From Cupriavidus sp. IDO (GTDB taxonomy: Bacteria; Pseudomonadota; Gammaproteobacteria; Burkholderiales; Burkholderiaceae), in assembly GCF_000812465.1 (NCBI RefSeq), contig NZ_JWMA01000034.1:62001-126000 (forward strand): a stretch of 64,000 nt of DNA, given 5' to 3'. Under the pieces are notes generated by a model. It was not told the DNA's origin. It saw only the letters and a list, made by a program, of their open reading frames with translations, and made no database searches. Positions 1 to 64,000 of the stretch are shown here, one piece after another (the first letter of the stretch is position 1; each line of letters starts with the position of its first letter). The translations under genes were made by a program, and so were the position numbers.

Positions 1-387
1 CTGCTGACCCACGTGCGCGATGTGATGCGCACCGGCAATGCCGTGCCCGAAGTGCGCGAAAGCACGCCGCTGGCCCAGGCGCTGATGGAAATCACCCGCA
101 AGGGCATGGCCATGACCGCCGTGGTGGACCCGGACAACCACGCCATCGGCGTATTCACCGACGGCGACCTGCGCCGCCTGCTGGAAACGCCGCGCGACTG
201 GAAGACCGTGCCGATCGGCGATGTCATGCACCGCAACCCGCAAGTCGTGAACCAGGATCAGCTCGCCGTGGAAGCGGTGCAGATCATGGAAGCCAACCGC
301 ATCAACCAGCTGCTGGTGGTGGATGATGAAGGCCATCTGGTCGGTGCACTGCATATCCACGACCTGACCCGGGCCAAGGTCATCTGA
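1..387 (+). CDS. kdsD: Arabinose-5-phosphate isomerase KdsD, C-terminal CBS pair (5' end outside window)
   Basis: Only the C-terminal 128 codons are present; the frame is open to base 1, so the sugar isomerase (SIS) domain lies upstream of the window. The visible part is a tandem CBS pair: first repeat near DVMRTGNAVPEV, second near DVMHRNPQVVNQ, ending in GALHIHDLTRAKVI, which resembles the end of known KdsD proteins. KdsD interconverts ribulose-5-phosphate and arabinose-5-phosphate, the first step of Kdo synthesis for LPS. Position directly before lptCAB supports the assignment. The usual partner kdsC is not between it and lptC. Another SIS-CBS protein is possible but less likely in this context. 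Confidence 0.85.
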   Translation: MLTHVRDVMRTGNAVPEVRESTPLAQALMEITRKGMAMTAVVDPDNHAIGVFTDGDLRRLLETPRDWKTVPIGDVMHRNPQVVNQDQLAVEAVQIMEANRINQLLVVDDEGHLVGALHIHDLTRAKVI

Positions 388-412
388 CCCGGCCGCACGC
401 AACCAGGACACC

Positions 413-1042
413 ATGCAGGCAATCCTGTCCTCCCTCAGCGGGATCGTCATGCGCCTGCTGCCGCTTTTGCTGATGGCATTCGTGGCAGGCAGCACCTTCT
501 GGCTGGTCCAGATCAACTCGCCGCGGGAAAGCAAGACCGCGCCGAACGTCAAGAAACACGAGCCGGACTACTTCATGGACCGCTTCTCGGCTACCGAGCT
601 GGCGCAGGACGGCAGCACCAAGGTGCGGTTCACCGGCGACAAGATGATCCATTTCGAGGATGACCAGACTTACGAGGTCACCCGGCCGGCCATGCGCGCC
701 TATCAGCCCGACCGGCCGCCGGTCACGGCGCATGCCGATACCGGCCGCATGAATGCCGAAGGCTCGGTCATCGATCTCTATAACAACGGCTTCATCATGC
801 GGCAGCAGGGCGCGGATCCGGCCAAGGATCCGCAGATGACTGCCGCGTCGAACTATTTCCAGCTGCTGATCAACGACGACATCGTCAAGACCGACAAGCC
901 GGTCAAGCTCACGCGCGGCCCGTCGGTCATGACCGCCAACGGCCTGATCTTCAACAACGTTACCCGCGAAGTACAATTGCTGGGCAATGTGCGCGGCACC
1001 ATCGTTACCGGGCCGCCGTCGGGCCGCCCTCCGGGCCCCTGA
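413..1042 (+). CDS. lptC: LPS export ABC transporter periplasmic protein LptC
   Basis: 209 aa. One N-terminal membrane anchor (about residues 13-32) is followed by a periplasmic beta-jellyroll type sequence, the LptC architecture. LptC is anchored to the inner-membrane LptBFG complex and passes LPS to LptA. It begins 25 bp after the kdsD stop and is followed by lptA and lptB, the conserved order. The C-terminus ends in a short Pro/Gly tail (GPPSGRPPGP). The first ATG is used; an internal ATG at residue 13 (MRLLPL) would also leave the anchor intact. Sequence identity within LptC is always weak, so the call leans on topology and context. Confidence 0.9.
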   Translation: MQAILSSLSGIVMRLLPLLLMAFVAGSTFWLVQINSPRESKTAPNVKKHEPDYFMDRFSATELAQDGSTKVRFTGDKMIHFEDDQTYEVTRPAMRAYQPDRPPVTAHADTGRMNAEGSVIDLYNNGFIMRQQGADPAKDPQMTAASNYFQLLINDDIVKTDKPVKLTRGPSVMTANGLIFNNVTREVQLLGNVRGTIVTGPPSGRPPGP

Positions 1043-1145
1043 GAACAAAGCCCCGCTCGCGCCGTGACGGCGCCGCGCGGGACAACCAACCGCCGCCCAC
1101 CAGCCGCCCTTATTGCCCAAGCCGCTCCTAGCGACTCTTGCCAAC

Positions 1146-1787
1146 ATGATTGCTTCCCTGACGACATTGTCCTGTCGACGCGCCGCCCCGGCCCTGCTGG
1201 CCGCGGCCGCCGCATTCGGCCTGATGCTGGCCCAGCCCGCCCTCGCCGAGCGCGCGGACAAGGACAAGCCGCTCGTGCTTGAAGCCGACAACGCCAGCTA
1301 CGATGACGTCAAGCAGATCTATACGCTGACCGGCAACGTGGTGCTGACCAAGGGCACCATGATCCTGAAGTCCGACGCCGCCGAGGTCCGCACCGACCCC
1401 GAGGGCTACCAGTACGCCGTGGCCACCGCCAAGGCCGGCAAGCAGGCCTACATCCGCCAGAAGCGCGAAGGCCTGGACGAATACATGGACGGCTGGGGCG
1501 ACCGCATCGAGTACGACGGCAAGCAGGAAGTATCCAAGCTGATCGGCCACGCCCGCATGGCCCGCCTGCAGGGTGCCAAGCTGGTCGACGAGATCCGCGG
1601 CGCCGTGCTGACCTACGACAGCCGCAACGAGTTCTACACCGCCGCCGGCGGTGGCGACAACACGTCGGCGGGCAACCCGTCGGGACGCGTGCGCGCGGTG
1701 CTTTCGCCGCGCCAGAACCAGGCCAGCGGCGCGGCCGCCGCCCCGCTCGACCTCAAGCCGTCTCCGGCGCCGACTAACAAGCCCTGA
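1146..1787 (+). CDS. lptA: LPS transport periplasmic protein LptA
   Basis: 213 aa from the ATG at 1146. A TTG 33 bp upstream is in frame but would put a longer, less hydrophobic lead before the signal peptide. Residues 1-34 form a Sec signal peptide ending AQPALA. The mature part has the OstA-like beta-jellyroll repeats (for example [10 protein letters not shown] and [11 protein letters not shown]) that form the periplasmic bridge carrying LPS from LptC to LptD. A Pro/Ala-rich tail of about 30 residues follows the jellyroll. The gene lies between lptC and lptB with small gaps, suggesting one operon. Confidence 0.93.
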
Positions 1788-1816
1788 TCAACGCGCCAGC
1801 GCGCCCCACCGCAGCC

Positions 1817-2620
1817 ATGACCGACACCGCAACGCTTGCCGCAACGCCTTCCTCCGCCACCGCCACCGCCGTTCGTGCCGACTCCAGCACGATGGTCGTG
1901 CGCCACCTGAAGAAGCGCTATGGCTCGCGTACCGTGGTCAAGGATGTGTCGCTCGACGTAAAGAGCGGCGAAGTGGTTGGCCTGCTTGGCCCCAACGGCG
2001 CGGGCAAGACCACGTCCTTCTACATGATCGTGGGCCTGGTGGCGCTGGACGAAGGCGACATCGTGCTGGACGGCCAGCACATCAGCGGCCTGGCCATCCA
2101 CGAGCGCGCACGCATGGGCCTGTCCTACCTGCCCCAGGAAGCGTCGGTCTTCCGCAAGCTCAACGTGGAAGAGAACATCCGCGCGGTGCTGGAGTTGCAG
2201 GTGGAAAACGGCAAGCCGCTGCCCAAGGCCGAGATCGACCGCCGGCTGGATTCGCTGCTCGACGACCTGCAGATCGCCCACCTGCGCAACAACCCCGCCC
2301 TGTCGCTCTCGGGCGGCGAGCGGCGCCGGGTGGAGATCGCGCGGGCGCTGGCGTCGTCGCCGCGCTTCATCCTGCTGGACGAGCCGTTCGCCGGCGTCGA
2401 CCCGATCGCGGTCGGCGAAATCCAGCGCATTGTCAGCTTCCTCAAGGCACGCAATATCGGCGTGCTGATCACCGACCACAATGTGCGCGAGACGCTTGGC
2501 ATCTGCGACCACGCGTACATCATCAGCGAAGGCGCGGTGCTGGCCGCCGGCCAGCCCGAAGAGATCATCGCCAACGAGTCAGTGCGCCGCGTCTATCTCG
2601 GCGAGAACTTCCGCATGTGA
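1817..2620 (+). CDS. lptB: LPS export ABC transporter ATP-binding protein LptB
   Basis: 267 aa, about 25 residues longer at the N-terminus than E. coli LptB (241 aa); the conserved domain begins at [16 protein letters not shown] near residue 26. Walker A is GPNGAGKT, the signature is LSGGERRR, and Walker B plus catalytic Glu is FILLDEP. The [11 protein letters not shown] pattern and an [10 protein letters not shown] switch-His region are typical of LptB rather than amino-acid transporters. It powers LPS extraction with LptF/G. The Thr/Ala-rich N-terminal 25 residues could be a mis-set start, but the next in-frame ATG (codon 26) starts directly on the domain. Confidence 0.95.
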
Positions 2621-2766
2621 TGCGGCCGGCCAGCCGGCCGGCATTTGCGGCTGTCTGTGCGGATTGCAGGCGGCCGCCAGCCCGCCGACAGAAGACAGCG
2701 ATCAGACGACAACAGCGATAGCAATTTCCGTTCCATAGCCGGAAAGATGCGCATAAAATAGGTCGC

Positions 2767-4245
2767 ATGAAACCGTCGCTACAGCTCCGTCTCTCCCAGC
2801 ACCTGGCACTGACTCCCCAACTGCAGCAGTCGATCCGGCTGCTGCAGCTTTCCACGCTGGAACTGCAGCAGGAGGTCGAGCAGGCGCTGACGGAGAACCC
2901 GTTGCTGGAGCGCGAGAACGACTGGATCGAGAGTCCGCTGCGCGTGGCAGCCGATGGCTCGGTCAACCTGCAGAGCGCGCCGGCACCCGCTTCGACCGAA
3001 CCGCAAGGCAATGGCGAAGACCGCGCCGCAAGCCCTGGCGGGGAGGATGACAGCTATGGCGACAGCGGTGGCGACGATTACGGCAGCGACTGGAGCCTCG
3101 ACGACTTCGCCCGCCGCCCGCAAGGCGACGAGGACGAGAAGACGCCGATGCAGCTTCGCGATGCCGAGCCCACGCTGCGCGAGTACCTGATGGAGCAGCT
3201 CGCCCCGCTGAAGATTTCCATGCGCGACAAGGGCCTGGCCATTTTCCTCATCGAATCACTGGATGACGACGGCTACCTGAGCGCCACGCTCGAGGAAATC
3301 TGCACGGAGCTGCCCGAAGAACTGGAGTTCGAGATCGAAGAACTGCAGTCCATGCTGACATTGCTGCAAAGCTTCGACCCGCCCGGCGTGGGCGCCCGCA
3401 ATGCAGCAGAATGCCTCGCGCTCCAGCTGCGCAGGCTGCAGCATCCGCAGCGTGAACTGGCGTTGTCGATCGTCACCAATCACCTCGAACTGCTGGCGGT
3501 GCGTGACTACACGCGGCTGAAAAAAGCCCTGCAGGTCGACGAGGCCGCGCTCAAGTCAGCGCATGAACTGATCCGCTCCCTGGCGCCGTATCCGGGCCAC
3601 GCGTACAGCCGGCCGGAAGCGGACTTCGTCGTGCCCGACGTATTCGTGCGCAAGAGTGGCGGCGGCTGGATCGCGCAGTTGAATCCGGATGTGATGCCGC
3701 GGCTACGCATCAACGACATGTATGCGCAGATCCTGCGTGGCGCAAAAGGCGAATCGGGCACTGCTGGCCTGCAGCAAAAACTTCAGGAAGCACGTTGGCT
3801 GATCAAGAATATCCAGCAGAGGTTCGACACTATCCTGCGGGTTTCGCAGGCCATTGTTGAGCGTCAAAAGAACTTCTTCACCCACGGTGAAATCGCGATG
3901 CGCCCCTTGGTTTTGAGGGAGATTGCCGATACACTGGGTTTACACGAGTCAACCATATCCCGGGTGACGACCAATAAATACATGGCAACGCCGATGGGTA
4001 CTTTCGAACTGAAGTACTTCTTCGGCAGCCACGTGTCCACCGAAACCGGTGGCGCGGCTTCATCAACGGCCATCCGCGCCTTGATCAAGCAACTGATAGG
4101 AGCCGAAGACCCGAGGAATCCCCTTTCCGATAGCCGGATTGCCGAACTGCTGGGTGAACAAGGCTTCGTTGTCGCGCGTCGTACCGTAGCGAAATATCGC
4201 GAGGCCCTGAAGATCCCCGCCGTCAATCTCCGCAAGACTTTGTAG
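2767..4245 (+). CDS. rpoN: RNA polymerase sigma-54 factor RpoN
   Basis: 492 aa. Region I (residues 1-50) is the Gln/Leu-rich activator-interacting segment ([14 protein letters not shown]). An acidic, low-complexity region II spans about 60-130. The core-binding domain follows, then a helix-turn-helix and the RpoN box ([14 protein letters not shown]) near the C-terminus that reads the -24 element. It directs transcription of nitrogen and other activator-dependent genes. The lptAB-rpoN-hpf order is standard. A clear -24/-12 target occurs in this window upstream of nrtA. The 3' third (about 3840-4245) has visibly lower GC and less biased codons than the first two thirds. Confidence 0.98.
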
Positions 4246-4294
4246 CCGAGCCGCATCGCCTGCCTGGTGTGGCTCTTTCAGAAGGAGAAGCGCT

Positions 4295-4645
4295 ATGAAC
4301 TTCAAGATCAGTGGACACCACCTCGACATCACGCCCCCGCTGCGTGAGTACGTGGAAACGAAGCTGGAGCGTATCGTCAGGCATTTCGATCAAGTCATTG
4401 GCGTTAGCGTGCTACTCTCAGTCGATAATCACAAAGAAAAGGACAGGCGTCAGTACGCGGAAATCAATCTACATCTAAAGGGCAAGGACATCTTTGTTGA
4501 AGCCCATCACGAAGACCTCTATGCAGCTATCGATGCACTCGTCGACAAGCTCGACCGTCAAGTGATCCGGTACAAGGACCGTGTGCAAGGCCACGACCGC
4601 GAAGCGGTCAAGTATCAGATGGCCGCATCGCAACTTCAGCAATGA
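4295..4645 (+). CDS. hpf: Ribosome hibernation promoting factor, short form
   Basis: 116 aa with an AGAAGGAGAAG ribosome-binding site. It is a S30AE/YfiA-type domain ([20 protein letters not shown] start; basic surface with [16 protein letters not shown]). The length matches short Hpf, with no C-terminal dimerisation domain. It binds the 30S decoding region in slow growth and promotes 100S dimers. It was historically annotated as a sigma54 modulation protein because of its place next to rpoN. A strong terminator follows at 4694, so the lpt-rpoN-hpf transcript probably ends here. Confidence 0.95.
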
Positions 4646-4693
4646 TCATGCCCGGTGGCCACTGAGATGGCCGCCGATGTGAGACAAAAAGGC

Positions 4694-4721
4694 AAGCCGC
4701 GCCAGTTAGCGCGGCTTTTTT
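4694..4721 (+). terminator. Intrinsic terminator after hpf
   Basis: A 9-bp stem AAGCCGCGC / GCGCGGCTT with a 6-nt loop is followed by a run of T's (4716-4721). It lies 49 bp past the hpf stop and should end the lpt-rpoN-hpf transcript. Confidence 0.9.
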
Positions 4722-5061
4722 GCGCCTGTCACTTCCCTCCTGGCCGCTGGCATCGTTTCACGCGTGCGACGGCCGGACCAAAATGTTCGCAACTGGCGCG
4801 TCACGGTGTATGCTCCGCAAGACATAGCACAACGCGACCCCGAAACGCTTAGCACCAACAAGGTGCAAGGGCACCAGCAACTGGCCGGAACGAATCACGT
4901 TGCCGGCGCTGCATTGCACAAGAACAGGGTAGCGCTGCTCTATAATGGCCGAACGCCCATCACAGCGGCGCTGCGACCACTGACTGAAGAGATGTCTCGA
5001 ACCTCATCGCCCGGCGGAACGGCTGATCTGCCCTGCTAACCTGAAATCCTGCGCATCGCTC
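4722..5061. other. Intergenic region hpf-ptsN, with a consensus -10 box
   Basis: About 340 bp without a convincing gene. A short open frame (4764-5039) has no recognisable features. A perfect TATAAT sits at 4941-4946; the nearest -35 candidate is TTGCAC at 4914-4919, spaced 21 bp, so the promoter is plausible but not ideal. It would give ptsN-hprK a leader of roughly 105 nt. I see no riboswitch or structured motif here. Confidence 0.4.
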
Positions 5062-5517
5062 ATGAATCGTTTGGCCAAATTGCTGCCGCCCGGCAACATC
5101 AACCTCGACGTCAGCGTCACCAGCAAGAAGCGTGTGTTCGAGCAGGCCGGACTCCTTTTTGAGAACAACCATGGCGTAGCGCGGGCCACCGTGACCGACA
5201 ACCTGTTTGCCCGCGAATCGCTGGGCTCGACAGGGCTAGGCGCCGGGGTCGCGATTCCGCATGGCCGCATCAAAGGCCTGAAGCAGCCGCTGGCCGCCTT
5301 CATGCGCCTGGCCGAGCCGATTCCTTTCGAGTCGCCAGACGGCAAACCCGTCTCGCTGCTGATCTTCCTGCTGGTCCCGGAACAGGCCACTCAGCAACAC
5401 CTGGAAATCCTTTCCGAGATTGCGCAGCTGCTGTCCGATCGCGACATGCGCGAAGGACTGGCGACACTGCCCACGCCAGATTCAGTGCATCAACTGCTGA
5501 TCGAATGGCATCCCTGA
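5062..5517 (+). CDS. ptsN: PTS IIA-like nitrogen regulatory protein PtsN (EIIA-Ntr)
   Basis: 151 aa, a single EIIA (fructose/mannitol type) domain. The phosphorylated His is in GVAIPHGRIKG (His67). EIIA-Ntr takes phosphate from NPr/HPr and controls potassium transport, nitrogen and stress regulators rather than sugar uptake. The rpoN-hpf-ptsN-hprK order is the conserved regulatory cluster. The phosphate donors EI and an HPr are encoded near the other end of this window (58201-60292). Confidence 0.95.
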   Translation: MNRLAKLLPPGNINLDVSVTSKKRVFEQAGLLFENNHGVARATVTDNLFARESLGSTGLGAGVAIPHGRIKGLKQPLAAFMRLAEPIPFESPDGKPVSLLIFLLVPEQATQQHLEILSEIAQLLSDRDMREGLATLPTPDSVHQLLIEWHP

Positions 5518-5597
5518 CCCTTCCAACGGGCCGGCAAAAGATCGCGCAGGCTGCAATAAGCGCCTAGCCCGGCATCCCGCCCCACACGTCATACCGC

Positions 5598-6569
5598 ATG
5601 GAACTCACCGGCGTCACCTCCCAGTCGATCTTCGACGACAACGCAGCCGACATCAAACTCTCGTGGGTGGCCGGCCTGGAGGGTGCGGATCGCGCCTTCG
5701 ACGTGGAATTCGCCCGCGAGGCCACCTCGGCAGCCGACCTCGTAGGCCACCTGAACCTGATCCACCCGAACCGGATCCAGGTGCTGGGCAAGCCCGAGAT
5801 CACCTATTACCAGCGCCTGGACGACGAAACCCGCAAGCGCCAGATGGGCGAGCTGATCCTGCTCGAGCCGCCGTTCCTGGTGGTCGCCGACGGCATGGAG
5901 CCGCCGCCCGACCTGGAACTGCGCTGCACGCGCTCGTCCACGCCGCTGTTCACCACGCCGGTTTCGTCGGCCGCCGTGATCGACCACCTGCGCCTTTACC
6001 TGTCGCGGATCTCGGCGCCGCGCGTCACCATGCATGGCGTGTTCCTGGACATCCTGGGGATGGGCGTGCTGATCATGGGCGAATCCGGCCTGGGCAAGAG
6101 CGAGCTCGGGCTGGAACTGATCTCGCGCGGCCACGGACTGGTGGCCGACGATGCGGTGGATTTCGTGCGGCTTGGCCCCGACTTCATCGAAGGCCGCTGC
6201 CCGCCGCTGCTGCAGAACCTGCTGGAAGTGCGCGGCCTGGGCCTGCTCGACATCAAGACCATCTTCGGGGAAACCGCCGTGCGGCGGAAGATGAAGATGA
6301 AGCTGGTGGTGCAGCTGGTGCGCCGCAACGACGGCGAATTCGAGCGCCTGCCGCTCGATTCGCAATACCTCGACGTGCTCGGGCTGCCGATCCATATGGT
6401 CAAGATCCAGGTGGCGGCCGGCCGAAACCTCGCCGTGCTGGTCGAAGCCGCCGTGCGCAACACCATCCTGCGGCTGCGGGGCATCGATACCTTGCGCGAC
6501 TTCATGGACCGCCAGCGCGCGGCCATGCAGGCCGATGCGGTGTCGCGCGGCCAGGGCCGCCTCCTCTAA
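5598..6569 (+). CDS. hprK: HPr kinase/phosphorylase
   Basis: 323 aa. The N-terminal domain (about 1-130) is followed by the catalytic domain with a P-loop GESGLGKS at residues 161-168 and the [11 protein letters not shown] segment typical of HprK. It phosphorylates and dephosphorylates Ser46 of HPr. The HPr encoded at 60023-60292 keeps both His15 and Ser46, so the pair is functional on paper. It starts 80 bp after ptsN and is probably co-transcribed. In proteobacteria HprK is linked to a regulatory rather than a sugar-transport PTS. Confidence 0.96.
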
Positions 6570-6621
6570 GAGATCTGTTTTCAATTACTTACAAGGCAGG
6601 TGACCCACGCGGTCAACGTGC

Positions 6622-6650
6622 TTGGGACGTCCTCCGTTTTGTGCTGTAAT
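6622..6650 (+). promoter_or_regulatory. Predicted sigma70 promoter for the psiF-like gene
   Basis: TTGGGA (6622-6627), a 17-bp spacer, then TGTAAT (6645-6650). It is the only good promoter-like pair in the 160-bp gap after hprK and would give a leader of about 70 nt for the gene at 6729. Confidence 0.5.
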
Positions 6651-6728
6651 GGGCATCGAGCCCAGTCCGAGCCGCAACACTCAGCGTAGCTAGCGGCCAT
6701 GAAGTTTTCCACAGCCAGGAGAGCAAGC

Positions 6729-7130
6729 ATGAAGAAACTGATCGCGATGTGCGCGCTGGTCACCCCCCTGATCGCCACGGGCGTGTTTGCCCAGACACCG
6801 GCCACCCCGGCTACACCGGCAACGCCCGCAACTCCGGCTACGCCTGCCGCCAAGGCACCAGCACCGACTGCCAAGGCACCCGCCTCGGCGGCCAAGGCGC
6901 CTACCGCGCAGCAGGAAAAGATGAAGACCTGCAACGCCCAGGCCGGCGACAAGAAGGGCGATGAGCGCAAGGCGTTCATGAAGGACTGCCTGTCCGCCAA
7001 GCCTGCGGCTGCGGCTGAGGCTGCGGCCCCCAAGACCCAGCAGGAAAAGATGGCCGCCTGCAGCAAGGAAGGCAAGGGCAAGAAGGGCGACGAGTACAAG
7101 GCATACATGAAGGAATGCCTGTCGAAATAA
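6729..7130 (+). CDS. psiF: PsiF-repeat secreted protein
   Basis: 133 aa from the ATG at 6729, which has AGGAG 7 bp upstream; an ATG 30 bp further up lacks this. Residues 1-22 are a Sec signal peptide (ending GVFAQ). A Pro-Ala-Thr repeat linker (about 23-60) precedes two PsiF repeats, each of the form QQEKM-x-C ... KKGDE-KA-MK-CLS. E. coli PsiF is phosphate-starvation induced and its function is unknown. The gene has its own promoter-like pair and terminator and splits the usual hprK-rapZ neighbourhood, so it looks like a self-contained insertion. Confidence 0.85.
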   Translation: MKKLIAMCALVTPLIATGVFAQTPATPATPATPATPATPAAKAPAPTAKAPASAAKAPTAQQEKMKTCNAQAGDKKGDERKAFMKDCLSAKPAAAAEAAAPKTQQEKMAACSKEGKGKKGDEYKAYMKECLSK

Positions 7131-7151
7131 GCGCGGCAGCACGACAGGAAC

Positions 7152-7183
7152 TGGCGAACCCCGGCGGTTCGCCATTTTTGTTT
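7152..7183 (+). terminator. Intrinsic terminator after psiF-like gene
   Basis: Stem TGGCGAACC / GGTTCGCCA with loop CCGGC, followed by TTTTTGTTT. It separates psiF from rapZ. Confidence 0.88.
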
Positions 7184-7235
7184 GTGCAGTAGCTGTCATG
7201 ACGCCGCCATCACGTGATGCTATGCTTCAGTTGCT

Positions 7236-8120
7236 ATGCGCATCATCCTCATCACCGGCATCTCCGGTTCCGGCAAATCCGTCGCACTGAACGTGCTTGA
7301 AGATGCAGGCTACTACTGCGTCGACAACCTGCCGGCCCAATTCATTCCCGAGCTCACGCGATATCTTGCCGGGCAAGGCTATACGCACCTCGGTGTAGCC
7401 ACCGACATTCGCAGCCGCGAATCGCTCGACCGCCTGCCCGACACGGTGCGCGACCTGGCGTCCGAGCATCAGGTCGAGGTAATTTTCCTGACCGCGAATA
7501 CGGACGCCCTGGTGCAGCGGTACTCCGAGACGCGCCGCCGCCATCCGCTTTCAGTGCGCACCGACGGCACCACCGGAGCGGGCGGCGAGCCGGCGTTCAA
7601 CGATACTGCGCTGATGGAAGCCATCGAGATGGAGCGCAAGCTGCTCGGGCCACTGGCCGAGGCCGCGCACCGGATCGATACGAGCGATGTCCGCACCAAC
7701 ACCCTGCGCAGCTGGATCAAGGAGCTGATCAGCAATGAGAGCCAGCAGCTGACGCTGCTGTTCGAATCCTTCGGCTTCAAGCACGGCGTGCCCAGCGATG
7801 CCGACCTGGTCTTCGATGTCCGCTCCCTGCCCAATCCGTACTACGACCTCGCGTTGCGCCCGCTGACCGGCCGCGACGCGCCGGTGATCGATTTCCTGCA
7901 GGCGCAGCCGATGGTGCTTGCCATGGCCGACGATATCCGCGCCTACGTGGAAAAGTGGCTGCCGAGTTTCATCGCCGACAACCGCAGCTATCTGACCGTC
8001 GCGATCGGTTGCACCGGTGGCCAGCACCGGTCGGTCTATATTGCGGAAAGACTTGCCAACTACTTCCGCGCGCATGGTAATGTGCTGGTCAGACACCGCG
8101 AGCTCGCGCCGGCTGGCTGA
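7236..8120 (+). CDS. rapZ: RNase adapter protein RapZ
   Basis: 294 aa. Walker A GISGSGKS lies at the N-terminus (residues 6-13); DIRSRES and IEFLTAN-like segments follow. The C-terminal domain carries [11 protein letters not shown], the conserved signature that binds RNA and glucosamine-6-phosphate. In E. coli RapZ presents the sRNA GlmZ to RNase E; in betaproteobacteria its targets are less well known. It normally follows hprK/ptsN, as it does here apart from the intervening psiF cassette. Confidence 0.96.
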
Positions 8121-8206
8121 CGCGCTGTGCGAGGCCGAAACAGGCCCCGGCGCAGAGTGACAGGCAATCCCCGGCGATTCCTGCACGACACTCTTGCTGG
8201 CACCGC

Positions 8207-8869
8207 ATGTCCTCAACCGATCTTCTCCGTCACACCGCTCCCGTCGACTCGACGCCGCTGACGCTGGAAAACCTCCCGCTGTTCCCGCTGCACACCGTGC
8301 TGTTCCCGGATGGCCTGTTGCCGCTGCGCATCTTCGAGAAGCGCTACGTCGATATGGTGCGCAATTGCCTGCGCGACGCCTCGCCGTTCGGGGTCTGCCT
8401 GATTGCGAGCGGTGAGGAAGTGGCGCGGCCGGACCAGCCCACCGTGCCGGAACCGATCGGTTGCCTGGCCGAGATCGTCGACTGCAATATGGAGCAGCTC
8501 GGTGTGCTGCTGATCGAGACGCGCGGCCGCCAGCGCTTCCGCACGGTCAGCCATCACACGCGCGAAGACGGCCTGATGGTGGCGCAGGCGGAACTCCTGC
8601 CCAGCGACATCATTGACTGCAAGCTGGAACTGCTGGGCGAATGCCTGGCAGCGCTGCGCCGCATCGTCGCCAGGCTCCACGCCGAACAGCCCGATCGCCT
8701 GCCGTTTTCCGAACCCTATCAATGGGATGACCCGAGCTGGGTCGCCAACCGGCTGTGCGAGCTGCTACCCGTGCCGCTCAAGGCCAAGCAGATGCTGATG
8801 GCCTTGCCCGATGCAGGCATGCGCATCGAAATCGTCCACAAATACATGCGGCAGCACCATATGGTGTAG
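8207..8869 (+). CDS. LON peptidase N-terminal (substrate-binding) domain protein
   Basis: 220 aa, a stand-alone Lon N-domain (PUA-like) with the LPLFPLHTVLFPDGLLPLRIFEKRY start seen across the family. No ATPase or protease domain is present. The role is unknown; the domain binds unfolded or tagged substrates in full-length Lon. It ends 20 bp before the 3' end of convergent mutY. Confidence 0.9.
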   Translation: MSSTDLLRHTAPVDSTPLTLENLPLFPLHTVLFPDGLLPLRIFEKRYVDMVRNCLRDASPFGVCLIASGEEVARPDQPTVPEPIGCLAEIVDCNMEQLGVLLIETRGRQRFRTVSHHTREDGLMVAQAELLPSDIIDCKLELLGECLAALRRIVARLHAEQPDRLPFSEPYQWDDPSWVANRLCELLPVPLKAKQMLMALPDAGMRIEIVHKYMRQHHMV

Positions 8870-8889
8870 CTGCCCGGCTCAGCCCTCCG

Positions 8890-10056
8890 TCAGAACAAGC
8901 CGCCGCGGGCCTGGTCGTCCAGCAGCCTGCGCACCGGTGCAGGCGTGCCTAGTGCATCGAGGTCGTCGAGCGAGAGCCATCGATGCGGCGGGCCGCCATT
9001 GGACTCACGCACTTGCAGCGCACCCATGTCTACGCGGATCGCACGGATCAGCAGCCGGAAATGCGTAAAGACGTGCGTCAGTTCGCCCGCCATGTCCGCC
9101 CGCGCCGGATCGCCGAAATTTCGCGCGTAGTCGAGCGCCGCCTGCTCCGCGAGCTCGGCATCGAACGGCAGCGTTTCCACGGGTATTTCGGGCAGGCTCC
9201 ACAAGCCGCCCCAGATGCCGCTGTCCGGACGCAACTGCAGCAATATCTCGCGACCATGCCGCACCAGCAGCATGACGGTGCTGCGCTCGGGGATGGCAGC
9301 ACGCGGTTTGGGCGTAGGGAGCACGCCTGTCAGGCCCTGACGTCTTGCCACGCAATCCCCTGACAGCGGACAAGCGCCGGCATAGGCGAGGCATGCGGGC
9401 TTGCCGCGCGAGCACACCGTCGCACCGAGATCCATCAGGCCTTGCGTGTAAGCAACCATGTCTTCCGCCTGGCGCGGGCCGGGCACGGGCAAGGCGGATT
9501 CGGCCAGCTCCCACATGCGGTTCTCGATGGCGCGCTCGCCAGGATGTCCGTGGATCCCGAAGAAGCGCGCGAACACACGCTTGACGTTGCCATCGAGGAT
9601 CGGCGAGCGAACCCCGGCGCTGAATGCGGCCACCGCGGCGGCAGTGGAGCGGCCAATTCCGGGCAGCGTTGCCAGCACGGCGGGATCAGCCGGAAACTGT
9701 CCGCCGTGTTCGCTCATGACCTGCATGGCGCAGCGATGCAGGTTGCGGGCGCGCGAGTAGTAGCCCAGCCCGGCCCACAATGCCATCACTTCGTCCGCCG
9801 GTGCCGCCGCAAGCGCGGCGACGGTCGGCAGTTGCGCGACAAAGCGCTGGAAGTATTCAATCACCGCACTGACCTGCGTCTGCTGCAGCATGATCTCCGA
9901 CAGCCAGATGCGGTACGGATCGCGCGTGTTCTGCCACGGCAGGTCATGCCGTCCGTGCACGCGCTGCCAGTCGACCACGCGTGCACCGAAGTCCGGCGGG
10001 ACCCGGATGTCGGGCGAAACAGTGGAAACGGCTGAAGAAGCGGACTTGCGGGGCAT
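8890..10056 (-). CDS. mutY: Adenine DNA glycosylase MutY
   Basis: 388 aa. It removes adenine opposite 8-oxoguanine. The catalytic Glu is in WLSEIMLQQTQV, the helix-hairpin-helix in LPGIGRSTAAA, and the catalytic Asp in ILDGNVKRVFAR. A C-terminal NUDIX-like domain (about 250-388) recognises 8-oxoG. The iron-sulfur cysteines read C-x6-C-x6-C-x5-C, whereas E. coli MutY has C-x6-C-x2-C-x5-C, so this loop carries four extra residues (AYAG). It works with MutM, encoded at 12351-13205. Confidence 0.95.
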   Translation of the reverse strand: MPRKSASSAVSTVSPDIRVPPDFGARVVDWQRVHGRHDLPWQNTRDPYRIWLSEIMLQQTQVSAVIEYFQRFVAQLPTVAALAAAPADEVMALWAGLGYYSRARNLHRCAMQVMSEHGGQFPADPAVLATLPGIGRSTAAAVAAFSAGVRSPILDGNVKRVFARFFGIHGHPGERAIENRMWELAESALPVPGPRQAEDMVAYTQGLMDLGATVCSRGKPACLAYAGACPLSGDCVARRQGLTGVLPTPKPRAAIPERSTVMLLVRHGREILLQLRPDSGIWGGLWSLPEIPVETLPFDAELAEQAALDYARNFGDPARADMAGELTHVFTHFRLLIRAIRVDMGALQVRESNGGPPHRWLSLDDLDALGTPAPVRRLLDDQARGGLF

Positions 10057-10091
10057 CGGGGCGAAAATGCTGTGTACGGCGCGCTAAAGCG

Positions 10092-10122
10092 CAAAAGAAA
10101 AAGCGCCGCACTTGGCGGCGCC
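10092..10122 (-). terminator. Intrinsic terminator after the dynamin-like gene
   Basis: On the minus strand: stem GCGCCGC / GCGGCGC with loop CAAGT, then TTTTTCTTTT. It lies 20 bp beyond the stop of the GTPase gene and just before mutY. Confidence 0.85.
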
Positions 10123-10141
10123 ACATGATACCGCGCGCGGC

Positions 10142-12097
10142 TCAGGCCACTGCCAGCTGCGCGCCTTCGCCACCGTTGGCGGCCGGACGGAGGATGCGCT
10201 GCGAATAGGATTCGATATGCCCGCTGCGCTCGTCCAGGCCGTTGAGCACCTCTTCCAGCTGGGCGATGCGGCTTTCCAGCGTGTCGGTCGCTTCGTGAAT
10301 GCGCTCGATCGAATCCACGCGCCGGCGCAGCTGCTTCTGGTGCTCGCGCACCTGCGCTTCCAGCGGCGTCATCACCGACTTGAGCCAGACCTCGATATCG
10401 CGGTTCAGGTCGCGGAAGTTTTCCAGCACGCGGCTGGCCATTGTGTTGAACGCGTTCTGCACCAGTTGCGGCCGCGAGCGCGTCAGCATATTGACCGTGC
10501 CGAAGTGCGTGTGCACCAGCTGCAGCGTCTCCTGCAACTCGCTCACATAGCGTGCGGTGACGAACTGCATTGGCGCCGGCAGCGTAAAGCCGTGCTCGGC
10601 GTTGAAGCGGCGATACATGCTTTCGATCAACTGATGCAGCTGGCCGATCTTGTTGTCGGCGTCGGTAATCAGCGCGGTGAGCTGCGCGAACAAGGCGTCC
10701 ATGTCCTCGCGCAGGCCGCGCGAGAAGAAGCGCTCCTTCATCTGCTCGCGGGCAGTACGCATGGTCAGCCGCACGTCGCGCAGTTGCAGGCTCTTGATGA
10801 TGTCGGCGCTGTGGCGGCCGAACACCAGCCGCAGTGCCTGGAACTTGCTGATGCTCTGCTCGAACTCTTCCTTCTCGCCCTGCACGCGCATCAGCATGTG
10901 CTTGACCATCGCGTGGTTCTTGCCGCGCAGGCCGCGCAGCTCGAACAGCTGCTCGACGATGTCGCGGCGGCGGCTCTGCAGCAGCTGCTGCGCGCCGCGC
11001 GCCATGTCCTGCACTGACCGCTGCACCTGGTCCGACACGATCTCGCGGCGACGCGGAATCAGCTGGTCCGACAGCACATGTTCGAATCGCGGCAACCCGC
11101 TGCGCGCCAGCAGGTCGTCGTCATGCGTAACCTTGGCAACCAGGCCCTTCTGCGCGGAGACGGGATAGACGCGTGCCTGCTCGATGCCCAGCACCTGGCT
11201 GGTGGTGGTGACCTGACGGCTGATCTCCTGCGAGATCTCGGCCGCGTTCTTGAGCGGGTCCCACAGACCGTCGATCTTGTTCAGCACGGCCAGGCAACCA
11301 CGGCGATGGCCGGCGCCGACGTGGCTGCGCCACAGCTCCAGATCGCTCTTGGTCACGCCGGCATCGGCCGCCAGCACGAACACCACCACGTGCGCATCGG
11401 GAATCAGGCGCAGCGTCAGTTCGGGCTCGGTGCCGATTGCGTTGAGTCCCGGCGTATCGAGGATCACCAGCCCCTGGCGCAGCAGCGGATGCGGAAAGTT
11501 GATCACCGCATGGCGCCAGCGCGAGATCTCGACCATGCCGTCGGCATCCACTGCGTAGGCGGCGTCGGGATCGTTCTCGTGGTACAGGCCCAGCGATTCG
11601 GCTTCGGCCGGCGTCACGCGAACGGTTTCCACCACGTGCTGGAACGCCGCGAGCATGCCCTCGGGCGACGACGGATCGAGCGGCACCGAGTGCCAGTGCG
11701 AGGCCGAGGTGCCGGCCTCGAGAAAATCGGCGGTCGAAGCCTCCTGCAGGCGGGTCTCGATCGGCAGCAGCCGGATGCTCGGCGGCTCGGCTTCGTCGTA
11801 GCGCAGCTCGGTGGGGCACATGGTGGTGCGCCCGGCCGACGACGGCAGGATGCGGCGCCCGTAGTCGGCAAAGAAGATGGCGTTGATCAGTTCGCTCTTG
11901 CCGCGCGAGAACTCGGCAATGAAGGCGACCTTGAGGCGGTCGCTCTTGAGCACGCTCTGGATGCGCTGGGCACGGTCTTCGGCCTGCGCGTCGTAGAGAT
12001 CGTGCTGCTGCAGCCACGACTGGAAATCAGCCAGAGATTGGAGGACCCCGGTTCTCCAGGCGCCGTATTGTTCAAATTGATGGGCGAGCGTTGTCAT
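10142..12097 (-). CDS. Dynamin-like large GTPase
   Basis: 651 aa from the ATG at 12097 (MTTLAHQFEQYGAW); a start 66 bp further upstream is less likely. GTPase motifs: G1 EFSRGKSELINAIF, G3 DTPGLNAIG, G4 NKIDGLWD. The C-terminal two thirds is mostly helical, consistent with the stalk of bacterial dynamin-like proteins. A final coiled-coil is predicted near SIERIHEATDTLESRIAQLEEVL. Family members remodel or protect membranes, but no specific role is known for this one. It stands alone with its own terminator and has no adjacent partner dynamin gene. Confidence 0.85.
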   Translation of the reverse strand: MTTLAHQFEQYGAWRTGVLQSLADFQSWLQQHDLYDAQAEDRAQRIQSVLKSDRLKVAFIAEFSRGKSELINAIFFADYGRRILPSSAGRTTMCPTELRYDEAEPPSIRLLPIETRLQEASTADFLEAGTSASHWHSVPLDPSSPEGMLAAFQHVVETVRVTPAEAESLGLYHENDPDAAYAVDADGMVEISRWRHAVINFPHPLLRQGLVILDTPGLNAIGTEPELTLRLIPDAHVVVFVLAADAGVTKSDLELWRSHVGAGHRRGCLAVLNKIDGLWDPLKNAAEISQEISRQVTTTSQVLGIEQARVYPVSAQKGLVAKVTHDDDLLARSGLPRFEHVLSDQLIPRRREIVSDQVQRSVQDMARGAQQLLQSRRRDIVEQLFELRGLRGKNHAMVKHMLMRVQGEKEEFEQSISKFQALRLVFGRHSADIIKSLQLRDVRLTMRTAREQMKERFFSRGLREDMDALFAQLTALITDADNKIGQLHQLIESMYRRFNAEHGFTLPAPMQFVTARYVSELQETLQLVHTHFGTVNMLTRSRPQLVQNAFNTMASRVLENFRDLNRDIEVWLKSVMTPLEAQVREHQKQLRRRVDSIERIHEATDTLESRIAQLEEVLNGLDERSGHIESYSQRILRPAANGGEGAQLAVA

Positions 12098-12350
12098 GGA
12101 GGCTGTTCGGCTGGGTTCGCGATGGGGGCTGCATGACTGGCACACACCCCTGTTCACGCACATGCCGGCTCTGTGACCGGCTGCTTTTGTAACTTTTTAT
12201 GACTGCGCACAAGATACATGTTTCCTTGGCGCTTTTGTGGAATTCACGTCCCTTGGGACGCGAGTGTTGCGCCAACCCATCGGCGTGCCAGGCGGAAGCG
12301 CTTTGTGCGCCATCCGGCCCGCTCCGGACGCCGGCTGTGTCGTTGCGTCC

Positions 12351-13205
12351 TCAGCGCTGGCAGTGGGGACAGTAGAAGGTCGACCGCTGACCCTGCACGA
12401 TCTGCCGAACCGGCGTGCCGCAGACCCGGCACGGCTGGCCGGCGCGGTCGTAGACGAAGCAGTCGAGCTGGAAGTAGCCGCTGGAGCCGTCGCTGCCGAC
12501 GAAGTCGCGCAAGGTGCTGCCGCCGCGTTCGATGGCCTGGGCCAGGGTTTCGCGCACGGCCAGCGCAAGCCGGTCGCAGCGCGCCGGGCCGAGCCGGCCC
12601 GCCGGCGTCGTCGGACGGATGCCGGCGCGGAACAGGCTTTCCGAGGCATAGATATTGCCGACGCCCACCACGATGTCCCCCGCCAGTAGCACGGTCTTGA
12701 TCGCCGCGGTCCGCCCACGGGTATGGCGATGGAGCCAGGCGCCGTCAAAGTGCGGATCGAAGGGTTCGATGCCGAGACCGCGCAGCAAGGGGTGGCCCGG
12801 CAGCATCGCTTCGCTGAGCGTGCTCCAGATGATGGCGCCAAAGCGGCGCGGGTCGCGGAAGCGGAGCACGATGTCGCCGCCATTGCCGGCAAGCACGAGG
12901 TCAAGGTGATCGTGGATGCCCGGCGCCGGCGCATCTTCATGCACCCGCAGCGTGCCGGTCATGCCGAGGTGGACCAGCAGCCAGCCGGCCGGCTCGGCGG
13001 CGGCAGGATCGACGCATTCCAGCAGCAGGTACTTGCCGCGCCGCTCGATCCTCCCGACCACGCGGCCGGCAAGGCGCGCTTCCAGTTCGGGATCGACCGG
13101 CCAGCGCAGGCCACGGTGGCGCACCGTCACGTCGACAATACGCCGCCCCACGACGTGCGGCAGCAGGCCGCGCCGGGTCACTTCGACCTCCGGCAATTCA
13201 GGCAT
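12351..13205 (-). CDS. mutM: Formamidopyrimidine-DNA glycosylase MutM (Fpg)
   Basis: 284 aa. The N-terminal catalytic Pro and Glu are in MPELPEVE. The H2TH region spans the middle, and the C-terminal zinc finger is C-x2-C...C-x2-C (CRVCG ... YCPHC). It excises 8-oxoguanine and ring-opened purines and nicks the site. It diverges from the TPR gene at 13346 across 140 bp that contain a perfect 8-5-8 palindrome. Confidence 0.96.
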
Positions 13206-13279
13206 CGAACCTCTCCGTTAGTTACCGCTCCAAATTCCAGTTACCCGCGCCCCTGCAGGCCTTTGCGGGCGCGCAGCGC

Positions 13280-13300
13280 ATTGTAGCGGCAGGCTACAAT
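13280..13300. promoter_or_regulatory. Palindrome between divergent mutM and TPR gene
   Basis: ATTGTAGC-N5-GCTACAAT is a perfect inverted repeat. Each arm contains TACAAT read outward, so it could be two back-to-back -10 boxes or a regulator site. The matching -35 regions are weak on both strands. Confidence 0.4.
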
Positions 13301-13345
13301 GACCCTATCCATTCCCACGCCAGAGCGCGCCGGAGCAACTATTAC

Positions 13346-15238
13346 ATGTCGGACCCTATGTCGGACCTCTCGTCGGACCGCCTGGCCTCCTGGACCAAGG
13401 CTGCCCTCTTCTGTGCAGGCAGGACTGCCGAACCCGTCACCCGGACCCGGCGCCACGCACGTGCGCTGGCTGCCGCAGCCTGCCTTGCAATCGCCTCGCT
13501 CGGGGTCAGCCACGCTGCCACTGCGGACCTCAAGCTGGCCGCCGCCGAAGGCGAGCGGGCGCCGGCAGGCAAATCGGCCAAGGCAGCGCTGCCGGCGGTC
13601 CCGCTTACCTCGGACATCCTGTACATGGTGATGGCGGCCGAGATTTCCATGCAGCGTGGACTGGTGGGGCCGGCCTATCGCACCTATATGGAGCTGGCGC
13701 GTTCCACGCGCGATCCGCGCTTCGCGCAACGCGCCACCGAGATCGCCTTCAATGCGCGCGTTCCGCAGCAGGCGCTGGATGCCGCGCGGCTGTGGAACGA
13801 CATCACGCCCGGCTCGCCCGCGGCACGGCAGGTCCTGTCCACGCTGCTGGTGCTCAACGGCCGCTGGACCGATGCCAGGCCCTTCCTGGCGCAACAGCTC
13901 GCAGGCGTGCCGGCCAGCCATCGCGGCGACACCATCCTGCAATTGCAGCAGCAGACGTCGCGCACCAGCGATCCGGCCGGCGCAGCCGCGCTGTTGCAGG
14001 AGCTGACCAGCAATGACACGCGGCTGCCGGAAACCCATCTGGCCCTGGCAAGGGCAAGGGAGATCGCCGGCGATAACCCCGGCGCGCTGACCGCGCTGGA
14101 TGAAGCGCTGCGCCTGAAGCCCGACTACGAGCCAGCCGCGCTGATGGCGGCGGAACTGCGCGCGGAATCCGAACCCGACAAGGCCGTCTCCGGCCTGCAG
14201 AGCTTTCTGGCCAAATCGCCGGACTCCGTCAATGGCCACATCACGCTGGCGCGCCTCTACCTGATCCGCAACGACATGCAGTCGGCGCGGCAGGAGTTTG
14301 AGACGCTGCGCAAGGTGGCCCCGACCGATCCCCGCGTGCCGCTGGCGCTTGGCCTGACCAGCCTGCAGTCGAAGAACTATGACGAGGCCGAGGTCTACCT
14401 GAAGGAATACCTGCAGCTGGCCGAGAAGATGCCGACCGCCAATCCGGACATCGCCTACCAGTACCTCGCCCAGATCGCGGAGGAAAAGAAGGACTATCCC
14501 GGCGCCATCCAGTGGCTCGACCGCATCGAGGACAGCCGCCTGGCACCGGCGGCGGCCGCCAAGCGCGCACAGCTGCTGGCCCGCATGGGCAAGCTCGACG
14601 ATGCACAGGCCATTTTCGGCGACCTGCTCAGCGACGCAGAGGATATTCCTGATCCCGGCCAGCGCGCGCAGCGCATGGTCGCCGTGCGCCAGGCGGAAGT
14701 CGCCACGCTGATCGAGTCCAAGGCCTACGACCGCGCGCGCAAGGTGCTGGACGAGCGCGTCCAGGCCGAGCCCGACAACGCCGACTGGATCTATGAGCTT
14801 GCCATGCTCGACGAGCGGCAAAAGCGCTACGACAGCATGGAAAAAGGCCTGCGCAAGGTCATCGCGCTGCAGCCCGAGCAGAAGCAGGGCTACAACGCCC
14901 TTGGCTACTCGCTGGCCGATCGCAACGAGCGCCTGCCCGAAGCCCGCAAGCTGCTTGAACGCGCTTCCGAGCTGGGCCCGGACGATCCCTACATCATGGA
15001 TAGCCTGGCCTGGGTCAAATTCCGCATGGGCGAGTTGCAACCTGCTGCCGAACTGCTCAAGAACGCCTACGCCAAGGCGCCGGAGGCCGAGATCGGCGCC
15101 CACCTCGGCGAAGTCCTCTGGCAGCTCGGCCAGCGCGAAGAAGCGCGCAAGACCTGGACCGACGCCGCCAGGCTCGAGCCGGACAACGAAACCCTGGTCG
15201 AGACCCTGCGCCGCTACAACGTCCTGCTGTCCAAGTAA
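13346..15238 (+). CDS. TPR-repeat protein, exported
   Basis: 630 aa. A hydrophobic segment at about residues 41-58 (AAAACLAIASLGVSHA) after a basic stretch suggests a signal peptide with a long n-region; a later start would be possible. The rest is a series of tetratricopeptide repeats, clearest at about 230-330 and 480-600 (for example LGYSLADRNERLPEARKLLE). TPR proteins are scaffolds, and the partner is unknown. It precedes lolB and ispE, a common betaproteobacterial order, so a role in envelope biogenesis is a reasonable guess only. Confidence 0.85.
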   Translation: MSDPMSDLSSDRLASWTKAALFCAGRTAEPVTRTRRHARALAAAACLAIASLGVSHAATADLKLAAAEGERAPAGKSAKAALPAVPLTSDILYMVMAAEISMQRGLVGPAYRTYMELARSTRDPRFAQRATEIAFNARVPQQALDAARLWNDITPGSPAARQVLSTLLVLNGRWTDARPFLAQQLAGVPASHRGDTILQLQQQTSRTSDPAGAAALLQELTSNDTRLPETHLALARAREIAGDNPGALTALDEALRLKPDYEPAALMAAELRAESEPDKAVSGLQSFLAKSPDSVNGHITLARLYLIRNDMQSARQEFETLRKVAPTDPRVPLALGLTSLQSKNYDEAEVYLKEYLQLAEKMPTANPDIAYQYLAQIAEEKKDYPGAIQWLDRIEDSRLAPAAAAKRAQLLARMGKLDDAQAIFGDLLSDAEDIPDPGQRAQRMVAVRQAEVATLIESKAYDRARKVLDERVQAEPDNADWIYELAMLDERQKRYDSMEKGLRKVIALQPEQKQGYNALGYSLADRNERLPEARKLLERASELGPDDPYIMDSLAWVKFRMGELQPAAELLKNAYAKAPEAEIGAHLGEVLWQLGQREEARKTWTDAARLEPDNETLVETLRRYNVLLSK

Positions 15239-15319
15239 GCAGCGTTTGTCCGGGACTTCATTGTCTCTGCCCTGTCCGGCTGCCCCAGCGGCGGCCGGAC
15301 CCGCCTTCCGATATTGCCC

Positions 15320-15934
15320 ATGATCCGATCCCGCCGTCTGGCCCTGCTTTGCCTGGGCGCGCCGCTCTGGCTGGCTGCCTGCGCCAGCGTCGCGCCCACG
15401 CGCAACTTCGATACCGGTGAAACCGCTCGTTCGGAGCACTACACCGGGCGCTTTGCCGCCAACTATGTGCGCTACGGGCGCGACGAGGGCGTGCAGGGCA
15501 GCTTCCGCTGGGAAGAGCAGGGCCGCAACGTGAGGCTCGACCTGGTGTCGCCGCTGGGCCAGACGCTCGCCGTCGTCACCGCCACGCCGTCCGGCGCCAC
15601 CCTGGACCTGCCCAACCAGGCCCCGCGCAACGCGCCCGAGGTCGACAGCCTGATGGAAGAAGCGCTTGGCTTTGCGCTGCCGGTTGCCGGCATGCGCGAC
15701 TGGCTGCACGGCCGTCCCGCGAAGGGCGCACCGGCCAAGGCCACGCGCGACGCGCAGGGCCGCCTCGAAACGCTGGCGCAGAACGGCTGGACGGTGCGCT
15801 ACGTCGCCTGGCAGGACACGCCGGAAAATGCGGCGGGCGCCGCCGCGCGCCCGCGCCGCATCGACCTGGCCCGCGACGGTGCCGCCAATCCGCTCTCGGT
15901 ACGGCTCGTGATCGATCCGGAGGCGGCGCCATGA
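15320..15934 (+). CDS. lolB: Outer-membrane lipoprotein insertion factor LolB
   Basis: 204 aa from the ATG at 15320; a TTG two codons upstream is also in frame. The lipobox is LAAC with lipidated Cys21. The mature domain has the LolB pattern (GRFAANYV...[25 protein letters not shown]). LolB receives lipoproteins from LolA and inserts them into the outer membrane. The last 4 bp overlap the ispE start (ATGA), so the two are translationally coupled. Confidence 0.93.
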
Positions 15935-16809
15935 CGGCTATCGCCAGCCTTCCGCCGCCCGAACTGCGCGATTGCCCGGCGCCAGCCAAGCTGAACCTGT
16001 TCCTGCACGTGACCGGCCGCCGTCCGGACGGCTATCACACGCTGCAGACGGTATTCCAGCTGATCGACTGGAGCGACACCCTGCATTTCCGCCGGCGCGA
16101 TGACGGCGTCGTCACGCGCGTGACGGACATTCCCGGGGTACCGGCCGAGACCGATCTCGTGGTGCGCGCCGCCCGCGCGCTGCAGGCAGCCACCGGCACG
16201 AAGTTTGGCGCGGATATCGCCGTCGACAAGGCGCTCCCGATGGGCGGCGGCATCGGCGGCGGCTCGTCCGACGCGGCCACCACCCTGCTCGCGCTGAACC
16301 ACCTGTGGGGACTGGGGCTGCCGCGCGCGGAACTGATGCGGATCGGCCTCGCGCTGGGTGCCGACGTGCCGGTCTTCGTGTTCGGCCAGAATGCGTTTGC
16401 CGAGGGCGTGGGCGAGGAACTGACCCCGGTCGAGCTGCCGCAGAGCTGGTTCGTCGTCATCCATCCGCGCCAGCATGTACCGACTGCTGCAATTTTTTCG
16501 GACGGGCGCTTGACAAGGAATACGCCAATCTCTATAGTTGCGGACTTCGCTGCTTGCACAAACAAATTCGATTTCGGTCGCAACGACCTGGAACCGATAG
16601 CAACAGCGAAGTTCGGCGAAGTTGCCCGAGCCCTGGAATGGCTGAAGCAATACAATCAGCAAGCCAGGATGACCGGTTCCGGAGCCTGCGTGTTTGCGCG
16701 TTACCCTGACGCGAGAACGGCGCAGCAGGTCCTGGAGCGGTTGCCTCCCGAATGGGACGGCAGGTGTGTGAGGAGTCTGGCACATCACCCGCTCGCAGCG
16801 TTCGCATAG
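15931..16809 (+). CDS. ispE: 4-diphosphocytidyl-2-C-methyl-D-erythritol kinase IspE
   Basis: 292 aa GHMP kinase. The N-terminal catalytic Lys is in [17 protein letters not shown], and the ATP-binding glycine loop is [16 protein letters not shown]. The C-terminal GHMP motif is [10 protein letters not shown]. It catalyses the fourth step of the MEP isoprenoid pathway. The stretch coding for about residues 185-235 has lower GC and unusual codons. It contains a near-consensus sigma70 promoter (16510-16538), which may explain the composition. Confidence 0.97.
16510..16538 (+). promoter_or_regulatory. Sigma70 promoter inside ispE, for tRNA-Gln and prs
   Basis: TTGACA (16510-16515), a 17-bp spacer, then TATAGT (16533-16538): a perfect -35 and a 5/6 -10 at ideal spacing. 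It lies in the ispE coding region, 330 bp before tRNA-Gln and 500 bp before prs. In E. coli the prs promoter also lies within ispE, so the arrangement has precedent. Confidence 0.7.
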
Positions 16810-16868
16810 CAGGTTATTGTTCGGCGCGGTATCGTAGTCAGGTGCCACGAAGAACAGCAAGGTTGTGT

Positions 16869-16945
16869 AGGGGAGTCGCCAAGTTGGTCAAGGCACCGGA
16901 TTTTGATTCCGGCATTCGAAGGTTCGAATCCTTCTTCCCCTGCCA
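16869..16945 (+). tRNA. tRNA-Gln (anticodon TTG), CCA encoded
   Basis: 77 nt including CCA. The acceptor AGGGGAG pairs with TTCCCCT (one G-T). The anticodon stem is CCGGA/TCCGG with loop TTTTGAT, giving anticodon TTG. The T arm contains GGTTCGAATCC. It sits between ispE and prs, the same place as in many beta- and gammaproteobacteria. Confidence 0.97.
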
Positions 16946-17039
16946 TTACATTTCTATAGTGTCCTCACGGACCCTCAGGATCAGTCACCGGCTTTGCCGG
17001 TGACACCAAGCTCCCCCAGCAGCAAGACAGGTGCCCCGA

Positions 17040-17993
17040 ATGAGCAGCGAAGGCTTGATGGTATTTACCGGCAACGCCAACCCCAAACTCGCGGAGGCTG
17101 TCGTACAGCACCTCGGCATTCCGCTGGGCAAGGCGCTCGTTGGCCGCTTCTCCGACGGAGAAGTTCAGGTCGATATCCAGGAAAATGTCCGCGGCAAGCA
17201 CGTCATCGTGCTGCAGTCCACCTGCGCGCCGACCAACGACAACCTGATGGAACTGATGGTGATGGTCGATGCACTCAAGCGCGCTTCGGCCCGCAGCATC
17301 ACCGCCGCCATGCCCTATTTCGGCTATGCCCGCCAGGACCGCCGCCCGCGTTCTGCGCGCGTGGCGATCTCGGCCAAGGTCGTGGCCAACATGCTGGAAG
17401 TGGCAGGCGTCGAGCGCGTCCTGACCATGGACCTGCACGCTGACCAGATCCAGGGCTTCTTCGATATTCCCGTCGACAACATCTACGCTTCGCCGGTCCT
17501 GCTGGGCGACCTGCGCGAGAAGAACTACGGCGACCTGCTGGTCGTGTCGCCGGACGTCGGCGGCGTGGTCCGTGCCCGTGCACTGGCCAAGGAACTGAAC
17601 TGCGACCTGGCGATCATCGACAAGCGTCGTCCGAAGGCCAATGTGGCCGAAGTGATGAACATCATCGGTGAAGTCGACGGCCGCAACTGCGTGATCATGG
17701 ACGACATGATCGACACCGGCGGCACGCTGTGCAAGGCGGCCCAGGTGCTGAAGGAACGCGGCGCGCTGAAGGTGTTCGCCTACTGCACACACCCGGTGCT
17801 GTCCGGCGGCGCGGCAGCGCGCATTGCCGACTCGGCGCTGGACGAAGTGGTGGTGTGCGACACCATCCCGCTGTCCGACGAAGCGGCCAAATGCGGCAAG
17901 ATCCGCCAGCTCTCGACCGCCCCGCTGCTCGCCGAGACCTTCACGCGCATCGTCAAGGGCGACTCGATCATGTCGCTCTTCGCGGGTTCCTGA
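17040..17993 (+). CDS. prs: Ribose-phosphate pyrophosphokinase (PRPP synthetase)
   Basis: 317 aa from the ATG at 17040 ([17 protein letters not shown]); a GTG three codons earlier is unlikely. The catalytic flexible-loop region is [17 protein letters not shown], and the PRPP-binding motif is [17 protein letters not shown]. It makes PRPP from ribose-5-phosphate and ATP for nucleotide, His and Trp synthesis. Class I, full length. It is followed by rplY after a 133-bp structured leader. Confidence 0.97.
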
Positions 17994-18014
17994 TAGAATT
18001 TAAGGCTTTACTGC

Positions 18015-18042
18015 GTTGATCGCCAGTCATCTGGCGGTCAAC
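18015..18042 (+). other. 12-bp hairpin in the prs-rplY leader
   Basis: GTTGATCGCCAG / CTGGCGGTCAAC with a TCAT tetraloop (one G-T pair). No T-run follows, so it is not a standard terminator. Two weaker stems follow before the rplY ribosome-binding site (GGCGCA...TGCGCC near 18053 and GGCTGTC...GACAGCC near 18083). Possible roles are transcript processing, stability or feedback control of L25. Confidence 0.55.
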
Positions 18043-18126
18043 GTGACTTGATCGGCGCAAACTACGAACTGCGCCGCAACAGCTGGCTGTCTGGTCGCGG
18101 ACAGCCTTCTTACTTTTGGAGTCATC

Positions 18127-18750
18127 ATGAAAGTTGTCGCTTTCGAGCGTAGCGTACAGGGAACGGGTGCGAGCCGCCGCCTGCGCAATTCGGGCAAGAC
18201 CCCCGGCATCATCTACGGCGGCGCCGCCGAGCCGAAGATGATCGAACTGGATCACAACGCACTGTGGCACGCCCTGAAGAAGGAAGCGTTCCACTCGTCG
18301 ATCCTGGAACTGGAAGTCGCTGGCAAGTCGGAACAGGCCCTGCTGCGCGCATTCCAGATGCACCCGTTCAAGCCGCTGGTTCTGCACGTCGATTTCCAGC
18401 GCGTGTCGGCCAACGACAAGATCCACGTCAAGGTGCCCCTGCACTTCATGAACCAGGAAACCGCTCCTGGCGTGAAGCTGGGCCACGGCATCATCAACCA
18501 CATCCTGAACGACCTGGAAGTATCGTGCCTGCCGGCCGACCTGCCTGAGTTCATCGAAGTGGATCTGGGCAACGCAGAGCTGGGCCAGACCATCCACCTG
18601 TCGGACGTGAAGCTGCCGAAGGGCGTGACCGTGATCACCCACGGTGACGACAACCCCGCCGTCGCCAGCGTCTCGCTGCCGGCCGGTGGCGTGTCGGCTG
18701 CCGAGGGCGAGGAAGGCGGCGAAGCCGCTGGCGAAACGCCGGCTGCCTAA
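18127..18750 (+). CDS. rplY: 50S ribosomal protein L25, long (CTC) form
   Basis: 207 aa. Residues 1-95 are the 5S-rRNA-binding L25 domain ([26 protein letters not shown]). Residues 96-185 are the C-terminal TL5/CTC domain, and an acidic Glu/Gly/Ala tail ([16 protein letters not shown]) ends the protein. It has a good ribosome-binding site (TTGGAGTC). The longer CTC form is usual outside the gammaproteobacteria. A strong terminator follows. Confidence 0.96.
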
Positions 18751-18792
18751 GCTGTCCCTCGCAGCGTGCGGTCCCCGGACCGCACCAGAAGA

Positions 18793-18821
18793 AACCGCCG
18801 GTTCCGCCGGCGGTTTTTTTT
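18793..18821 (+). terminator. Intrinsic terminator after rplY
   Basis: Stem AACCGCCGG / CCGGCGGTT, loop TTCCG, then TTTTTT. It separates rplY from pth. Confidence 0.92.
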
Positions 18822-18885
18822 CGGCTATGCTTGGCGCCTGCGGGCCCTGCGGGTAGCCTGCGCCGTCATCCAACCTGTTCAACGC

Positions 18886-19482
18886 ATGATCAAGCTCATC
18901 GTCGGCCTCGGCAATCCCGGTGCGGAATACGAGGCCACCCGCCACAATGCCGGCTTCTGGCTGGTGGACCAGCTCGCCCGCATGGGCGGCATCACGCTGC
19001 GCGTGGAGGGCCGCTTCCACGGGCTGGCAGGCCGTGCACGCCTGTGGGACCAGGAGGTCTGGCTGCTCAAACCTTCCACGTTCATGAACCGCTCCGGACT
19101 GTCCGTGGTGTCGCTGGCGCGCTTCTACAAGATTTTGCCTGACGAGATCGTCGTCGCGCATGACGAGATGGACCTGCCGCCCGGCGCCGCCAAGCTCAAG
19201 CGGGGCGGCGGCACCGGCGGCCACAATGGCCTGAAGGACATCGCGGCGCATCTCACGACCCAGGACTACTGGCGGCTGCGCCTTGGCGTCGGCCATCCGC
19301 GCAACCTGCCCGGCGGCGCCGCGGGCGGGCGCGAGGATGTCGTCAACTACGTCCTCAAGCCGCCTCGCCGCGAAGAGCAGGAAGCCATCGACGAGGCCAT
19401 CGACCGCAGCATCGATCCGCTCGGCCTGCTGGCCAGGGGCGATGCAGAACGCGCGATGGCGCAGCTGCACACCGCGCGCTGA
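18886..19482 (+). CDS. pth: Peptidyl-tRNA hydrolase
   Basis: 198 aa from the ATG at 18886 ([15 protein letters not shown]). An upstream in-frame start at 18766 would run through the rplY terminator and is rejected. Conserved residues: the catalytic His in [18 protein letters not shown], and [11 protein letters not shown]. It recycles peptidyl-tRNAs released from stalled ribosomes. The rplY-pth order is widely conserved. Confidence 0.96.
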
Positions 19483-19619
19483 GGGCGTTCCAGGCCGGTT
19501 TTGCGACAGCATGATCAAGAACTGGCCGGATGCCGCGAAGCCGCCGCGCTCGTCCACCATCATGGCGCGCAGGACCGACGACAAGCCGATGGGCGCCTTA
19601 CGCATCTCCCCGGCAAAGC

Positions 19620-19655
19620 AAAGCCCCCGTCACCTTGCGGTGACAGGGGCTTTTG
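19620..19655. terminator. Bidirectional terminator between pth and ferredoxin
   Basis: A 15-nt inverted repeat AAAGCCCCCGTCACC / GGTGACAGGGGCTTT with loop TTGC and one mismatch. T's follow on plus, and a broken T-run follows on minus. It sits between convergent pth and the ferredoxin gene and can serve both. Confidence 0.8.
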
Positions 19656-19684
19656 GTTTCCTGCGCCGAACTGCGGGCGAACGC

Positions 19685-20656
<972 letters not shown>

Positions 20657-20721
20657 TCAGCAAAGGCACCCTTGCGCTGCGCGGAAGGCCGACGGGTGCC
20701 CCCGGGGTCGCATGACCGGAC

Positions 20722-20786
20722 TTAGAACCCATTTCACAATGAAGAAGGGGCGCCTTCTTCATTATGAAATTGAAATGGGTTCCTAA
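20722..20786. repeat. Palindromic element between rsmD and coaD
   Basis: Outer arms GAACCCATTTCA (20725-20736) and TGAAATGGGTTC (20771-20782) pair perfectly. Inner arms AATGAAGAAGG (20738-20748) and CCTTCTTCATT (20753-20763) also pair, with a GGCG loop. Flanking TTA and TAA extend the symmetry. The right edge contains the rsmD stop codon. There is no T-run, so it is not a classical terminator. It may be a small non-autonomous (MITE-like) element; no transposase is nearby. Confidence 0.6.
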
Positions 20787-21427
20787 CCCTGCCCGTTCGG
20801 CGCCGCCCGATGCTGCAACAGATGAAAGTACACCGCGCCCGCCCTCGCCTGCCGCACGATCTCCAGCGATGCCGGTACCGGTGCATCGGCACCGGTGAGG
20901 GTCCGGTCGGTTTCCACATACACCGCGCCACCGGGACGCGACAGCCTTGCCGCATGCTCCAGCGCCGGGCGCAGCCAGTCTTCGGCAAACGGCGGATCCA
21001 GGAAAATGACGTCGAAACTGGCATCTGGCATCTGGGCGGCAAGGGCAAATGCATCGCCCTGCACTACGCGGACCTGGCTGGCGTCGAGCCGGTACTGGTT
21101 GTCGCGCAGTTGCCTGGCGACGCGCGGATTGGCTTCCACCAGGGTCACCGCCGCCGCGCCGCGTGACGCGGCCTCGAAGCCCAGTGCGCCGGAGCCGGCG
21201 AACAGGTCCAGGCAGGTCAGGCCGCTCAGGTCCTGCCCTAGCCAGTTGAACAGGGTCTCACGCACGCGATCGGGCGTGGGGCGCAGGCCCTGGGCGTCCG
21301 GCACGGGCAGCAATGTGCGCTTCCAGCGCCCGCCGATGATGCGAACCTGGGACGGCGCCTGGCGCGGCGCCGGGGAAGAAGATCGCCCGCTCGCGGCGGG
21401 CGAAGGAGATCGGGAACGCGAATTCAT
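20783..21427 (-). CDS. rsmD: 16S rRNA (guanine966-N2)-methyltransferase RsmD
   Basis: 214 aa from the ATG at 21427; an ATG 30 bp upstream is also in frame. A basic Ser/Pro/Arg-rich N-terminus of about 25 residues precedes the domain (RIIGGRWKRTLLPVP). The SAM motif is CLDLFAGSGALGFEAASRGA and the catalytic motif is FLDPPF. It methylates G966 of 16S rRNA. Its stop codon lies inside the right arm of the palindromic element. Confidence 0.95.
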   Translation of the reverse strand: MNSRSRSPSPAASGRSSSPAPRQAPSQVRIIGGRWKRTLLPVPDAQGLRPTPDRVRETLFNWLGQDLSGLTCLDLFAGSGALGFEAASRGAAAVTLVEANPRVARQLRDNQYRLDASQVRVVQGDAFALAAQMPDASFDVIFLDPPFAEDWLRPALEHAARLSRPGGAVYVETDRTLTGADAPVPASLEIVRQARAGAVYFHLLQHRAAPNGQG

Positions 21428-21482
21428 CCCGTGATTGTAGAGCCTGCCGGCGCGCAAGCGCGCGCGGCGGGTTCGGCCGGTC

Positions 21483-22880
21483 TCATTGCCCGCCCGCTTG
21501 CTTGCCCACGGTTTGCGACGACACCGGCCCGCCCACGATCACCGTCGCCATGGCATCCGGGTGCACGTGGCGCTCGAATGCCGCCTTCACCTGCTGGCGC
21601 GTCACCTTGCCGATCTGCGCGGTCCAGGTGTCGAGGTAGTCCAGCGGCAGGCCATACCAGCCGATATTGGCGACGTTGGTCAGCAGCTTGCGGTTGTTGT
21701 CGATGCGCAGCGGGAAGCCATTGATGAGGTTGTCCTTGGCCGCCTTGAGCTCGGCGTCGGTCGGGCCCTGCGCGACGTAGCGGGCCAGCACCTGGCGCAC
21801 CAGCGCCAGCGCCTCGTTGGTCTGCTCCTTCTTGGTCTGCAGGCCGATGCCGAACGGCCCCGGCTGCTTGGACGGCGCGAAGTAGCTGTCCACCCCGTAG
21901 GTCAGGCCGCGCTTCTCGCGCACTTCGTCGGTCAGACGCGAGCTGAAACCGCCGCCGCCCAGCACGTAGTTGCCGACCAGCAGCGCGAAATAGTCCGGGT
22001 CACCGCGTGCGATAGCGGGCTGGCCCATCGCTACCGTCGCCTGCTGCGCCGGATGCGGCACGCGCTGCTCGCTGGCGGGGATGGTCATCTGCACCTGCGG
22101 CAGGGTCGGCGCCGGAACGCCTTGCGGCAGGCCACGCGTGAGCTGCTCGGCGATGGCCTCGGCCTGCTTGCGGTCGACCGCGCCAATCAGCGTCACCACC
22201 GCGCGCGAGGCGGTGTAGTTGTCACGCCAGAACTTCAGGATGTCGTCGCGCGAGACTGACTCGACGGTCGCGGGCGTCGCCGAGACGCCATAGGGATGGC
22301 TCGGGTAAATCGCTTTCGAGAGCATCTTGTCGGCAATCACGCCCGGCTTCGCATCGGCTTCGCGGATGGCGGTGATCAGGCGCTGCTTCTCGCGGCCGAC
22401 CACGGCGTCCGGATAGGTGGGCGCCTTGATCAGCTGTCCCGCCAGCGCAATGGACTGATCCAGTTCGGGCTGCGCCGTCAGCGTGCGCAGGCCGATACCG
22501 CCGCGATCGCCGCCAGCGGCGCCGCCGAAGACGGCACCGGTATCGGCAAAGGCATCGGCAATCTGCGCCTCGTTGCGGGCGGGCTGACCGTCCTGCGCGG
22601 CGGCGCCCTTGTCCAGCAGCGCGGCCGTCAGCGTCGCCAGCCCTGCCTTTGCCGGCGGGTCGTAGCGGCTGCCGGCGTCGAAGTCGATATTGATGTCGAG
22701 CATGGGGATCGACGGGCTGTGCACGTAGTACACCTGCGCGCCGGTGGAGGCGGTCCAGTGCTCGATGGGGATGGCGGCATTCGCCAGTTGCGCGGCCAGG
22801 ATGGCCGCGGCACCGCAAACAGTGCCGGCGAGCTTGCGAACCAGGCGCGGCGACGCAATCGTGATGACAGGCAGGGACAT
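21483..22880 (-). CDS. M16 family peptidase-like protein, non-catalytic subunit
   Basis: 465 aa with a signal peptide (cleaved near LANAA). It has the two M16 halves, but the zinc motif HxxEH is absent: the equivalent segment reads AGLATLTAALLDKG. The C-terminal half keeps the GGFSSRLTDEVREKRGLTYGV motif that helps shape the active site of a partner. It starts 9 bp after the catalytic M16 gene, so the two probably form a heterodimer like mitochondrial processing peptidase. It is periplasmic; the substrate is unknown. Confidence 0.88.
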   Translation of the reverse strand: MSLPVITIASPRLVRKLAGTVCGAAAILAAQLANAAIPIEHWTASTGAQVYYVHSPSIPMLDINIDFDAGSRYDPPAKAGLATLTAALLDKGAAAQDGQPARNEAQIADAFADTGAVFGGAAGGDRGGIGLRTLTAQPELDQSIALAGQLIKAPTYPDAVVGREKQRLITAIREADAKPGVIADKMLSKAIYPSHPYGVSATPATVESVSRDDILKFWRDNYTASRAVVTLIGAVDRKQAEAIAEQLTRGLPQGVPAPTLPQVQMTIPASEQRVPHPAQQATVAMGQPAIARGDPDYFALLVGNYVLGGGGFSSRLTDEVREKRGLTYGVDSYFAPSKQPGPFGIGLQTKKEQTNEALALVRQVLARYVAQGPTDAELKAAKDNLINGFPLRIDNNRKLLTNVANIGWYGLPLDYLDTWTAQIGKVTRQQVKAAFERHVHPDAMATVIVGGPVSSQTVGKQAGGQ

Positions 22881-22889
22881 CGTCGCTCC

Positions 22890-24395
22890 TCAGTGGCGCA
22901 GGCCGGCAGGGACCTGCGTCTTGGGCTTGTTGGGGTCGATCGGCTGCGGCACCAGCGTGGCCACGGTCAGGTTGTCGTCGCTGAAATATTTGGCGGCAAC
23001 GGCCTGCACCTGTGCCGGCGTGACTTCCTTGATCTTGTCGAGCATGCGGTCGATCTGCCGCCACGAGATGCCCGAGATCTCCGCCACGCCGATCTCCATG
23101 CCCTGCCCGAACACCGAGTCGCGCTTGTAGATCTGGCTGGCCACCACCTGCGCCTTCACGCGCTTGAGCTCTTCGGCCGAGACACCGTCCCTGGCGATGC
23201 GCTGGATCTCCTCGCGCAGCGCGCGTTCGATCTGGTCGGTGTTGTGGCCGTCGGCGGGCGTGCCGTCGAGCACAAACAGCGATTCGCCGCGGTTGATGCT
23301 GTCGTAGCCCACGTTGACGTCATCGGCCAGCCGCTGCTCGCGCACCAGTTCGCGCGTCATGCGGGCATTGTCGTAGCCATTGAGGACGGCCGACAGGACT
23401 TCGAGCGCATAGGGATCGGCGTCTTTCTCCACATCGCGCAGGCGCGGCACCTTGTAGGCCAGCACCACATACTGGTTCTCGGCCGGCGCCTTGACCCAGA
23501 TCCGCTTGACGCCCTTCTGCACCGGTTCGATCTGGTCCTTGCGCAGCGGCAGCGGGCGCGCCTTGAGCTTGCCGTAGTAGCGCTCGGCCATCGCCCTGAC
23601 TTCCGCCGGCTTGACGTCGCCGGTGACGATCACCGTCGCGTTGTCCGGCACATACCAGTTGCGATACCAGTCCTGGACGTCTTCCACCCGCATGTTGACC
23701 AGGTCGTCCATCCACCCGATCACCGGATGGCGGTAGGCCGCGGCGGTATAGACCGTGGCCAGCAGCTGTTCGTACACGGTGCCGCGGGCGGAGTCGTCGG
23801 TGCGCAGGCGGCGCTCTTCCATCACCACCTTCATCTCGCGGTCGAACTCGTCCTTCCTGATGATCAGGTTGGCCATGCGGTCGGCCTCCAGCTCCATCAT
23901 CTTCGGCAGGTATTGCTTGCCGATCTGCTGGTAGTACAAGGTGAAGTCGCGGTTGGTCATGGCGTTCTCGCGGCCGCCGAGTGCCGCCACCTGCTTGGAG
24001 AACTCGCCCACGCCGACCTTGGGCGTGCCCTTGAACATCATGTGTTCCAGCATGTGGGCCACGCCGGTGGTGCCACTGACCTCATCGATGGCGCCCGCCC
24101 GGTACCAGATCTGGTGCGCGACGGTGGGCGCCCGGTGGTCTTCCTTGACGATCAGCCGCAGTCCGTTGGACAGCCGGTATTCCGTGGTGCCCTGCTCGGT
24201 CGCCCCGACCGGCACGGCCTGACCGGACAGCGCGGGCGGCGCGGCCACGGCAGGCTGTGCCTGGACCGGCATGGACCAGGGCAGCGTGGCGAGCAAGAGG
24301 GCGGGAAGGAGGCGCCGCGCCAGATGCACGGCGCAGGCGGGAAGGGACTCAGGCCGGGCGGCGTCCGCTCCGGTCACGACAGCGCAATGGTTCAT
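22890..24395 (-). CDS. M16 family zinc metallopeptidase, catalytic subunit
   Basis: 501 aa from the ATG at 24395 (MNHCAVVTGAD); the longer frame upstream runs into ftsY on the other strand. The signal peptide spans about residues 20-47. The inverted zinc motif HMLEHMMFKG (HxxEH) is present, with a downstream Glu in NAMTNRDFTLYYQQ. It pairs with the inactive subunit downstream. It is annotated in relatives as a pitrilysin-like or PqqL-like protease. It diverges from ftsY by 60 bp. Confidence 0.9.
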   Translation of the reverse strand: MNHCAVVTGADAARPESLPACAVHLARRLLPALLLATLPWSMPVQAQPAVAAPPALSGQAVPVGATEQGTTEYRLSNGLRLIVKEDHRAPTVAHQIWYRAGAIDEVSGTTGVAHMLEHMMFKGTPKVGVGEFSKQVAALGGRENAMTNRDFTLYYQQIGKQYLPKMMELEADRMANLIIRKDEFDREMKVVMEERRLRTDDSARGTVYEQLLATVYTAAAYRHPVIGWMDDLVNMRVEDVQDWYRNWYVPDNATVIVTGDVKPAEVRAMAERYYGKLKARPLPLRKDQIEPVQKGVKRIWVKAPAENQYVVLAYKVPRLRDVEKDADPYALEVLSAVLNGYDNARMTRELVREQRLADDVNVGYDSINRGESLFVLDGTPADGHNTDQIERALREEIQRIARDGVSAEELKRVKAQVVASQIYKRDSVFGQGMEIGVAEISGISWRQIDRMLDKIKEVTPAQVQAVAAKYFSDDNLTVATLVPQPIDPNKPKTQVPAGLRH

Positions 24396-24455
24396 GCGAC
24401 CCCGTCTGCTAGAATTTTGGCGATTGATTCTACCGGGGTATTGACCCCTTTCCCA

Positions 24456-25610
24456 ATGTTTAGTTTCTGGAAGAAGCGCAAGGCCGAACCCGCCCCTGCG
24501 TCCGCCGAAGTGCAAGCTCCGGCACCGGTTCCGGCTCCCGCTCCCCTTTCCACCCCGGTTCCCGCCGCAACGCCCGCTGAAACAACCGTTGCGGCACCCG
24601 TGCCGGTACCGGCTGCCGCCCCGGCTGCGGCAGCCGCCCCGCAACCGGCTCCGGCCGAGGAGCTGGAGCTGGAGCTGGAGCTGACGCCGCCGCCGGCCCC
24701 GACGGCCGAGGCGAGACAGGGCTGGATGCATCGCCTGCGCACCGGCCTGTCCAAGACCAGCCGCAATATCGGCACGCTGTTCGTCGGCGTGAAGGTCGAC
24801 GAAGCGCTGTTCGAAGAGCTGGAAACCGCGCTGCTGATGGCCGACGCGGGTGTCGAAGCCACCGAATACCTGCTCGGCGAGCTGCGCAAGCGCGTCAAAA
24901 GCGAGCGCATCGAGTCAGCCGAAGGCGTCAAGGCCGCTCTGCGCACGCTGCTGACCGACCTGCTGCGCCCGCTGGAGAAATCCATGGCGCTGGGCCGCGA
25001 GCAGCCGCTGGTGATGATGATCGCGGGCGTCAACGGCGCCGGCAAGACCACCAGCATCGGCAAGCTGTGCAAGCATTTCCAGCGCTATGACCAGTCCGTG
25101 CTGCTGGCCGCCGGCGACACCTTCCGCGCCGCCGCCCGCGAGCAGCTGACGATCTGGGGCGAGCGCAACAACGTCACCGTGGTGGCACAGGAAAGCGGCG
25201 ATCCCGCCGCAGTGATCTTCGACGCGGTCAACGCGGCGCGTGCGCGCGACATCGACATCGTGATGGCCGACACCGCCGGGCGCCTGCCCACGCAGCTCCA
25301 CCTGATGGAAGAGCTCAAGAAGGTCAAGCGCGTGATCAGCAAGGCCATGCCGAACGCCCCGCATGAAGTGCTGCTGGTGATCGATGCCAACACCGGCCAG
25401 AACGCGCTGTCGCAAACCCGCGCCTTCGACGACGCGCTTGGCCTGACCGGCCTGATCGTAACCAAGCTCGACGGCACCGCCAAGGGCGGCATCCTGGCGG
25501 CCATTGCCCGCCAGCGTCCGGTGCCGGTCTACTTCATCGGCGTCGGCGAAAAGGTAGAAGACCTGCAGCCGTTCAAGGCCGACGAGTTCGCGGACGCGCT
25601 GCTGGGCTGA
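24456..25610 (+). CDS. ftsY: Signal recognition particle receptor FtsY
   Basis: 384 aa from the ATG at 24456 (MFSFWKKRKAEPAPA). The N-terminal A domain is Pro/Ala-rich and then acidic, with four GAGCTG repeats encoding LELELEL. The NG domain follows: [14 protein letters not shown] (G1), DTAGR (G3), TKLDGTAKGG (G4). It docks the SRP-ribosome complex at the membrane. An open frame runs far upstream but is the shadow of the divergent M16 gene. Confidence 0.97.
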   Translation: MFSFWKKRKAEPAPASAEVQAPAPVPAPAPLSTPVPAATPAETTVAAPVPVPAAAPAAAAAPQPAPAEELELELELTPPPAPTAEARQGWMHRLRTGLSKTSRNIGTLFVGVKVDEALFEELETALLMADAGVEATEYLLGELRKRVKSERIESAEGVKAALRTLLTDLLRPLEKSMALGREQPLVMMIAGVNGAGKTTSIGKLCKHFQRYDQSVLLAAGDTFRAAAREQLTIWGERNNVTVVAQESGDPAAVIFDAVNAARARDIDIVMADTAGRLPTQLHLMEELKKVKRVISKAMPNAPHEVLLVIDANTGQNALSQTRAFDDALGLTGLIVTKLDGTAKGGILAAIARQRPVPVYFIGVGEKVEDLQPFKADEFADALLG

Positions 25611-25631
25611 ACTCCAGTGTCGTCAGAAAGC

Positions 25632-25661
25632 AAAAGCCCCGGCAAACCACCGGGGCTTTTT
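25632..25661. terminator. Terminator between convergent ftsY and maiA
   Basis: Stem AAAAGCCCCGG / CCGGGGCTTTT with a 7-nt loop, followed by T on plus and preceded by A's, so it works in both directions. Confidence 0.92.
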
Positions 25662-25681
25662 CATTGCAACCCCTCTGCGGC

Positions 25682-26329
25682 TTACTCTGCGTCGGGCTGC
25701 GATCCAGGTTGTGCCCGCTGGAAAGCCGGCAACTCCATGCACGCCTCATAGATCTTCGCGATCACCGGAAAGCGGCCCACGTCGATGTTGAAGCGCTGTG
25801 CATTGAACACCTGCGGCACCAGGCAGATATCGGCCAGCGTCGGCGTGTCGCCAAAGCAGAAGCGGCCAGCCTTGCCGCCGCGCTCCAGGTTGGTCTGCAG
25901 CGAGCCGAAGCCCAGCTCGATCCAGTGCCGGTACCACGCGTCCTTGACCTCTTCGGCCGTGCCCACCGTGTGCTTGAGGTACTTCAGCACGCGCAGGTTG
26001 TTCAGCGGATGGATCTCGCACGCGATCTCCAGCGCCAGGCCGCGCACATAGGCGCGGTCCAGTGCCGTGCCGGGCAGCAGCTTCGGCTCGGGATGGACCT
26101 CGTCCAGGTACTCGACGATCGCCAGCGACTGCTGCAGCGTGTGGTCGCCGTCGATCAAGGTCGGCACCAGGGCGTCGGCGCTGATCGCGCGGTATTCCGG
26201 CTTGAGCTGCTGGCCGCCCTCCCTGACCAGGTGGACCGGCACGTACTCGTACGGCAGGCCCTTCAGTTCCAGGGCGATGCGCACGCGGTACGAGGCCGAG
26301 CTGCGGAAATAGCTGTAAAGCTTGAGCAT
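25682..26329 (-). CDS. maiA: Maleylacetoacetate isomerase
   Basis: 215 aa zeta-class glutathione S-transferase. The N-terminal thioredoxin-like half has the zeta signature SSASYRVRIAL; the C-terminal half is helical. It isomerises maleylacetoacetate (or maleylpyruvate) with glutathione. It lies 4 bp downstream of the FAH-family gene, suggesting one aromatic-degradation unit. Which substrate it prefers cannot be told from sequence. Confidence 0.9.
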   Translation of the reverse strand: MLKLYSYFRSSASYRVRIALELKGLPYEYVPVHLVREGGQQLKPEYRAISADALVPTLIDGDHTLQQSLAIVEYLDEVHPEPKLLPGTALDRAYVRGLALEIACEIHPLNNLRVLKYLKHTVGTAEEVKDAWYRHWIELGFGSLQTNLERGGKAGRFCFGDTPTLADICLVPQVFNAQRFNIDVGRFPVIAKIYEACMELPAFQRAQPGSQPDAE

Positions 26330-26333
26330 CGGA

Positions 26334-27035
26334 TCAGGCCACCTTGATCGTCAGGTCACCCACGCCGCCGACGTGGCACTGCATGACGTCGCCCTTCACC
26401 ACCGGGCCCACGCCTTCGGGCGTGCCGCTGAAGATCAGATCGCCGGGCTGCAGTTCGAACAGCTTCGACAGGTAGGACACCATTTCCGGCACCGACCAGA
26501 TCAGGTCCGAGAGGTCGCCGCGCTGCTTCTCCACGCCATTGACAGACAGCGTCACCGCGCCCTTTTCCGGATGGCCAATGGCGGATACCGGCACGATCGG
26601 GCCGATCGGCGCGGACCGGTCGAACGCCTTGCCGGTTTCCCAGGGACGCCCGGTCTTCTTCGATTCGTTCTGCAGGTCGCGACGGGTCATGTCGAGGCCT
26701 ACGGCATAGCCGAATACATGGCTGGCCGCCTGCTCCACCGCAATGTCCTTGCCGCCCTTGCCGATGGCCACCACCAGTTCCACTTCATAGTGGCAATTGC
26801 TGGTGCCAGGGGGATACGGGAAGGTGCCTTCCGTGCCATCCGCGACATAGCTCACCGCATCCGACGGCTTGCAGAAGAAGAACGGCGGCTCGCGGTCAGG
26901 GTCCGAACCCATCTCACGGGCATGTGCGGCGTAGTTGCGGCCCACGCAATACACGCGGCGCACCGGGAAGCTTGCGTTGCTGCCGCGGACGGGCACGCCA
27001 ACGGGCGCCGGCGGGGCAAACACGAATTCGGTCAT
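26334..27035 (-). CDS. Fumarylacetoacetate hydrolase family protein
   Basis: 233 aa from the ATG at 27035, which has GGAGAG 4 bp upstream. It is a single FAH domain: [29 protein letters not shown] (metal-binding Glu), [11 protein letters not shown]. The size fits the short FAH group that includes fumarylpyruvate hydrolase and FAHD1-like oxaloacetate decarboxylases, not full-length fumarylacetoacetase (about 420 aa). With the adjacent maiA-type isomerase, a gentisate or homogentisate branch is plausible. Confidence 0.88.
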
Positions 27036-27295
27036 GCATCTCTCCAGACTTGTTCTGATGTGCACTGCGCCGGGAAAACAGGCGTCGCCAGCAGACGCCC
27101 CCGCGCAGCAGGGCAACAGCATACACCGCGCCGACGGCCTGCGTACGACGGCATACAGTGAATATGGGTAACCCCGAACCCTGCAATCAGCGCCTGGTCC
27201 GGCGCATCCGCCGCGGCCGGGCGACGGCAGCCGCACCCCCGTCCCTCCAGGACCCGGCGCGAATATTGCTTGGGGAGTGCAACCCAATCAGAACC

Positions 27296-27946
27296 ATGAC
27301 CCGCCGCCACCCGCCCCCTCCGAGCCCGACCAGTCCGCCTGGCCCGACGTCAGCCGCGGGCAGCCGCTCCCTGCGCATCCTGCTGGTGCGGGATCCGCAT
27401 GATGCCAGTCCGCTCAATGTCGAGACCATCCGCGCCGGCCTGGTCAGCGCCGGCTTTGCCGAGATCGAGATCGTGGATGCCGACCTGCGGCTGCCGGACG
27501 TGATTACCGCCAGCCAGCCCGATCTGGTCATCATCGCTTCGGAATCCGCGGCGCGCGACACCATCGAGCATGTCTGCGTCTCGACACAGCACGCACCAAG
27601 GCCGATCGTGCTGTTCACCGACAACGACGACTCCCAGCGCATCAAGGCGGCGCTGTCCGCCGGGATCACCGCCTATATCGTCGATGGCCTGCGGGCCGAG
27701 CGAGTCAAGACCGTGCTCGATGTGGCCTACGCCCGCTTCGAGCTGGACCAGCAACTGCGTGCCGAACTCGATGCCACCCGCCTGAAACTAGCCGAGCGCA
27801 AGGTGGTGGAGCGCGCCAAGGGCCTGCTGATGCAGGCGCGCGGCATCAGCGAGGACGAGGCCTACAAGCGCCTGCGCAGCATGGCGATGGAACGCGGCCT
27901 CAAGCTGGTCGAAGCGGCCCAGCGCGTTATCGATGTGATGACTTGA
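27296..27946 (+). CDS. nasT: ANTAR antiterminator protein, NasT-like, with degenerate receiver domain
   Basis: 216 aa from the ATG at 27296; its ribosome-binding site is weak and an in-frame TTG lies upstream. After a Pro-rich N-terminus, a receiver-like domain spans about 26-140, then a linker helix and a C-terminal ANTAR RNA-binding domain (KVVERAKGLLMQARGISEDEAYKRLRS). The residue expected to be the phospho-acceptor Asp is Ala81 (PDLVIIASES), so activation by phosphorylation is unlikely. NasT proteins bind two-hexaloop RNA and prevent termination ahead of nitrate genes. Such an RNA lies just downstream, before nrtA. No nasS is adjacent. Confidence 0.88.
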   Translation: MTRRHPPPPSPTSPPGPTSAAGSRSLRILLVRDPHDASPLNVETIRAGLVSAGFAEIEIVDADLRLPDVITASQPDLVIIASESAARDTIEHVCVSTQHAPRPIVLFTDNDDSQRIKAALSAGITAYIVDGLRAERVKTVLDVAYARFELDQQLRAELDATRLKLAERKVVERAKGLLMQARGISEDEAYKRLRSMAMERGLKLVEAAQRVIDVMT

Positions 27947-27971
27947 CCATGCTGCGGCGGTGCGTGCCGCC

Positions 27972-28004
27972 GCACGTCGCTGGTGCAATGCACAAATCTG
28001 GCGC
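27972..28004 (+). promoter_or_regulatory. Putative NtrC binding sites
   Basis: GCAC-N7-GTGC at 27972-27986 fits the NtrC dyad pattern. A degenerate second copy, GCAC-N7-GCGC, lies at 27990-28004. They are about 105-140 bp upstream of the -24 element, a normal enhancer distance, and begin 25 bp after the nasT stop. Confidence 0.5.
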
Positions 28005-28107
28005 TGCCTGCCGGCGGCGCCACCCTTCTTCGTTCCGGCCCGCCTTGCCGGCGGCCGCGGCATGCCCTGATCGCGTCTTTTTGCCCTCTTGCTGCACGGT
28101 TCTGCAC

Positions 28108-28122
28108 TGGCACACCACTTGC
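28108..28122 (+). promoter_or_regulatory. Sigma54 (-24/-12) promoter for nrtABC
   Basis: TGGCAC-N5-TTGC, with the key GG and GC separated by exactly 10 bp. It matches the RpoN consensus at every core position. The start is expected near 28133, immediately before the first hexaloop hairpin. Confidence 0.85.
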
Positions 28123-28133
28123 GTTACACGAAT

Positions 28134-28186
28134 ATCGGCCAACGAGGGCCGATCAACATTCGATGCACGCGGCCAACGTGGGCCGC
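28134..28186 (+). ncRNA. ANTAR-responsive two-hexaloop RNA in the nrtA leader
   Basis: Hairpin 1: ATCGGCC / GGCCGAT around loop AACGAG (28134-28153). Hairpin 2: GCGGCC / GGCCGC around loop AACGTG (28169-28186). Both loops are six nucleotides with A at position 1 and G at position 4, the ANTAR-target rule. A terminator follows at 28205. This is the expected binding site for the NasT-like protein encoded upstream. Confidence 0.88.
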
Positions 28187-28204
28187 ATGACATCACGGAC
28201 AACG

Positions 28205-28267
28205 GCGTCCTGAACTGCATCCCTGTTTTCTGGCGAAGGCGGGGTTGCGGATCGGGACGCTTTTTTT
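28205..28267 (+). terminator. Attenuator (intrinsic terminator) ahead of nrtA
   Basis: GCGTCCTGA (28205-28213) pairs with TCGGGACGC (28252-28260), nine pairs with one G-T, closing a structured interior, and is followed directly by seven T's. It ends 14 bp before the nrtA ATG. In the ANTAR model the protein-bound hexaloops stop this stem from forming. Confidence 0.82.
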
Positions 28268-28281
28268 CCTGGAGCCTTGCA

Positions 28282-29595
28282 ATGCCCTCTCGCCTCAAGA
28301 TTGCCAAGCCGCTGCACGCGGCGGTCAATGCCTCCGATGCAGCCGCCGACGCGGTGCCCGCCAGCAACGGGCGCCGCCGCGTGCTGGCCACCTTCGCCGG
28401 CGCCAGCGTGATGACGCTGGTCGACCCGCTGGTGCGCGCCGGGGCATGGGCGGCGGGCTCGGATGCGCCGGAAAAGCCGGAGGTGCGCATCGGCTTCATT
28501 CCCCTCACGGACTGCGCCTCGGTGGTGATGGCCTCGACGCTCGGCTTCGACAAAAAGCACGGCATCAGGATCACGCCGACCAAGGAAGCCTCCTGGGCAG
28601 GCGTGCGCGACAAGCTGGTCAACGGCGAGCTGGATGCGGCGCACGTGCTGTACGGCCTGATCTACGGCGTGCAGCTGGGCATCGGCGGCCCGAAGAAGGA
28701 CATGGCCGTGCTGATGAGCCTGAACCACAACGGCCAGGCCATCACGTTGTCGTCCAAGCTGGCCGAGAAGGGCGTCAAGGACGGCGCCAGCCTGAAGGCG
28801 TTGATGATGAAGGAAAAGCGCGACTACACCTTCGCCCAGACCTTCCCCACCGGCACGCACGCCATGTGGCTCTACTACTGGCTGGCGGCCAACGGCATCA
28901 ACCCGATGCAGGACGCCAAGGCCATCACCGTGCCGCCGCCGCAGATGGTGGCTAATATGCGCGTGGGAAATATGGACGGCTTCTGCGTGGGCGAGCCGTG
29001 GGGCGCGCGCGCCATTGCCGACAAGATCGGCTTCACCGTGGAAACCACGCAGGCAATCTGGAAGGACCATCCCGAGAAGACGCTCGGCACCACCGCCGAG
29101 TTCGTGCAGAAGTACCCCAACACCGCGCGCGCGATGGTGGCGGCCGTGCTGGAGGCATCGAAGTACATCGACGCCTCGGCCTCGAACCGCCGCAAGACGG
29201 CCGAGACGATTGCGGCCAAGTCCTACGTCAACACCGACATGGACATCATCCTGGACCGCATGCTGGGCCGCTACAACAATGGCCTGGGCAAGACCTGGGA
29301 CGACCCCGATGCCATGAAGTTCTACCAGGACGGCTCGGCCAATTTCCCGTTCCTGTCCGACGGCATGTGGTTCCTGACCCAGCACAAGCGCTGGGGCCTG
29401 CTGAAGGACCACCCGGACTATCTGGCGGTAGCGAAGCAGGTCAACCGCATCGACCTCTACAAGCAGGCCGCGGCCGCCGCGCAGGTGCCGCTTCCCAAGA
29501 GCGACTTCCGCAGCGCGAAGCTGCTCGACGGCGTGGTGTGGGATGCCACCAGGGATCCGAAGGCCTATGCCGACGGCTTCAAGATCAAGGTCTGA
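28282..29595 (+). CDS. nrtA: Nitrate ABC transporter substrate-binding protein NrtA (NasF-like)
   Basis: 437 aa from the ATG at 28282, with CTGGAG upstream. A twin-arginine-like leader (GRRRVLATFAGASVM, about residues 32-46) indicates export, probably by Tat. The mature part is the NrtA/SsuA nitrate-binding fold (VRIGFIPLTDCASVVMA; FPTGTHAMWLYYWLAANGI; GEPWGARAI). The export signal argues against it being the cytoplasmic sensor NasS. It is the first gene of nrtABC behind the attenuator. Confidence 0.93.
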   Translation: MPSRLKIAKPLHAAVNASDAAADAVPASNGRRRVLATFAGASVMTLVDPLVRAGAWAAGSDAPEKPEVRIGFIPLTDCASVVMASTLGFDKKHGIRITPTKEASWAGVRDKLVNGELDAAHVLYGLIYGVQLGIGGPKKDMAVLMSLNHNGQAITLSSKLAEKGVKDGASLKALMMKEKRDYTFAQTFPTGTHAMWLYYWLAANGINPMQDAKAITVPPPQMVANMRVGNMDGFCVGEPWGARAIADKIGFTVETTQAIWKDHPEKTLGTTAEFVQKYPNTARAMVAAVLEASKYIDASASNRRKTAETIAAKSYVNTDMDIILDRMLGRYNNGLGKTWDDPDAMKFYQDGSANFPFLSDGMWFLTQHKRWGLLKDHPDYLAVAKQVNRIDLYKQAAAAAQVPLPKSDFRSAKLLDGVVWDATRDPKAYADGFKIKV

Positions 29596-29657
29596 CGCCC
29601 CGCGCACCGACCGTGCCGAAATTTCGCAGCGCCCTGCCCCACCCATAGGAGCCAGAC

Positions 29658-30563
29658 GTGAATGCCATCGCCCAATCCACGCCAAAAGGCGCATCCCTTG
29701 CCACGCAGGCCGATCCTGACGCCAGCGAGCGCTCCCGGCGGCGCGAGCTGGAGATTGCCGCGCAGGCGCGCCGCACAGAGCGCCGCGAAGCCCTGGCCGC
29801 ACTCGTGCTGAAGGCCGTACCGCCAGTCTTCGGCTTTGCACTGTTCGTGCTGGCCTGGCACGGCATCGCCACCATGATTCCGGCAATCCCCACGCCTGCT
29901 GCAACGTGGAACGCCGCCGTGCCGCTCTTTGCCGATCCGTTCTATCGCAACGGGCCGAACGACCAGGGCATCGGCTGGAACGTGCTGGCTTCGCTGGCGC
30001 GCGTGGCGGCAGGATTCGGGCTGGCGGCAGTGGTCGGCATTCCGGCCGGCTTCGTGATCGGGCGCTTTGCCTTCCTGAACGCGATGACGGCGCCGGTCAT
30101 CAGCCTGCTGCGGCCGGTCTCGCCCCTGGCATGGCTGCCGATCGGACTGCTGCTGTTCAAGGCCGCCAACCCGGCCGCGATCTGGGCCATCTTCATCTGC
30201 TCGATCTGGCCGATGGTGATCAACACCGCAGTAGGCGTCACGCGCGTGCCGCAGGATTACCTCAACGTGGCACGCGTGCTGGACCTGTCCGAGTGGAAGG
30301 TGTTCACGCGCGTGCTGTTTCCGGCCGTGCTGCCCTATATGCTGACCGGCGTGCGGCTGTCGATCGGCACGGCCTGGCTGGTCATCGTCGCCGCGGAAAT
30401 GCTGACCGGGGGCACCGGCATCGGTTTCTGGCTGTGGGACGAATGGAACAACCTGAAGGTGGAGCACATCGTCATCGCGATCTTCGTGATCGGCATCATC
30501 GGGCTGGTGCTGGAGCACGCGCTGCTGGCGCTGGCCAGGCGCTTCAGCTACGGCAACAGCTGA
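29658..30563 (+). CDS. nrtB: Nitrate ABC transporter permease NrtB
   Basis: 301 aa from a GTG at 29658 with AGGAG 7 bp upstream. A charged N-terminal stretch of about 50 residues is followed by six predicted membrane helices. The binding-protein-dependent permease (EAA) loop is near VARVLDLSEWKVFTRVLFPAVLP. It forms the channel with NrtC/D; relatives also carry sulfonate or taurine, but the context favours nitrate. Confidence 0.92.
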   Translation: MNAIAQSTPKGASLATQADPDASERSRRRELEIAAQARRTERREALAALVLKAVPPVFGFALFVLAWHGIATMIPAIPTPAATWNAAVPLFADPFYRNGPNDQGIGWNVLASLARVAAGFGLAAVVGIPAGFVIGRFAFLNAMTAPVISLLRPVSPLAWLPIGLLLFKAANPAAIWAIFICSIWPMVINTAVGVTRVPQDYLNVARVLDLSEWKVFTRVLFPAVLPYMLTGVRLSIGTAWLVIVAAEMLTGGTGIGFWLWDEWNNLKVEHIVIAIFVIGIIGLVLEHALLALARRFSYGNS

Positions 30564-30595
30564 CGCACCGGCCGCAATCATCAGGGAGCAACGCC

Positions 30596-31399
30596 ATGAA
30601 CAAGTTCGTCAGCATTGAAAACGTGGGCCAGACCTTCAAGACGCGCAAAGGGCCGTTCGTGGCCCTGCGCGATATCAACCTGAGCATTGCCGAAGGCGAG
30701 TTCATCACGCTGATCGGCCATTCGGGCTGCGGCAAGTCGACGCTGCTGAACCTGATCGCCGGACTGGCCACGCCCACCAGCGGCGCGCTGATCTGCGCCG
30801 GCCGCGAGATCGCCGGACCGGGGCCGGAGCGCGCGGTGGTGTTCCAGAACCACTCGCTGCTGCCGTGGATGACCTGCTTCGAGAATATCCACCTGGGCGT
30901 GGAGCGCGTGTTCGGCGCCACCGAAAGCAAGGCGCAACTGAAGGCGCGCACGCAGGAAACGCTGGCGCTGGTGGGGCTGACCCATGCCGAGAGCAAGTAT
31001 CCGCACGAGATCTCCGGCGGCATGAAGCAGCGCGTGGGTATTGCGCGCGCGCTGGCGATGGCGCCCAAGGTGCTGTTGATGGACGAGCCCTTCGGCGCGC
31101 TCGACGCTCTCACCCGCGCCCACCTGCAGGACGAGCTGATCAAGATCGTGGCGCGCACCCGCAGTACCGTGGTGATGGTCACGCACGACGTGGACGAGGC
31201 CGTGCTGCTTGCCGACCGCATCGTGATGATGACCAACGGCCCGGCCGCCACTATTGGCGAGATCCTCGGCGTGGACCTGCCGCGCCCGCGCGACCGCATC
31301 GCACTGGCCGACGACAAGACCTGGCACGCCTGCCGCACGGCGGTGCTGGACTTCCTCTACCGCAAGCAGCGCAACCCGGCCTTGCAGGAAGCCGCGTGA
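30596..31399 (+). CDS. nrtC: Nitrate ABC transporter ATP-binding protein
   Basis: 267 aa from the ATG at 30596, with AGGGAGCA upstream. Walker A GHSGCGKSTLL, signature ISGGMKQRVGIARALA, Walker B VLLMDEPFGALD, switch VTHDVDEAV. It is the size of a single nucleotide-binding domain, so it lacks the extra NrtA-like domain fused to cyanobacterial NrtC; NrtD would be an equally fair name. Last gene of nrtABC. Confidence 0.92.
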   Translation: MNKFVSIENVGQTFKTRKGPFVALRDINLSIAEGEFITLIGHSGCGKSTLLNLIAGLATPTSGALICAGREIAGPGPERAVVFQNHSLLPWMTCFENIHLGVERVFGATESKAQLKARTQETLALVGLTHAESKYPHEISGGMKQRVGIARALAMAPKVLLMDEPFGALDALTRAHLQDELIKIVARTRSTVVMVTHDVDEAVLLADRIVMMTNGPAATIGEILGVDLPRPRDRIALADDKTWHACRTAVLDFLYRKQRNPALQEAA

Positions 31400-31464
31400 G
31401 CGCCGCGCCGGTCGCGCGCGGGTAGGCATGCCGAAGATGGGCGGAGCCGACGTGCTCCGCTATC

Positions 31465-32499
31465 ATGAATCCAGACCAAAACCATCCCACGCCGTCGCCC
31501 ATGACTACGCCTACCGTCACTCCCTTCCCCGCCGCCCGCTTCATCAAGGAAATCGGCCGCGGTGTCAACGGCGCGCGCGCCCTGCAGCGCGAGGACGCAC
31601 ACGCGCTGTTCGACGCCATGCTGGCCGGCCGCGTCTCCGACCTGGAACTGGGCGCGGTGCTGATGGCCTACCGCATCAAGGGCGAGGCCCCGCACGAACT
31701 GGCCGGCATGCTCGAAGCCGCGCACGCGCACTGCCAGCCGCTGGCCGCGCCGCCCGATCGCCAGGTGGTGGTGATCCCGAGCTACAACGGCGCCCGCAAG
31801 CAGCCCAACCTCGTGCCGCTGCTGGCCCTGCTGCTGGCGCGCGAGGAGATCCCGGTGCTGGTGCATGGCTCGCGCCTCTTCAATGGCCGCGTGACGAGCC
31901 TGACGCTGTTCGAGGCGCTGGGTATCCCGCTGTGCACCTCGACCGCAGAGGCCGAATCGCAGCTGCACAACGGCAATGGCGACCATGGCCCGCTGGCCGT
32001 GCTGCCGGTGGACGTGCTGTCGCCGGGGCTGTCGCAGTTGCTGGAGCGGCGCAACGTCATCGGCCTGCGCAATTCGTCCCATACCGTCGCCAAGATGCTC
32101 CAGCCGGTGGGCGAGCATTCCCCGGCCGAAGCCCTGCGCCTGTACAGCTACACCCATCCGGAGTACCGGGAAACCCTCACCGACTATTTCTCGAACGAGC
32201 CTGCCAACGTTTTGCTTGCACGCGGCACCGAGGGCGAAGTGGTGGCGGATGCGCGGCGCGCCAGCCGCATCGACTGGCTGCACGACGGCCACCAGCAGAC
32301 GCTGGTGGATCCGACCGCCGGTTCGCTTGGGGAAGTGCCGGAATTGCCGCAAGGCAGCGACGTCGACCAGACCGTCGCCTGGATCCGTCGCGTGCTGGAT
32401 GGCGAGGTGCCGGTGCCCAGCCCGATCGCCACCCAGGTGCGAGCCATCCAGGAATGCCTGCGCCAGGGCACGCGCGTGGCCTGGGCCAGCCCGCTCTGA
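31465..32499 (+). CDS. ybiB: YbiB family protein (TrpD2-like DNA-binding)
   Basis: 344 aa; an ATG 12 codons later (MTTPTVTPFP) is an alternative start. The fold is that of anthranilate phosphoribosyltransferase, with an N-terminal helical domain (GRVSDLELGAVLMAYRIKGE) and an alpha/beta domain (PSYNGARKQPNLVPLLALLL). The family lacks TrpD activity; E. coli YbiB is reported to bind nucleic acids without sequence preference and to be LexA-regulated. It follows nrtABC by 65 bp, so it may be read through from that operon. Confidence 0.87.
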   Translation: MNPDQNHPTPSPMTTPTVTPFPAARFIKEIGRGVNGARALQREDAHALFDAMLAGRVSDLELGAVLMAYRIKGEAPHELAGMLEAAHAHCQPLAAPPDRQVVVIPSYNGARKQPNLVPLLALLLAREEIPVLVHGSRLFNGRVTSLTLFEALGIPLCTSTAEAESQLHNGNGDHGPLAVLPVDVLSPGLSQLLERRNVIGLRNSSHTVAKMLQPVGEHSPAEALRLYSYTHPEYRETLTDYFSNEPANVLLARGTEGEVVADARRASRIDWLHDGHQQTLVDPTAGSLGEVPELPQGSDVDQTVAWIRRVLDGEVPVPSPIATQVRAIQECLRQGTRVAWASPL

Positions 32500-32513
32500 G
32501 CGGGCGGATAACG

Positions 32514-33389
32514 TCAGGCCTTGCGCGGAGGCAGCGGGATGCGCTCGGTTTCGCCCGGCACGTGCGGGAACTGGTCGTCTTCCCAGCGCCTGGCCGCGGC
32601 ATCGATGGCTTCCTTGCTGCTCGCGACGAAATTCCAGTAGATAAAGCGCCTTCCGTCGGTCGGATCGCCGCCAAGCAGCATCACGCGCGAGGGCGCCATG
32701 GCCGACAGCGTCACCGTCTCGCCCGGCGTCAGCACGACCAGGTGCTCGGCCGGCAACGCTTCGCCGTCCAGCGCCACGCTCCCGTCCACCGGGTAGATGC
32801 CGCGCTGCGCATGTTCAGGCGGAATCACCAGGCTGGCGCCGGCATCCATCTCGATCGCCACGTACAGGGTGCGGCTGAACACCTTCACCGGCGCGGTCTT
32901 GCCGAAGGCATCGCCGGCAATCACGGTCATCCGCACGCCTGGCTGCTCGATCTTGGGCAGCGTGGCGCCCGGATGGTGGTGGAAGGACGGCGCTTCGTCC
33001 TCGTGCGCCTTGGGCAGCGCCACCCAGGTCTGGATGCCGTGCAGGCGCGCACCGGCCTCGCGTACCGTGTCCGGCGAGCGCTCGGAGTGCACGATGCCGT
33101 TCCCCGCCGTCATCCAGTTGACGTCGCCGGGCCGGATCACCTGCTCGCTGCCCAGGCTGTCCCTGTGCACGATCTCGCCCTCGAACAGATAGGTCACCGT
33201 CGCCAGCCCGATATGGGGATGCGGACGCACATCCGCGCCCTGGCCAGGCGGCAGCGCCACCGGACCCATATGATCGAAGAAGATGAACGGGCCGACGGTC
33301 TGGGTGGCGGCCGCGGGCAGCAGGCGGCGCACGGTGAAATCGCCCAGGTCCCGCACGTGGGGCTTGAGCAAGTGTTCGATGGCAGACAT
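32514..33389 (-). CDS. Pirin family protein
   Basis: 291 aa from the ATG at 33389, with CCGGAGGACCT upstream. The N-terminal cupin holds the metal ligands in RPHPHIGLATVTYLFEGE and GNGIVHSE (three His and one Glu). The C-terminal cupin-like half is degenerate. Bacterial pirins have been tied to quercetinase-like activity or enzyme regulation; no function can be set here. It is convergent with ybiB. Confidence 0.9.
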   Translation of the reverse strand: MSAIEHLLKPHVRDLGDFTVRRLLPAAATQTVGPFIFFDHMGPVALPPGQGADVRPHPHIGLATVTYLFEGEIVHRDSLGSEQVIRPGDVNWMTAGNGIVHSERSPDTVREAGARLHGIQTWVALPKAHEDEAPSFHHHPGATLPKIEQPGVRMTVIAGDAFGKTAPVKVFSRTLYVAIEMDAGASLVIPPEHAQRGIYPVDGSVALDGEALPAEHLVVLTPGETVTLSAMAPSRVMLLGGDPTDGRRFIYWNFVASSKEAIDAAARRWEDDQFPHVPGETERIPLPPRKA

Positions 33390-33625
33390 AGGTCCTCCGG
33401 TTTGTGGGGGATGCTGGCATGGTGCCGCAGCCGGCACCGCAGTTTCGAGTGTAGCGGCTGGCGCAACAGATCATCCCATGCGGATATAGAACCGTAACAG
33501 TTCCGGACGCTCTAACTCCAGTATGTCCGGCTACCGGTGTGCGGTAACCGGCGCCCCGTCGATGTAACACTATTTGATTCGCAACATCGATTGCCTGGAA
33601 CTATTGACGCCATAAGGACTCCAAC
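33390..33625. other. Upstream part of the pirin-rpoH divergent region
   Basis: About 235 bp with no gene. One modest inverted repeat (GGCTACCG...CGGTAACC near 33531) is visible and nothing else that I can support. A TTGACG at 33604-33609 may serve as a -35 for rpoH, although its matching -10 is poor. Confidence 0.4.
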
Positions 33626-33652
33626 TTAGCACTCACCCGGCTTGAGTGCTAA
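33626..33652 (+). promoter_or_regulatory. CIRCE operator (HrcA site) upstream of rpoH
   Basis: TTAGCACTC-N9-GAGTGCTAA is a perfect match to the CIRCE consensus on both arms and spacing. It overlaps a possible promoter (TTAGCA, 18 bp, TAATAT at 33650-33655, preceded by TGC). It lies 83 bp before the rpoH start, placing rpoH under HrcA repression. Confidence 0.93.
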
Positions 33653-33735
33653 TATGTGTTGCAATGCCGTGCCGATCCTTACCGGGGAGACGGCGCGCCG
33701 GCAACCGAACCGCCGGATGCGAAAGGAGCTATTGA

Positions 33736-34665
<930 letters not shown>

Positions 34666-34685
34666 TCGCAGCTCGGCGCCATGTA

Positions 34686-34716
34686 AAAAGGCCGGTCCAC
34701 TGGACCGGCCTTTTGC
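34686..34716. terminator. Terminator between convergent rpoH and SCO gene
   Basis: AAAAGGCCGGTCCA / TGGACCGGCCTTTT, a nearly continuous hairpin with flanking A and T runs, usable from both sides. Confidence 0.92.
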
Positions 34717-34735
34717 ATTCCGGAGCGCCGGAACC

Positions 34736-35356
34736 TTACGACAGCAATTGCTTGATGTCGTGCGCGATCGGCTCCGGGCCCTGCCCGTGGCGGATGAACA
34801 GGCGCAGCTTGCCGTCGGTGTCGAACACGTAGCTGCCGGCCGAGTGGTCCATCGTGTAGTTGTTCGGCGAGGTGCCCGGCACCTTGGCGTAGAACACCTT
34901 GAAGTCCTTCGCCACTTTCTGCAGGGCGGCGTCATCGGCCGGACGCATGCCCAGGAAGCGCGGATCGAAAGCCGGCACATACTGCGCCAGCAGGGCCTGT
35001 GTGTCGCGCTCGGGGTCGATGGTGACGAACAGCACCTGCACCTTGTCGGCATCCGGGCCGAGCTGCTCCATCACGGCCTTCAGCTCGGCCATGGTGGTCG
35101 GGCAGACGTCAGGGCAATGGGTGTAGCCGAAGAACATCACCACCACCTTGCCCTTGAAGTCGGCCATGGTGCGGACCTTGCCGTTGTGGTCGGTCAGCGA
35201 GAAATCCTTGCCGAAATCCGCGCCGCCGGTGATGTCGACATTGCGGAACGACGCCTTCTGCTGTCCGCAGGCGGCCAGCATCAGCGCGAGCAGTGCCAGC
35301 AGGGAGAATCGGCGGAACGCGGCAAACAGGCCGGAGGAGTGACTGGGCTTGGGCAT
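34736..35356 (-). CDS. SCO1/SenC copper chaperone lipoprotein
   Basis: 206 aa. Lipobox LAAC with Cys30. The thioredoxin-like fold carries the copper motif GYTHCPDVCPTT (C-x3-C), and the conserved His is in NNYTMDHSAGSYVFD. It delivers copper to the CuA centre of cytochrome oxidase subunit II. It is the last gene of the minus-strand heme A/oxidase assembly run. Confidence 0.94.
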   Translation of the reverse strand: MPKPSHSSGLFAAFRRFSLLALLALMLAACGQQKASFRNVDITGGADFGKDFSLTDHNGKVRTMADFKGKVVVMFFGYTHCPDVCPTTMAELKAVMEQLGPDADKVQVLFVTIDPERDTQALLAQYVPAFDPRFLGMRPADDAALQKVAKDFKVFYAKVPGTSPNNYTMDHSAGSYVFDTDGKLRLFIRHGQGPEPIAHDIKQLLS

Positions 35357-35480
35357 GCGGGAGCGGAATTCGGAGGCGTGAAGCCGGGGCGGACGGAGGA
35401 CGACTGCACGCAGTATCGCCCATTAGCCGCCTGGGTGCAGGACGCGCGACAAGATGTCGCAGGCCCTGCATCGCCGCAGG

Positions 35481-36416
35481 TCAGACCTGCGGCACGAACT
35501 TGAAGTAGTGGTCGACCAAAAGCGCTGCGAACAGCAGCGACAGGTACAGGATCGAGAAACGGAAGGTGCGTTGCGCCAGTTCGTCCGAGTAGTTGCGGTA
35601 CATCTTCCATGCATACGCCAGGAAGGCGGCGCCGAGCACCAGCGCCGCGGCCAGATAGATGTAGCCGCTCATGCCGTAGACAAACGGCAGCAGCGTCGCC
35701 GCGATCATGATCAGCGTGTACAGCAGGATGTGCAGCAGCGTGTAGCGCTCGCCGTGGGTCACGGGCAGCATCGGCAGCCCGGACTTCGCATAGTCCGCGC
35801 GGCGGTACAGGGCCAGCGCCCAGAAGTGCGGCGGCGTCCAGGTGAAGATGATCAGCACGAGGAACCAGGCTTCGGCCGGCACGTCGCCGGCCACGGCAGC
35901 CCAGCCCAGTGCGGGCGGCATGGCGCCCGACAGGCCACCAATCACGATGTTCTGCGGCGTCGCGGGCTTGAGCAGGATGGTGTAGACGACGGCGTAGCCA
36001 AGGAAGGTGGCGAAGGTCAGCCACATCGTCAGGTCATTGGCGAACACATGCAGCAGCCACATGCCGGCGCCACCGAGGATGGCGGAAAACACCAGCGTCT
36101 GCGGGGTGGTGATCTCGCCGGTGGCGGACGGGCGCCAGGCGGTGCGGCGCATCAGCGCGTCGATCTTCTGCTCGACCAGGCAATTGATGGCGAACGCGGC
36201 GCCCGCCAGCAGCCAGATGCCGGCCGCGCCACCGATCAGCACGCGCCACGGCACCATGCCCGGCGTGGCCAGGAACATGCCGATGATGGCGCAGAACACC
36301 GCCAGCTGCGTCACGCGCGGCTTGGTCAGGGCGGCATATTGCCGGGCCAGGTGCCGTAACCGGCCCACGGAATGGGATTGTGTAGCAGTAACCACGGGAG
36401 GGGTTTTGTCTTTCAT
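35481..36416 (-). CDS. ctaB: Protoheme IX farnesyltransferase (heme O synthase)
   Basis: 311 aa UbiA-type prenyltransferase with about nine membrane helices. The first conserved Asp-rich loop is [15 protein letters not shown]. It adds a farnesyl group to heme B to make heme O. Its start overlaps the ctaA stop by 4 bp (ATGA), so the two enzymes of heme A synthesis are coupled. Confidence 0.96.
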
Positions 36417-37516
36417 GTGGCGCGAGCGGCAGTCGGCACCTCGGAGGCGGCGCCGGCGGGTCGGGTCGCGAGCCCTATATTGTAGTTGAGGCGGACCAGC
36501 AGCAGCAGGAGCACCGCCGCGCCCCCGTTGTGGGCCACGGCAGCTACCAGCGGCCAGTCAAACACGATGTTGGACATCCCGGTCGCGAGCTGCAGCGCCA
36601 GCGCCGCCAGCAGCCAGCCGGAAGCACGGTCCAGCCCGTCGAAACGGCGCGCGCGCAGGCCGAACCAGGCCAGGTAGGCCAGCACCACGAAGGCGAAGCC
36701 GCGGTGCACCCAGTGGATCGCCACCAGCGCCGCGTGCGGGATGTAGTCGCCAGCGGCCGTCATGCCAAGCTGGCGCCAGAACGTGAAGCCGTGGACGAAG
36801 TCCATCTCCGGCACTAGTTGCCCGTTGCACAGCGGGAAGTCGGTGCAGGCCAGCACTGCATAGTTGGTGCTCACCCAGCCGCCCAGGAAGATCTGGACCA
36901 CCAGCAGCAGCAGCGCCGCCCGCGCGGGCCAGCGCAGGCCGCCTGCCTGAGGCGCCACCGGATGCGGCGGATCGTTGCGCGAGCCCAGCCAGATCAGCGA
37001 CGCCAGCAGGGCCATGCCGAGCATCAGGTGTGTCACCACGATGATCGGCTGCAGCTTCATCGTCACCGTAAAGGCGCCGAATGCGCCCTGCACGCACACC
37101 AGCAGCAGCACACCGGTGGCGAACCACGGCGACTGCTTCAGTTCGCGGCGCTTGACCCACGCCAGTACCATCAGCGTGATGATCAGCACCCCGACCGCCA
37201 TCGCGAAGTAGCGGTGGACCATCTCGATCCAGGCCTTGGCCAGCGTTACCGGGCCGCTGGGCATTGCCGTTTCGGCGGCCCAGATCGGCTCCATCGCGGT
37301 ATGCGGATTGGAATGGCCATAGCAGCCGGGCCAGTCGGGGCAGCCAAGCCCAGAATCGGTCAGCCGTGTGAAGCTGCCGAACATGATCAGGTCCAGCGTC
37401 AGGAACGCGGTGATCCAGACCAGCTTGCGGTACTTGTTGCGATCGCCCTTCACCAGCACGTAGGAGAGCGGGAACAGCGCGATCAGGATGCCGATGATGG
37501 CGAGTTGAAGCAGCAT
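36413..37516 (-). CDS. ctaA: Heme A synthase CtaA (COX15 type)
   Basis: 367 aa with eight predicted membrane helices. Conserved motifs: [21 protein letters not shown] near the N-terminus and [10 protein letters not shown] in the middle, and paired His residues ([18 protein letters not shown]). It oxidises heme O to heme A. It lies 16 bp downstream of the thioredoxin-like gene and overlaps ctaB. Confidence 0.95.
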
Positions 37517-37532
37517 GCCAGTGGACCCCGTG

Positions 37533-38189
37533 TCAGCCGATGCGCGAAACCTTGAGCAGCTTCTTCAGGTCGCCGCTCATCTTCTTCGGATCGGGGTCTT
37601 TCGGAAAACGCATCATGAGGTTGCCCAGCGGGTCGACCATGAAGATGGTGTCCTCGGCGCGCCCGCCCTTCTCCGCCGGCAACCACTGCTGCGCGATCCT
37701 GCGGTCGATGCGCAGGAAGCGCACGCCGGCATAGGGCTCGTTGTAGGCCGCGGTCAGGCGCTCATCGATGGCGCCGTCGTCGGTAATCAGCCATACCGGC
37801 ACGATGCGCTCGCGGTCCTGTCCCTGCCCGGCCCGGATCTGGCGGATGGTGAACAGCTTCTTTGCGCAGGCCTCGTCGCAGGCGGCCGGGTCGGTCGTCA
37901 CCAGCAGCCACTTGCCGCGCAGGCTCTCCAGCGGCACGGCCTCGCCCCGCTCATTGGTCACGCGCACCGGCGGCATCGGGCGCTGCGGATCGATCAGCGC
38001 GCCATAGTTGGTGGCACCGCCGACAGGCTTGAACACATAGAAGGTCAGGTACGAGGCGATCACCGGCGAGGCGCAGACCAGCAACAGCAGCAGCATCTGG
38101 AGGCGGCCGCGGCGCGTGCGCGCGTCAATGCGGGAGTCCGGCGGCGATGCCGTGGCGGCCGGGGCCGGAGCGGAGTCTTGCTGTGGCAT
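37533..38189 (-). CDS. Membrane-anchored thioredoxin-fold protein of the oxidase assembly cluster
   Basis: 218 aa from the ATG at 38189; an upstream extension is Arg-rich and unlikely. One membrane segment (about 33-53) is followed by a periplasmic domain (RGKWLLVTTDPAACDEACAKKLFTIRQIR) with a C-x3-C pair in the same place as SCO proteins, but no obvious partner His. It occurs between SURF1 and ctaA in betaproteobacterial oxidase clusters. A role in copper or disulfide handling is an inference from fold and position. Confidence 0.75.
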   Translation of the reverse strand: MPQQDSAPAPAATASPPDSRIDARTRRGRLQMLLLLLVCASPVIASYLTFYVFKPVGGATNYGALIDPQRPMPPVRVTNERGEAVPLESLRGKWLLVTTDPAACDEACAKKLFTIRQIRAGQGQDRERIVPVWLITDDGAIDERLTAAYNEPYAGVRFLRIDRRIAQQWLPAEKGGRAEDTIFMVDPLGNLMMRFPKDPDPKKMSGDLKKLLKVSRIG

Positions 38190-38259
38190 GGGTACGTCTG
38201 TGTTCCGTTTGTCCGAGTCCGCGCGCGCCCGCGGGCGCACGCGCATGTATCCAAGTGTC

Positions 38260-39015
38260 CTAGTGCCCTGTTCCGGCGGCAAGCCGGCGCGCACGCCGCC
38301 AGCCCAGCACGATCACCAGCACCAGCGTGAGCGCCGCCAGGCCGAACCACTGGAAGGCGTAGCCATAGTGCCGGTCCGCGCCGAAGTCAGCGGGCGCCCA
38401 GTCGCGCGCCAGGCCATCGCCGGTATCGGTGCGCTGCTCGATGACGAGCGGCTGCAGGGGAAGGCCCAGTTCGGCGGCAAATGCCGCCAGATCCACGTTC
38501 TGGCGGATCTTGTTGCCGGCTTCGGCGCTGGCAGCCTGGCCGAGACTATAGACCTTTGGCACCGCCGTCAGTGCTGTGCCTTCCAGCGTGATCTCGCCAT
38601 CCGGCGTGGGGAACGGCGCGATGCGCAAGCGGTCCTCTGCGTCGCGCGGCAGCCAGCCGCGCAACACCAGCACGCCGCGCATGGCGCCGGCATCACCCCG
38701 GATCTGCAGCGGCGTCAGCACCAGGAAGCCGGCACGGGTATCGCTGCCGTTGCCGTGGGGGCGATTATCCAGCAAGACGGTGTGCGCCGTGTCGAATCGC
38801 CCTGTCACGCGCACGGCCCGGTCGGTCACGGCTTGCGACAGCGGCGCGGCGGTCAGCACCACCGGCGGCTGCGCGGCCAGGGCTTCCAGCCGCGCGGCGC
38901 GCGCCAGCTTTTCATGTGCGCGGTTGAGCTGCCAGTTGCCCAGCGCGCAGGTGACGGCTATCACCACCACGGCGGCGGCCGTCGGCAGCGGGCTTAACAC
39001 GCGCCACGGTTTCAT
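38260..39015 (-). CDS. SURF1 family cytochrome oxidase assembly protein
   Basis: 251 aa from the ATG at 39015. SURF1 topology: a membrane helix at each end (about 11-27 and 222-240) around a periplasmic domain. Family motifs GNWQLNRAHEK near the N-terminus, LDNRP, VLVLRGWLPRD and YGYAFQWFGLA at the C-terminus are present. It helps heme A insertion into subunit I. A frame extending upstream to 39345 lies over the opposite-strand small gene and is not used. Confidence 0.92.
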   Translation of the reverse strand: MKPWRVLSPLPTAAAVVVIAVTCALGNWQLNRAHEKLARAARLEALAAQPPVVLTAAPLSQAVTDRAVRVTGRFDTAHTVLLDNRPHGNGSDTRAGFLVLTPLQIRGDAGAMRGVLVLRGWLPRDAEDRLRIAPFPTPDGEITLEGTALTAVPKVYSLGQAASAEAGNKIRQNVDLAAFAAELGLPLQPLVIEQRTDTGDGLARDWAPADFGADRHYGYAFQWFGLAALTLVLVIVLGWRRARRLAAGTGH

Positions 39016-39117
39016 CACAAGACCTCGCCGGGTGCCGACCGAGGCGCGGCGCCGATGCGATAATATGACTTTCCGCCAACGAGACCGCGGCACCAACCGT
39101 GGCAACCTCGCCCCGCC

Positions 39118-39327
39118 ATGCGCATTGTCATCATCGTTGCCTTCATCCTTATCATCGGCAGCCTGGCCTCCGCCCTGTTCTTCATGATGCGCGACCGCGG
39201 CCGCACGCCCAACATGATGCGCTCGCTGATGTTCCGCGTCGGCTTCTCGATCGCGCTGTTCCTGTTCATCCTGTTTTCGAACTGGATGGGATGGATTCAC
39301 AGCACCGGCATCCGCATGAATCCCTGA
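39118..39327 (+). CDS. Small twin-transmembrane protein (DUF2909 type)
   Basis: 69 aa, two hydrophobic helices (about 2-22 and 40-60) joined by a short basic loop (RDRGRTPNMMRSLMFRVG). It is the only plus-strand gene inside the oxidase cluster, divergent from SURF1. Proteins of this type are found next to cytochrome oxidase genes in betaproteobacteria. The function is unknown. Confidence 0.8.
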   Translation: MRIVIIVAFILIIGSLASALFFMMRDRGRTPNMMRSLMFRVGFSIALFLFILFSNWMGWIHSTGIRMNP

Positions 39328-39334
39328 AGCAGAC

Positions 39335-39401
39335 GGGAACCGCAAAAAACAAGCGCCGCAGGCTGGTCATCCTCCTGCGGCGCTTCTCTTTTGCGGTTCC
39401 C
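39335..39401. terminator. Long bidirectional hairpin between DUF2909 gene and ctaE
   Basis: Outer arms GGGAACCGCAAAA / TTTTGCGGTTCCC and inner arms AAGCGCCGCAGG / CCTGCGGCGCTT, interrupted by short A-rich and TCTC bulges. It begins 8 bp after the DUF2909 stop and lies 47 bp past the end of ctaE, so it ends both converging transcripts. Confidence 0.85.
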
Positions 39402-39447
39402 GCCGGCAGGCCATGATGAGGCCGCCGGCGGGTACAACGGTCGCTGC

Positions 39448-40308
39448 TTACAGCCAGTAGACCACGACGTAGAGGAACAGCCACACCACGTCAACGAAGT
39501 GCCAGTACCAGGCCGCGCCTTCGAAGGCGAAGTGGTGATCGGGGGTGAAGTGGCCCTTCAGCACGCGGATCAGCACCACGGTCAGCATGATCGCGCCCAT
39601 GGTCACGTGGAAGCCGTGGAAGCCCGTCAGCAGGAAGAAAGTCGAACCATAAATGCCCGAGGACAGCTTCAGGTTCAGCTCCGAATAGGCGTGCATGTAC
39701 TCGTACGCCTGGAAGCACATAAAGATCGCGCCCAGCAGGATGGTCAGCACCAGGCCCTGGATCAGCTGGCTGCGCTTGCCGGCCAGCAGCGCGTGGTGCG
39801 CCCAGGTCAGCGTCAGGCCTGACATCAGCAGCAGCGCGGTGTTGATAGTCGGGATCGGCCACGGACCCATGGTCTGGAAGCTTTCCACCACGCCGGCCGG
39901 GCCAGTGTTGGGCCATACGGCGGCAAAGTCGGGCCACAGGATCTTGTTGTTCAGGTCGCCCAGCCACGGCATGGCGATGGTGCGGGCATAGAACAGCGCG
40001 CCGAAGAAGGCCGCGAAGAACATCACTTCGGAGAAGATGAACCAGCCCATCGACCAGCGGAACGACAGGTCGATGTTCTTGCCGTACATGCCCCCTTCCG
40101 ATTCGCTGATGGCGTCGCCAAACCAGCTCTTGAGCACGAACAGGAACCACACCAGGCCGATGCCGCACAGGTACGGTGCCCAGGCTTGTCCGTTCACCCA
40201 GCCGGCGGCGCCGGCGCCGGTCATCAGCAGGCCGAAGGCTGCCGTGACCGGGTGACGCGACGGGCCCGGTACGAAGTAGTACGGAGCGTTTGCGCGGTTC
40301 GCACTCAT
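39448..40308 (-). CDS. ctaE: Cytochrome c oxidase subunit III
   Basis: 286 aa with seven predicted helices. Motifs: YYFVPGPSRHPVTAA at the N-terminus, RWSMGWFIFSEVMFFAAFFGALFY, and the C-terminal GFHGFHVTMGAIML and WHFVDVVWLFLYVVVYW. It is a core subunit of the aa3 oxidase without redox cofactors. It follows the DUF2970 gene. Confidence 0.97.
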   Translation of the reverse strand: MSANRANAPYYFVPGPSRHPVTAAFGLLMTGAGAAGWVNGQAWAPYLCGIGLVWFLFVLKSWFGDAISESEGGMYGKNIDLSFRWSMGWFIFSEVMFFAAFFGALFYARTIAMPWLGDLNNKILWPDFAAVWPNTGPAGVVESFQTMGPWPIPTINTALLLMSGLTLTWAHHALLAGKRSQLIQGLVLTILLGAIFMCFQAYEYMHAYSELNLKLSSGIYGSTFFLLTGFHGFHVTMGAIMLTVVLIRVLKGHFTPDHHFAFEGAAWYWHFVDVVWLFLYVVVYWL

Positions 40309-40428
40309 TCTTTTATCTCCAGCTCAGAGTCTTTGATTCAGTAATCGTTATTGGCGCATCCGGCCACCCGCCCCTCTGGGCCGGCCGGCGGCACTGCTTT
40401 TTGCTTTCTGTCTACCCTACCTGCCCTG

Positions 40429-40653
40429 CTATGCCGCGGCGTTGCCGACCACGGCGCGTACGATGAAGATCAGCACCGTGATGAACACCGCCACGGCAAT
40501 CAGCCCGGCGATGATCACGTGGACCGGATTCAGCCGCGCCATGTCGTTCTCGTGATCCGCGCCTTTGCGCAGTCCGATAAACGACCACAGCACCGCCCGC
40601 ATGGTCTGCGCAAACGACATCTTGCGTTTGACCGCGTCCTTCAGCTCATCCAC
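40429..40653 (-). CDS. DUF2970 family small membrane protein
   Basis: 74 aa from a GTG at 40653 with GGAGGACGT upstream. An amphipathic/basic N-terminus (MDELKDAVKRKMSFAQTMRAV) precedes one C-terminal membrane helix (about 47-68). It is found between ctaG and ctaE in betaproteobacteria. The function is unknown; the context suggests oxidase assembly or stability. Confidence 0.85.
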   Translation of the reverse strand: MDELKDAVKRKMSFAQTMRAVLWSFIGLRKGADHENDMARLNPVHVIIAGLIAVAVFITVLIFIVRAVVGNAAA

Positions 40654-40699
40654 GGCACGTCCTCCAGACTGCTTTCAACCTGCACGAACCGCCGCTGCC

Positions 40700-41320
40700 T
40701 CAGATCCCCTTGCCCGCCGGCGCCGGTTCGGCCTCCAGCTGGCCCTGCGGCGCCTGCGCCACCGGGGTGCCCACCTCGAAGAAGGTGTACGACAGCGTAA
40801 TGCTCTTTACATCCTTGGGCAGCGCCGGATCGATCACGAACACCACCGGCATCTCCCGCGCTTCCTTCGCCTTGAGCGTCTGCTGCTTGAAGCAGAAGCA
40901 CTCCAGCTTCTTGAAATACTCGGTCGCCTGCTTGGGCGCGTAGCTCGGGATGGCTTGCGCGGAGATATCGCGCGACTGTCCGTTGGCCACTTCGTAGACG
41001 ATCGTCGTCATCTCGCCCGGATGCACTTCCATGCTGTTCTTCACCGGCCGGAAGGCGAAGGGCCCGCGCGCGTTCGAATCGAACTCCACCGTAATGGTGC
41101 GGCTCTTGTCGACCTGCGTGTTCTTCACCGAACCGCCGTACAGGTCGCGCGTCGTCACCACGTTCAGGCCGGTGATGTCGCAGATCTTCTTGTACAGCGG
41201 CACCAGCGCGTAGCCGAAGCCGAACATCAGCGTCACGATCACGATCAGCCGCAGCATCATGCCGCGGTTGAATCGCCGCTCGGCTTCCCGACTTGCCTGG
41301 TCCTGCTGGTCGACGCTCAT
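40700..41320 (-). CDS. ctaG: Cytochrome c oxidase assembly protein CtaG (Cox11)
   Basis: 206 aa. One N-terminal membrane helix (about 22-42) precedes a periplasmic immunoglobulin-like domain with the copper-binding motif LECFCFKQQ. It delivers copper to CuB of subunit I. It starts 17 bp after the 44-aa gene. Confidence 0.95.
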   Translation of the reverse strand: MSVDQQDQASREAERRFNRGMMLRLIVIVTLMFGFGYALVPLYKKICDITGLNVVTTRDLYGGSVKNTQVDKSRTITVEFDSNARGPFAFRPVKNSMEVHPGEMTTIVYEVANGQSRDISAQAIPSYAPKQATEYFKKLECFCFKQQTLKAKEAREMPVVFVIDPALPKDVKSITLSYTFFEVGTPVAQAPQGQLEAEPAPAGKGI

Positions 41321-41337
41321 CTCACTACCCTGCAGCT

Positions 41338-41472
41338 TCAGCCAAGGAACACCATCTTGGCGAAGAACCCCAAAAAGAAAACCACCACGATGGAAAACAG
41401 GATCAGGCCAAGGCGCCGGTTGGCGGCTTTCTGGTCCCGTTGCGATGGGTTTTTGTCTGGAGACTGCGTCAT
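41338..41472 (-). CDS. 44-aa cytochrome oxidase small assembly protein
   Basis: A very short frame with ATG at 41472 and TGA at 41338-41340. The peptide has a hydrophilic N-terminus (MTQSPDKNPSQRDQKAANRR) and one membrane helix (about 21-38, GLILFSIVVVFFLGFF), ending KMVFLG. It fills the gap between ctaD and ctaG, 17 bp before ctaG. Tiny single-helix proteins at this position are known in betaproteobacterial oxidase clusters. Codon use matches neighbours. Confidence 0.8.
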   Translation of the reverse strand: MTQSPDKNPSQRDQKAANRRLGLILFSIVVVFFLGFFAKMVFLG

Positions 41473-41495
41473 TGCTGCTACTGCCTTCATCTGCC

Positions 41496-41530
41496 GGCCC
41501 GGGAGGCGGACCTGGTCCGCCTCCCGGGCC
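41496..41530. other. Very stable GC hairpin after ctaD
   Basis: A 17-nt arm (41496-41512, starting GGCCCGGGAGG) pairs perfectly with 41514-41530. There is no T-run on either side. It sits 18 bp beyond the ctaD stop and before the 44-aa gene, a position suited to protecting the ctaCD message or limiting readthrough. Confidence 0.75.
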
Positions 41531-41548
41531 TTGTTGCGTGACTACCGC

Positions 41549-43156
41549 TTAACGGACTTGCGGCGGCACTTCAAAGGTGTGGAACGGCGCCGGCGACGGC
41601 ACGGTCCACTCCAGGCCCTCGGCGCCTTCCCAGGGCTTGTCTCCGGCCGGCTGGCCGCCACGATAGGACGGGAGCACCACGAAGAAGAAGAAATACACCT
41701 GCATCAGGCCGAAGCCCAGTGCCCCGATGGATGCGATCGCGTTGAAGTCCGCGAACTGGGTCGGGTAGTCGGCATAGCGACGCGGCATGCCGGCCAGACC
41801 CAGGAAGTGCATCGGGAAGAAAGTGACATTGAAGAAGATGATCGAGCCCCAGAAGTGGATCTGGCCGCGGGTTTCGTTGTACATGAAACCGCTCCACTTC
41901 GGACCCCAGTAGTAGAAGCCCGCGAACAGCGCGAACAGCGAGCCGGCCACCAGCACATAGTGGAAGTGCGCCACGATGAAGTAGGTGTCCTGCAGCTGGA
42001 TGTCGATCGGGGCCACGGCCGGCATCAGGCCGGTGAAGCCGCCGATGGTGAACACGAAGATGAAGCCGATCGAGAACAGCATCGGGGTCTCGAAGGTCAT
42101 CGAGCCCTTCCACATGGTGGCGATCCAGTTGAATATCTTCACGGCCGTCGGCACCGCGATCAGCATGGTCGCGTACATGAAGAACAGCTGGCCGGTCACC
42201 GGCATGCCGGTCGTGAACATGTGGTGGGCCCACACGATGAACGACAGGATGGCGATCGAGGCGGTGGCGTACACCATCGAGCTGTAGCCGAACAGGCGCT
42301 TGCGGGCAAACGCCGGCACCACCTGCGAGACGATCCCGAAAGCCGGCAGGATCATGATGTACACCTCGGGGTGGCCGAAGAACCAGAAGATGTGCTGGTA
42401 CATCACCGGGTCACCACCGCCCGCGGCCGAGAAGAAGCTCGTGCCGAAGTGGCGGTCGGTCAGCACCATGGTGATGGCGCCGGCCAGCACGGGCATCACG
42501 GCGATCAGCAGGTAGGCGGTGATCAGCCAGGTCCAGCAGAACATCGGCATCTTCATCAGCGTCATGCCGGGGGCGCGCATGTTGAGGATGGTCACGATGA
42601 TGTTGATCGAGCCCATGATCGACGACGCGCCCATGATGTGCATCGCGAAGATGGCCATGTCCATGCCCGGGCCCATCTGCACCGACAGCGGCGCGTACAG
42701 GGTCCAGCCGGCGGCGGTGGCGCCGCCCGGGGCGAAGAACGAGCCGGCCAGCAGCAGGGCCGCGGGCGGCAACAGCCAGAAGCTGAAGTTGTTCATGCGG
42801 GCGAAGGCCATGTCGGACGCGCCGACCTGCAGCGGGATCATCCAGTTGGCGAAGCCCACGAAGGCCGGCATGATCGCGCCGAACACCATCACCAGACCAT
42901 GCATGGTGGTGAACTGGTTGAACAGCTCGGGGCGGAAGAACTGCAGGCCCGGCTCGAACAGCTCGAGGCGGATCAGCAGCGCCAGCACGCCGCCCGACAG
43001 CAGCATGATGAACGAGAACAGCAGGTACAGCGTACCGATGTCCTTGTGGTTGGTGGCAAACAGCCAGCGGCGCCAGCCATGCGGATGATCGTGGGCGTGA
43101 TCATCATGCGCGTGGTCGTGCGGATGGGCGATCGCGTCCGGGGTAGCAGTACTCAT
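41549..43156 (-). CDS. ctaD: Cytochrome c oxidase subunit I (aa3 type)
   Basis: 535 aa with twelve predicted helices. Cofactor sites: low-spin heme ligand in TMHGLVMVFGAIMPAF; CuB His and Tyr in WFFGHPEVYIMILPAFG; the His pair in VWAHHMFTTGM; heme ligands in TYFIVAHFHYVLVAG. A His-rich cytoplasmic N-terminus (HPHDHAHDDHAHDHPHG) could bind metal. It is the catalytic subunit of the terminal oxidase. It follows ctaC by 38 bp. Confidence 0.98.
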   Translation of the reverse strand: MSTATPDAIAHPHDHAHDDHAHDHPHGWRRWLFATNHKDIGTLYLLFSFIMLLSGGVLALLIRLELFEPGLQFFRPELFNQFTTMHGLVMVFGAIMPAFVGFANWMIPLQVGASDMAFARMNNFSFWLLPPAALLLAGSFFAPGGATAAGWTLYAPLSVQMGPGMDMAIFAMHIMGASSIMGSINIIVTILNMRAPGMTLMKMPMFCWTWLITAYLLIAVMPVLAGAITMVLTDRHFGTSFFSAAGGGDPVMYQHIFWFFGHPEVYIMILPAFGIVSQVVPAFARKRLFGYSSMVYATASIAILSFIVWAHHMFTTGMPVTGQLFFMYATMLIAVPTAVKIFNWIATMWKGSMTFETPMLFSIGFIFVFTIGGFTGLMPAVAPIDIQLQDTYFIVAHFHYVLVAGSLFALFAGFYYWGPKWSGFMYNETRGQIHFWGSIIFFNVTFFPMHFLGLAGMPRRYADYPTQFADFNAIASIGALGFGLMQVYFFFFVVLPSYRGGQPAGDKPWEGAEGLEWTVPSPAPFHTFEVPPQVR

Positions 43157-43194
43157 CGCAAATGCTCCTCTAATCCTGTTCTTTCTTCAGCGAG

Positions 43195-44460
43195 TCAGCC
43201 TGCAACGCGGCTGTCCGCGAGGCTGGCCTGCTTGTCTGCTGTCTTGTCGGCGGGCGTGGCCTGCGCCTTCGGGGCGGCATCGCCGCCGGCGCCGCCGCCC
43301 TCCGGGAACTTGCCCGCGCGGGCATTCACGAAATCGCTCGGCTGGATCACTTCGCCGGTCTTGTTACCCCAGCTGTTGCGGGTGTAGGTCATGACCGATG
43401 CGAGCTCGGTGTCGGACAGATGCTTCCAGATCGGCATCGCGTTCTTGCCTTCCAGCAGGATGTGCATCTGGCCGGCCTTCGGGCCGTTCACGATCTTGGA
43501 GCCGTCCAGCGCCGGGAAGGCGCCGCCGCCCTTGCCGTTCGGCTGGTGGCAGACCGCGCAGTTGGTGGCATAGACCTTCTCGCCGCGGACCTTCATTTCG
43601 TCCAGGGTCCAGGTCTTGTTGGGGTCGTCGGCCTTGGCGGCCAGTTCCTTCTTCTTGCCGTCCACCCACTTGGTGTAGTCGGCGTCGGACACCACGCGCA
43701 CCACGATCGGCATGAAGGCGTGTTCCTTGCCGCACAGCTCGGCGCACTGGCCGCGGTACACGCCGATCTTCTCGGCCTTGAACCAGGTGTCGCGCACGAA
43801 GCCGGGGATCGCATCCTGCTTGACGCCGAAGGCCGGGATCATCCAGGCGTGGATCACGTCATTGGCGGTGGTGACGATGCGGACCTTCTTGTTGACGGGC
43901 ACCACCAGTTCGTTGTCCACCTCCATCAGGTAGGTGTTCGACTTGGGCTGCTCGTTGTTGATCTGCTCGCGCGGCGTGGTCAGGGTCGACACGAAGGAAA
44001 TGCCTTCGCCCTCGCCCTTCAGGTAGTCATACCCCCACTTCCACTGGTAGCCGGTGGCCTTGATGGTGATGTCGGAGTTGGTGGTGTCCTTCATGGCCAC
44101 CACGGTCTTGGTGGCCGGCAGGGCCATGGCGATCACGATCAGGAACGGGACGATGGTCCAGATCACTTCGACCGTGATGCTTTCGTGGAAGGAGGCAGGC
44201 TTGGCACCCTTGGCCTTGCGGTGCGTGAACACGGAATAGAACATCACCCCGAACACGGCAACAAAGATCACCGTGCAGATGATCAGCATCATCCAGTTCA
44301 GCCAGTGAATCTGCTCGGCGATCTTGGTGACCGGCTCGGTCAGGTTGAGCTGCCGTACGGCGGGGCCGCCCGGCATGTCACTGACCGCGGAGGCCGCATG
44401 GCTGGCAAGCAGGGACGCGCCCGCCAGACAAGCTGCGGATGCCTTCTTCCACATTTTCAT
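43195..44460 (-). CDS. ctaC: Cytochrome c oxidase subunit II with fused cytochrome c domain
   Basis: 421 aa. A signal peptide (ending SHAASA) and two membrane helices are followed by the CuA domain (GQCAELCGKEHAFMPIVV). A C-terminal cytochrome c domain has the heme motif CAVCHQ. This makes it the caa3-like extended form. A Pro/Ala/Gly/Lys tail follows. It receives electrons from soluble cytochrome c. It is the second gene after the DUF2244 gene. Confidence 0.97.
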   Translation of the reverse strand: MKMWKKASAACLAGASLLASHAASAVSDMPGGPAVRQLNLTEPVTKIAEQIHWLNWMMLIICTVIFVAVFGVMFYSVFTHRKAKGAKPASFHESITVEVIWTIVPFLIVIAMALPATKTVVAMKDTTNSDITIKATGYQWKWGYDYLKGEGEGISFVSTLTTPREQINNEQPKSNTYLMEVDNELVVPVNKKVRIVTTANDVIHAWMIPAFGVKQDAIPGFVRDTWFKAEKIGVYRGQCAELCGKEHAFMPIVVRVVSDADYTKWVDGKKKELAAKADDPNKTWTLDEMKVRGEKVYATNCAVCHQPNGKGGGAFPALDGSKIVNGPKAGQMHILLEGKNAMPIWKHLSDTELASVMTYTRNSWGNKTGEVIQPSDFVNARAGKFPEGGGAGGDAAPKAQATPADKTADKQASLADSRVAG

Positions 44461-44518
44461 TTGTTATCTACCCAATTTACAGATTCAGATCTGTCCCCGC
44501 CTCCGCCCCCGCCACCTC

Positions 44519-45028
44519 TCAGAGGCGGCGCAGGACCGCTGCGAGCTCCTGCGCGAACTTGCGCCGCCTGTACGGGTCCACGTAACACCCCACCTGCACA
44601 GCGCGCTTGCCCGACCGCAGAGTCACCAGCGCCCGGACCGATTCACCCAGCTCGACCCGCACCCAGTGCGGGTTGAATTCCTGGCGCGTCACCCGCGTGC
44701 CGCTGGCTGTCTCCACGACCAGCATGCCGTCGGTAATACTGACGCGCTCATAGTCCGTCGCATGCCGCGCATACACAAGCAGAGCAATCCCCAGCCCGAG
44801 CAGGTCCAGGCCGGCGAAAGGCAGCACGAGCCAGGACCCCTGCCACGCGAAAAACAACGCGATGACAAGCGAGACAGTGAAGATCGAGAGGTAAAACCAG
44901 CCGACCTGGCGTGGAGAAAGCGAGCAATTCCGCTTCATCAGCCAGTCGGTGGGCGCGGGGGGAGGTCCGTCGAGATTTCCGCCGGAGTCACCACTTGCCG
45001 TCTGGAATGCGATACCCAAGTCTTGCAT
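44519..45028 (-). CDS. DUF2244 family membrane protein
   Basis: 169 aa from the ATG at 45028; a later ATG (MKRNCSLSPRQ) would trim 30 residues. Two adjacent membrane helices lie at about 48-88, then a soluble C-terminal domain (RVELGESVRALVTLRSGKRAVQVG). The family often sits next to cytochrome oxidase genes and its function is unknown. It begins the ctaC-ctaD minus-strand run, 58 bp before ctaC. Confidence 0.82.
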   Translation of the reverse strand: MQDLGIAFQTASGDSGGNLDGPPPAPTDWLMKRNCSLSPRQVGWFYLSIFTVSLVIALFFAWQGSWLVLPFAGLDLLGLGIALLVYARHATDYERVSITDGMLVVETASGTRVTRQEFNPHWVRVELGESVRALVTLRSGKRAVQVGCYVDPYRRRKFAQELAAVLRRL

Positions 45029-45308
45029 CGCCAACCACTCTGCATCGGATGCACGCCCGGGACGATTGCGCCGAGGGTGCACTTGCGAGTGCAAATTCCA
45101 GGGCGTTCTTGTGCCAGGGGACCACTGCGACAAACTGGCGCATTATAGGGCGCTTCCCATACTCGGACAAGGCCACTACTTGACCACAAGGCTTGCGTGC
45201 CCCAAGGTTTTATGCATTGGCACAACAACTGATATCGCCTTCCAGGCCGCGCCAGCACTGCGTTGGCGGGAAATTCCGCTCAACGCAAGGTTAACTCTGT
45301 TTTAACCG

Positions 45309-46247
45309 TCAGCCACGCGGCCGCGCCCTGCCGATCTTGTCCAGCGGCACCACCGCCCGGCCCAGTTCGTCGACCGCCTGGCCGCCGCGCGGCGGCAGTT
45401 TCCAGGCATGCCCGTAGACAATCTCGAAGGTCAGCGGGATCACACCCTCAGCGTTGCGCTGTCTCGCCAGCGCCGCCAGCAGCGCCTGGTACCAGCGGCG
45501 GCCACGCAGCCCGCCCGGGCCGGCCGTCCTGAGTCCGCCGAAGGCCTGCACTTCCCGCAGCAGCGTCTCGGGCGATTCGTAGGTGACCGTCAGGGTTTCC
45601 ATGTCCATCACCGGCGTGGACCAGCCGCTGTGCACGAGCATGTCGCCGATATCGTGCATGTCGACAAATCGCAACGTATGAGGCGCGTTGTCGACTTCCG
45701 CGAACGCCGCGCGGAGCTCCTTCAGCGTATCGGGCCCGAACAGCGAGAACAGCACCAGCCCTTCGTCGCGCGTGACCCGGTGCCATTCCGGAAAGACGCG
45801 ATGCGGCTCGGGAAACCAGTGCAGCGCCAGGTTGGACCACAACAGGTCGAAGCTCGCGGCACTAAAAGGCAATGTGGCAAGATCGCCCTGGACCAGGTCG
45901 AACAGCGGCCGCTTGCCGAGCATGCGGCCGATCCAGCCGGGGCGGCGCTGCGGATCGCGCTGTCCGGCCTCGCTCAGCATCGCCCCCGAAACGTCGAGCC
46001 CCGCGATCTGCGCATCCGGAAAGCGGGCGCGCAGTGCGGCCAGGCCCTGGCCATGCCCGCAGCCGATATCGAGCGCGCGCTGCGGCGCCAGGCGGATCAC
46101 TTCCATGCGTTCCTGCATGCGTTGCCCGATCTCGCCCAGCAGGAAATCGAGCTTGCCGAAGCTGGCGCTGCGCCGGTCAAAGGCAAGCCGGGTCAGCCGC
46201 GTGGGCGGCAGGAAGGCATCGGGAGAATCGGCAGCATGCAGGGACAC
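45309..46247 (-). CDS. SAM-dependent methyltransferase (BioC-like)
   Basis: 312 aa from a GTG at 46247; no ATG lies in a suitable place and no clear ribosome-binding site supports this start. The domain begins LPPTRLTRLAFDRRSASF, as in BioC-type proteins. SAM motif I is ALDIGCGHGQGLAAL; LWSNLALHWFPEPHRVFPEWHRV follows. The C-terminal part is longer than in typical BioC. BioC methylates malonyl-ACP in biotin synthesis, but no bio gene is adjacent, so the substrate is open. It diverges from comF by 48 bp. Confidence 0.78.
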   Translation of the reverse strand: MSLHAADSPDAFLPPTRLTRLAFDRRSASFGKLDFLLGEIGQRMQERMEVIRLAPQRALDIGCGHGQGLAALRARFPDAQIAGLDVSGAMLSEAGQRDPQRRPGWIGRMLGKRPLFDLVQGDLATLPFSAASFDLLWSNLALHWFPEPHRVFPEWHRVTRDEGLVLFSLFGPDTLKELRAAFAEVDNAPHTLRFVDMHDIGDMLVHSGWSTPVMDMETLTVTYESPETLLREVQAFGGLRTAGPGGLRGRRWYQALLAALARQRNAEGVIPLTFEIVYGHAWKLPPRGGQAVDELGRAVVPLDKIGRARPRG

Positions 46248-46295
46248 GGACGGGAAAGCCAGCAAAAGGACAAAGAAGCGGCCGGAGATCCGGCC

Positions 46296-47090
46296 GTGCG
46301 AGGCAGCCGCCGATGGCGCATTGCGGCTGGACGGCAAGTATACGCGCGCCTCGCGGAACTCGTCGGACCGGCCTTCGGCGCACACCGTGGCCACGTGCTT
46401 CCGGGTGCCTTGTGCGCCCTGCTGCCGTGCCAGTGCACGCTGTGCGGCGCCGTGCAGGACGACGTAGTCTGCCGGCAGTGTGCCGGCGACCTGCTGCGCC
46501 CGGTTTCCCGCTGTCCGGTCTGCGCGCTGGCCCGCAAGCGCAACCAGCCTTGTGCGGCATGTGCGACCGGCCAGCCCGCCTTTGATCATGCCTGCACCCT
46601 TGGCGACTACGCGCCGCCGCAGGATGGGCTGGTCCTCGCGCTGAAGTTCGGCAACGTGCTGCCGCTGGCAGGCTGGCTCGCCGCGGCGCTGGCCGCGCGT
46701 CTGCCCGCCGCGTGGGCCGCTGCGCACCTGCGGCCGCCCGACCTGCTCGCACCGGTGCCGCTGTCCCCGCAACGGCTGGCGGAGCGCGGCTTCAACCAGG
46801 CATGGGAGATCGCCCGGCCGCTCGCACGCGCGCTCGGGCTGCCGAGCGATCCTGTCCTGCTGCGACGCCGGCGCGACACCGCGACCCAACACACGCTGGA
46901 CCTCGCATCGCGCCAGGTGAACCTGCGCGATGCATTCCGCCTGAGCCGGCCGCGTTCCCTCGCAGGCCGCCATGTTGCGCTGGTGGATGATGTGATGACT
47001 TCGGGCGCCACCCTGGACGAAGCCGCGCGCATGCTCAAGGCGCACGGCGCGGCCCGGGTGAGCGTTATCGTCGCACTGCGCACACCATGA
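46296..47090 (+). CDS. comF: ComF family phosphoribosyltransferase-like protein
   Basis: 264 aa from a GTG at 46296 with GGAG 8 bp upstream; another GTG at 46395 is possible. An N-terminal zinc-finger-like Cys set (CTLCG, CRQC, CPVC, CAAC) and a C-terminal PRTase motif (HVALVDDVMTSGATLDEAARML) define the family. Family members help natural transformation or recycle nucleotides at damaged DNA. Confidence 0.9.
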   Translation: MRGSRRWRIAAGRQVYARLAELVGPAFGAHRGHVLPGALCALLPCQCTLCGAVQDDVVCRQCAGDLLRPVSRCPVCALARKRNQPCAACATGQPAFDHACTLGDYAPPQDGLVLALKFGNVLPLAGWLAAALAARLPAAWAAAHLRPPDLLAPVPLSPQRLAERGFNQAWEIARPLARALGLPSDPVLLRRRRDTATQHTLDLASRQVNLRDAFRLSRPRSLAGRHVALVDDVMTSGATLDEAARMLKAHGAARVSVIVALRTP

Positions 47091-47186
47091 AGCCGATGGC
47101 CGGGTGACAGCCCGCCATGCGCGCGGTAAGCTGCGCACCGATTTTCACGCAGGGTGCCCCCTGCTCCAGCCAAGGAAGCCCGCACC

Positions 47187-47657
47187 ATGTTCAACGTTGT
47201 TCTGGTCGAACCGGAGATTCCGCCCAACACGGGCAATGTGATCCGCCTGTGCGCCAATACCGGCGCGCAGCTGCATCTGGTCAGGCCACTGGGATTTCCG
47301 CTGGAGGACGCGCGCATGCGCCGCGCCGGGCTGGATTACCACGAGTTCGCCACCATGCGCGTGCATGACAGCTGGGACGCCATGATGGCCAGCGAGCAGC
47401 CCGATCCGTCGCGGATGTTCGCGCTGACCACGCACGGCTCGACGCCCTTCGGGCAGGTCAGCTTCGCGCCTGGCGACTGGTTTGTATTTGGCTCAGAGAC
47501 ACGCGGCCTGGCACCCGAGCGGCGCGAGTGGTTTCCCGCTGCGCAGCGCATCCGCCTGCCGATGCGGCCGAACAACCGCAGCCTGAATCTTTCAAATACC
47601 GTCGCCGTGGTGGTGTTCGAGGCCTGGCGCCAGAACGGCTTTGCAGGCGGCAGCTAA
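47187..47657 (+). CDS. trmL: tRNA (cytidine34-2'-O)-methyltransferase TrmL
   Basis: 156 aa from the ATG at 47187 (MFNVVLVEPEIPPNTGN), the usual size. SPOUT-fold motifs: NTGNVIRLCANTGAQLHLV, FGSETRGLAPE, and MRPNNRSLNLSNTVAVVVFE. It methylates the wobble ribose of tRNA-Leu. It ends 8 bp before the 3' end of the convergent Bug gene. Confidence 0.94.
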   Translation: MFNVVLVEPEIPPNTGNVIRLCANTGAQLHLVRPLGFPLEDARMRRAGLDYHEFATMRVHDSWDAMMASEQPDPSRMFALTTHGSTPFGQVSFAPGDWFVFGSETRGLAPERREWFPAAQRIRLPMRPNNRSLNLSNTVAVVVFEAWRQNGFAGGS

Positions 47658-47665
47658 GACAGTTC

Positions 47666-48643
47666 TTATTCCGGCTGGACGCCGGCCGCTCGGATCACCT
47701 TGTCCCAGCGCGCCTTCTCGCTCGCCATGGTCTGGCGCAGCGAAGCGGGGGCCGTGCCGGCCGGCACGAAATACTGCGCACGCATTTTCTCGCGCACGTC
47801 CGTGCTGCCGATGATCGCCACCAGTTCATGGTAGAGCCGGTCGATGATCGCCTGCGGCGTGCCCGCGGGAGCCAGCACCGCCTGCCAGGAAATCGCCTCG
47901 AATCCCGGATAGCCCGATTCGGCCACCGTCGGCACCGACGGCAGGACCGCGGTGCGCCCTGTGCTCGTCACCGCAAGAATGCGCAGCTTGCCGGCATTGA
48001 CCTGCGGCATGGCGATCGCCGGGACCATGAAGCCGGCCTGGATCTGTCCGCCCACCATCGCCGTCGTGATCTGCGAAAAGCCGGGATACGGCACATGCTG
48101 CAGGTCGATGCCGGCCATCGCCTTGAGCTGCTCCATCGCCAGGTGCGCGGCGCTGCCGTTGCCGACCGAGCCATAGTTGAGCTGCCCTGGCTTCGACTTC
48201 GCCAGCGCAACGAACTCGCGCAGGTTATGCACCGGCAGCCGCGCGTCGACCACCAGCACATTGGGCGAGGTCGCCACCAGCGTCACCGGCGCCAACTGGC
48301 GGAACGGATCGTAGTTCAGGTTGCGCGACAGCGTGGGCGCCGTCACCAGCGGCCCGTTGATCGTGAACAGCAGCGTGTAGCCGTCGGGCGCGGCCTTCGC
48401 GACCATGCCAGTGCCGATATTGCCGCCGGCACCCGGCCGGTTCTCCACCACCACCGGCTGCCCGAGCACGGCCGCCAGCTTTTCCGTGAGGATGCGCGCG
48501 ATCAGGTCGGGCGACGAACCCGCCGGAAACGGCACGACCATGCGCAGCGGCCTGGACGGCCACGGCTGGGCGAAGACATTGGCGGATGCGCCTGCGGCGC
48601 AGGCGGCGGCGAGCGCGATCAGCGCTTGGCGGCGGGAAGGCAT
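47666..48643 (-). CDS. Tripartite tricarboxylate transporter receptor (Bug/TctC family)
   Basis: 325 aa. Signal peptide (ending ASANVFA) and the Bug fold: WPSRPLRMVVPFPAGSSPDLIAR, VENRPGAGGNIGTGMVAKAAPDGYTL, DLQHVPYPG. Bug proteins are periplasmic solute receptors, greatly expanded in Cupriavidus and Bordetella; most have no tctA/tctB beside them, as here. The ligand is unknown. Confidence 0.92.
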   Translation of the reverse strand: MPSRRQALIALAAACAAGASANVFAQPWPSRPLRMVVPFPAGSSPDLIARILTEKLAAVLGQPVVVENRPGAGGNIGTGMVAKAAPDGYTLLFTINGPLVTAPTLSRNLNYDPFRQLAPVTLVATSPNVLVVDARLPVHNLREFVALAKSKPGQLNYGSVGNGSAAHLAMEQLKAMAGIDLQHVPYPGFSQITTAMVGGQIQAGFMVPAIAMPQVNAGKLRILAVTSTGRTAVLPSVPTVAESGYPGFEAISWQAVLAPAGTPQAIIDRLYHELVAIIGSTDVREKMRAQYFVPAGTAPASLRQTMASEKARWDKVIRAAGVQPE

Positions 48644-48676
48644 GTGGCGGTGGAGAACGGCTGAAGGGTTGGCGGG

Positions 48677-49693
48677 CTATTCGTCGCGCGCATCGCGCTG
48701 GAGCAGTTGCGCTACGGCATCGGCAGCGCTCAACCCATCGAACAGGACGGCACACACGGCCCGCGCAATCGGCATCTCGACATTGTGCGCCGCGGCCAGA
48801 GCTGCCACCGCCTGCGCGCAGCGCACGCCTTCGGCCACGTGTCCGAGCCCGGCCAGGACCTGCTCCAGGCTCTGCCCGGCAGCCAGCTGCTGGCCGACCT
48901 TGCGATTGCGCGAGAGATCGCCGGTCGCGGTCAGGATCAGGTCGCCGACACCGGCCAGGCCCATGAACGTCTCGACCCGGCCGCCAAGCGCGAGCCCGAG
49001 CCGCGTCATCTCCGCCAGTCCGCGCGTGACCAGCGCCGCACGGGCGTTCAGCCCCAGCCCGAGGCCATCGCTGGCGCCAGTGGCGATCGCCAGCACGTTC
49101 TTGACCGCGCCGCCGACCTCAACCCCGGTCAGGTCATCGCTGCCGTAGACGCGCATGGCGTGGTGATGGAAGGCGGCCTGCGCACGGTCCGCCAGCGCCG
49201 GCACGCTGGCGGCCACCGTCAGCGCGCACGGCAAGCCCTGCGCCACCTCGCGGGCAAAGCTCGGGCCGGTCAGCACGCCGTAGTCAAAGCCATCGTGCCG
49301 GCCGGCGGCATCCAGCTCTTCGCGCACCATCTGGTGCGGCAGCGCATGCGTGCCGGCTTCGAAACCCTTGCACAGCCATAGCATCGATACCGGCTTGTCA
49401 CTGCGCGTGGCGAGGCGGCGTGTCATTTCGCGCAGCCCCGATACCGGCGTCGCCACGATCACCAGGCCGTCGGGATCATCCGCGGCGTGGCTGACGGCGC
49501 GCTCGAAATCGGCCTCAACGGCCAGCCGTTCCGACAATTTCACCCCGGCCAGGTAGGCCTGATTGACGTGCGTCGCGCCAATTTCCGCAAGCTGCGCGGG
49601 GTCGCGGCCCCACAGCACCACGTCATTGGTGGCAGCAGCGTGGCTGGCGAGAGCAGTGCCCCAGGCACCGGCACCGAGGAAAGTAAGTTTCAT
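48677..49693 (-). CDS. gpsA: Glycerol-3-phosphate dehydrogenase [NAD(P)+]
   Basis: 338 aa. NAD(P)-binding motif [27 protein letters not shown]; catalytic Lys in [14 protein letters not shown]; substrate region [18 protein letters not shown]. It supplies sn-glycerol-3-phosphate for phospholipids. It follows secB, a linkage common in proteobacteria, but a terminator at 49749 separates the two. Confidence 0.96.
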
Positions 49694-49748
49694 GGCAGCT
49701 CGAACGGAGGGTCGGCGCAGTCGATGGTAGTCCGGGTCTCAGAAAAGG

Positions 49749-49774
49749 CAAAACGGGGCCGCAGCCCCGTTTTG
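49749..49774. terminator. Terminator after secB
   Basis: CAAAACGGGGC / GCCCCGTTTTG with a CGCA loop, symmetrical, 20 bp beyond the secB stop and 56 bp ahead of the gpsA start. Confidence 0.85.
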
Positions 49775-49793
49775 ACGTGCCGGACGCCTGGAA

Positions 49794-50312
49794 TCAGTGG
49801 CGGGCCTGGCTGCCGTCGGGCATCACGATGCCGCTGTTGCCGCCTTCGGCTGCCTGGGCTTCTTCCATGGCGGCCTGCAAGCGCTGCTCGTACAGGGCCT
49901 GGAAGTTGATTTCCGACAGGTGGATGGCCTGGAAGCCGGCACGGGTGATCACGTCGGCGATGTTGCCGCGCAGGTACGGGTAGAGGATGGTCGGGCAGGC
50001 GATGCCCAGCAGCGGATCAAGCTGCTCGACCGGCACGTTGCGGATATCGAAGATACCGGCCTGGTGGGCTTCCACCAGGAACGCAACCTTGTCCTGGACC
50101 TTGGTTGTCACGGTGCCCGTCACCACCACTTCGAAGATGCCTTCCTGCAGCTGCGATGCGGCCACGTTGACCTGCACTTCCACCGACGGCGCTTCCGATT
50201 CGAGGAAGATGCCCGGCGAGTTGGGCTGCTCGAGCGACATGTCCTTGAGGTACACGCGCTGGATGTTGAAGAAGGGTTGATCTTCCTGCTGGGTGTTTTG
50301 CTGGTCGCTCAT
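49794..50312 (-). CDS. secB: Protein-export chaperone SecB
   Basis: 172 aa, the SecB fold: [22 protein letters not shown] near the N-terminus, then a beta-sheet and C-terminal helices (GSQARH tail). It is a tetrameric chaperone that hands preproteins to SecA. It is preceded by grxC and a rhodanese gene, the usual order. Confidence 0.97.
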
Positions 50313-50453
50313 GAAAGGCTTCCGGAATGATGGGCGTTGGGCGCGGTGGTGCGGTCAGCGGCAGCCGTTGACGGCGCGGGTCGGCGCCCGGTTGGAAAAC
50401 GCATATGGTACATGACGCGGGTGCCTATTACACCCGCGCCGGGGGCAGCTCCG

Positions 50454-50711
50454 TCAGGCAGCCAGCAGCGGCACCAGGCCGCCCTGGCGGTCCAGCGCCG
50501 AGAGATCGTCGAAACCGCCCACGTGGGTATCGTCGATGTAGATCTGCGGCACGGTGCGGCGGCCGGTGCGCGACATCATTTCCTCGCGCTTGCCGGGTTC
50601 GCGGTCGATCAGGATCTTCTCGATCGCCTCGACGCCCTTGGCCTTGAGCAGGCGCTCGGCCATCTGGCAATACGGACACACCACCGTGCTGTACATGACG
50701 ACGCGGGCCAT
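50454..50711 (-). CDS. grxC: Glutaredoxin 3
   Basis: 85 aa from the ATG at 50711 (MARVVMYSTVVCPYCQMAE). Dithiol active site CPYC, cis-Pro loop RTVPQIYIDD and GSH-binding GGFDDLSALD. It reduces disulfides with glutathione, whose two synthetases are also encoded in this window. The secB gap (141 bp) contains a GC hairpin near 50414 but no T-run. Confidence 0.95.
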   Translation of the reverse strand: MARVVMYSTVVCPYCQMAERLLKAKGVEAIEKILIDREPGKREEMMSRTGRRTVPQIYIDDTHVGGFDDLSALDRQGGLVPLLAA

Positions 50712-50797
50712 GCGGTTCTCCTTGATACTGGCGGCGCGAACCCGGGCGTTTCCGGGGCCACGCATTGTGACGGATACGACCTGCCGGCCGCGGCTTG

Positions 50798-51211
50798 TTA
50801 CTTGACGACCGGCAATCCGGCCTGCTGCCAGGCGGCAAGGCCGCCTTCGAGCGAATAGATCTCACTGTACCCGGCTTCCTTCAGCGCTGCCTGGGCCTTG
50901 CCCGAGCGCTGGCCAGTCTGGCACACGACAATGATGGGGACAGACTTGTCCTTTGCAAGCCCGTTGGCGCGGGCGGGCAGGTCAGCAAGGGGCGCGCTCT
51001 TGGCCTGCGGCAGGTGGCCCTTGGCAAACTCGGCGGCCTCGCGAATGTCCACCACAACCGCGCTACGCTTGTTGATCAACTGCGTGGCGGTGGCCGTATT
51101 GACGGATTTTCCGCCAGTGCTGCGCGCAATGGTCGGCCAGGCGAGCAGGCCACCCGAGACCACGGCGAGGGCGATCAGGGCGAGGTTGTTATAGTCGGCG
51201 AAGAAATTCAC
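50798..51211 (-). CDS. Membrane-anchored rhodanese-like protein
   Basis: 137 aa from a GTG at 51211. One N-terminal membrane helix (about 8-27) precedes a single rhodanese domain with active-site loop VVCQTGQRSGKA (persulfide Cys). It is first in the rhodanese-grxC-secB run and divergent from gpmA. The physiological sulfur acceptor is unknown. Confidence 0.9.
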   Translation of the reverse strand: MNFFADYNNLALIALAVVSGGLLAWPTIARSTGGKSVNTATATQLINKRSAVVVDIREAAEFAKGHLPQAKSAPLADLPARANGLAKDKSVPIIVVCQTGQRSGKAQAALKEAGYSEIYSLEGGLAAWQQAGLPVVK

Positions 51212-51395
51212 GTTGGCATTCCGGTAGGTTGGGTCGGCGGCATTATAAAATACGCGGTTTGGCGTCCGGTGGCTGGTTTCATATCGGCAGCCGCGATTGT
51301 GGCCTGGCTGGCACACGGCAGGGCAAAAGCGGGCAACAAGCCGCAAAGCGACGGCCCGGACGCACGCAGGTCATTTACTCTCTGGAAGCAGCAGC

Positions 51396-52142
51396 ATGTA
51401 CAAGCTTGTCCTCATCCGCCACGGCGAATCCACGTGGAACCTCGAAAACCGCTTCACCGGCTGGGTCGACGTGGACCTGACCGAGACCGGCGCAGTGCAG
51501 GCCCGCCAGGCCGGCAAGCTGCTCAACGAAGCGGGCCTTTCCTTCGACGTGGCCTACACCTCGGTCCTGAAGCGCGCCATCCGTACCCTGTGGCACGTGC
51601 AGGACGAAATGGACCTGATGTGGATTCCGGTGAAGAACGAGTGGCGCCTGAACGAGCGCCACTACGGTGCGCTGGCGGGCCTGAACAAGGCCGAGACCGC
51701 CGCAAAGTTCGGCGACGAGCAGGTGCTGGTGTGGCGCCGCAGCTACGACACCCCGCCGCCCGCGCTGGAGCCGACCGATCCGCGCGCTTCATTCAGCGAT
51801 CCGCGTTATGCAAACGTCCCGCGCGAACAGATCCCACTGACCGAGTGCTTGAAGGACACGGTAGCCCGCGTGCTGCCCCTATGGAACGATTCCATCGCTC
51901 CCGACATCAAATCCGGCAAGCGTGTGGTCGTCGCCGCGCACGGCAACAGTATCCGCGCGCTGGTGAAGTACCTGGATCAGATCTCGGATGACGATATCGT
52001 CGGCCTCAACATTCCCAACGGCACCCCGCTCGTCTACGAGCTGGATGCCGACCTGCGCCCGCTGCGTCACTACTACCTGGGTGACCAGGAAGCCATCGCC
52101 GCCTCGCTCGCGGCCGTGGCAAGCCAGGGCAAGGCACGCTAA
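51396..52142 (+). CDS. gpmA: 2,3-bisphosphoglycerate-dependent phosphoglycerate mutase
   Basis: 248 aa. The phospho-His motif is [12 protein letters not shown], with [13 protein letters not shown] and the second His in [13 protein letters not shown]. It interconverts 3- and 2-phosphoglycerate. The frame extends upstream, but the ATG at 51396 starts directly on the domain. A TATAAA at about 51244 in the divergent region is a possible -10. Confidence 0.97.
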
Positions 52143-52151
52143 GCGAAGCCC

Positions 52152-52187
52152 GGGCGGCCGCGGCACCGTTGTTCAGTGCGGCCGCCC
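52152..52187 (+). other. GC-rich hairpin after gpmA
   Basis: Perfect 10-bp arms GGGCGGCCGC and GCGGCCGCCC around a 16-nt loop, 9 bp past the gpmA stop. No T-run follows, so any termination would be Rho-assisted or incomplete; it may stabilise the 3' end. Confidence 0.55.
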
Positions 52188-52316
52188 ACCCTGAACCAGG
52201 ACGTGACAGGCCTTTTTGTTCACACCCACTTATACTGTCGGACAAACCGCCAGGCGCCCGACGCCAGGCGGCTGCAGCCGGCATAATCCCCATACGTACA
52301 CGTTCAGGCAGCCCTC

Positions 52317-53927
52317 ATGCGTAAGACGCTCAAGAACATCAGCCTAGTCTCGGTCGGACTTGTTGCCGGCGTGCTTGCCACGTTGCAGATTTCGGCGACG
52401 GCACAGAATTCCTCCGGCCCCTTGCCGCTCGACCAGTTGCGGCTGATGGCCGACATCTTCGGGCAGATCAAGCGGGAATACGTGGAGCCGGTCGATGACA
52501 AGAAGCTGCTGACCGAAGCCATCAAGGGCATGGTCGCCAGCCTCGACCCGCACTCGGCCTACCTGGACGAGAAGGATTTCAAGGAACTGCAGGAAGGCAC
52601 CCGCGGCCGCTTTGCCGGCCTGGGCATCGAGATCTCGCAGGAAGAGGGCCTGGTCAAGGTCATCAATCCGATCGAAGATACGCCCGCCTTCCGCGCCGGC
52701 ATCCAGCCGGGCGACCTGATCACCCGCATCGACGACAAGCCCGTGCGCGGCCTGCCGCTTGAGCAGGCGGTCAAGCGCATGCGCGGCGAGCCCGGCACCA
52801 AAGTCACGCTGACCATCTACCGCAAGAGCGAGGAAAGGACCTTCCCGGTCTCGATCACGCGCGCCGAGATCCGCGTGCAGTCGGTCAAGACCAAGATGCT
52901 GGACAACCACATCGCGTGGGTGCGCCTGACCAGCTTCCAGGAGCGCACCGTTGCCGACCTGGGCCGCAGGCTGACCGAGATGGCCCAGAAGGACCCGAAC
53001 CTGAAGGGCGTGATCCTGGACCTGCGCAACAACGGCGGCGGCGTGCTGCAAGGCGCGGTCGGCGTGGCCGCGGCGTTCCTGCCGGAAGACTCGACGGTGG
53101 TCTCCACCAACGGCCAGGTGCCGGATGCCAAGCGGGTCTACAAGGCGACGTTCAACAACTACCGCCTGTCGTCGCTGGAAGACGATCCGCTCAAGGACCT
53201 GCCGGCGGTCTACAAGAAGATCCCGCTGGTGGTGCTGACCAACGCCTACTCGGCCTCGGCTTCCGAGATCGTCGCAGGCGCGCTGCAGGATCACCATCGC
53301 GGCCTGATCATGGGCAAGACCACGTTCGGCAAGGGCTCGGTGCAGACGGTGCGCCCGCTTACCAACGACACCGGCATCAAGCTGACCATCGCGTACTACT
53401 ACACGCCGACCGGCAAGTCGATCCAGGCCAAGGGCATCCGCCCGGACATCCCGGTCGACCAGAACCCCGAAGGCGATCCGGACGATGCGCTGATCACGCG
53501 TGAGATCGACACCGAGCGCCACCTGCACAACAAGCAGGAATCGGAAGAGCCCGAGATGAACGAGCGCGAGCAGCGCCGCGTCGAGGAACTGCGCCGCCTG
53601 GAAGAAGATAACGCCAAGAAGACGCCGGAAGAGCGCGAGAAGGAACGCCGCAAGAAGCCAATCGAGTTCGGCTCGGCGGAGGACTTCATGCTGCAGCAGG
53701 CCGTCGCACAGCTTAACGGCCAGCCGGTCAAGCGCTCCAAGTCGAAGCTCGAGACCAACCCGCCGGCCGACAAGGCTGACAAGCCTGCCAAGGCCGCGCC
53801 GAAGAGCAGCACCAAGGGCGCAAGCGCTCCGGCCGCCAAGCCGGCCGCGCCGGCACCGGGCAAGCAGCCTCCGGCGAGCGCACCGATCGGCGAGCCGCTC
53901 GGCACGCCGACCGGCAAGGCGCCCTGA
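52317..53927 (+). CDS. ctpA: C-terminal processing peptidase (S41 family) CtpA/Prc-like
   Basis: 536 aa. Signal peptide (ending ISATAQ), PDZ domain (about 95-170, GLGIEISQEEGLVKV), then the S41 protease domain with catalytic Ser in NAYSASASEIVAGALQDHHRG and Lys in TTFGKGSVQT. A charged stretch (about 400-450) and a Lys/Pro/Ala-rich tail of about 60 residues follow. It is periplasmic and trims or degrades proteins from their C-termini. Confidence 0.94.
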   Translation: MRKTLKNISLVSVGLVAGVLATLQISATAQNSSGPLPLDQLRLMADIFGQIKREYVEPVDDKKLLTEAIKGMVASLDPHSAYLDEKDFKELQEGTRGRFAGLGIEISQEEGLVKVINPIEDTPAFRAGIQPGDLITRIDDKPVRGLPLEQAVKRMRGEPGTKVTLTIYRKSEERTFPVSITRAEIRVQSVKTKMLDNHIAWVRLTSFQERTVADLGRRLTEMAQKDPNLKGVILDLRNNGGGVLQGAVGVAAAFLPEDSTVVSTNGQVPDAKRVYKATFNNYRLSSLEDDPLKDLPAVYKKIPLVVLTNAYSASASEIVAGALQDHHRGLIMGKTTFGKGSVQTVRPLTNDTGIKLTIAYYYTPTGKSIQAKGIRPDIPVDQNPEGDPDDALITREIDTERHLHNKQESEEPEMNEREQRRVEELRRLEEDNAKKTPEEREKERRKKPIEFGSAEDFMLQQAVAQLNGQPVKRSKSKLETNPPADKADKPAKAAPKSSTKGASAPAAKPAAPAPGKQPPASAPIGEPLGTPTGKAP

Positions 53928-53942
53928 GCGCCAAGCCACGCA

Positions 53943-53968
53943 AAAAGCGGCCCTGCGGGGCCGCTTTT
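53943..53968 (+). terminator. Intrinsic terminator after ctpA
   Basis: AAAAGCGGCCC / GGGCCGCTTTT with a TGCG loop, 15 bp after the ctpA stop. Confidence 0.92.
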
Positions 53969-54021
53969 GCATTCCGTGCCATCATTCGACATCGCTAGTG
54001 TCCAGTTCCGCGTACCAAGCC

Positions 54022-54774
54022 ATGAACGACGATCAATTGCTGCGCTATTCGCGCCACATCCTGCTGGACGAACTCGGCATCGAGGGCCAGCAACGCCTGC
54101 TCTCGGGCCACGCGCTGGTCATCGGCGCCGGCGGCCTGGGCGCCGCCGCGCTGCCCTACCTGGCGTCGGCCGGCGTGGGCCGCATCACCGTGGTCGACAA
54201 CGACCAGGTCGACCTGACCAACCTGCAGCGCCAGATCATCCACACCACCGCCAATGTCGGGCGGCTCAAGGTGGAGTCCGCGCGCGAAGGCATGCTGCGG
54301 ATCAATCCGGGCGTGGAAATCGAAATCATCGCTGCCCGGGTCGGCGACACCGAACTCGACAAGCTGGTGGCACAGGCCGACGTCGTGCTGGATTGCTGCG
54401 ACAACTTCGCCACCCGCCAGGCCGTCAACCGGGCCTGCGTGCGCCATCGTGTGCCGCTGGTCTCGGGCGCCGCGCTGCGCTTCGACGGCCAGATCAGCGT
54501 GTATGACCGACGTCAGCCGGACGCGCCCTGCTACGCCTGCCTGTTCCCGCCCTCGGAGCCGGCGCCGGAAGTCGCCTGCGCCACCATGGGCGTGTTCGCG
54601 CCGCTGGTCGGCATGGTCGGCACGGTGCAGGCTGCAGAAGCGCTCAAGCTGCTGACGGGCGTGGGCGAAACCCTGGCAGGCCGCCTGCTGATGGTGAATG
54701 CGATGACGATGGAATGGACTACGATGCGGCTGGCGCGCACGCCGGATTGTCCGGTCTGCGGCGCAGAACACTAG
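54022..54774 (+). CDS. moeB: MoeB/ThiF-family adenylyltransferase
   Basis: 250 aa from the ATG at 54022 ([19 protein letters not shown]); a GTG eight codons earlier is in frame and cannot be excluded. The nucleotide-binding motif is [21 protein letters not shown]. Zinc Cys pairs are CYACLF and CPVCG. It adenylates the C-terminus of MoaD (molybdopterin synthesis) or ThiS; no moa or thi genes are adjacent to decide. The stop shares a CTAG with the convergent selU stop. Confidence 0.92.
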
Positions 54775-55871
54775 CGCCCCGCATGCTCCCGTAACCAGGC
54801 CGTCACCGCGGCACGGTCGCCGCGAAACACGATGCGCGAGGCGCGGCTTTCGCGCTGGAAGTCATACATCGGATCGTAGTAGTCGCGCAGCAGGACTTCG
54901 ATCCAGCCGCGATGCAGGTCCGGCTCGCCATGCTCTGACTGGCGAGCCAGCGCCTGGTCCAGCAACTCCGACAGTTTTCCGTAGCGCGCCCCGCCCAGCC
55001 TCGGCGCGATGCTCGCCATGGCGTCGCGCAGGCGCGTGGCGTAGGCCTCGAACCCTGCCTCTGGCCCGTGTTCGGCGATGAACTCGGCGGCCAGCCCCAG
55101 CACGTAGTCGCGCAGGACCCGCTCCACCCGCTCCCCGAACGACGCTTCCAGCCATACCAGCGGGCTGGCCTGCATGCGTTGCGACAGCACTTGGGGCACG
55201 TCGCGGCTGCCGATGAAACGGCCCTCGTCCTCGACCACCAGCGCGCGGTAGCCGGCGTCGATATGGCGCAGGATATCGATCGCCAGCGCGTTCTCGAAAT
55301 CGATCTGCGGCGGCTGCGCCAGCGCGCGCCGCCCGAACGCCGAGCCGCGATGGCGCGCATGGCCTTCGAGGTCGATGGCGGCTTCCACCCCGGCGATCAC
55401 GTCGGTCTTGCCGCTGCCGGTCAGGCCGCCCAGCACCAGGAAGTCCTGCCCGCTGGCCGCACCCTGGATCGTGTCGACCAGGAAGCCGCGCATCGCCTTG
55501 TAGCCGCCGCTCACGCGCGGATAGTCGATGCCGGCTTCATCGCGCAGCCATTGCTGCACCAGCTGGGAACGCAGCCCGCCGCGAAAGCAGTAGAGATAGC
55601 CGTCCGGATGCGACTGCGCGAAGCGCGCCCAGTCTGCGATGCGCGAAGCCTTGTGCTCACCAGCGACCAGCTGGTGCCCCAGCTCGATAGCGGCCTGTTG
55701 GCCTTGTTCCGCATAGCGCAGACCGACATGGTGCCGTTCCTCGTCGTCCATCAGCGGCAGGTTGACGGCCCCCGGAAAAGCGCCGCGCGCGAACTCGAGC
55801 GGCGCACGCACATCAAGCAGCGCCACGCCGCTCAGGAACAGCCGTCGGAAATCGCTGGTGTCTTCGCGCAT
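54771..55871 (-). CDS. selU: tRNA 2-selenouridine synthase
   Basis: 366 aa from the ATG at 55871, which overlaps the selD stop (TGATG). The N-terminal rhodanese domain has its active Cys in [13 protein letters not shown]; a P-loop [11 protein letters not shown] follows. It swaps sulfur for selenium at wobble 2-thiouridine, using selenophosphate from SelD. It is also known as mnmH or ybbB. Confidence 0.95.
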
Positions 55872-56914
55872 CAGGCAACCTCGACGGCGTACTCGCCGCG
55901 CACCGCCATTTCGCCAATCGGCTTCAGCGAAAGGCCCAGCCCTGCACAAGTCGCCAGGAACTCGGCTTCGCCTGCCGGCTCGACCGCGACCAGCAGGCCG
56001 CCGCTGGTCTGCGGATCACACAGCACCGCACGCCGCGCGGCGTCGAGCGCGCCGATGCGATGGCCGTAGCTGTCGAAGTTGCGCTGGGTGCCGCCCGGCA
56101 CGCAGCCGGCCTCGATGTATGGCATGACATCGGGCAGGACCGGCACCGCGGCATAGTCCAGCCGCGCCGTCAGGCGGCTGCCATCGGCCATTTCCACCAG
56201 GTGGCCGAGCAGGCCGAAGCCGGTCACGTCGGTCATCGCCCGCACCCCGGCCAGGCGTCCGAACGCGCTGCCGGGCCGGTTCAGCACGCACATCCAGTCG
56301 CGCGCGAGGTGCGCATTGTCTTCACGCAGCAGGCCCTTCTTTTCCGCGGTGGTCAGCACGCCGATGCCCAGCGGCTTGGTCAGGTAGAGCCGGCAGCCCG
56401 CGGTAGCGGTGTCGTTTCGCTTCATATTGGTCCGGTCGACGATACCGGTCACGGCCAGGCCGAAGATCGGCTCCGGCGCATCGATGGAGTGGCCGCCCGC
56501 CAGCGGAATGCCCGCTTCGTCGCAAGCCTTGCGCCCGCCAGCCACCACTTCGCGCGCGACTTCCGGCGGCAGCACGTTCACGGGCCAGCCGAGAATGGCG
56601 ATGGCCATCAGCGGATCGCCGCCCATCGCGTAGATATCGCTGATGGCATTGGTGGCGGCAATGCGGCCGAAGTCGAACGGATCGTCGACGATAGGCATGA
56701 AGAAGTCGGTGGTCGACACCACGCCGCGTCCGCTGTCCGCGCCATCCAGCGCGTAGACCGCCGCGTCGTCGCGCGACGCATTGCCGACCCACAGGCGCGG
56801 ATCGAGATTCTGCGCGCCGCTGCCGGCCAGGATCACGTCGAGCACCTTGGGGGAAATCTTGCAGCCGCAGCCGGCGCCATGGCTGTACTGCGTCAGGCGA
56901 ATGGGGTTGGCCAT
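55871..56914 (-). CDS. selD: Selenide, water dikinase (selenophosphate synthetase)
   Basis: 347 aa. The N-terminal active site reads [13 protein letters not shown], with Cys rather than Sec at the catalytic position and the neighbouring Lys conserved. DDAAVY and [19 protein letters not shown] follow. It makes selenophosphate for SelU and, if present elsewhere, selenocysteine. Its stop overlaps the selU start by one base. Confidence 0.97.
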
Positions 56915-57070
56915 GATGACGACTCCTGTCCGGCAATCTGGATGAAGAAAGGAATTGGAATGAGAAGGGTTATGGCTGGAGGATATGCGAAGCGGCGGCG
57001 CCTTGATGCGCCACGCGAAGATTCCGGCCGCCGGTGATTAGTCCACTGGCGACCGGTAAAGCCCGGTGGC

Positions 57071-57550
57071 TTATTGCTCGCCCGGCTCCATCTGCGATTG
57101 CAGATAGTTCTGCAGGCCGACCTTGTCGATCAGGTCCAGCTGCGTTTCCAGGTATTCGATATGTTCCTCGGTGTCGGTGAGGATATCGACCAGGATCTCG
57201 CGGCTGACGTAATCGCCGACCGACTCGCAGTAGGCAATGCCTTCCTTGACGGTGGCGTGCGCGGTCTGCTCCAGCTTCAGGTCGCACTTGAGCATCTCGG
57301 GCGTGTCTTCGCCCAGCAGCAGCTTGTGCAGGTCCTGCAGGTTGGGCAGGCCGTCGAGCATCAGGATGCGTTCGATCAGCCGGTCGGCGTGCTTCATTTC
57401 GCCGATCGATTCCTTGTACTCCACGTCGCCGAGCTTCTTCAGGCCCCAGTGGCGATACATGCGGGCGTGCAGGAAATACTGGTTGATCGCGGTCAGCTCG
57501 TTCTTGAGCTGGGCGTTCAGATGCTGGATGACCTTCTTGTCACCTTTCAT
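57071..57550 (-). CDS. bfr: Bacterioferritin
   Basis: 159 aa from the ATG at 57550 with AGGAG upstream. Ferroxidase ligands are in [20 protein letters not shown] and [13 protein letters not shown]; heme-binding Met is in ERILMLDG; the second ferroxidase set is in [14 protein letters not shown]. It is a 24-subunit iron store with heme. It lies downstream of bfd on the same strand, with a hairpin between them. Confidence 0.97.
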
Positions 57551-57584
57551 TGGCGGCTCCTGTTGCATCGGGCCCGCGCAAAAA

Positions 57585-57609
57585 TACGAAACGGCGCCAG
57601 AGGCGCCGT
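57585..57609 (-). terminator. Terminator-like hairpin between bfd and bfr
   Basis: On minus: ACGGCGCC / GGCGCCGT with a 3-nt loop, followed by TTTCG. The T-run is broken, so partial termination is likely, letting bfr have its own or reduced expression relative to bfd. Confidence 0.65.
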
Positions 57610-57679
57610 GTGCAGTCAGACAATAATGCGAATGCGCAAAAACGCGCCGGGAGCTGAATCGATCAGTTCATGGGCGCGT

Positions 57680-57985
57680 TCAGGCTACCAGCGCCTTGCG
57701 CTGGTCGTTCGCGACTGCCGGGTCCCGAGTGTCCATTATGGTACATGGGCCGGATGCGGAACAGGAAGAAATCTCCACAACCTGGATGTTCGAAAGGGTA
57801 GCGACGGTGACGTTTCGCACTGCGGCGACGCCTTCCTGCAGGACCTGGTGAGCGCATTCGCGGCAGCGGCCGCAGCAGGTACCGACACCGAGAGTCTCGG
57901 CCAGCTCGTCGAGCGTTTCAACGCCCAGGTGAGCAGCACCATGAATCTCACGATCGGTAATCTGGTTGCAGATGCAGACGTACAC
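57680..57985 (-). CDS. bfd: Bacterioferritin-associated ferredoxin Bfd, C-terminally extended
   Basis: 101 aa from a GTG at 57985 with AAGGAGG 5 bp upstream. The [2Fe-2S] ligands are C-x-C (YVCICNQITD) and a Cys pair in GTCCGRCRECA. E. coli Bfd is 64 aa; this one has about 35 more residues after the cluster domain, with two further Cys (SSCSASGPC). Bfd reduces bacterioferritin to release iron. A Fur-box-like site overlaps its predicted promoter, fitting iron-starvation control. Confidence 0.92.
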   Translation of the reverse strand: MYVCICNQITDREIHGAAHLGVETLDELAETLGVGTCCGRCRECAHQVLQEGVAAVRNVTVATLSNIQVVEISSCSASGPCTIMDTRDPAVANDQRKALVA

Positions 57986-58037
57986 AAGGCCCTCCTTGGG
58001 AGCTGGCGGCACCAGCATGCCGCCCCGAATGAACATC

Positions 58038-58071
58038 AGAATATCAGAGATCGAAAATGATAACAATTCCC
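58038..58071 (-). promoter_or_regulatory. bfd promoter overlapped by a Fur box
   Basis: On minus: TTGTTA (58061-58066), a 17-bp spacer, TATTCT (58038-58043). The plus-strand 19-mer at 58053-58071 (GAAAATGATAACAATTCCC) matches the Fur consensus GATAATGATAATCATTATC at 14 of 19 positions and covers the -35. The expected effect is repression of bfd when iron is plentiful. Confidence 0.65.
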
Positions 58072-58200
58072 ATTAAGCCACATCTGGGAACGTTATTCGA
58101 AGGCCACTGAGAGCAGAAAATTAGCGCTGCCAGAACCACTTTTTATTCTGAGAAGTGACCCCTGGTCTGCTTGCACGATCCGCGAAAAACCCTACAACTT

Positions 58201-59973
58201 TCAGGGTTTGGCAAGCTGCCGCAACGCTGCCGCCAGCTCTTCCGGGTCATAGGCGTTGAGCACCTGGTCCACCAGCGGCTCGAGCCGTCCGCAGTGGGCG
58301 TGCAGGACCTCCTGCTTGACCCGCAGCAGCTGCGCCGGATGCATCGAGAACTCGCGCAGGCCCATGCCCAGCAGCAGGCGCGTCATGGTCGAATCGCCCG
58401 CCATTTCACCGCAGACCGCGACCGGCACGCCGGCACGGTTGGCTTCCCGGATGGTGCGTGCGATGAGTTGCAGCACAGCGGGGTGCAGCGGGTCGAACAG
58501 GTGCGCGACCGCATTGTCGGCACGGTCGATCGCCAGCGTGTACTGGATCAGGTCGTTGGTGCCGATCGATAGGAAGTCCATGCGGCGCAGGAACAGCGGC
58601 AGCAGCAGCACCGCGGCCGGTATCTCGATCATCGCGCCGACCTTCAGGCCGGGGTCATACGGCAGGCCGCGTTCGTCGAGCTGCAGTTTGGCCTGCGCAA
58701 TCAGGTCCAGGGTCTGGTCGATCTCGCGCGCATGCGCGAGCATCGGGATCAGCACGCGCACCGGGCCGAAGGCCGACGCCCGCAGCAGCGCGCGCAGCTG
58801 CGTGAGGAACATGGCAGGCTCGGACAGCGACCAGCGAATCGCGCGCAGCCCGAGCGCCGGGTTCAGCGCGGTTTCGAAGTCGTCGCTGCGGCCATCACCC
58901 CGGCCGTCCAGCGGCTTGTCCGCGCCGATGTCGATGGTGCGGATCGTCACCGGCAGGCCGTGCATGGCGTCGACCGCCGCACGGTAGGCCTGGAATTGCT
59001 CCTCTTCGTCGGGCAGGTCGCCGCGGCGGTTCATGAACAGGAATTCGGAGCGGAACAGGCCGACGCCGACCGCGCCGGCAGCCAGTGCTGCGCCGGCGTC
59101 CTCGGCCATCTCGATATTGGCCAGCAAGTCGATTTCCAGCCCGTCGAGCGTCACCGCCGGGGTGTGGCGCAGGCGCTGCAGGCGCTTTTTCTCCAGCACC
59201 CGCTCGCTCTGGCGATGGCGGTATTCCTCGAGGATGATGGCCGACGGATCGACGATCACCAGCCCGGCATCGCCGTCGATGATGATCCAGTCGTCCTGCC
59301 GGATCAGCTCGCTGGCGCTCTGCACGCCCACCGCCGCCGGGATGTCCAGGCTGCGCGCGACGATGGCGGTATGCGAGGTGCGCCCGCCCATGTCGGTGAC
59401 AAAGCCGTGAAACACGGTGTGGCGGAACTGCAGCATGTCGGCCGGGGCGATGTCGTGGGCCACCACGATCACGCCTGGCGCGGGCTCGCCATCGGCCGCC
59501 AGCGCGGGGACCGGTGCCGGCGCCAGCACGGGCGCGCCCGCCAGCACCTTCAGGATGCGCTCCACGACCTGATGGATGTCGGCCTTGCGCTCGCGCAGGT
59601 ATGCGTCCTCGATCTCGTCGAACTGGCGCATCAGCTCCTCGAGCCGGGTGGTCAGCGCCCACTCCGCGTTGTAGCGTCGGCCGCGGATCAGCGCCTCGGG
59701 CTCGCGCGAGAGCGCCTCGTCGTCGAGGATCATCGCGTGCACATCGAGGAAGGCACCCAACTCCTCGGGAGCCTCGCGCGGAAGATCGCGCTTGAGGGTG
59801 GCCAGCTCGGACCGCACGGCGGCGCGCGCCGAGCGCAGGCGCTCGACCTCCGCGTCCAGGCGGTCCTCGTCGACCAGGTAGTGCGAGACATCCAGCGCCG
59901 CCGGCGCCAGCAGATGGGCGCGACCGATGGCGACGCCACGCGAGACCGGGATGCCGTGCAGGGCGAAAGGCAT
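58201..59973 (-). CDS. ptsI: Phosphoenolpyruvate-protein phosphotransferase (PTS enzyme I)
   Basis: 590 aa. Phosphorylated His201 is in GGRTSHTAIVARS. The C-terminal PEP-binding barrel has GVGLFRSEFLFMNR, the catalytic region MLAHAREIDQ and DFLSIGTNDLIQYTLAIDR. It starts the PTS phosphate relay to HPr (ptsH just upstream). No sugar-specific EIIB/EIIC is visible in the window. Confidence 0.97.
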   Translation of the reverse strand: MPFALHGIPVSRGVAIGRAHLLAPAALDVSHYLVDEDRLDAEVERLRSARAAVRSELATLKRDLPREAPEELGAFLDVHAMILDDEALSREPEALIRGRRYNAEWALTTRLEELMRQFDEIEDAYLRERKADIHQVVERILKVLAGAPVLAPAPVPALAADGEPAPGVIVVAHDIAPADMLQFRHTVFHGFVTDMGGRTSHTAIVARSLDIPAAVGVQSASELIRQDDWIIIDGDAGLVIVDPSAIILEEYRHRQSERVLEKKRLQRLRHTPAVTLDGLEIDLLANIEMAEDAGAALAAGAVGVGLFRSEFLFMNRRGDLPDEEEQFQAYRAAVDAMHGLPVTIRTIDIGADKPLDGRGDGRSDDFETALNPALGLRAIRWSLSEPAMFLTQLRALLRASAFGPVRVLIPMLAHAREIDQTLDLIAQAKLQLDERGLPYDPGLKVGAMIEIPAAVLLLPLFLRRMDFLSIGTNDLIQYTLAIDRADNAVAHLFDPLHPAVLQLIARTIREANRAGVPVAVCGEMAGDSTMTRLLLGMGLREFSMHPAQLLRVKQEVLHAHCGRLEPLVDQVLNAYDPEELAAALRQLAKP

Positions 59974-60022
59974 GTACCGCTCCGTCAGGAACGTTTAAGA
60001 ATTCTGGCAGAGGCCGCCGGCC

Positions 60023-60292
60023 TCACTCTCCCTCACCGAAGCGGTTGGCGATCAGCGCCAGCAGCGCGTCCATCGCCTCCTGCTCGTCCGGGCCATCGGT
60101 CTCGATGGTCACCGTGGAACCAATCCCCGCCGCCAGCATCATCACGCCCATGATGCTTTTGGCGTCGACCTGGCGTCCGTTGCGGGACATCTTGACCTGG
60201 CTGACAAAGCTACCCGCCAGTTGTGTCAGCTTTGCGGATGCACGGGCATGCAGCCCGAGCTTATTGATGATGGTGGTGTCCCTCTGCAGCAT
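60023..60292 (-). CDS. ptsH: Phosphocarrier protein HPr
   Basis: 89 aa. His15 in NKLGLHARAS is phosphorylated by enzyme I. Ser46 in DAKSIMGVMMLAAG is the target of HPr kinase, encoded at 5598-6569. Its first 32 bp overlap the end of manX in another frame, so its translation is probably coupled to manX. Confidence 0.97.
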   Translation of the reverse strand: MLQRDTTIINKLGLHARASAKLTQLAGSFVSQVKMSRNGRQVDAKSIMGVMMLAAGIGSTVTIETDGPDEQEAMDALLALIANRFGEGE

Positions 60293-60716
60293 ATTTGTCG
60301 GGAAGGTTGGCAGTTTGGTTTTGTACGGTTGTCGTGCCGACCTGCAGCACGCCCTGCGACCCGCCGGCCAGCGCCTTGGTGGCAAGCTGGTCGAGCTTTT
60401 CGCTCCGGTAGCAGATGGCGCGTACAAGCATGGGAAGGTTGACCCCGGCGAGCACCTTGACGCGGCCCGTTTCGGCCAGGCGCGCGGCGATATTGGCAGG
60501 CGTGGCGCCGAAAATGTCGGTCAGCACCAGCGCGCCGTTTTCTTCGCACACGGACTCCAGCCGGCGCCTGGCCTCGGCCAGGACTACAGAAGGATCCGCG
60601 TCTGGAAGGACGTCGATAGCCTCCACCCGCTGCGGTGCGCCGCAGTAGACGTGGGCGGCGCAATCGCGCAGGGCCGAAGCCAGCGGTGCATGCGCGATGA
60701 TCAGAATTCCTGCCAT
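60261..60716 (-). CDS. manX: PTS EIIA, mannose-family (ManX-type)
   Basis: 151 aa, a single EIIA-Man domain with the phosphorylated His9 in LIIAHAPLASA and VLTDIFGATPANIA. No EIIB, EIIC or EIID partner is adjacent, so a regulatory role is likely, as in other beta- and alphaproteobacteria. The protein ends in HHHHQ, encoded by the region overlapping the ptsH start. Confidence 0.92.
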   Translation of the reverse strand: MAGILIIAHAPLASALRDCAAHVYCGAPQRVEAIDVLPDADPSVVLAEARRRLESVCEENGALVLTDIFGATPANIAARLAETGRVKVLAGVNLPMLVRAICYRSEKLDQLATKALAGGSQGVLQVGTTTVQNQTANLPDKYAAEGHHHHQ

Positions 60717-60822
60717 GATGGTGAATCCGTTGGATTGCCCCGATTGTAGCAGGCGCCCTCAGCGCGCTTTTTTGCCATTTCTTGCTGTCCACCCGATAAC
60801 CGCGGCGGACAGCTTGCGCGGA

Positions 60823-61773
60823 TCAGCGATGTGCCTCCACGGCATGCTCGAGCGCGTCGATGAACATGGCCGCGACCTGGAAGCCGGTCTGCTGCGTGAT
60901 CTCCTGAAAACAGGTCGGACTCGTCACATTGACCTCGGTCAGGTAATCCCCGATCACATCCAGGCCCACCAGCAGCAGCCCTTGTTCCCAAAGCCCCGGC
61001 GCCAGCGCCTCGGCGATCTCGCGGTCGCGGGTGCTGAGTTCCTGCGCGCGCCCGGTGCCGCCGGCGGCCAGGTTGCCGCGGACTTCGCCAGCCATCGGCA
61101 CGCGCGCCAGCGAGTATGGCACCGGCACCCCGCCGATCAGCAGGATGCGCTTGTCGCCGTCCTTGATGGCCGGAATGTAGCGCTGGACCATCAGCGTGCG
61201 CGCGCCGTCCTCGCCCAGCGTTTCGACGATGGCGCCCAGGTTCATGCCGTCCGCGCCGACGCGGAACACGCCCATGCCACCCATGCCGTCGAGCGGCTTG
61301 ACGATGATGTCGCGATGTTCGGCATGGAAGTCGCGGATCCGGCCGGCGTCGCGCGTCACCAGCGTTGGCGTGATGAACTCGGGGAACTGGCCGATCGCCA
61401 GCTTCTCCGAGTGGTCACGGATCGCGCGCGGCTTGTTGAAGACCTTGGCGCCATGGGATTCGGCCAGCTCCAGCAGCCAGGTGCTGTTGACGTATTCCAT
61501 GTCGAACGGCGGGTCTTTGCGCATCAGCACCGCATCGAAGGCCGTGAGCGGTTCGAGCGCCTGGTTGCCTTCGCGGTACCAGTCGTGGCTGTCGCCGGTC
61601 AGTTGCAGGTGCGTCGCCGCGGTCTCCACCTGCTGGCCGGACAGCGACAGCTGCGACTGGAGGCACCAGAACAATTCGTGGCCGCGCGCGGCGGCCTCGG
61701 TCATCATGGCGTAGGTGGAGTCCTTGTAGGTCTTGAAGGTCTCCAGCGGATCGGTGATGAAGAGGATGCGCAT
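60823..61773 (-). CDS. gshB: Glutathione synthetase
   Basis: 316 aa ATP-grasp enzyme: MRILFITDPLETFKTYKDST at the N-terminus, VLMRKDPPFDMEYV, KPLDGMGGMGVFRV, and NVTSPTCFQEI near the end. It joins gamma-glutamylcysteine and glycine. It begins 9 bp after gshA, so the two steps are co-expressed. Confidence 0.97.
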   Translation of the reverse strand: MRILFITDPLETFKTYKDSTYAMMTEAAARGHELFWCLQSQLSLSGQQVETAATHLQLTGDSHDWYREGNQALEPLTAFDAVLMRKDPPFDMEYVNSTWLLELAESHGAKVFNKPRAIRDHSEKLAIGQFPEFITPTLVTRDAGRIRDFHAEHRDIIVKPLDGMGGMGVFRVGADGMNLGAIVETLGEDGARTLMVQRYIPAIKDGDKRILLIGGVPVPYSLARVPMAGEVRGNLAAGGTGRAQELSTRDREIAEALAPGLWEQGLLLVGLDVIGDYLTEVNVTSPTCFQEITQQTGFQVAAMFIDALEHAVEAHR

Positions 61774-61782
61774 GGGGGCTCG

Positions 61783-63084
61783 TCAGATAATCGGGTTCGG
61801 GTCGGTCTTCTCGAGTTCCAGCGACGCCGCCAGCAACGCCAGCCGCGCCACCACGCCATACATGTAGAAGCGGTTCGGCACGGCCGCACCAGGCTTGGCG
61901 TGGCTGTCCGGGATGCCGTTGGGGGCGAACGCCAGCGGCACGAAGTGCATGCCCGGCGCGTTCAGGTTCTCGTCATTGCCGCGGCCCGTGTGCACGCGGT
62001 AGAAACCGCCCACCACATAGCGGTCGATCATGTAGACCACCGGTTCGGCGACCGCCTCGTTCACCTTCTCGAAGGTATGCACGCCTTCCTGGATGATGAC
62101 GTCGCTGACCTCAAGGCCCTCCTTGACGACGCTCATCTTGTTGCGCTCCTTCCGGTTCAGGCCCTTGACCTCGGACGGATCGCGCACGGTCATGATGCCC
62201 ATGCCGTAAGTGCCGGCATCGGCCTTGACCACCACATACGGCGTTTCCTTGATGCCATATTCGCGGTACTTCTTGGCCACCTTCTTGAGCACGCCTTCGA
62301 CCGCGTCGGCCAGTTCCTCCTCGCCCACGCGCTCGTGGAAATCCACGCCGGTGCAGCGGGCAAAGTACGGGTTGACCATCCACGGATCGATGTCGATCAG
62401 CTTGGCGAACTTCTTGGCCACCTCGTCATAGGCGGCAAAGTGGCTGCTCTTGCGGCGGGTGGACCAGCCGGCATGCAGCGGCGGCAGCAGGTACTGCTCG
62501 TTGATGTTTTCCAGGATCGGCGGGATGCCGGCCGACAGGTCATTGTTCAGCAGGATCGAACAGGGATCGAAATCCTTCAGCCCCAGCCGGCGGCCCTTGG
62601 TGCCCAAGCGGGCGAGCGGCTCCACGACCAGCGTCTGGCCGTCCGGCAGCTCGATCGGGGTCGGTTCGGTGATTTCCTCGGACAGCGAGCCTAGGCGCAC
62701 GTTCAGGCCTGCCTGGCGCATGATCAGCGACAGCCGCGCCACATTCTGCAGGTAGAACATGTTGCGGGTATGCCGCTCGGGGATCAGCAGCAGGTTCTTG
62801 GCATCCGGGCAGATCTTCTCGATTGCCGCCATGGCCGCCTGCACCGCCAGGGGCAGCATTTCCGGCGCCAGGTTGTTGAAACCGCCCGGGAACAGGTTGG
62901 TGTCGACCGGCGCCAGCTTGAAGCCGGCGTTGCGCAGATCCACGGAACAGTAGAACGGAGGCGTATGTTCCTGCCATTCCAGCCTGAACCAACGCTCGAT
63001 GGACGGCGTGGCGTCCAGGATCTTTTTTTCCAGTTCGAGCAGCGGACCGTTCAGCGCGGTGATGAGATGCGGGACCATATCCAT
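61783..63084 (-). CDS. gshA: Glutamate-cysteine ligase, proteobacterial third type
   Basis: 433 aa. It is not the E. coli GshA fold by sequence; it matches the betaproteobacterial type: LITALNGPLLELEKKILDA, PVDTNLFPGGFNNLAPEMLP, LLIPERHTRN, VVVKADAGTYGMGIMTV, FYRVHTGRGNDENLN. It forms gamma-glutamylcysteine, the first step of glutathione synthesis. It heads gshA-gshB-manX-ptsH-ptsI. Confidence 0.95.
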   Translation of the reverse strand: MDMVPHLITALNGPLLELEKKILDATPSIERWFRLEWQEHTPPFYCSVDLRNAGFKLAPVDTNLFPGGFNNLAPEMLPLAVQAAMAAIEKICPDAKNLLLIPERHTRNMFYLQNVARLSLIMRQAGLNVRLGSLSEEITEPTPIELPDGQTLVVEPLARLGTKGRRLGLKDFDPCSILLNNDLSAGIPPILENINEQYLLPPLHAGWSTRRKSSHFAAYDEVAKKFAKLIDIDPWMVNPYFARCTGVDFHERVGEEELADAVEGVLKKVAKKYREYGIKETPYVVVKADAGTYGMGIMTVRDPSEVKGLNRKERNKMSVVKEGLEVSDVIIQEGVHTFEKVNEAVAEPVVYMIDRYVVGGFYRVHTGRGNDENLNAPGMHFVPLAFAPNGIPDSHAKPGAAVPNRFYMYGVVARLALLAASLELEKTDPNPII

Positions 63085-63242
63085 CCTAGTGATCGTCTTT
63101 TATCGTTCGCCCCGATTGTAGAGGAACGGCCAACCGGGCGCTGGCACGCCCTCTATAAGGATATGCGCCGCCCGACATAAGGGATAACGATATGGGGATG
63201 ACCTGACGGGAATTAAAGGCCCGATTTCCGGGCTGGCGCCCG

Positions 63243-63272
63243 GAAAAAAAGAAGCGCGGCGGTGCCGCGCTC
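63243..63272 (-). terminator. Orphan intrinsic terminator between amtB and gshA
   Basis: On minus: AGCGCGGC / GCCGCGCT with a 3-nt loop, then TCTTTTTTT. amtB already has its own terminator at 63486, so this one must end another, short transcript. Confidence 0.88.
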
Positions 63273-63325
63273 TCAAATGGCCTGACAGATACGGGGAGCG
63301 TTCTGCAGGTGGAGGAAACTGCCTC
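63244..63325 (-). ncRNA. Candidate small RNA between amtB and gshA
   Basis: A sigma70-like pair on minus (TTGTCT at 63355-63360, 17 bp, TAAAGT at 63332-63337) would start a transcript near 63325. It would end at the terminator at 63243, about 80 nt. A GCAG/CTGC hairpin presents TTTCCTCCAC in its loop, whose CCUCC is complementary to a Shine-Dalgarno core. No open reading frame fits. Confidence 0.45.
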
Positions 63326-63485
63326 ACTGGCACTTTATGTGCGCACCACATTAAAGACAATTGAAGCTTTTTAAGATCGGATTTAAGCACTCTACGAAAA
63401 ATGCACCTGCCTCCTGCCGACCCCTTGCCGGCCCTTGTCAGCGCTGGGGGCATGCTGGCGGGAGGCCCGGCAAGGCGCCCCGGAA

Positions 63486-63512
63486 ATAAAAAAGCCCGGC
63501 ACGCGGCCGGGC
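63486..63512 (-). terminator. Intrinsic terminator after amtB
   Basis: On minus: GCCCGGC / GCCGGGC with a 5-nt loop, then TTTTTTATT. It lies 54 bp beyond the amtB stop. Confidence 0.92.
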
Positions 63513-63565
63513 AAAACTCCTGAGAGAAGATTCCCAATCAGCTCTCCAGCACAACACCTTTACGA

Positions 63566-64000
63566 TCAGACCTCATAGGCAGTTTCGCCGTGCGAGGTGA
63601 TATCCAGGCCCTCGCGCTCTTCTTCTTCCGGCACCCGCAGGCCAATCAGCATGTCCACCAGCTTGTAGGCCACGAAGGCCACCACGGAAGACCATACGAT
63701 AGTGGTCAGCACGCCTTGGAACTGGATCCAGAGCTGGCCGGCGATCGAATAGTCATCCGCCACCTTGTTGGTCACGTAGTCATAGATGCCCGTGCCGCCC
63801 AGGCTCGGCGCAGCAAAGACACCGGTCAGCAGCGCACCCAGGATGCCGCCGACGCCGTGCACGCCGAACACGTCCAGCGAGTCGTCCATGCCCAGCATGC
63901 GCTTCAGGCCGGTCACGCCCCACAGGCACAGCAGGCCAGCCAGCAGGCCGATCGCGATCGAGCCCATCGGGCCGACGAAGCCGGCCGCCGGGGTGATCGC
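63566..64000 (-). CDS. amtB: Ammonium transporter AmtB, C-terminal part (5' end outside window)
   Basis: 144 codons plus stop; the frame stays open to base 64000. The visible part covers the last three or so membrane helices: GFVGPMGSIAIGLLAGLLCLWGV, the pore His in FGVHGVGGILGALLTG, and a final helix, then a cytoplasmic tail (RVPEEEEREGLDITSHGETAYEV) that is the docking site for the PII protein GlnK. It conducts ammonium. The start and any glnK partner are outside. Confidence 0.96.
   Translation of the reverse strand, partial: AITPAAGFVGPMGSIAIGLLAGLLCLWGVTGLKRMLGMDDSLDVFGVHGVGGILGALLTGVFAAPSLGGTGIYDYVTNKVADDYSIAGQLWIQFQGVLTTIVWSSVVAFVAYKLVDMLIGLRVPEEEEREGLDITSHGETAYEV

Follow-up and report, generated by a model that had tools for sequence, protein, structure and literature searches.

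How the transcription of a nitrate transporter operon might be governed from its leader RNA is the question raised by the window analysed here, a stretch of 64,000 nucleotides from Cupriavidus sp. IDO in which a nasT-like gene lies directly upstream of nrtA. A preliminary description of the locus proposed a complete ANTAR antitermination leader made up of two hairpins with six-nucleotide loops (hexaloops) and a terminator. In our view the observations as a whole are best explained by a NasT-type ANTAR antitermination leader with three hexaloop hairpins (P1, P2 and P3), of which P2 and P3 are essential, and we put the probability of this explanation at about 0.9. Its basis is the anatomy of the leader, its conservation, the compensatory changes in its stems, the overlap of P3 with the terminator and the co-occurrence of the element with ANTAR genes. 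The corrected choice of switch pair directs experiments to the right hairpin. An ANTAR leader is in itself a known kind of element; what is new is the three-hexaloop form, the link to the Rfam narK RNA (RF03032) and the gap in nitrate sensing.

Architecture of the leader and operon

The features of the locus are as follows.

27296–27946, + strand: nasT-like gene, 216 amino acids; degenerate receiver-like N-terminus and C-terminal ANTAR domain (residues 161–212)
27971–27987, + strand: NtrC-like inverted repeat CGCACGTCGCTGGTGCA, a possible enhancer; two mismatches in 12, 163 nt before the predicted +1
28108–28122, + strand: sigma-54 −24/−12 promoter TGGCACACCACTTGC; 10 of 10 specified positions, predicted +1 at 28134
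28134–28153, + strand: P1, auxiliary hexaloop hairpin AUCGGCC-AACGAG-GGCCGAU; loop 28141–28146, 7 bp
28162–28194, + strand: P2; core GCGGCC-AACGUG-GGCCGC at 28169–28186, loop 28175–28180, 6 bp
28197–28210, + strand: P3, putative switch hairpin GGAC-AACGGC-GUCC; A1/G4 hexaloop, 4 bp
28204–28267, + strand: intrinsic terminator; 25-pair hairpin 28204–28261 with a 4-nt loop, T7 at 28261–28267
28282–29595, + strand: nrtA, nitrate-binding protein of CmpA/NrtA type (PF13379, 353 bits); twin-arginine-like N-terminus RRRVL
29658–30563, + strand: nrtB, nitrate ABC permease (TIGR01183, 243.8 bits; cut-off 209)
30596–31399, + strand: nrtC/D-type nitrate ABC ATPase (TIGR01184, 339.8 bits; cut-off 291.8)
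31465–32499, + strand: YbiB-like gene (NF006005, 443 bits)

The start codons of the nasT-like gene and of nrtA were picked by inspection. As had been proposed, the gene directly upstream of the leader codes for an ANTAR protein (Pfam PF03861, 69.6 bits). P1 and P2 are present where they had been described, each with A at position 1 and G at position 4 of the loop (A1/G4), and the run of seven T's was likewise borne out, 14 bases from the nrtA start. The terminator stem, which had been given nine pairs, is in fact larger, with 25 pairs and two 1 × 1 internal loops, and its hairpin takes in the U that opens the U tract, as part of a G·U pair. The two hexaloops that were taken to complete the leader are there, but a third hexaloop hairpin, P3, had been overlooked.

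The core of P2 can be extended by an outer helix in which 28162–28167 pairs with 28188–28194. The linker between the P2 core and P3 is 10 nt, or 2 nt if this outer helix forms, and P1 is separated by 15 nt from the P2 core and by 8 nt from the outer helix. Each of the three hairpins has the stem of at least 3 bp and the 6-nt loop with A1 and G4 by which ANTAR RNAs are recognized; the further hallmark, a last hairpin that overlaps an intrinsic terminator, is found in P3 and is lacking in P2, the last hairpin of the preliminary description. Nucleotides 28204–28210 belong both to P3 (loop positions 4–6 and the 3′ arm) and to the base of the 5′ arm of the terminator, so that the two structures are mutually exclusive. 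In the predicted fold the terminator shares no bases with P1 or P2, and for this reason these two hairpins alone would not switch it. When growing 5′ prefixes of the transcript were folded, P1, P2 and P3 had all formed at 28211, and the terminator had replaced P3 by 28260.

The 134-nt leader (28134–28267) folds at −72.5 kcal/mol, compared with −45.6 ± 3.7 kcal/mol for 200 shuffled sequences (z = −7.3), none of which was as low; the terminator contributes much of this low energy. On both strands of the 64 kb the leader holds the sole pair of A1/G4 hexaloop hairpins with stems of at least 6 bp within 70 nt, and the sole triple with stems of at least 4 bp within 90 nt. The mean in 30 Markov control sequences (one strand each) was 0 pairs and 0.13 triples, with a maximum of 1. 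At the other end of the operon, the YbiB-like gene begins 65 nt after nrtC; judging from this spacing it is possibly the next gene of the operon, so that the antiterminated operon may extend past the transporter.

The consensus against which the −24/−12 site was scored, the 12-nt spacing from this site to +1 and the NtrC site consensus used for the inverted repeat are those that we take to be standard. With that spacing, transcription would start where P1 begins, at 28134. A score of 9 or 10 out of 10 is reached in the window and also in 76 of 80 relatives, which were the best 80 of 587 stretches, compared with 38 of 4050 mononucleotide shuffles; one of the four loci without a site, L069, has just 7 nt of upstream sequence. 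Enough upstream DNA to look for an NtrC-like site was available in 70 of 71 sequences (from the best 80 of 587 loci), and a site with at most three mismatches was found in 59 of these 70, the window included, compared with 139 of 1400 mononucleotide shuffles. The shuffles in these tests, as in that of P1, preserve base composition only.

Conservation and pairing of P2 and P3

Of 587 confirmed stretches the best 80, each an nrtA locus, were used together with the window to study conservation. P3 recurs in 71 of the 77 sequences with a sigma-54 site, in five of them by a relaxed rule (best 80 of 587), and was not found in the other six (L026, L049, L058, L070, L087 and L091). In two of the latter, L026 and L070, the sigma-54 site lies 61–73 nt before the nrtA match and the attenuator is apparently missing. 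In L023 (Cupriavidus cauae) the rules applied identify neither a sigma-54 site nor hexaloops in the approximately 250 nt before nrtA; here the nasT stop codon closely precedes nrtA with an apparent terminator remnant between them, which suggests that the leader was lost by a deletion fusing nasT and nrtABC.

The loop type stands out without any selection for it. Of the 251 hexaloop hairpins with at least 4 bp in the 77 leaders (best 80 of 587), 149 are A1/G4 and the next type accounts for 13, and 73 of these 77, all of which have a sigma-54 site (best 80 of 587 loci), carry at least one A1/G4 hairpin. When P3 was located by its loop and the following GT alone, which was possible in 66 leaders (best 80 of 587), the 5′ arm paired at all four positions in 66 of 66; random 4-mers from the same leaders did so in 428 of 13 200 trials.

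Compensatory change was assessed in an alignment of 58 of the 71 leaders with P3 (best 80 of 587 loci), namely those with P3 by the strict rule and P2 by rule. In the window, L014, L015 and L017 the hairpin near P3 was assigned manually as P2, and L021, L022 and L050, which are misaligned in P2, were kept as gaps in the pairing test. The alignment contains 90.2% paired cells, compared with 73.8% after shuffling, and 100 cells with two-sided changes, compared with 36; none of 500 shuffles was as high in either measure. These 58 rows had been preselected for A1/G4 hexaloops, for stems of at least 3 bp (P2) or 4 bp (P3) and for AC/GT closing P3, and the pairing of the inner pairs is therefore partly by construction. 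Covariation, which had been proposed as a check on the leader, is present in the P2 and P3 stems, with a score of 0.449 compared with 0.158 for shuffled alignments and, again, none of 500 as high. When the stem partners were slid against each other, pairing in the 58 leaders fell to 30–54%. Two-sided change affects seven of ten pairs (four of five in P2 and three of five in P3), a count that 99 of 500 shuffles reach and that is thus not above them. The outermost pair of P3 is weak, being unpaired in 37 of the 58 leaders; at two P3 pairs GC changes to AU in both arms together.

The relation of P3 to the terminator is also widespread. In 54 of 71 leaders (best 80 of 587) the 3′ arm of P3 pairs with a downstream segment that is followed by at least four T's in 9 nt, compared with 293 of 3550 trials with a shuffled arm; the remaining 17 leaders fail this simple rule.

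P1 and the identity of the switch pair

The preliminary description had named P1 and P2 as the pair bound by the ANTAR protein, which would leave P3 as no more than a conserved terminator base. The stems in the window lend this some weight, since those of P1 and P2 (7 and 6 bp) are longer than the 4 bp of P3. Among relatives, P1 by rule is missing in 46 of 62 leaders (best 80 of 587 loci). The Ralstonia loci L021 and L022 retain only P2 and P3 and have no room for P1, the predicted +1 being 35 nt from the P3 loop; the corresponding distance is 94 nt in L017, and 67–71 nt in the window and the other eight of the nine Cupriavidus-type loci L012–L020.

An A1/G4 hexaloop hairpin lies between +1 and P2 in 16 of the 62 leaders (best 80 of 587); 32 of the 62 offer 18 nt or more for it, and the 16 are among these. 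Other loop types occur there in at most four leaders each, and the shuffles gave a mean of 0.5 and a maximum of 3. In this count P2 was set in eight rows by the rule of nearness to P3, L018 was left out, and L013 was scored as lacking P1 because of one mismatch. Eight of the 16 P1-bearing leaders are those of the window and the Cupriavidus-type loci; the other eight come from Rhodoferax, Paracidovorax, Variovorax and one uncultured beta-proteobacterium (L072).

A leader was obtained from 25 of 27 sequences of the genus (L107 and L108 gave none), and 23 of these are distinct. P1 fits 22 of the 23 and P2 fits 20; in the three exceptions P2 has fewer than 3 bp or lacks A1. P3 belonged to the search rule in this set. 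P3 ends 77–117 nt from +1 in this set, while the P2 and P3 loops keep a spacing of 25–27 nt in those nine rows of the 58-leader alignment that belong to the genus.

P3 also behaves as more than a terminator base: its 5′ arm is not part of the terminator and is nevertheless complementary to the 3′ arm in every one of the anchored leaders, and its two arms change together at two pairs. On the grounds of conservation, terminator overlap and spacing we have rejected P1 and P2 as the working pair and regard this arrangement as very unlikely. Because P1 is patchy in occurrence, the +1 to P3 span is variable and the P2 to P3 spacing is steady, we take P2 and P3 to be the canonical ANTAR pair and P1 to be auxiliary. 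P3, in competition with the terminator, is probably the actual on/off switch. The kind of element named in the preliminary description thus stands, given the A1/G4 loop identity, stem pairing above the controls, recurrence and co-occurrence with ANTAR genes; the pair assigned to it does not.

Further copies of the element and co-occurrence with ANTAR genes

The gene adjoining the leader is the sole ANTAR match in the genome (PF03861, at a threshold of E = 0.001). A link between NasT and this leader, which the adjacency suggests, is strengthened by this, since no other ANTAR gene was found in the genome. A covariance model of P2 and P3 (R1), trained on beta-proteobacterial leaders, gave three matches in the genome at E = 0.002 or better and four more at E = 0.98–9.2. 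The three are the following.

R1 match 1: the nrtA leader
R1 match 2, contig C111: before a formate/nitrite-family transporter (PF01226, 210 bits)
R1 match 3, contig C95, near 57511–57586: before a NarK-family transporter

The closest NCBIfam names for the C111 transporter are formate transporters, below cut-off, and no sigma-54 site was found at the standard spacing in its leader. The C95 transporter scores 304.5 bits with TIGR00886, just under the cut-off of 311.7. Its leader has an extra stable hairpin between P2 and P3, which does not carry an A1/G4 hexaloop.

The R1 element (E = 0.01 or better) is present in 64 of 250 genomes of the order, including this one (G000). An ANTAR gene is found in 63 of these 64 compared with 62 of the 186 others (Fisher p = 1e-22, a value to be read with the knowledge that related genomes are not independent and that R1 was trained in the same region of the tree). 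The only element-bearing genome without an ANTAR gene, G356, is 67% complete. In four genomes of the same genus (G002, G069, G089 and G190) there is no full-length NasT match; an ANTAR-region match lies in a frame of 468–496 amino acids, perhaps NasR-like, and RF03032 matches are still present.

These distributions bear on the proposal that the leader is simply a constitutive attenuator, or a structure at the end of a transcript, with a working terminator and hexaloops to which NasT does not bind. Although no NasS was found that would render NasT responsive to nitrate, such a structure would not account for the excess of A1/G4 over every other loop type among unselected hairpins, for the near-perfect co-occurrence with ANTAR genes, or for the presence of the element at three loci in a genome with one ANTAR gene, and we consider it extremely unlikely.

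Proposed mechanism and comparison with known systems

In the antitermination mechanism that we favour, NtrC and sigma-54 RNA polymerase would start the transcript at about 28134 under nitrogen limitation, and P1, P2 and P3 are predicted from the prefix folding to form in turn as the RNA emerges. Without active NasT, the 25-pair terminator would capture the 3′ portion of P3, halting transcription at the U7 tract. With active NasT, the ANTAR domains would bind P1 or P2 and then hold P3, barring the terminator so that nrtABC could be transcribed; P1 would be a probable added recruitment site near the 5′ end. NasT binding, termination and a nitrate response at this leader are proposed by analogy with EutV, NasR and NasT.

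In published accounts, the last hairpin of ANTAR leaders overlaps the terminator (PMC3369931, PMC8934654), and the linker between the hairpins of the Enterococcus faecalis eut ANTAR RNA is 5–12 nt (PMC3369931). The EutV/eutP, NasR/nasF and AmiR/amiE leaders, as presented there (PMC3369931), share with the present leader the A1/G4 hexaloops, the short linker, the terminator-overlapping last hairpin and an ANTAR gene. In contrast to their two hexaloops, this leader has three, together with a sigma-54 promoter whose predicted +1 falls at the first hairpin. The same source already includes Burkholderia among its ANTAR RNA matches (Ramesh et al., 2012; PMC3369931). As in the NasS–NasT systems of Paracoccus (PMC3795266, PMC5424462) and Bradyrhizobium (PMC6759348), a NasT-type protein is encoded beside nitrate genes with leader hairpins, and NtrC control of nasTS is reported for Paracoccus (PMC3795266, PMC5424462). 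The present locus differs in that no signal-less NasS was found, the NasT aspartate is replaced by alanine, and the neighbour of nasT is an NrtA with a twin-arginine-like start followed by ABC transporter genes.

The EutV–RNA complex (6ww6; PMC8934654) provides a model of successive binding in which the dimer contacts the hexaloops in turn, and our proposal resembles it. In EutV one hairpin recruits and the next switches, whereas in the present leader recruitment could fall to both P1 and P2, and switching to P3. No paper on three-hexaloop ANTAR leaders was found by a full-text literature search.

NasT and the nitrate input

NasT has relatives in the PDB in EutV (6wsh/6ww6), 1s8n, NasR (4akk) and AmiR (1qo0). 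It gave no Pfam receiver-domain match at E = 0.001, and EutV aligns with it from residue 37. The residues aligned with EutV Lys143, Tyr164, Arg168 and Met172 are identical in NasT (we infer a numbering offset of 2), and those aligned with Asn173, Arg175 and Arg177 are Glu, Gly and Lys, respectively. The position of the phospho-acceptor aspartate is occupied by Ala81. Alanine is found there in 41 of the 41 Cupriavidus and Ralstonia NasT sequences fetched (more than 60% identical, some from the same species), and aspartate in 32 of 47 others. The alanine excludes phosphorylation at this position as the input. We know of no requirement for the phospho-acceptor aspartate in NasT.

No separate NasS was found in the genome, where a Paracoccus NasS query (L198) matches only NrtA at a threshold of E = 1e-10. 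Two of the ten PF13379 matches were inspected for a hidden NasS, NrtA and the next by score (C34); the latter, an ABC binding protein, was rejected, having a Sec-like start and lying beside an ABC ATPase gene. The same query has at least one relative in each of 22 genomes and exactly one in 20. Directly downstream of nasT a NasS relative is encoded in this genome and in five genomes with a close NasT, three of the same genus (G123, G138 and G079) and two of genus g24 (G024 and G113). A twin-arginine-like start, by the strict motif rule only, is present in NrtA at 59 of the 80 nrtA loci (best 80 of 587). The neighbour of nasT is without such a signal in Burkholderia-type genomes (L197 and L199–L202) and in G016 (L203). 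NasS would thus appear to be missing unless NrtA, or a protein that we did not recognize, replaces it.

The question raised is how nitrate could be sensed by NasT without NasS and without a phospho-acceptor. One answer is that NasT constitutively keeps its leaders open and that control is exerted by NtrC and sigma-54 only, which is compatible with the three-hexaloop explanation. The missing NasS and the alanine throughout the Cupriavidus and Ralstonia sequences fit such an arrangement. Against this, an attenuator that is always open would be unlikely to persist in most relatives, and the NasS-family protein NrtA occupies the nasT-adjacent slot that is held by a signal-less NasS in the Burkholderia-type genomes and G016. 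On balance we think constitutive NasT unlikely, but with a real minority chance of being correct. A more speculative answer, which we regard as doubtful, is that the NrtA precursor is the missing sensor: unliganded, it would hold the phosphorylation-dead NasT, and nitrate would free NasT to act on a leader with two recruiting hairpins and a third that switches. Folding of NrtA in the cytoplasm before export is suggested by its twin-arginine-like signal, and, were the proposal true, unexported NrtA would report both nitrate and transporter status.

Relation to the narK RNA

We know of no function for the narK RNA (RF03032) in the literature. Its consensus can be divided into a sigma-54 site, a hairpin CC-AACGNN-GG and the segment CGAC-AAAGAC-GUCG; the latter would form a second hairpin but is left unpaired in the structure line of the model. 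The leader described here resembles RF03032 in the sigma-54 site, the AACGNN hexaloop hairpin and the hairpin that follows, which reads GAC-AAAGAC-GUC in the RF03032 consensus, and differs in its additional P1. The window scores 21.7 bits with the model (E = 0.26), below the gathering score of 43.2, which rules it out as a gathering-level member, and a search of its own genome gave no match at E = 0.01.

At E = 0.001 RF03032 is found in 28 of the 250 genomes, three of them above the gathering score. All 28 have an ANTAR gene (p = 7e-10), and 23 also have an R1 match. The 48 RF03032 loci inspected comprise all 28 of the 250-genome set and 20 of 37 other matches; by loose rules used without a control (sigma-54 score of at least 8, P3 stem of at least 3), a sigma-54-like site together with P3 is present in 45 of the 48, and P2 as well in 44. 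The downstream gene is of the NrtA family in 32 of the 48 and a NarK relative in five (two at 23–27% identity); nasT lies at most 1.4 kb downstream in four, none of four test proteins was found in another four, and three were not called. Most of the matches in relatives are leaders with two hexaloops that precede nrtA- or narK-like genes.

From these sequence features we conclude that the narK RNA would be a NasT/NasR-type ANTAR leader with its second hairpin unannotated, which offers it a function as a sigma-54-driven NasT/NasR antiterminator. No text joining the narK RNA to ANTAR was found in what was mostly non-subscription literature, and an earlier report of the link is possible.

Four RF03032 loci outside the family (L160, L164, L167 and L168) have three A1/G4 hexaloops. 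ANTAR leaders can carry three hexaloops in more than one bacterial group, which provides a natural test of the successive-binding model. In L168, which precedes a narK relative, there is a fourth hexaloop candidate with a stem of 3 bp.
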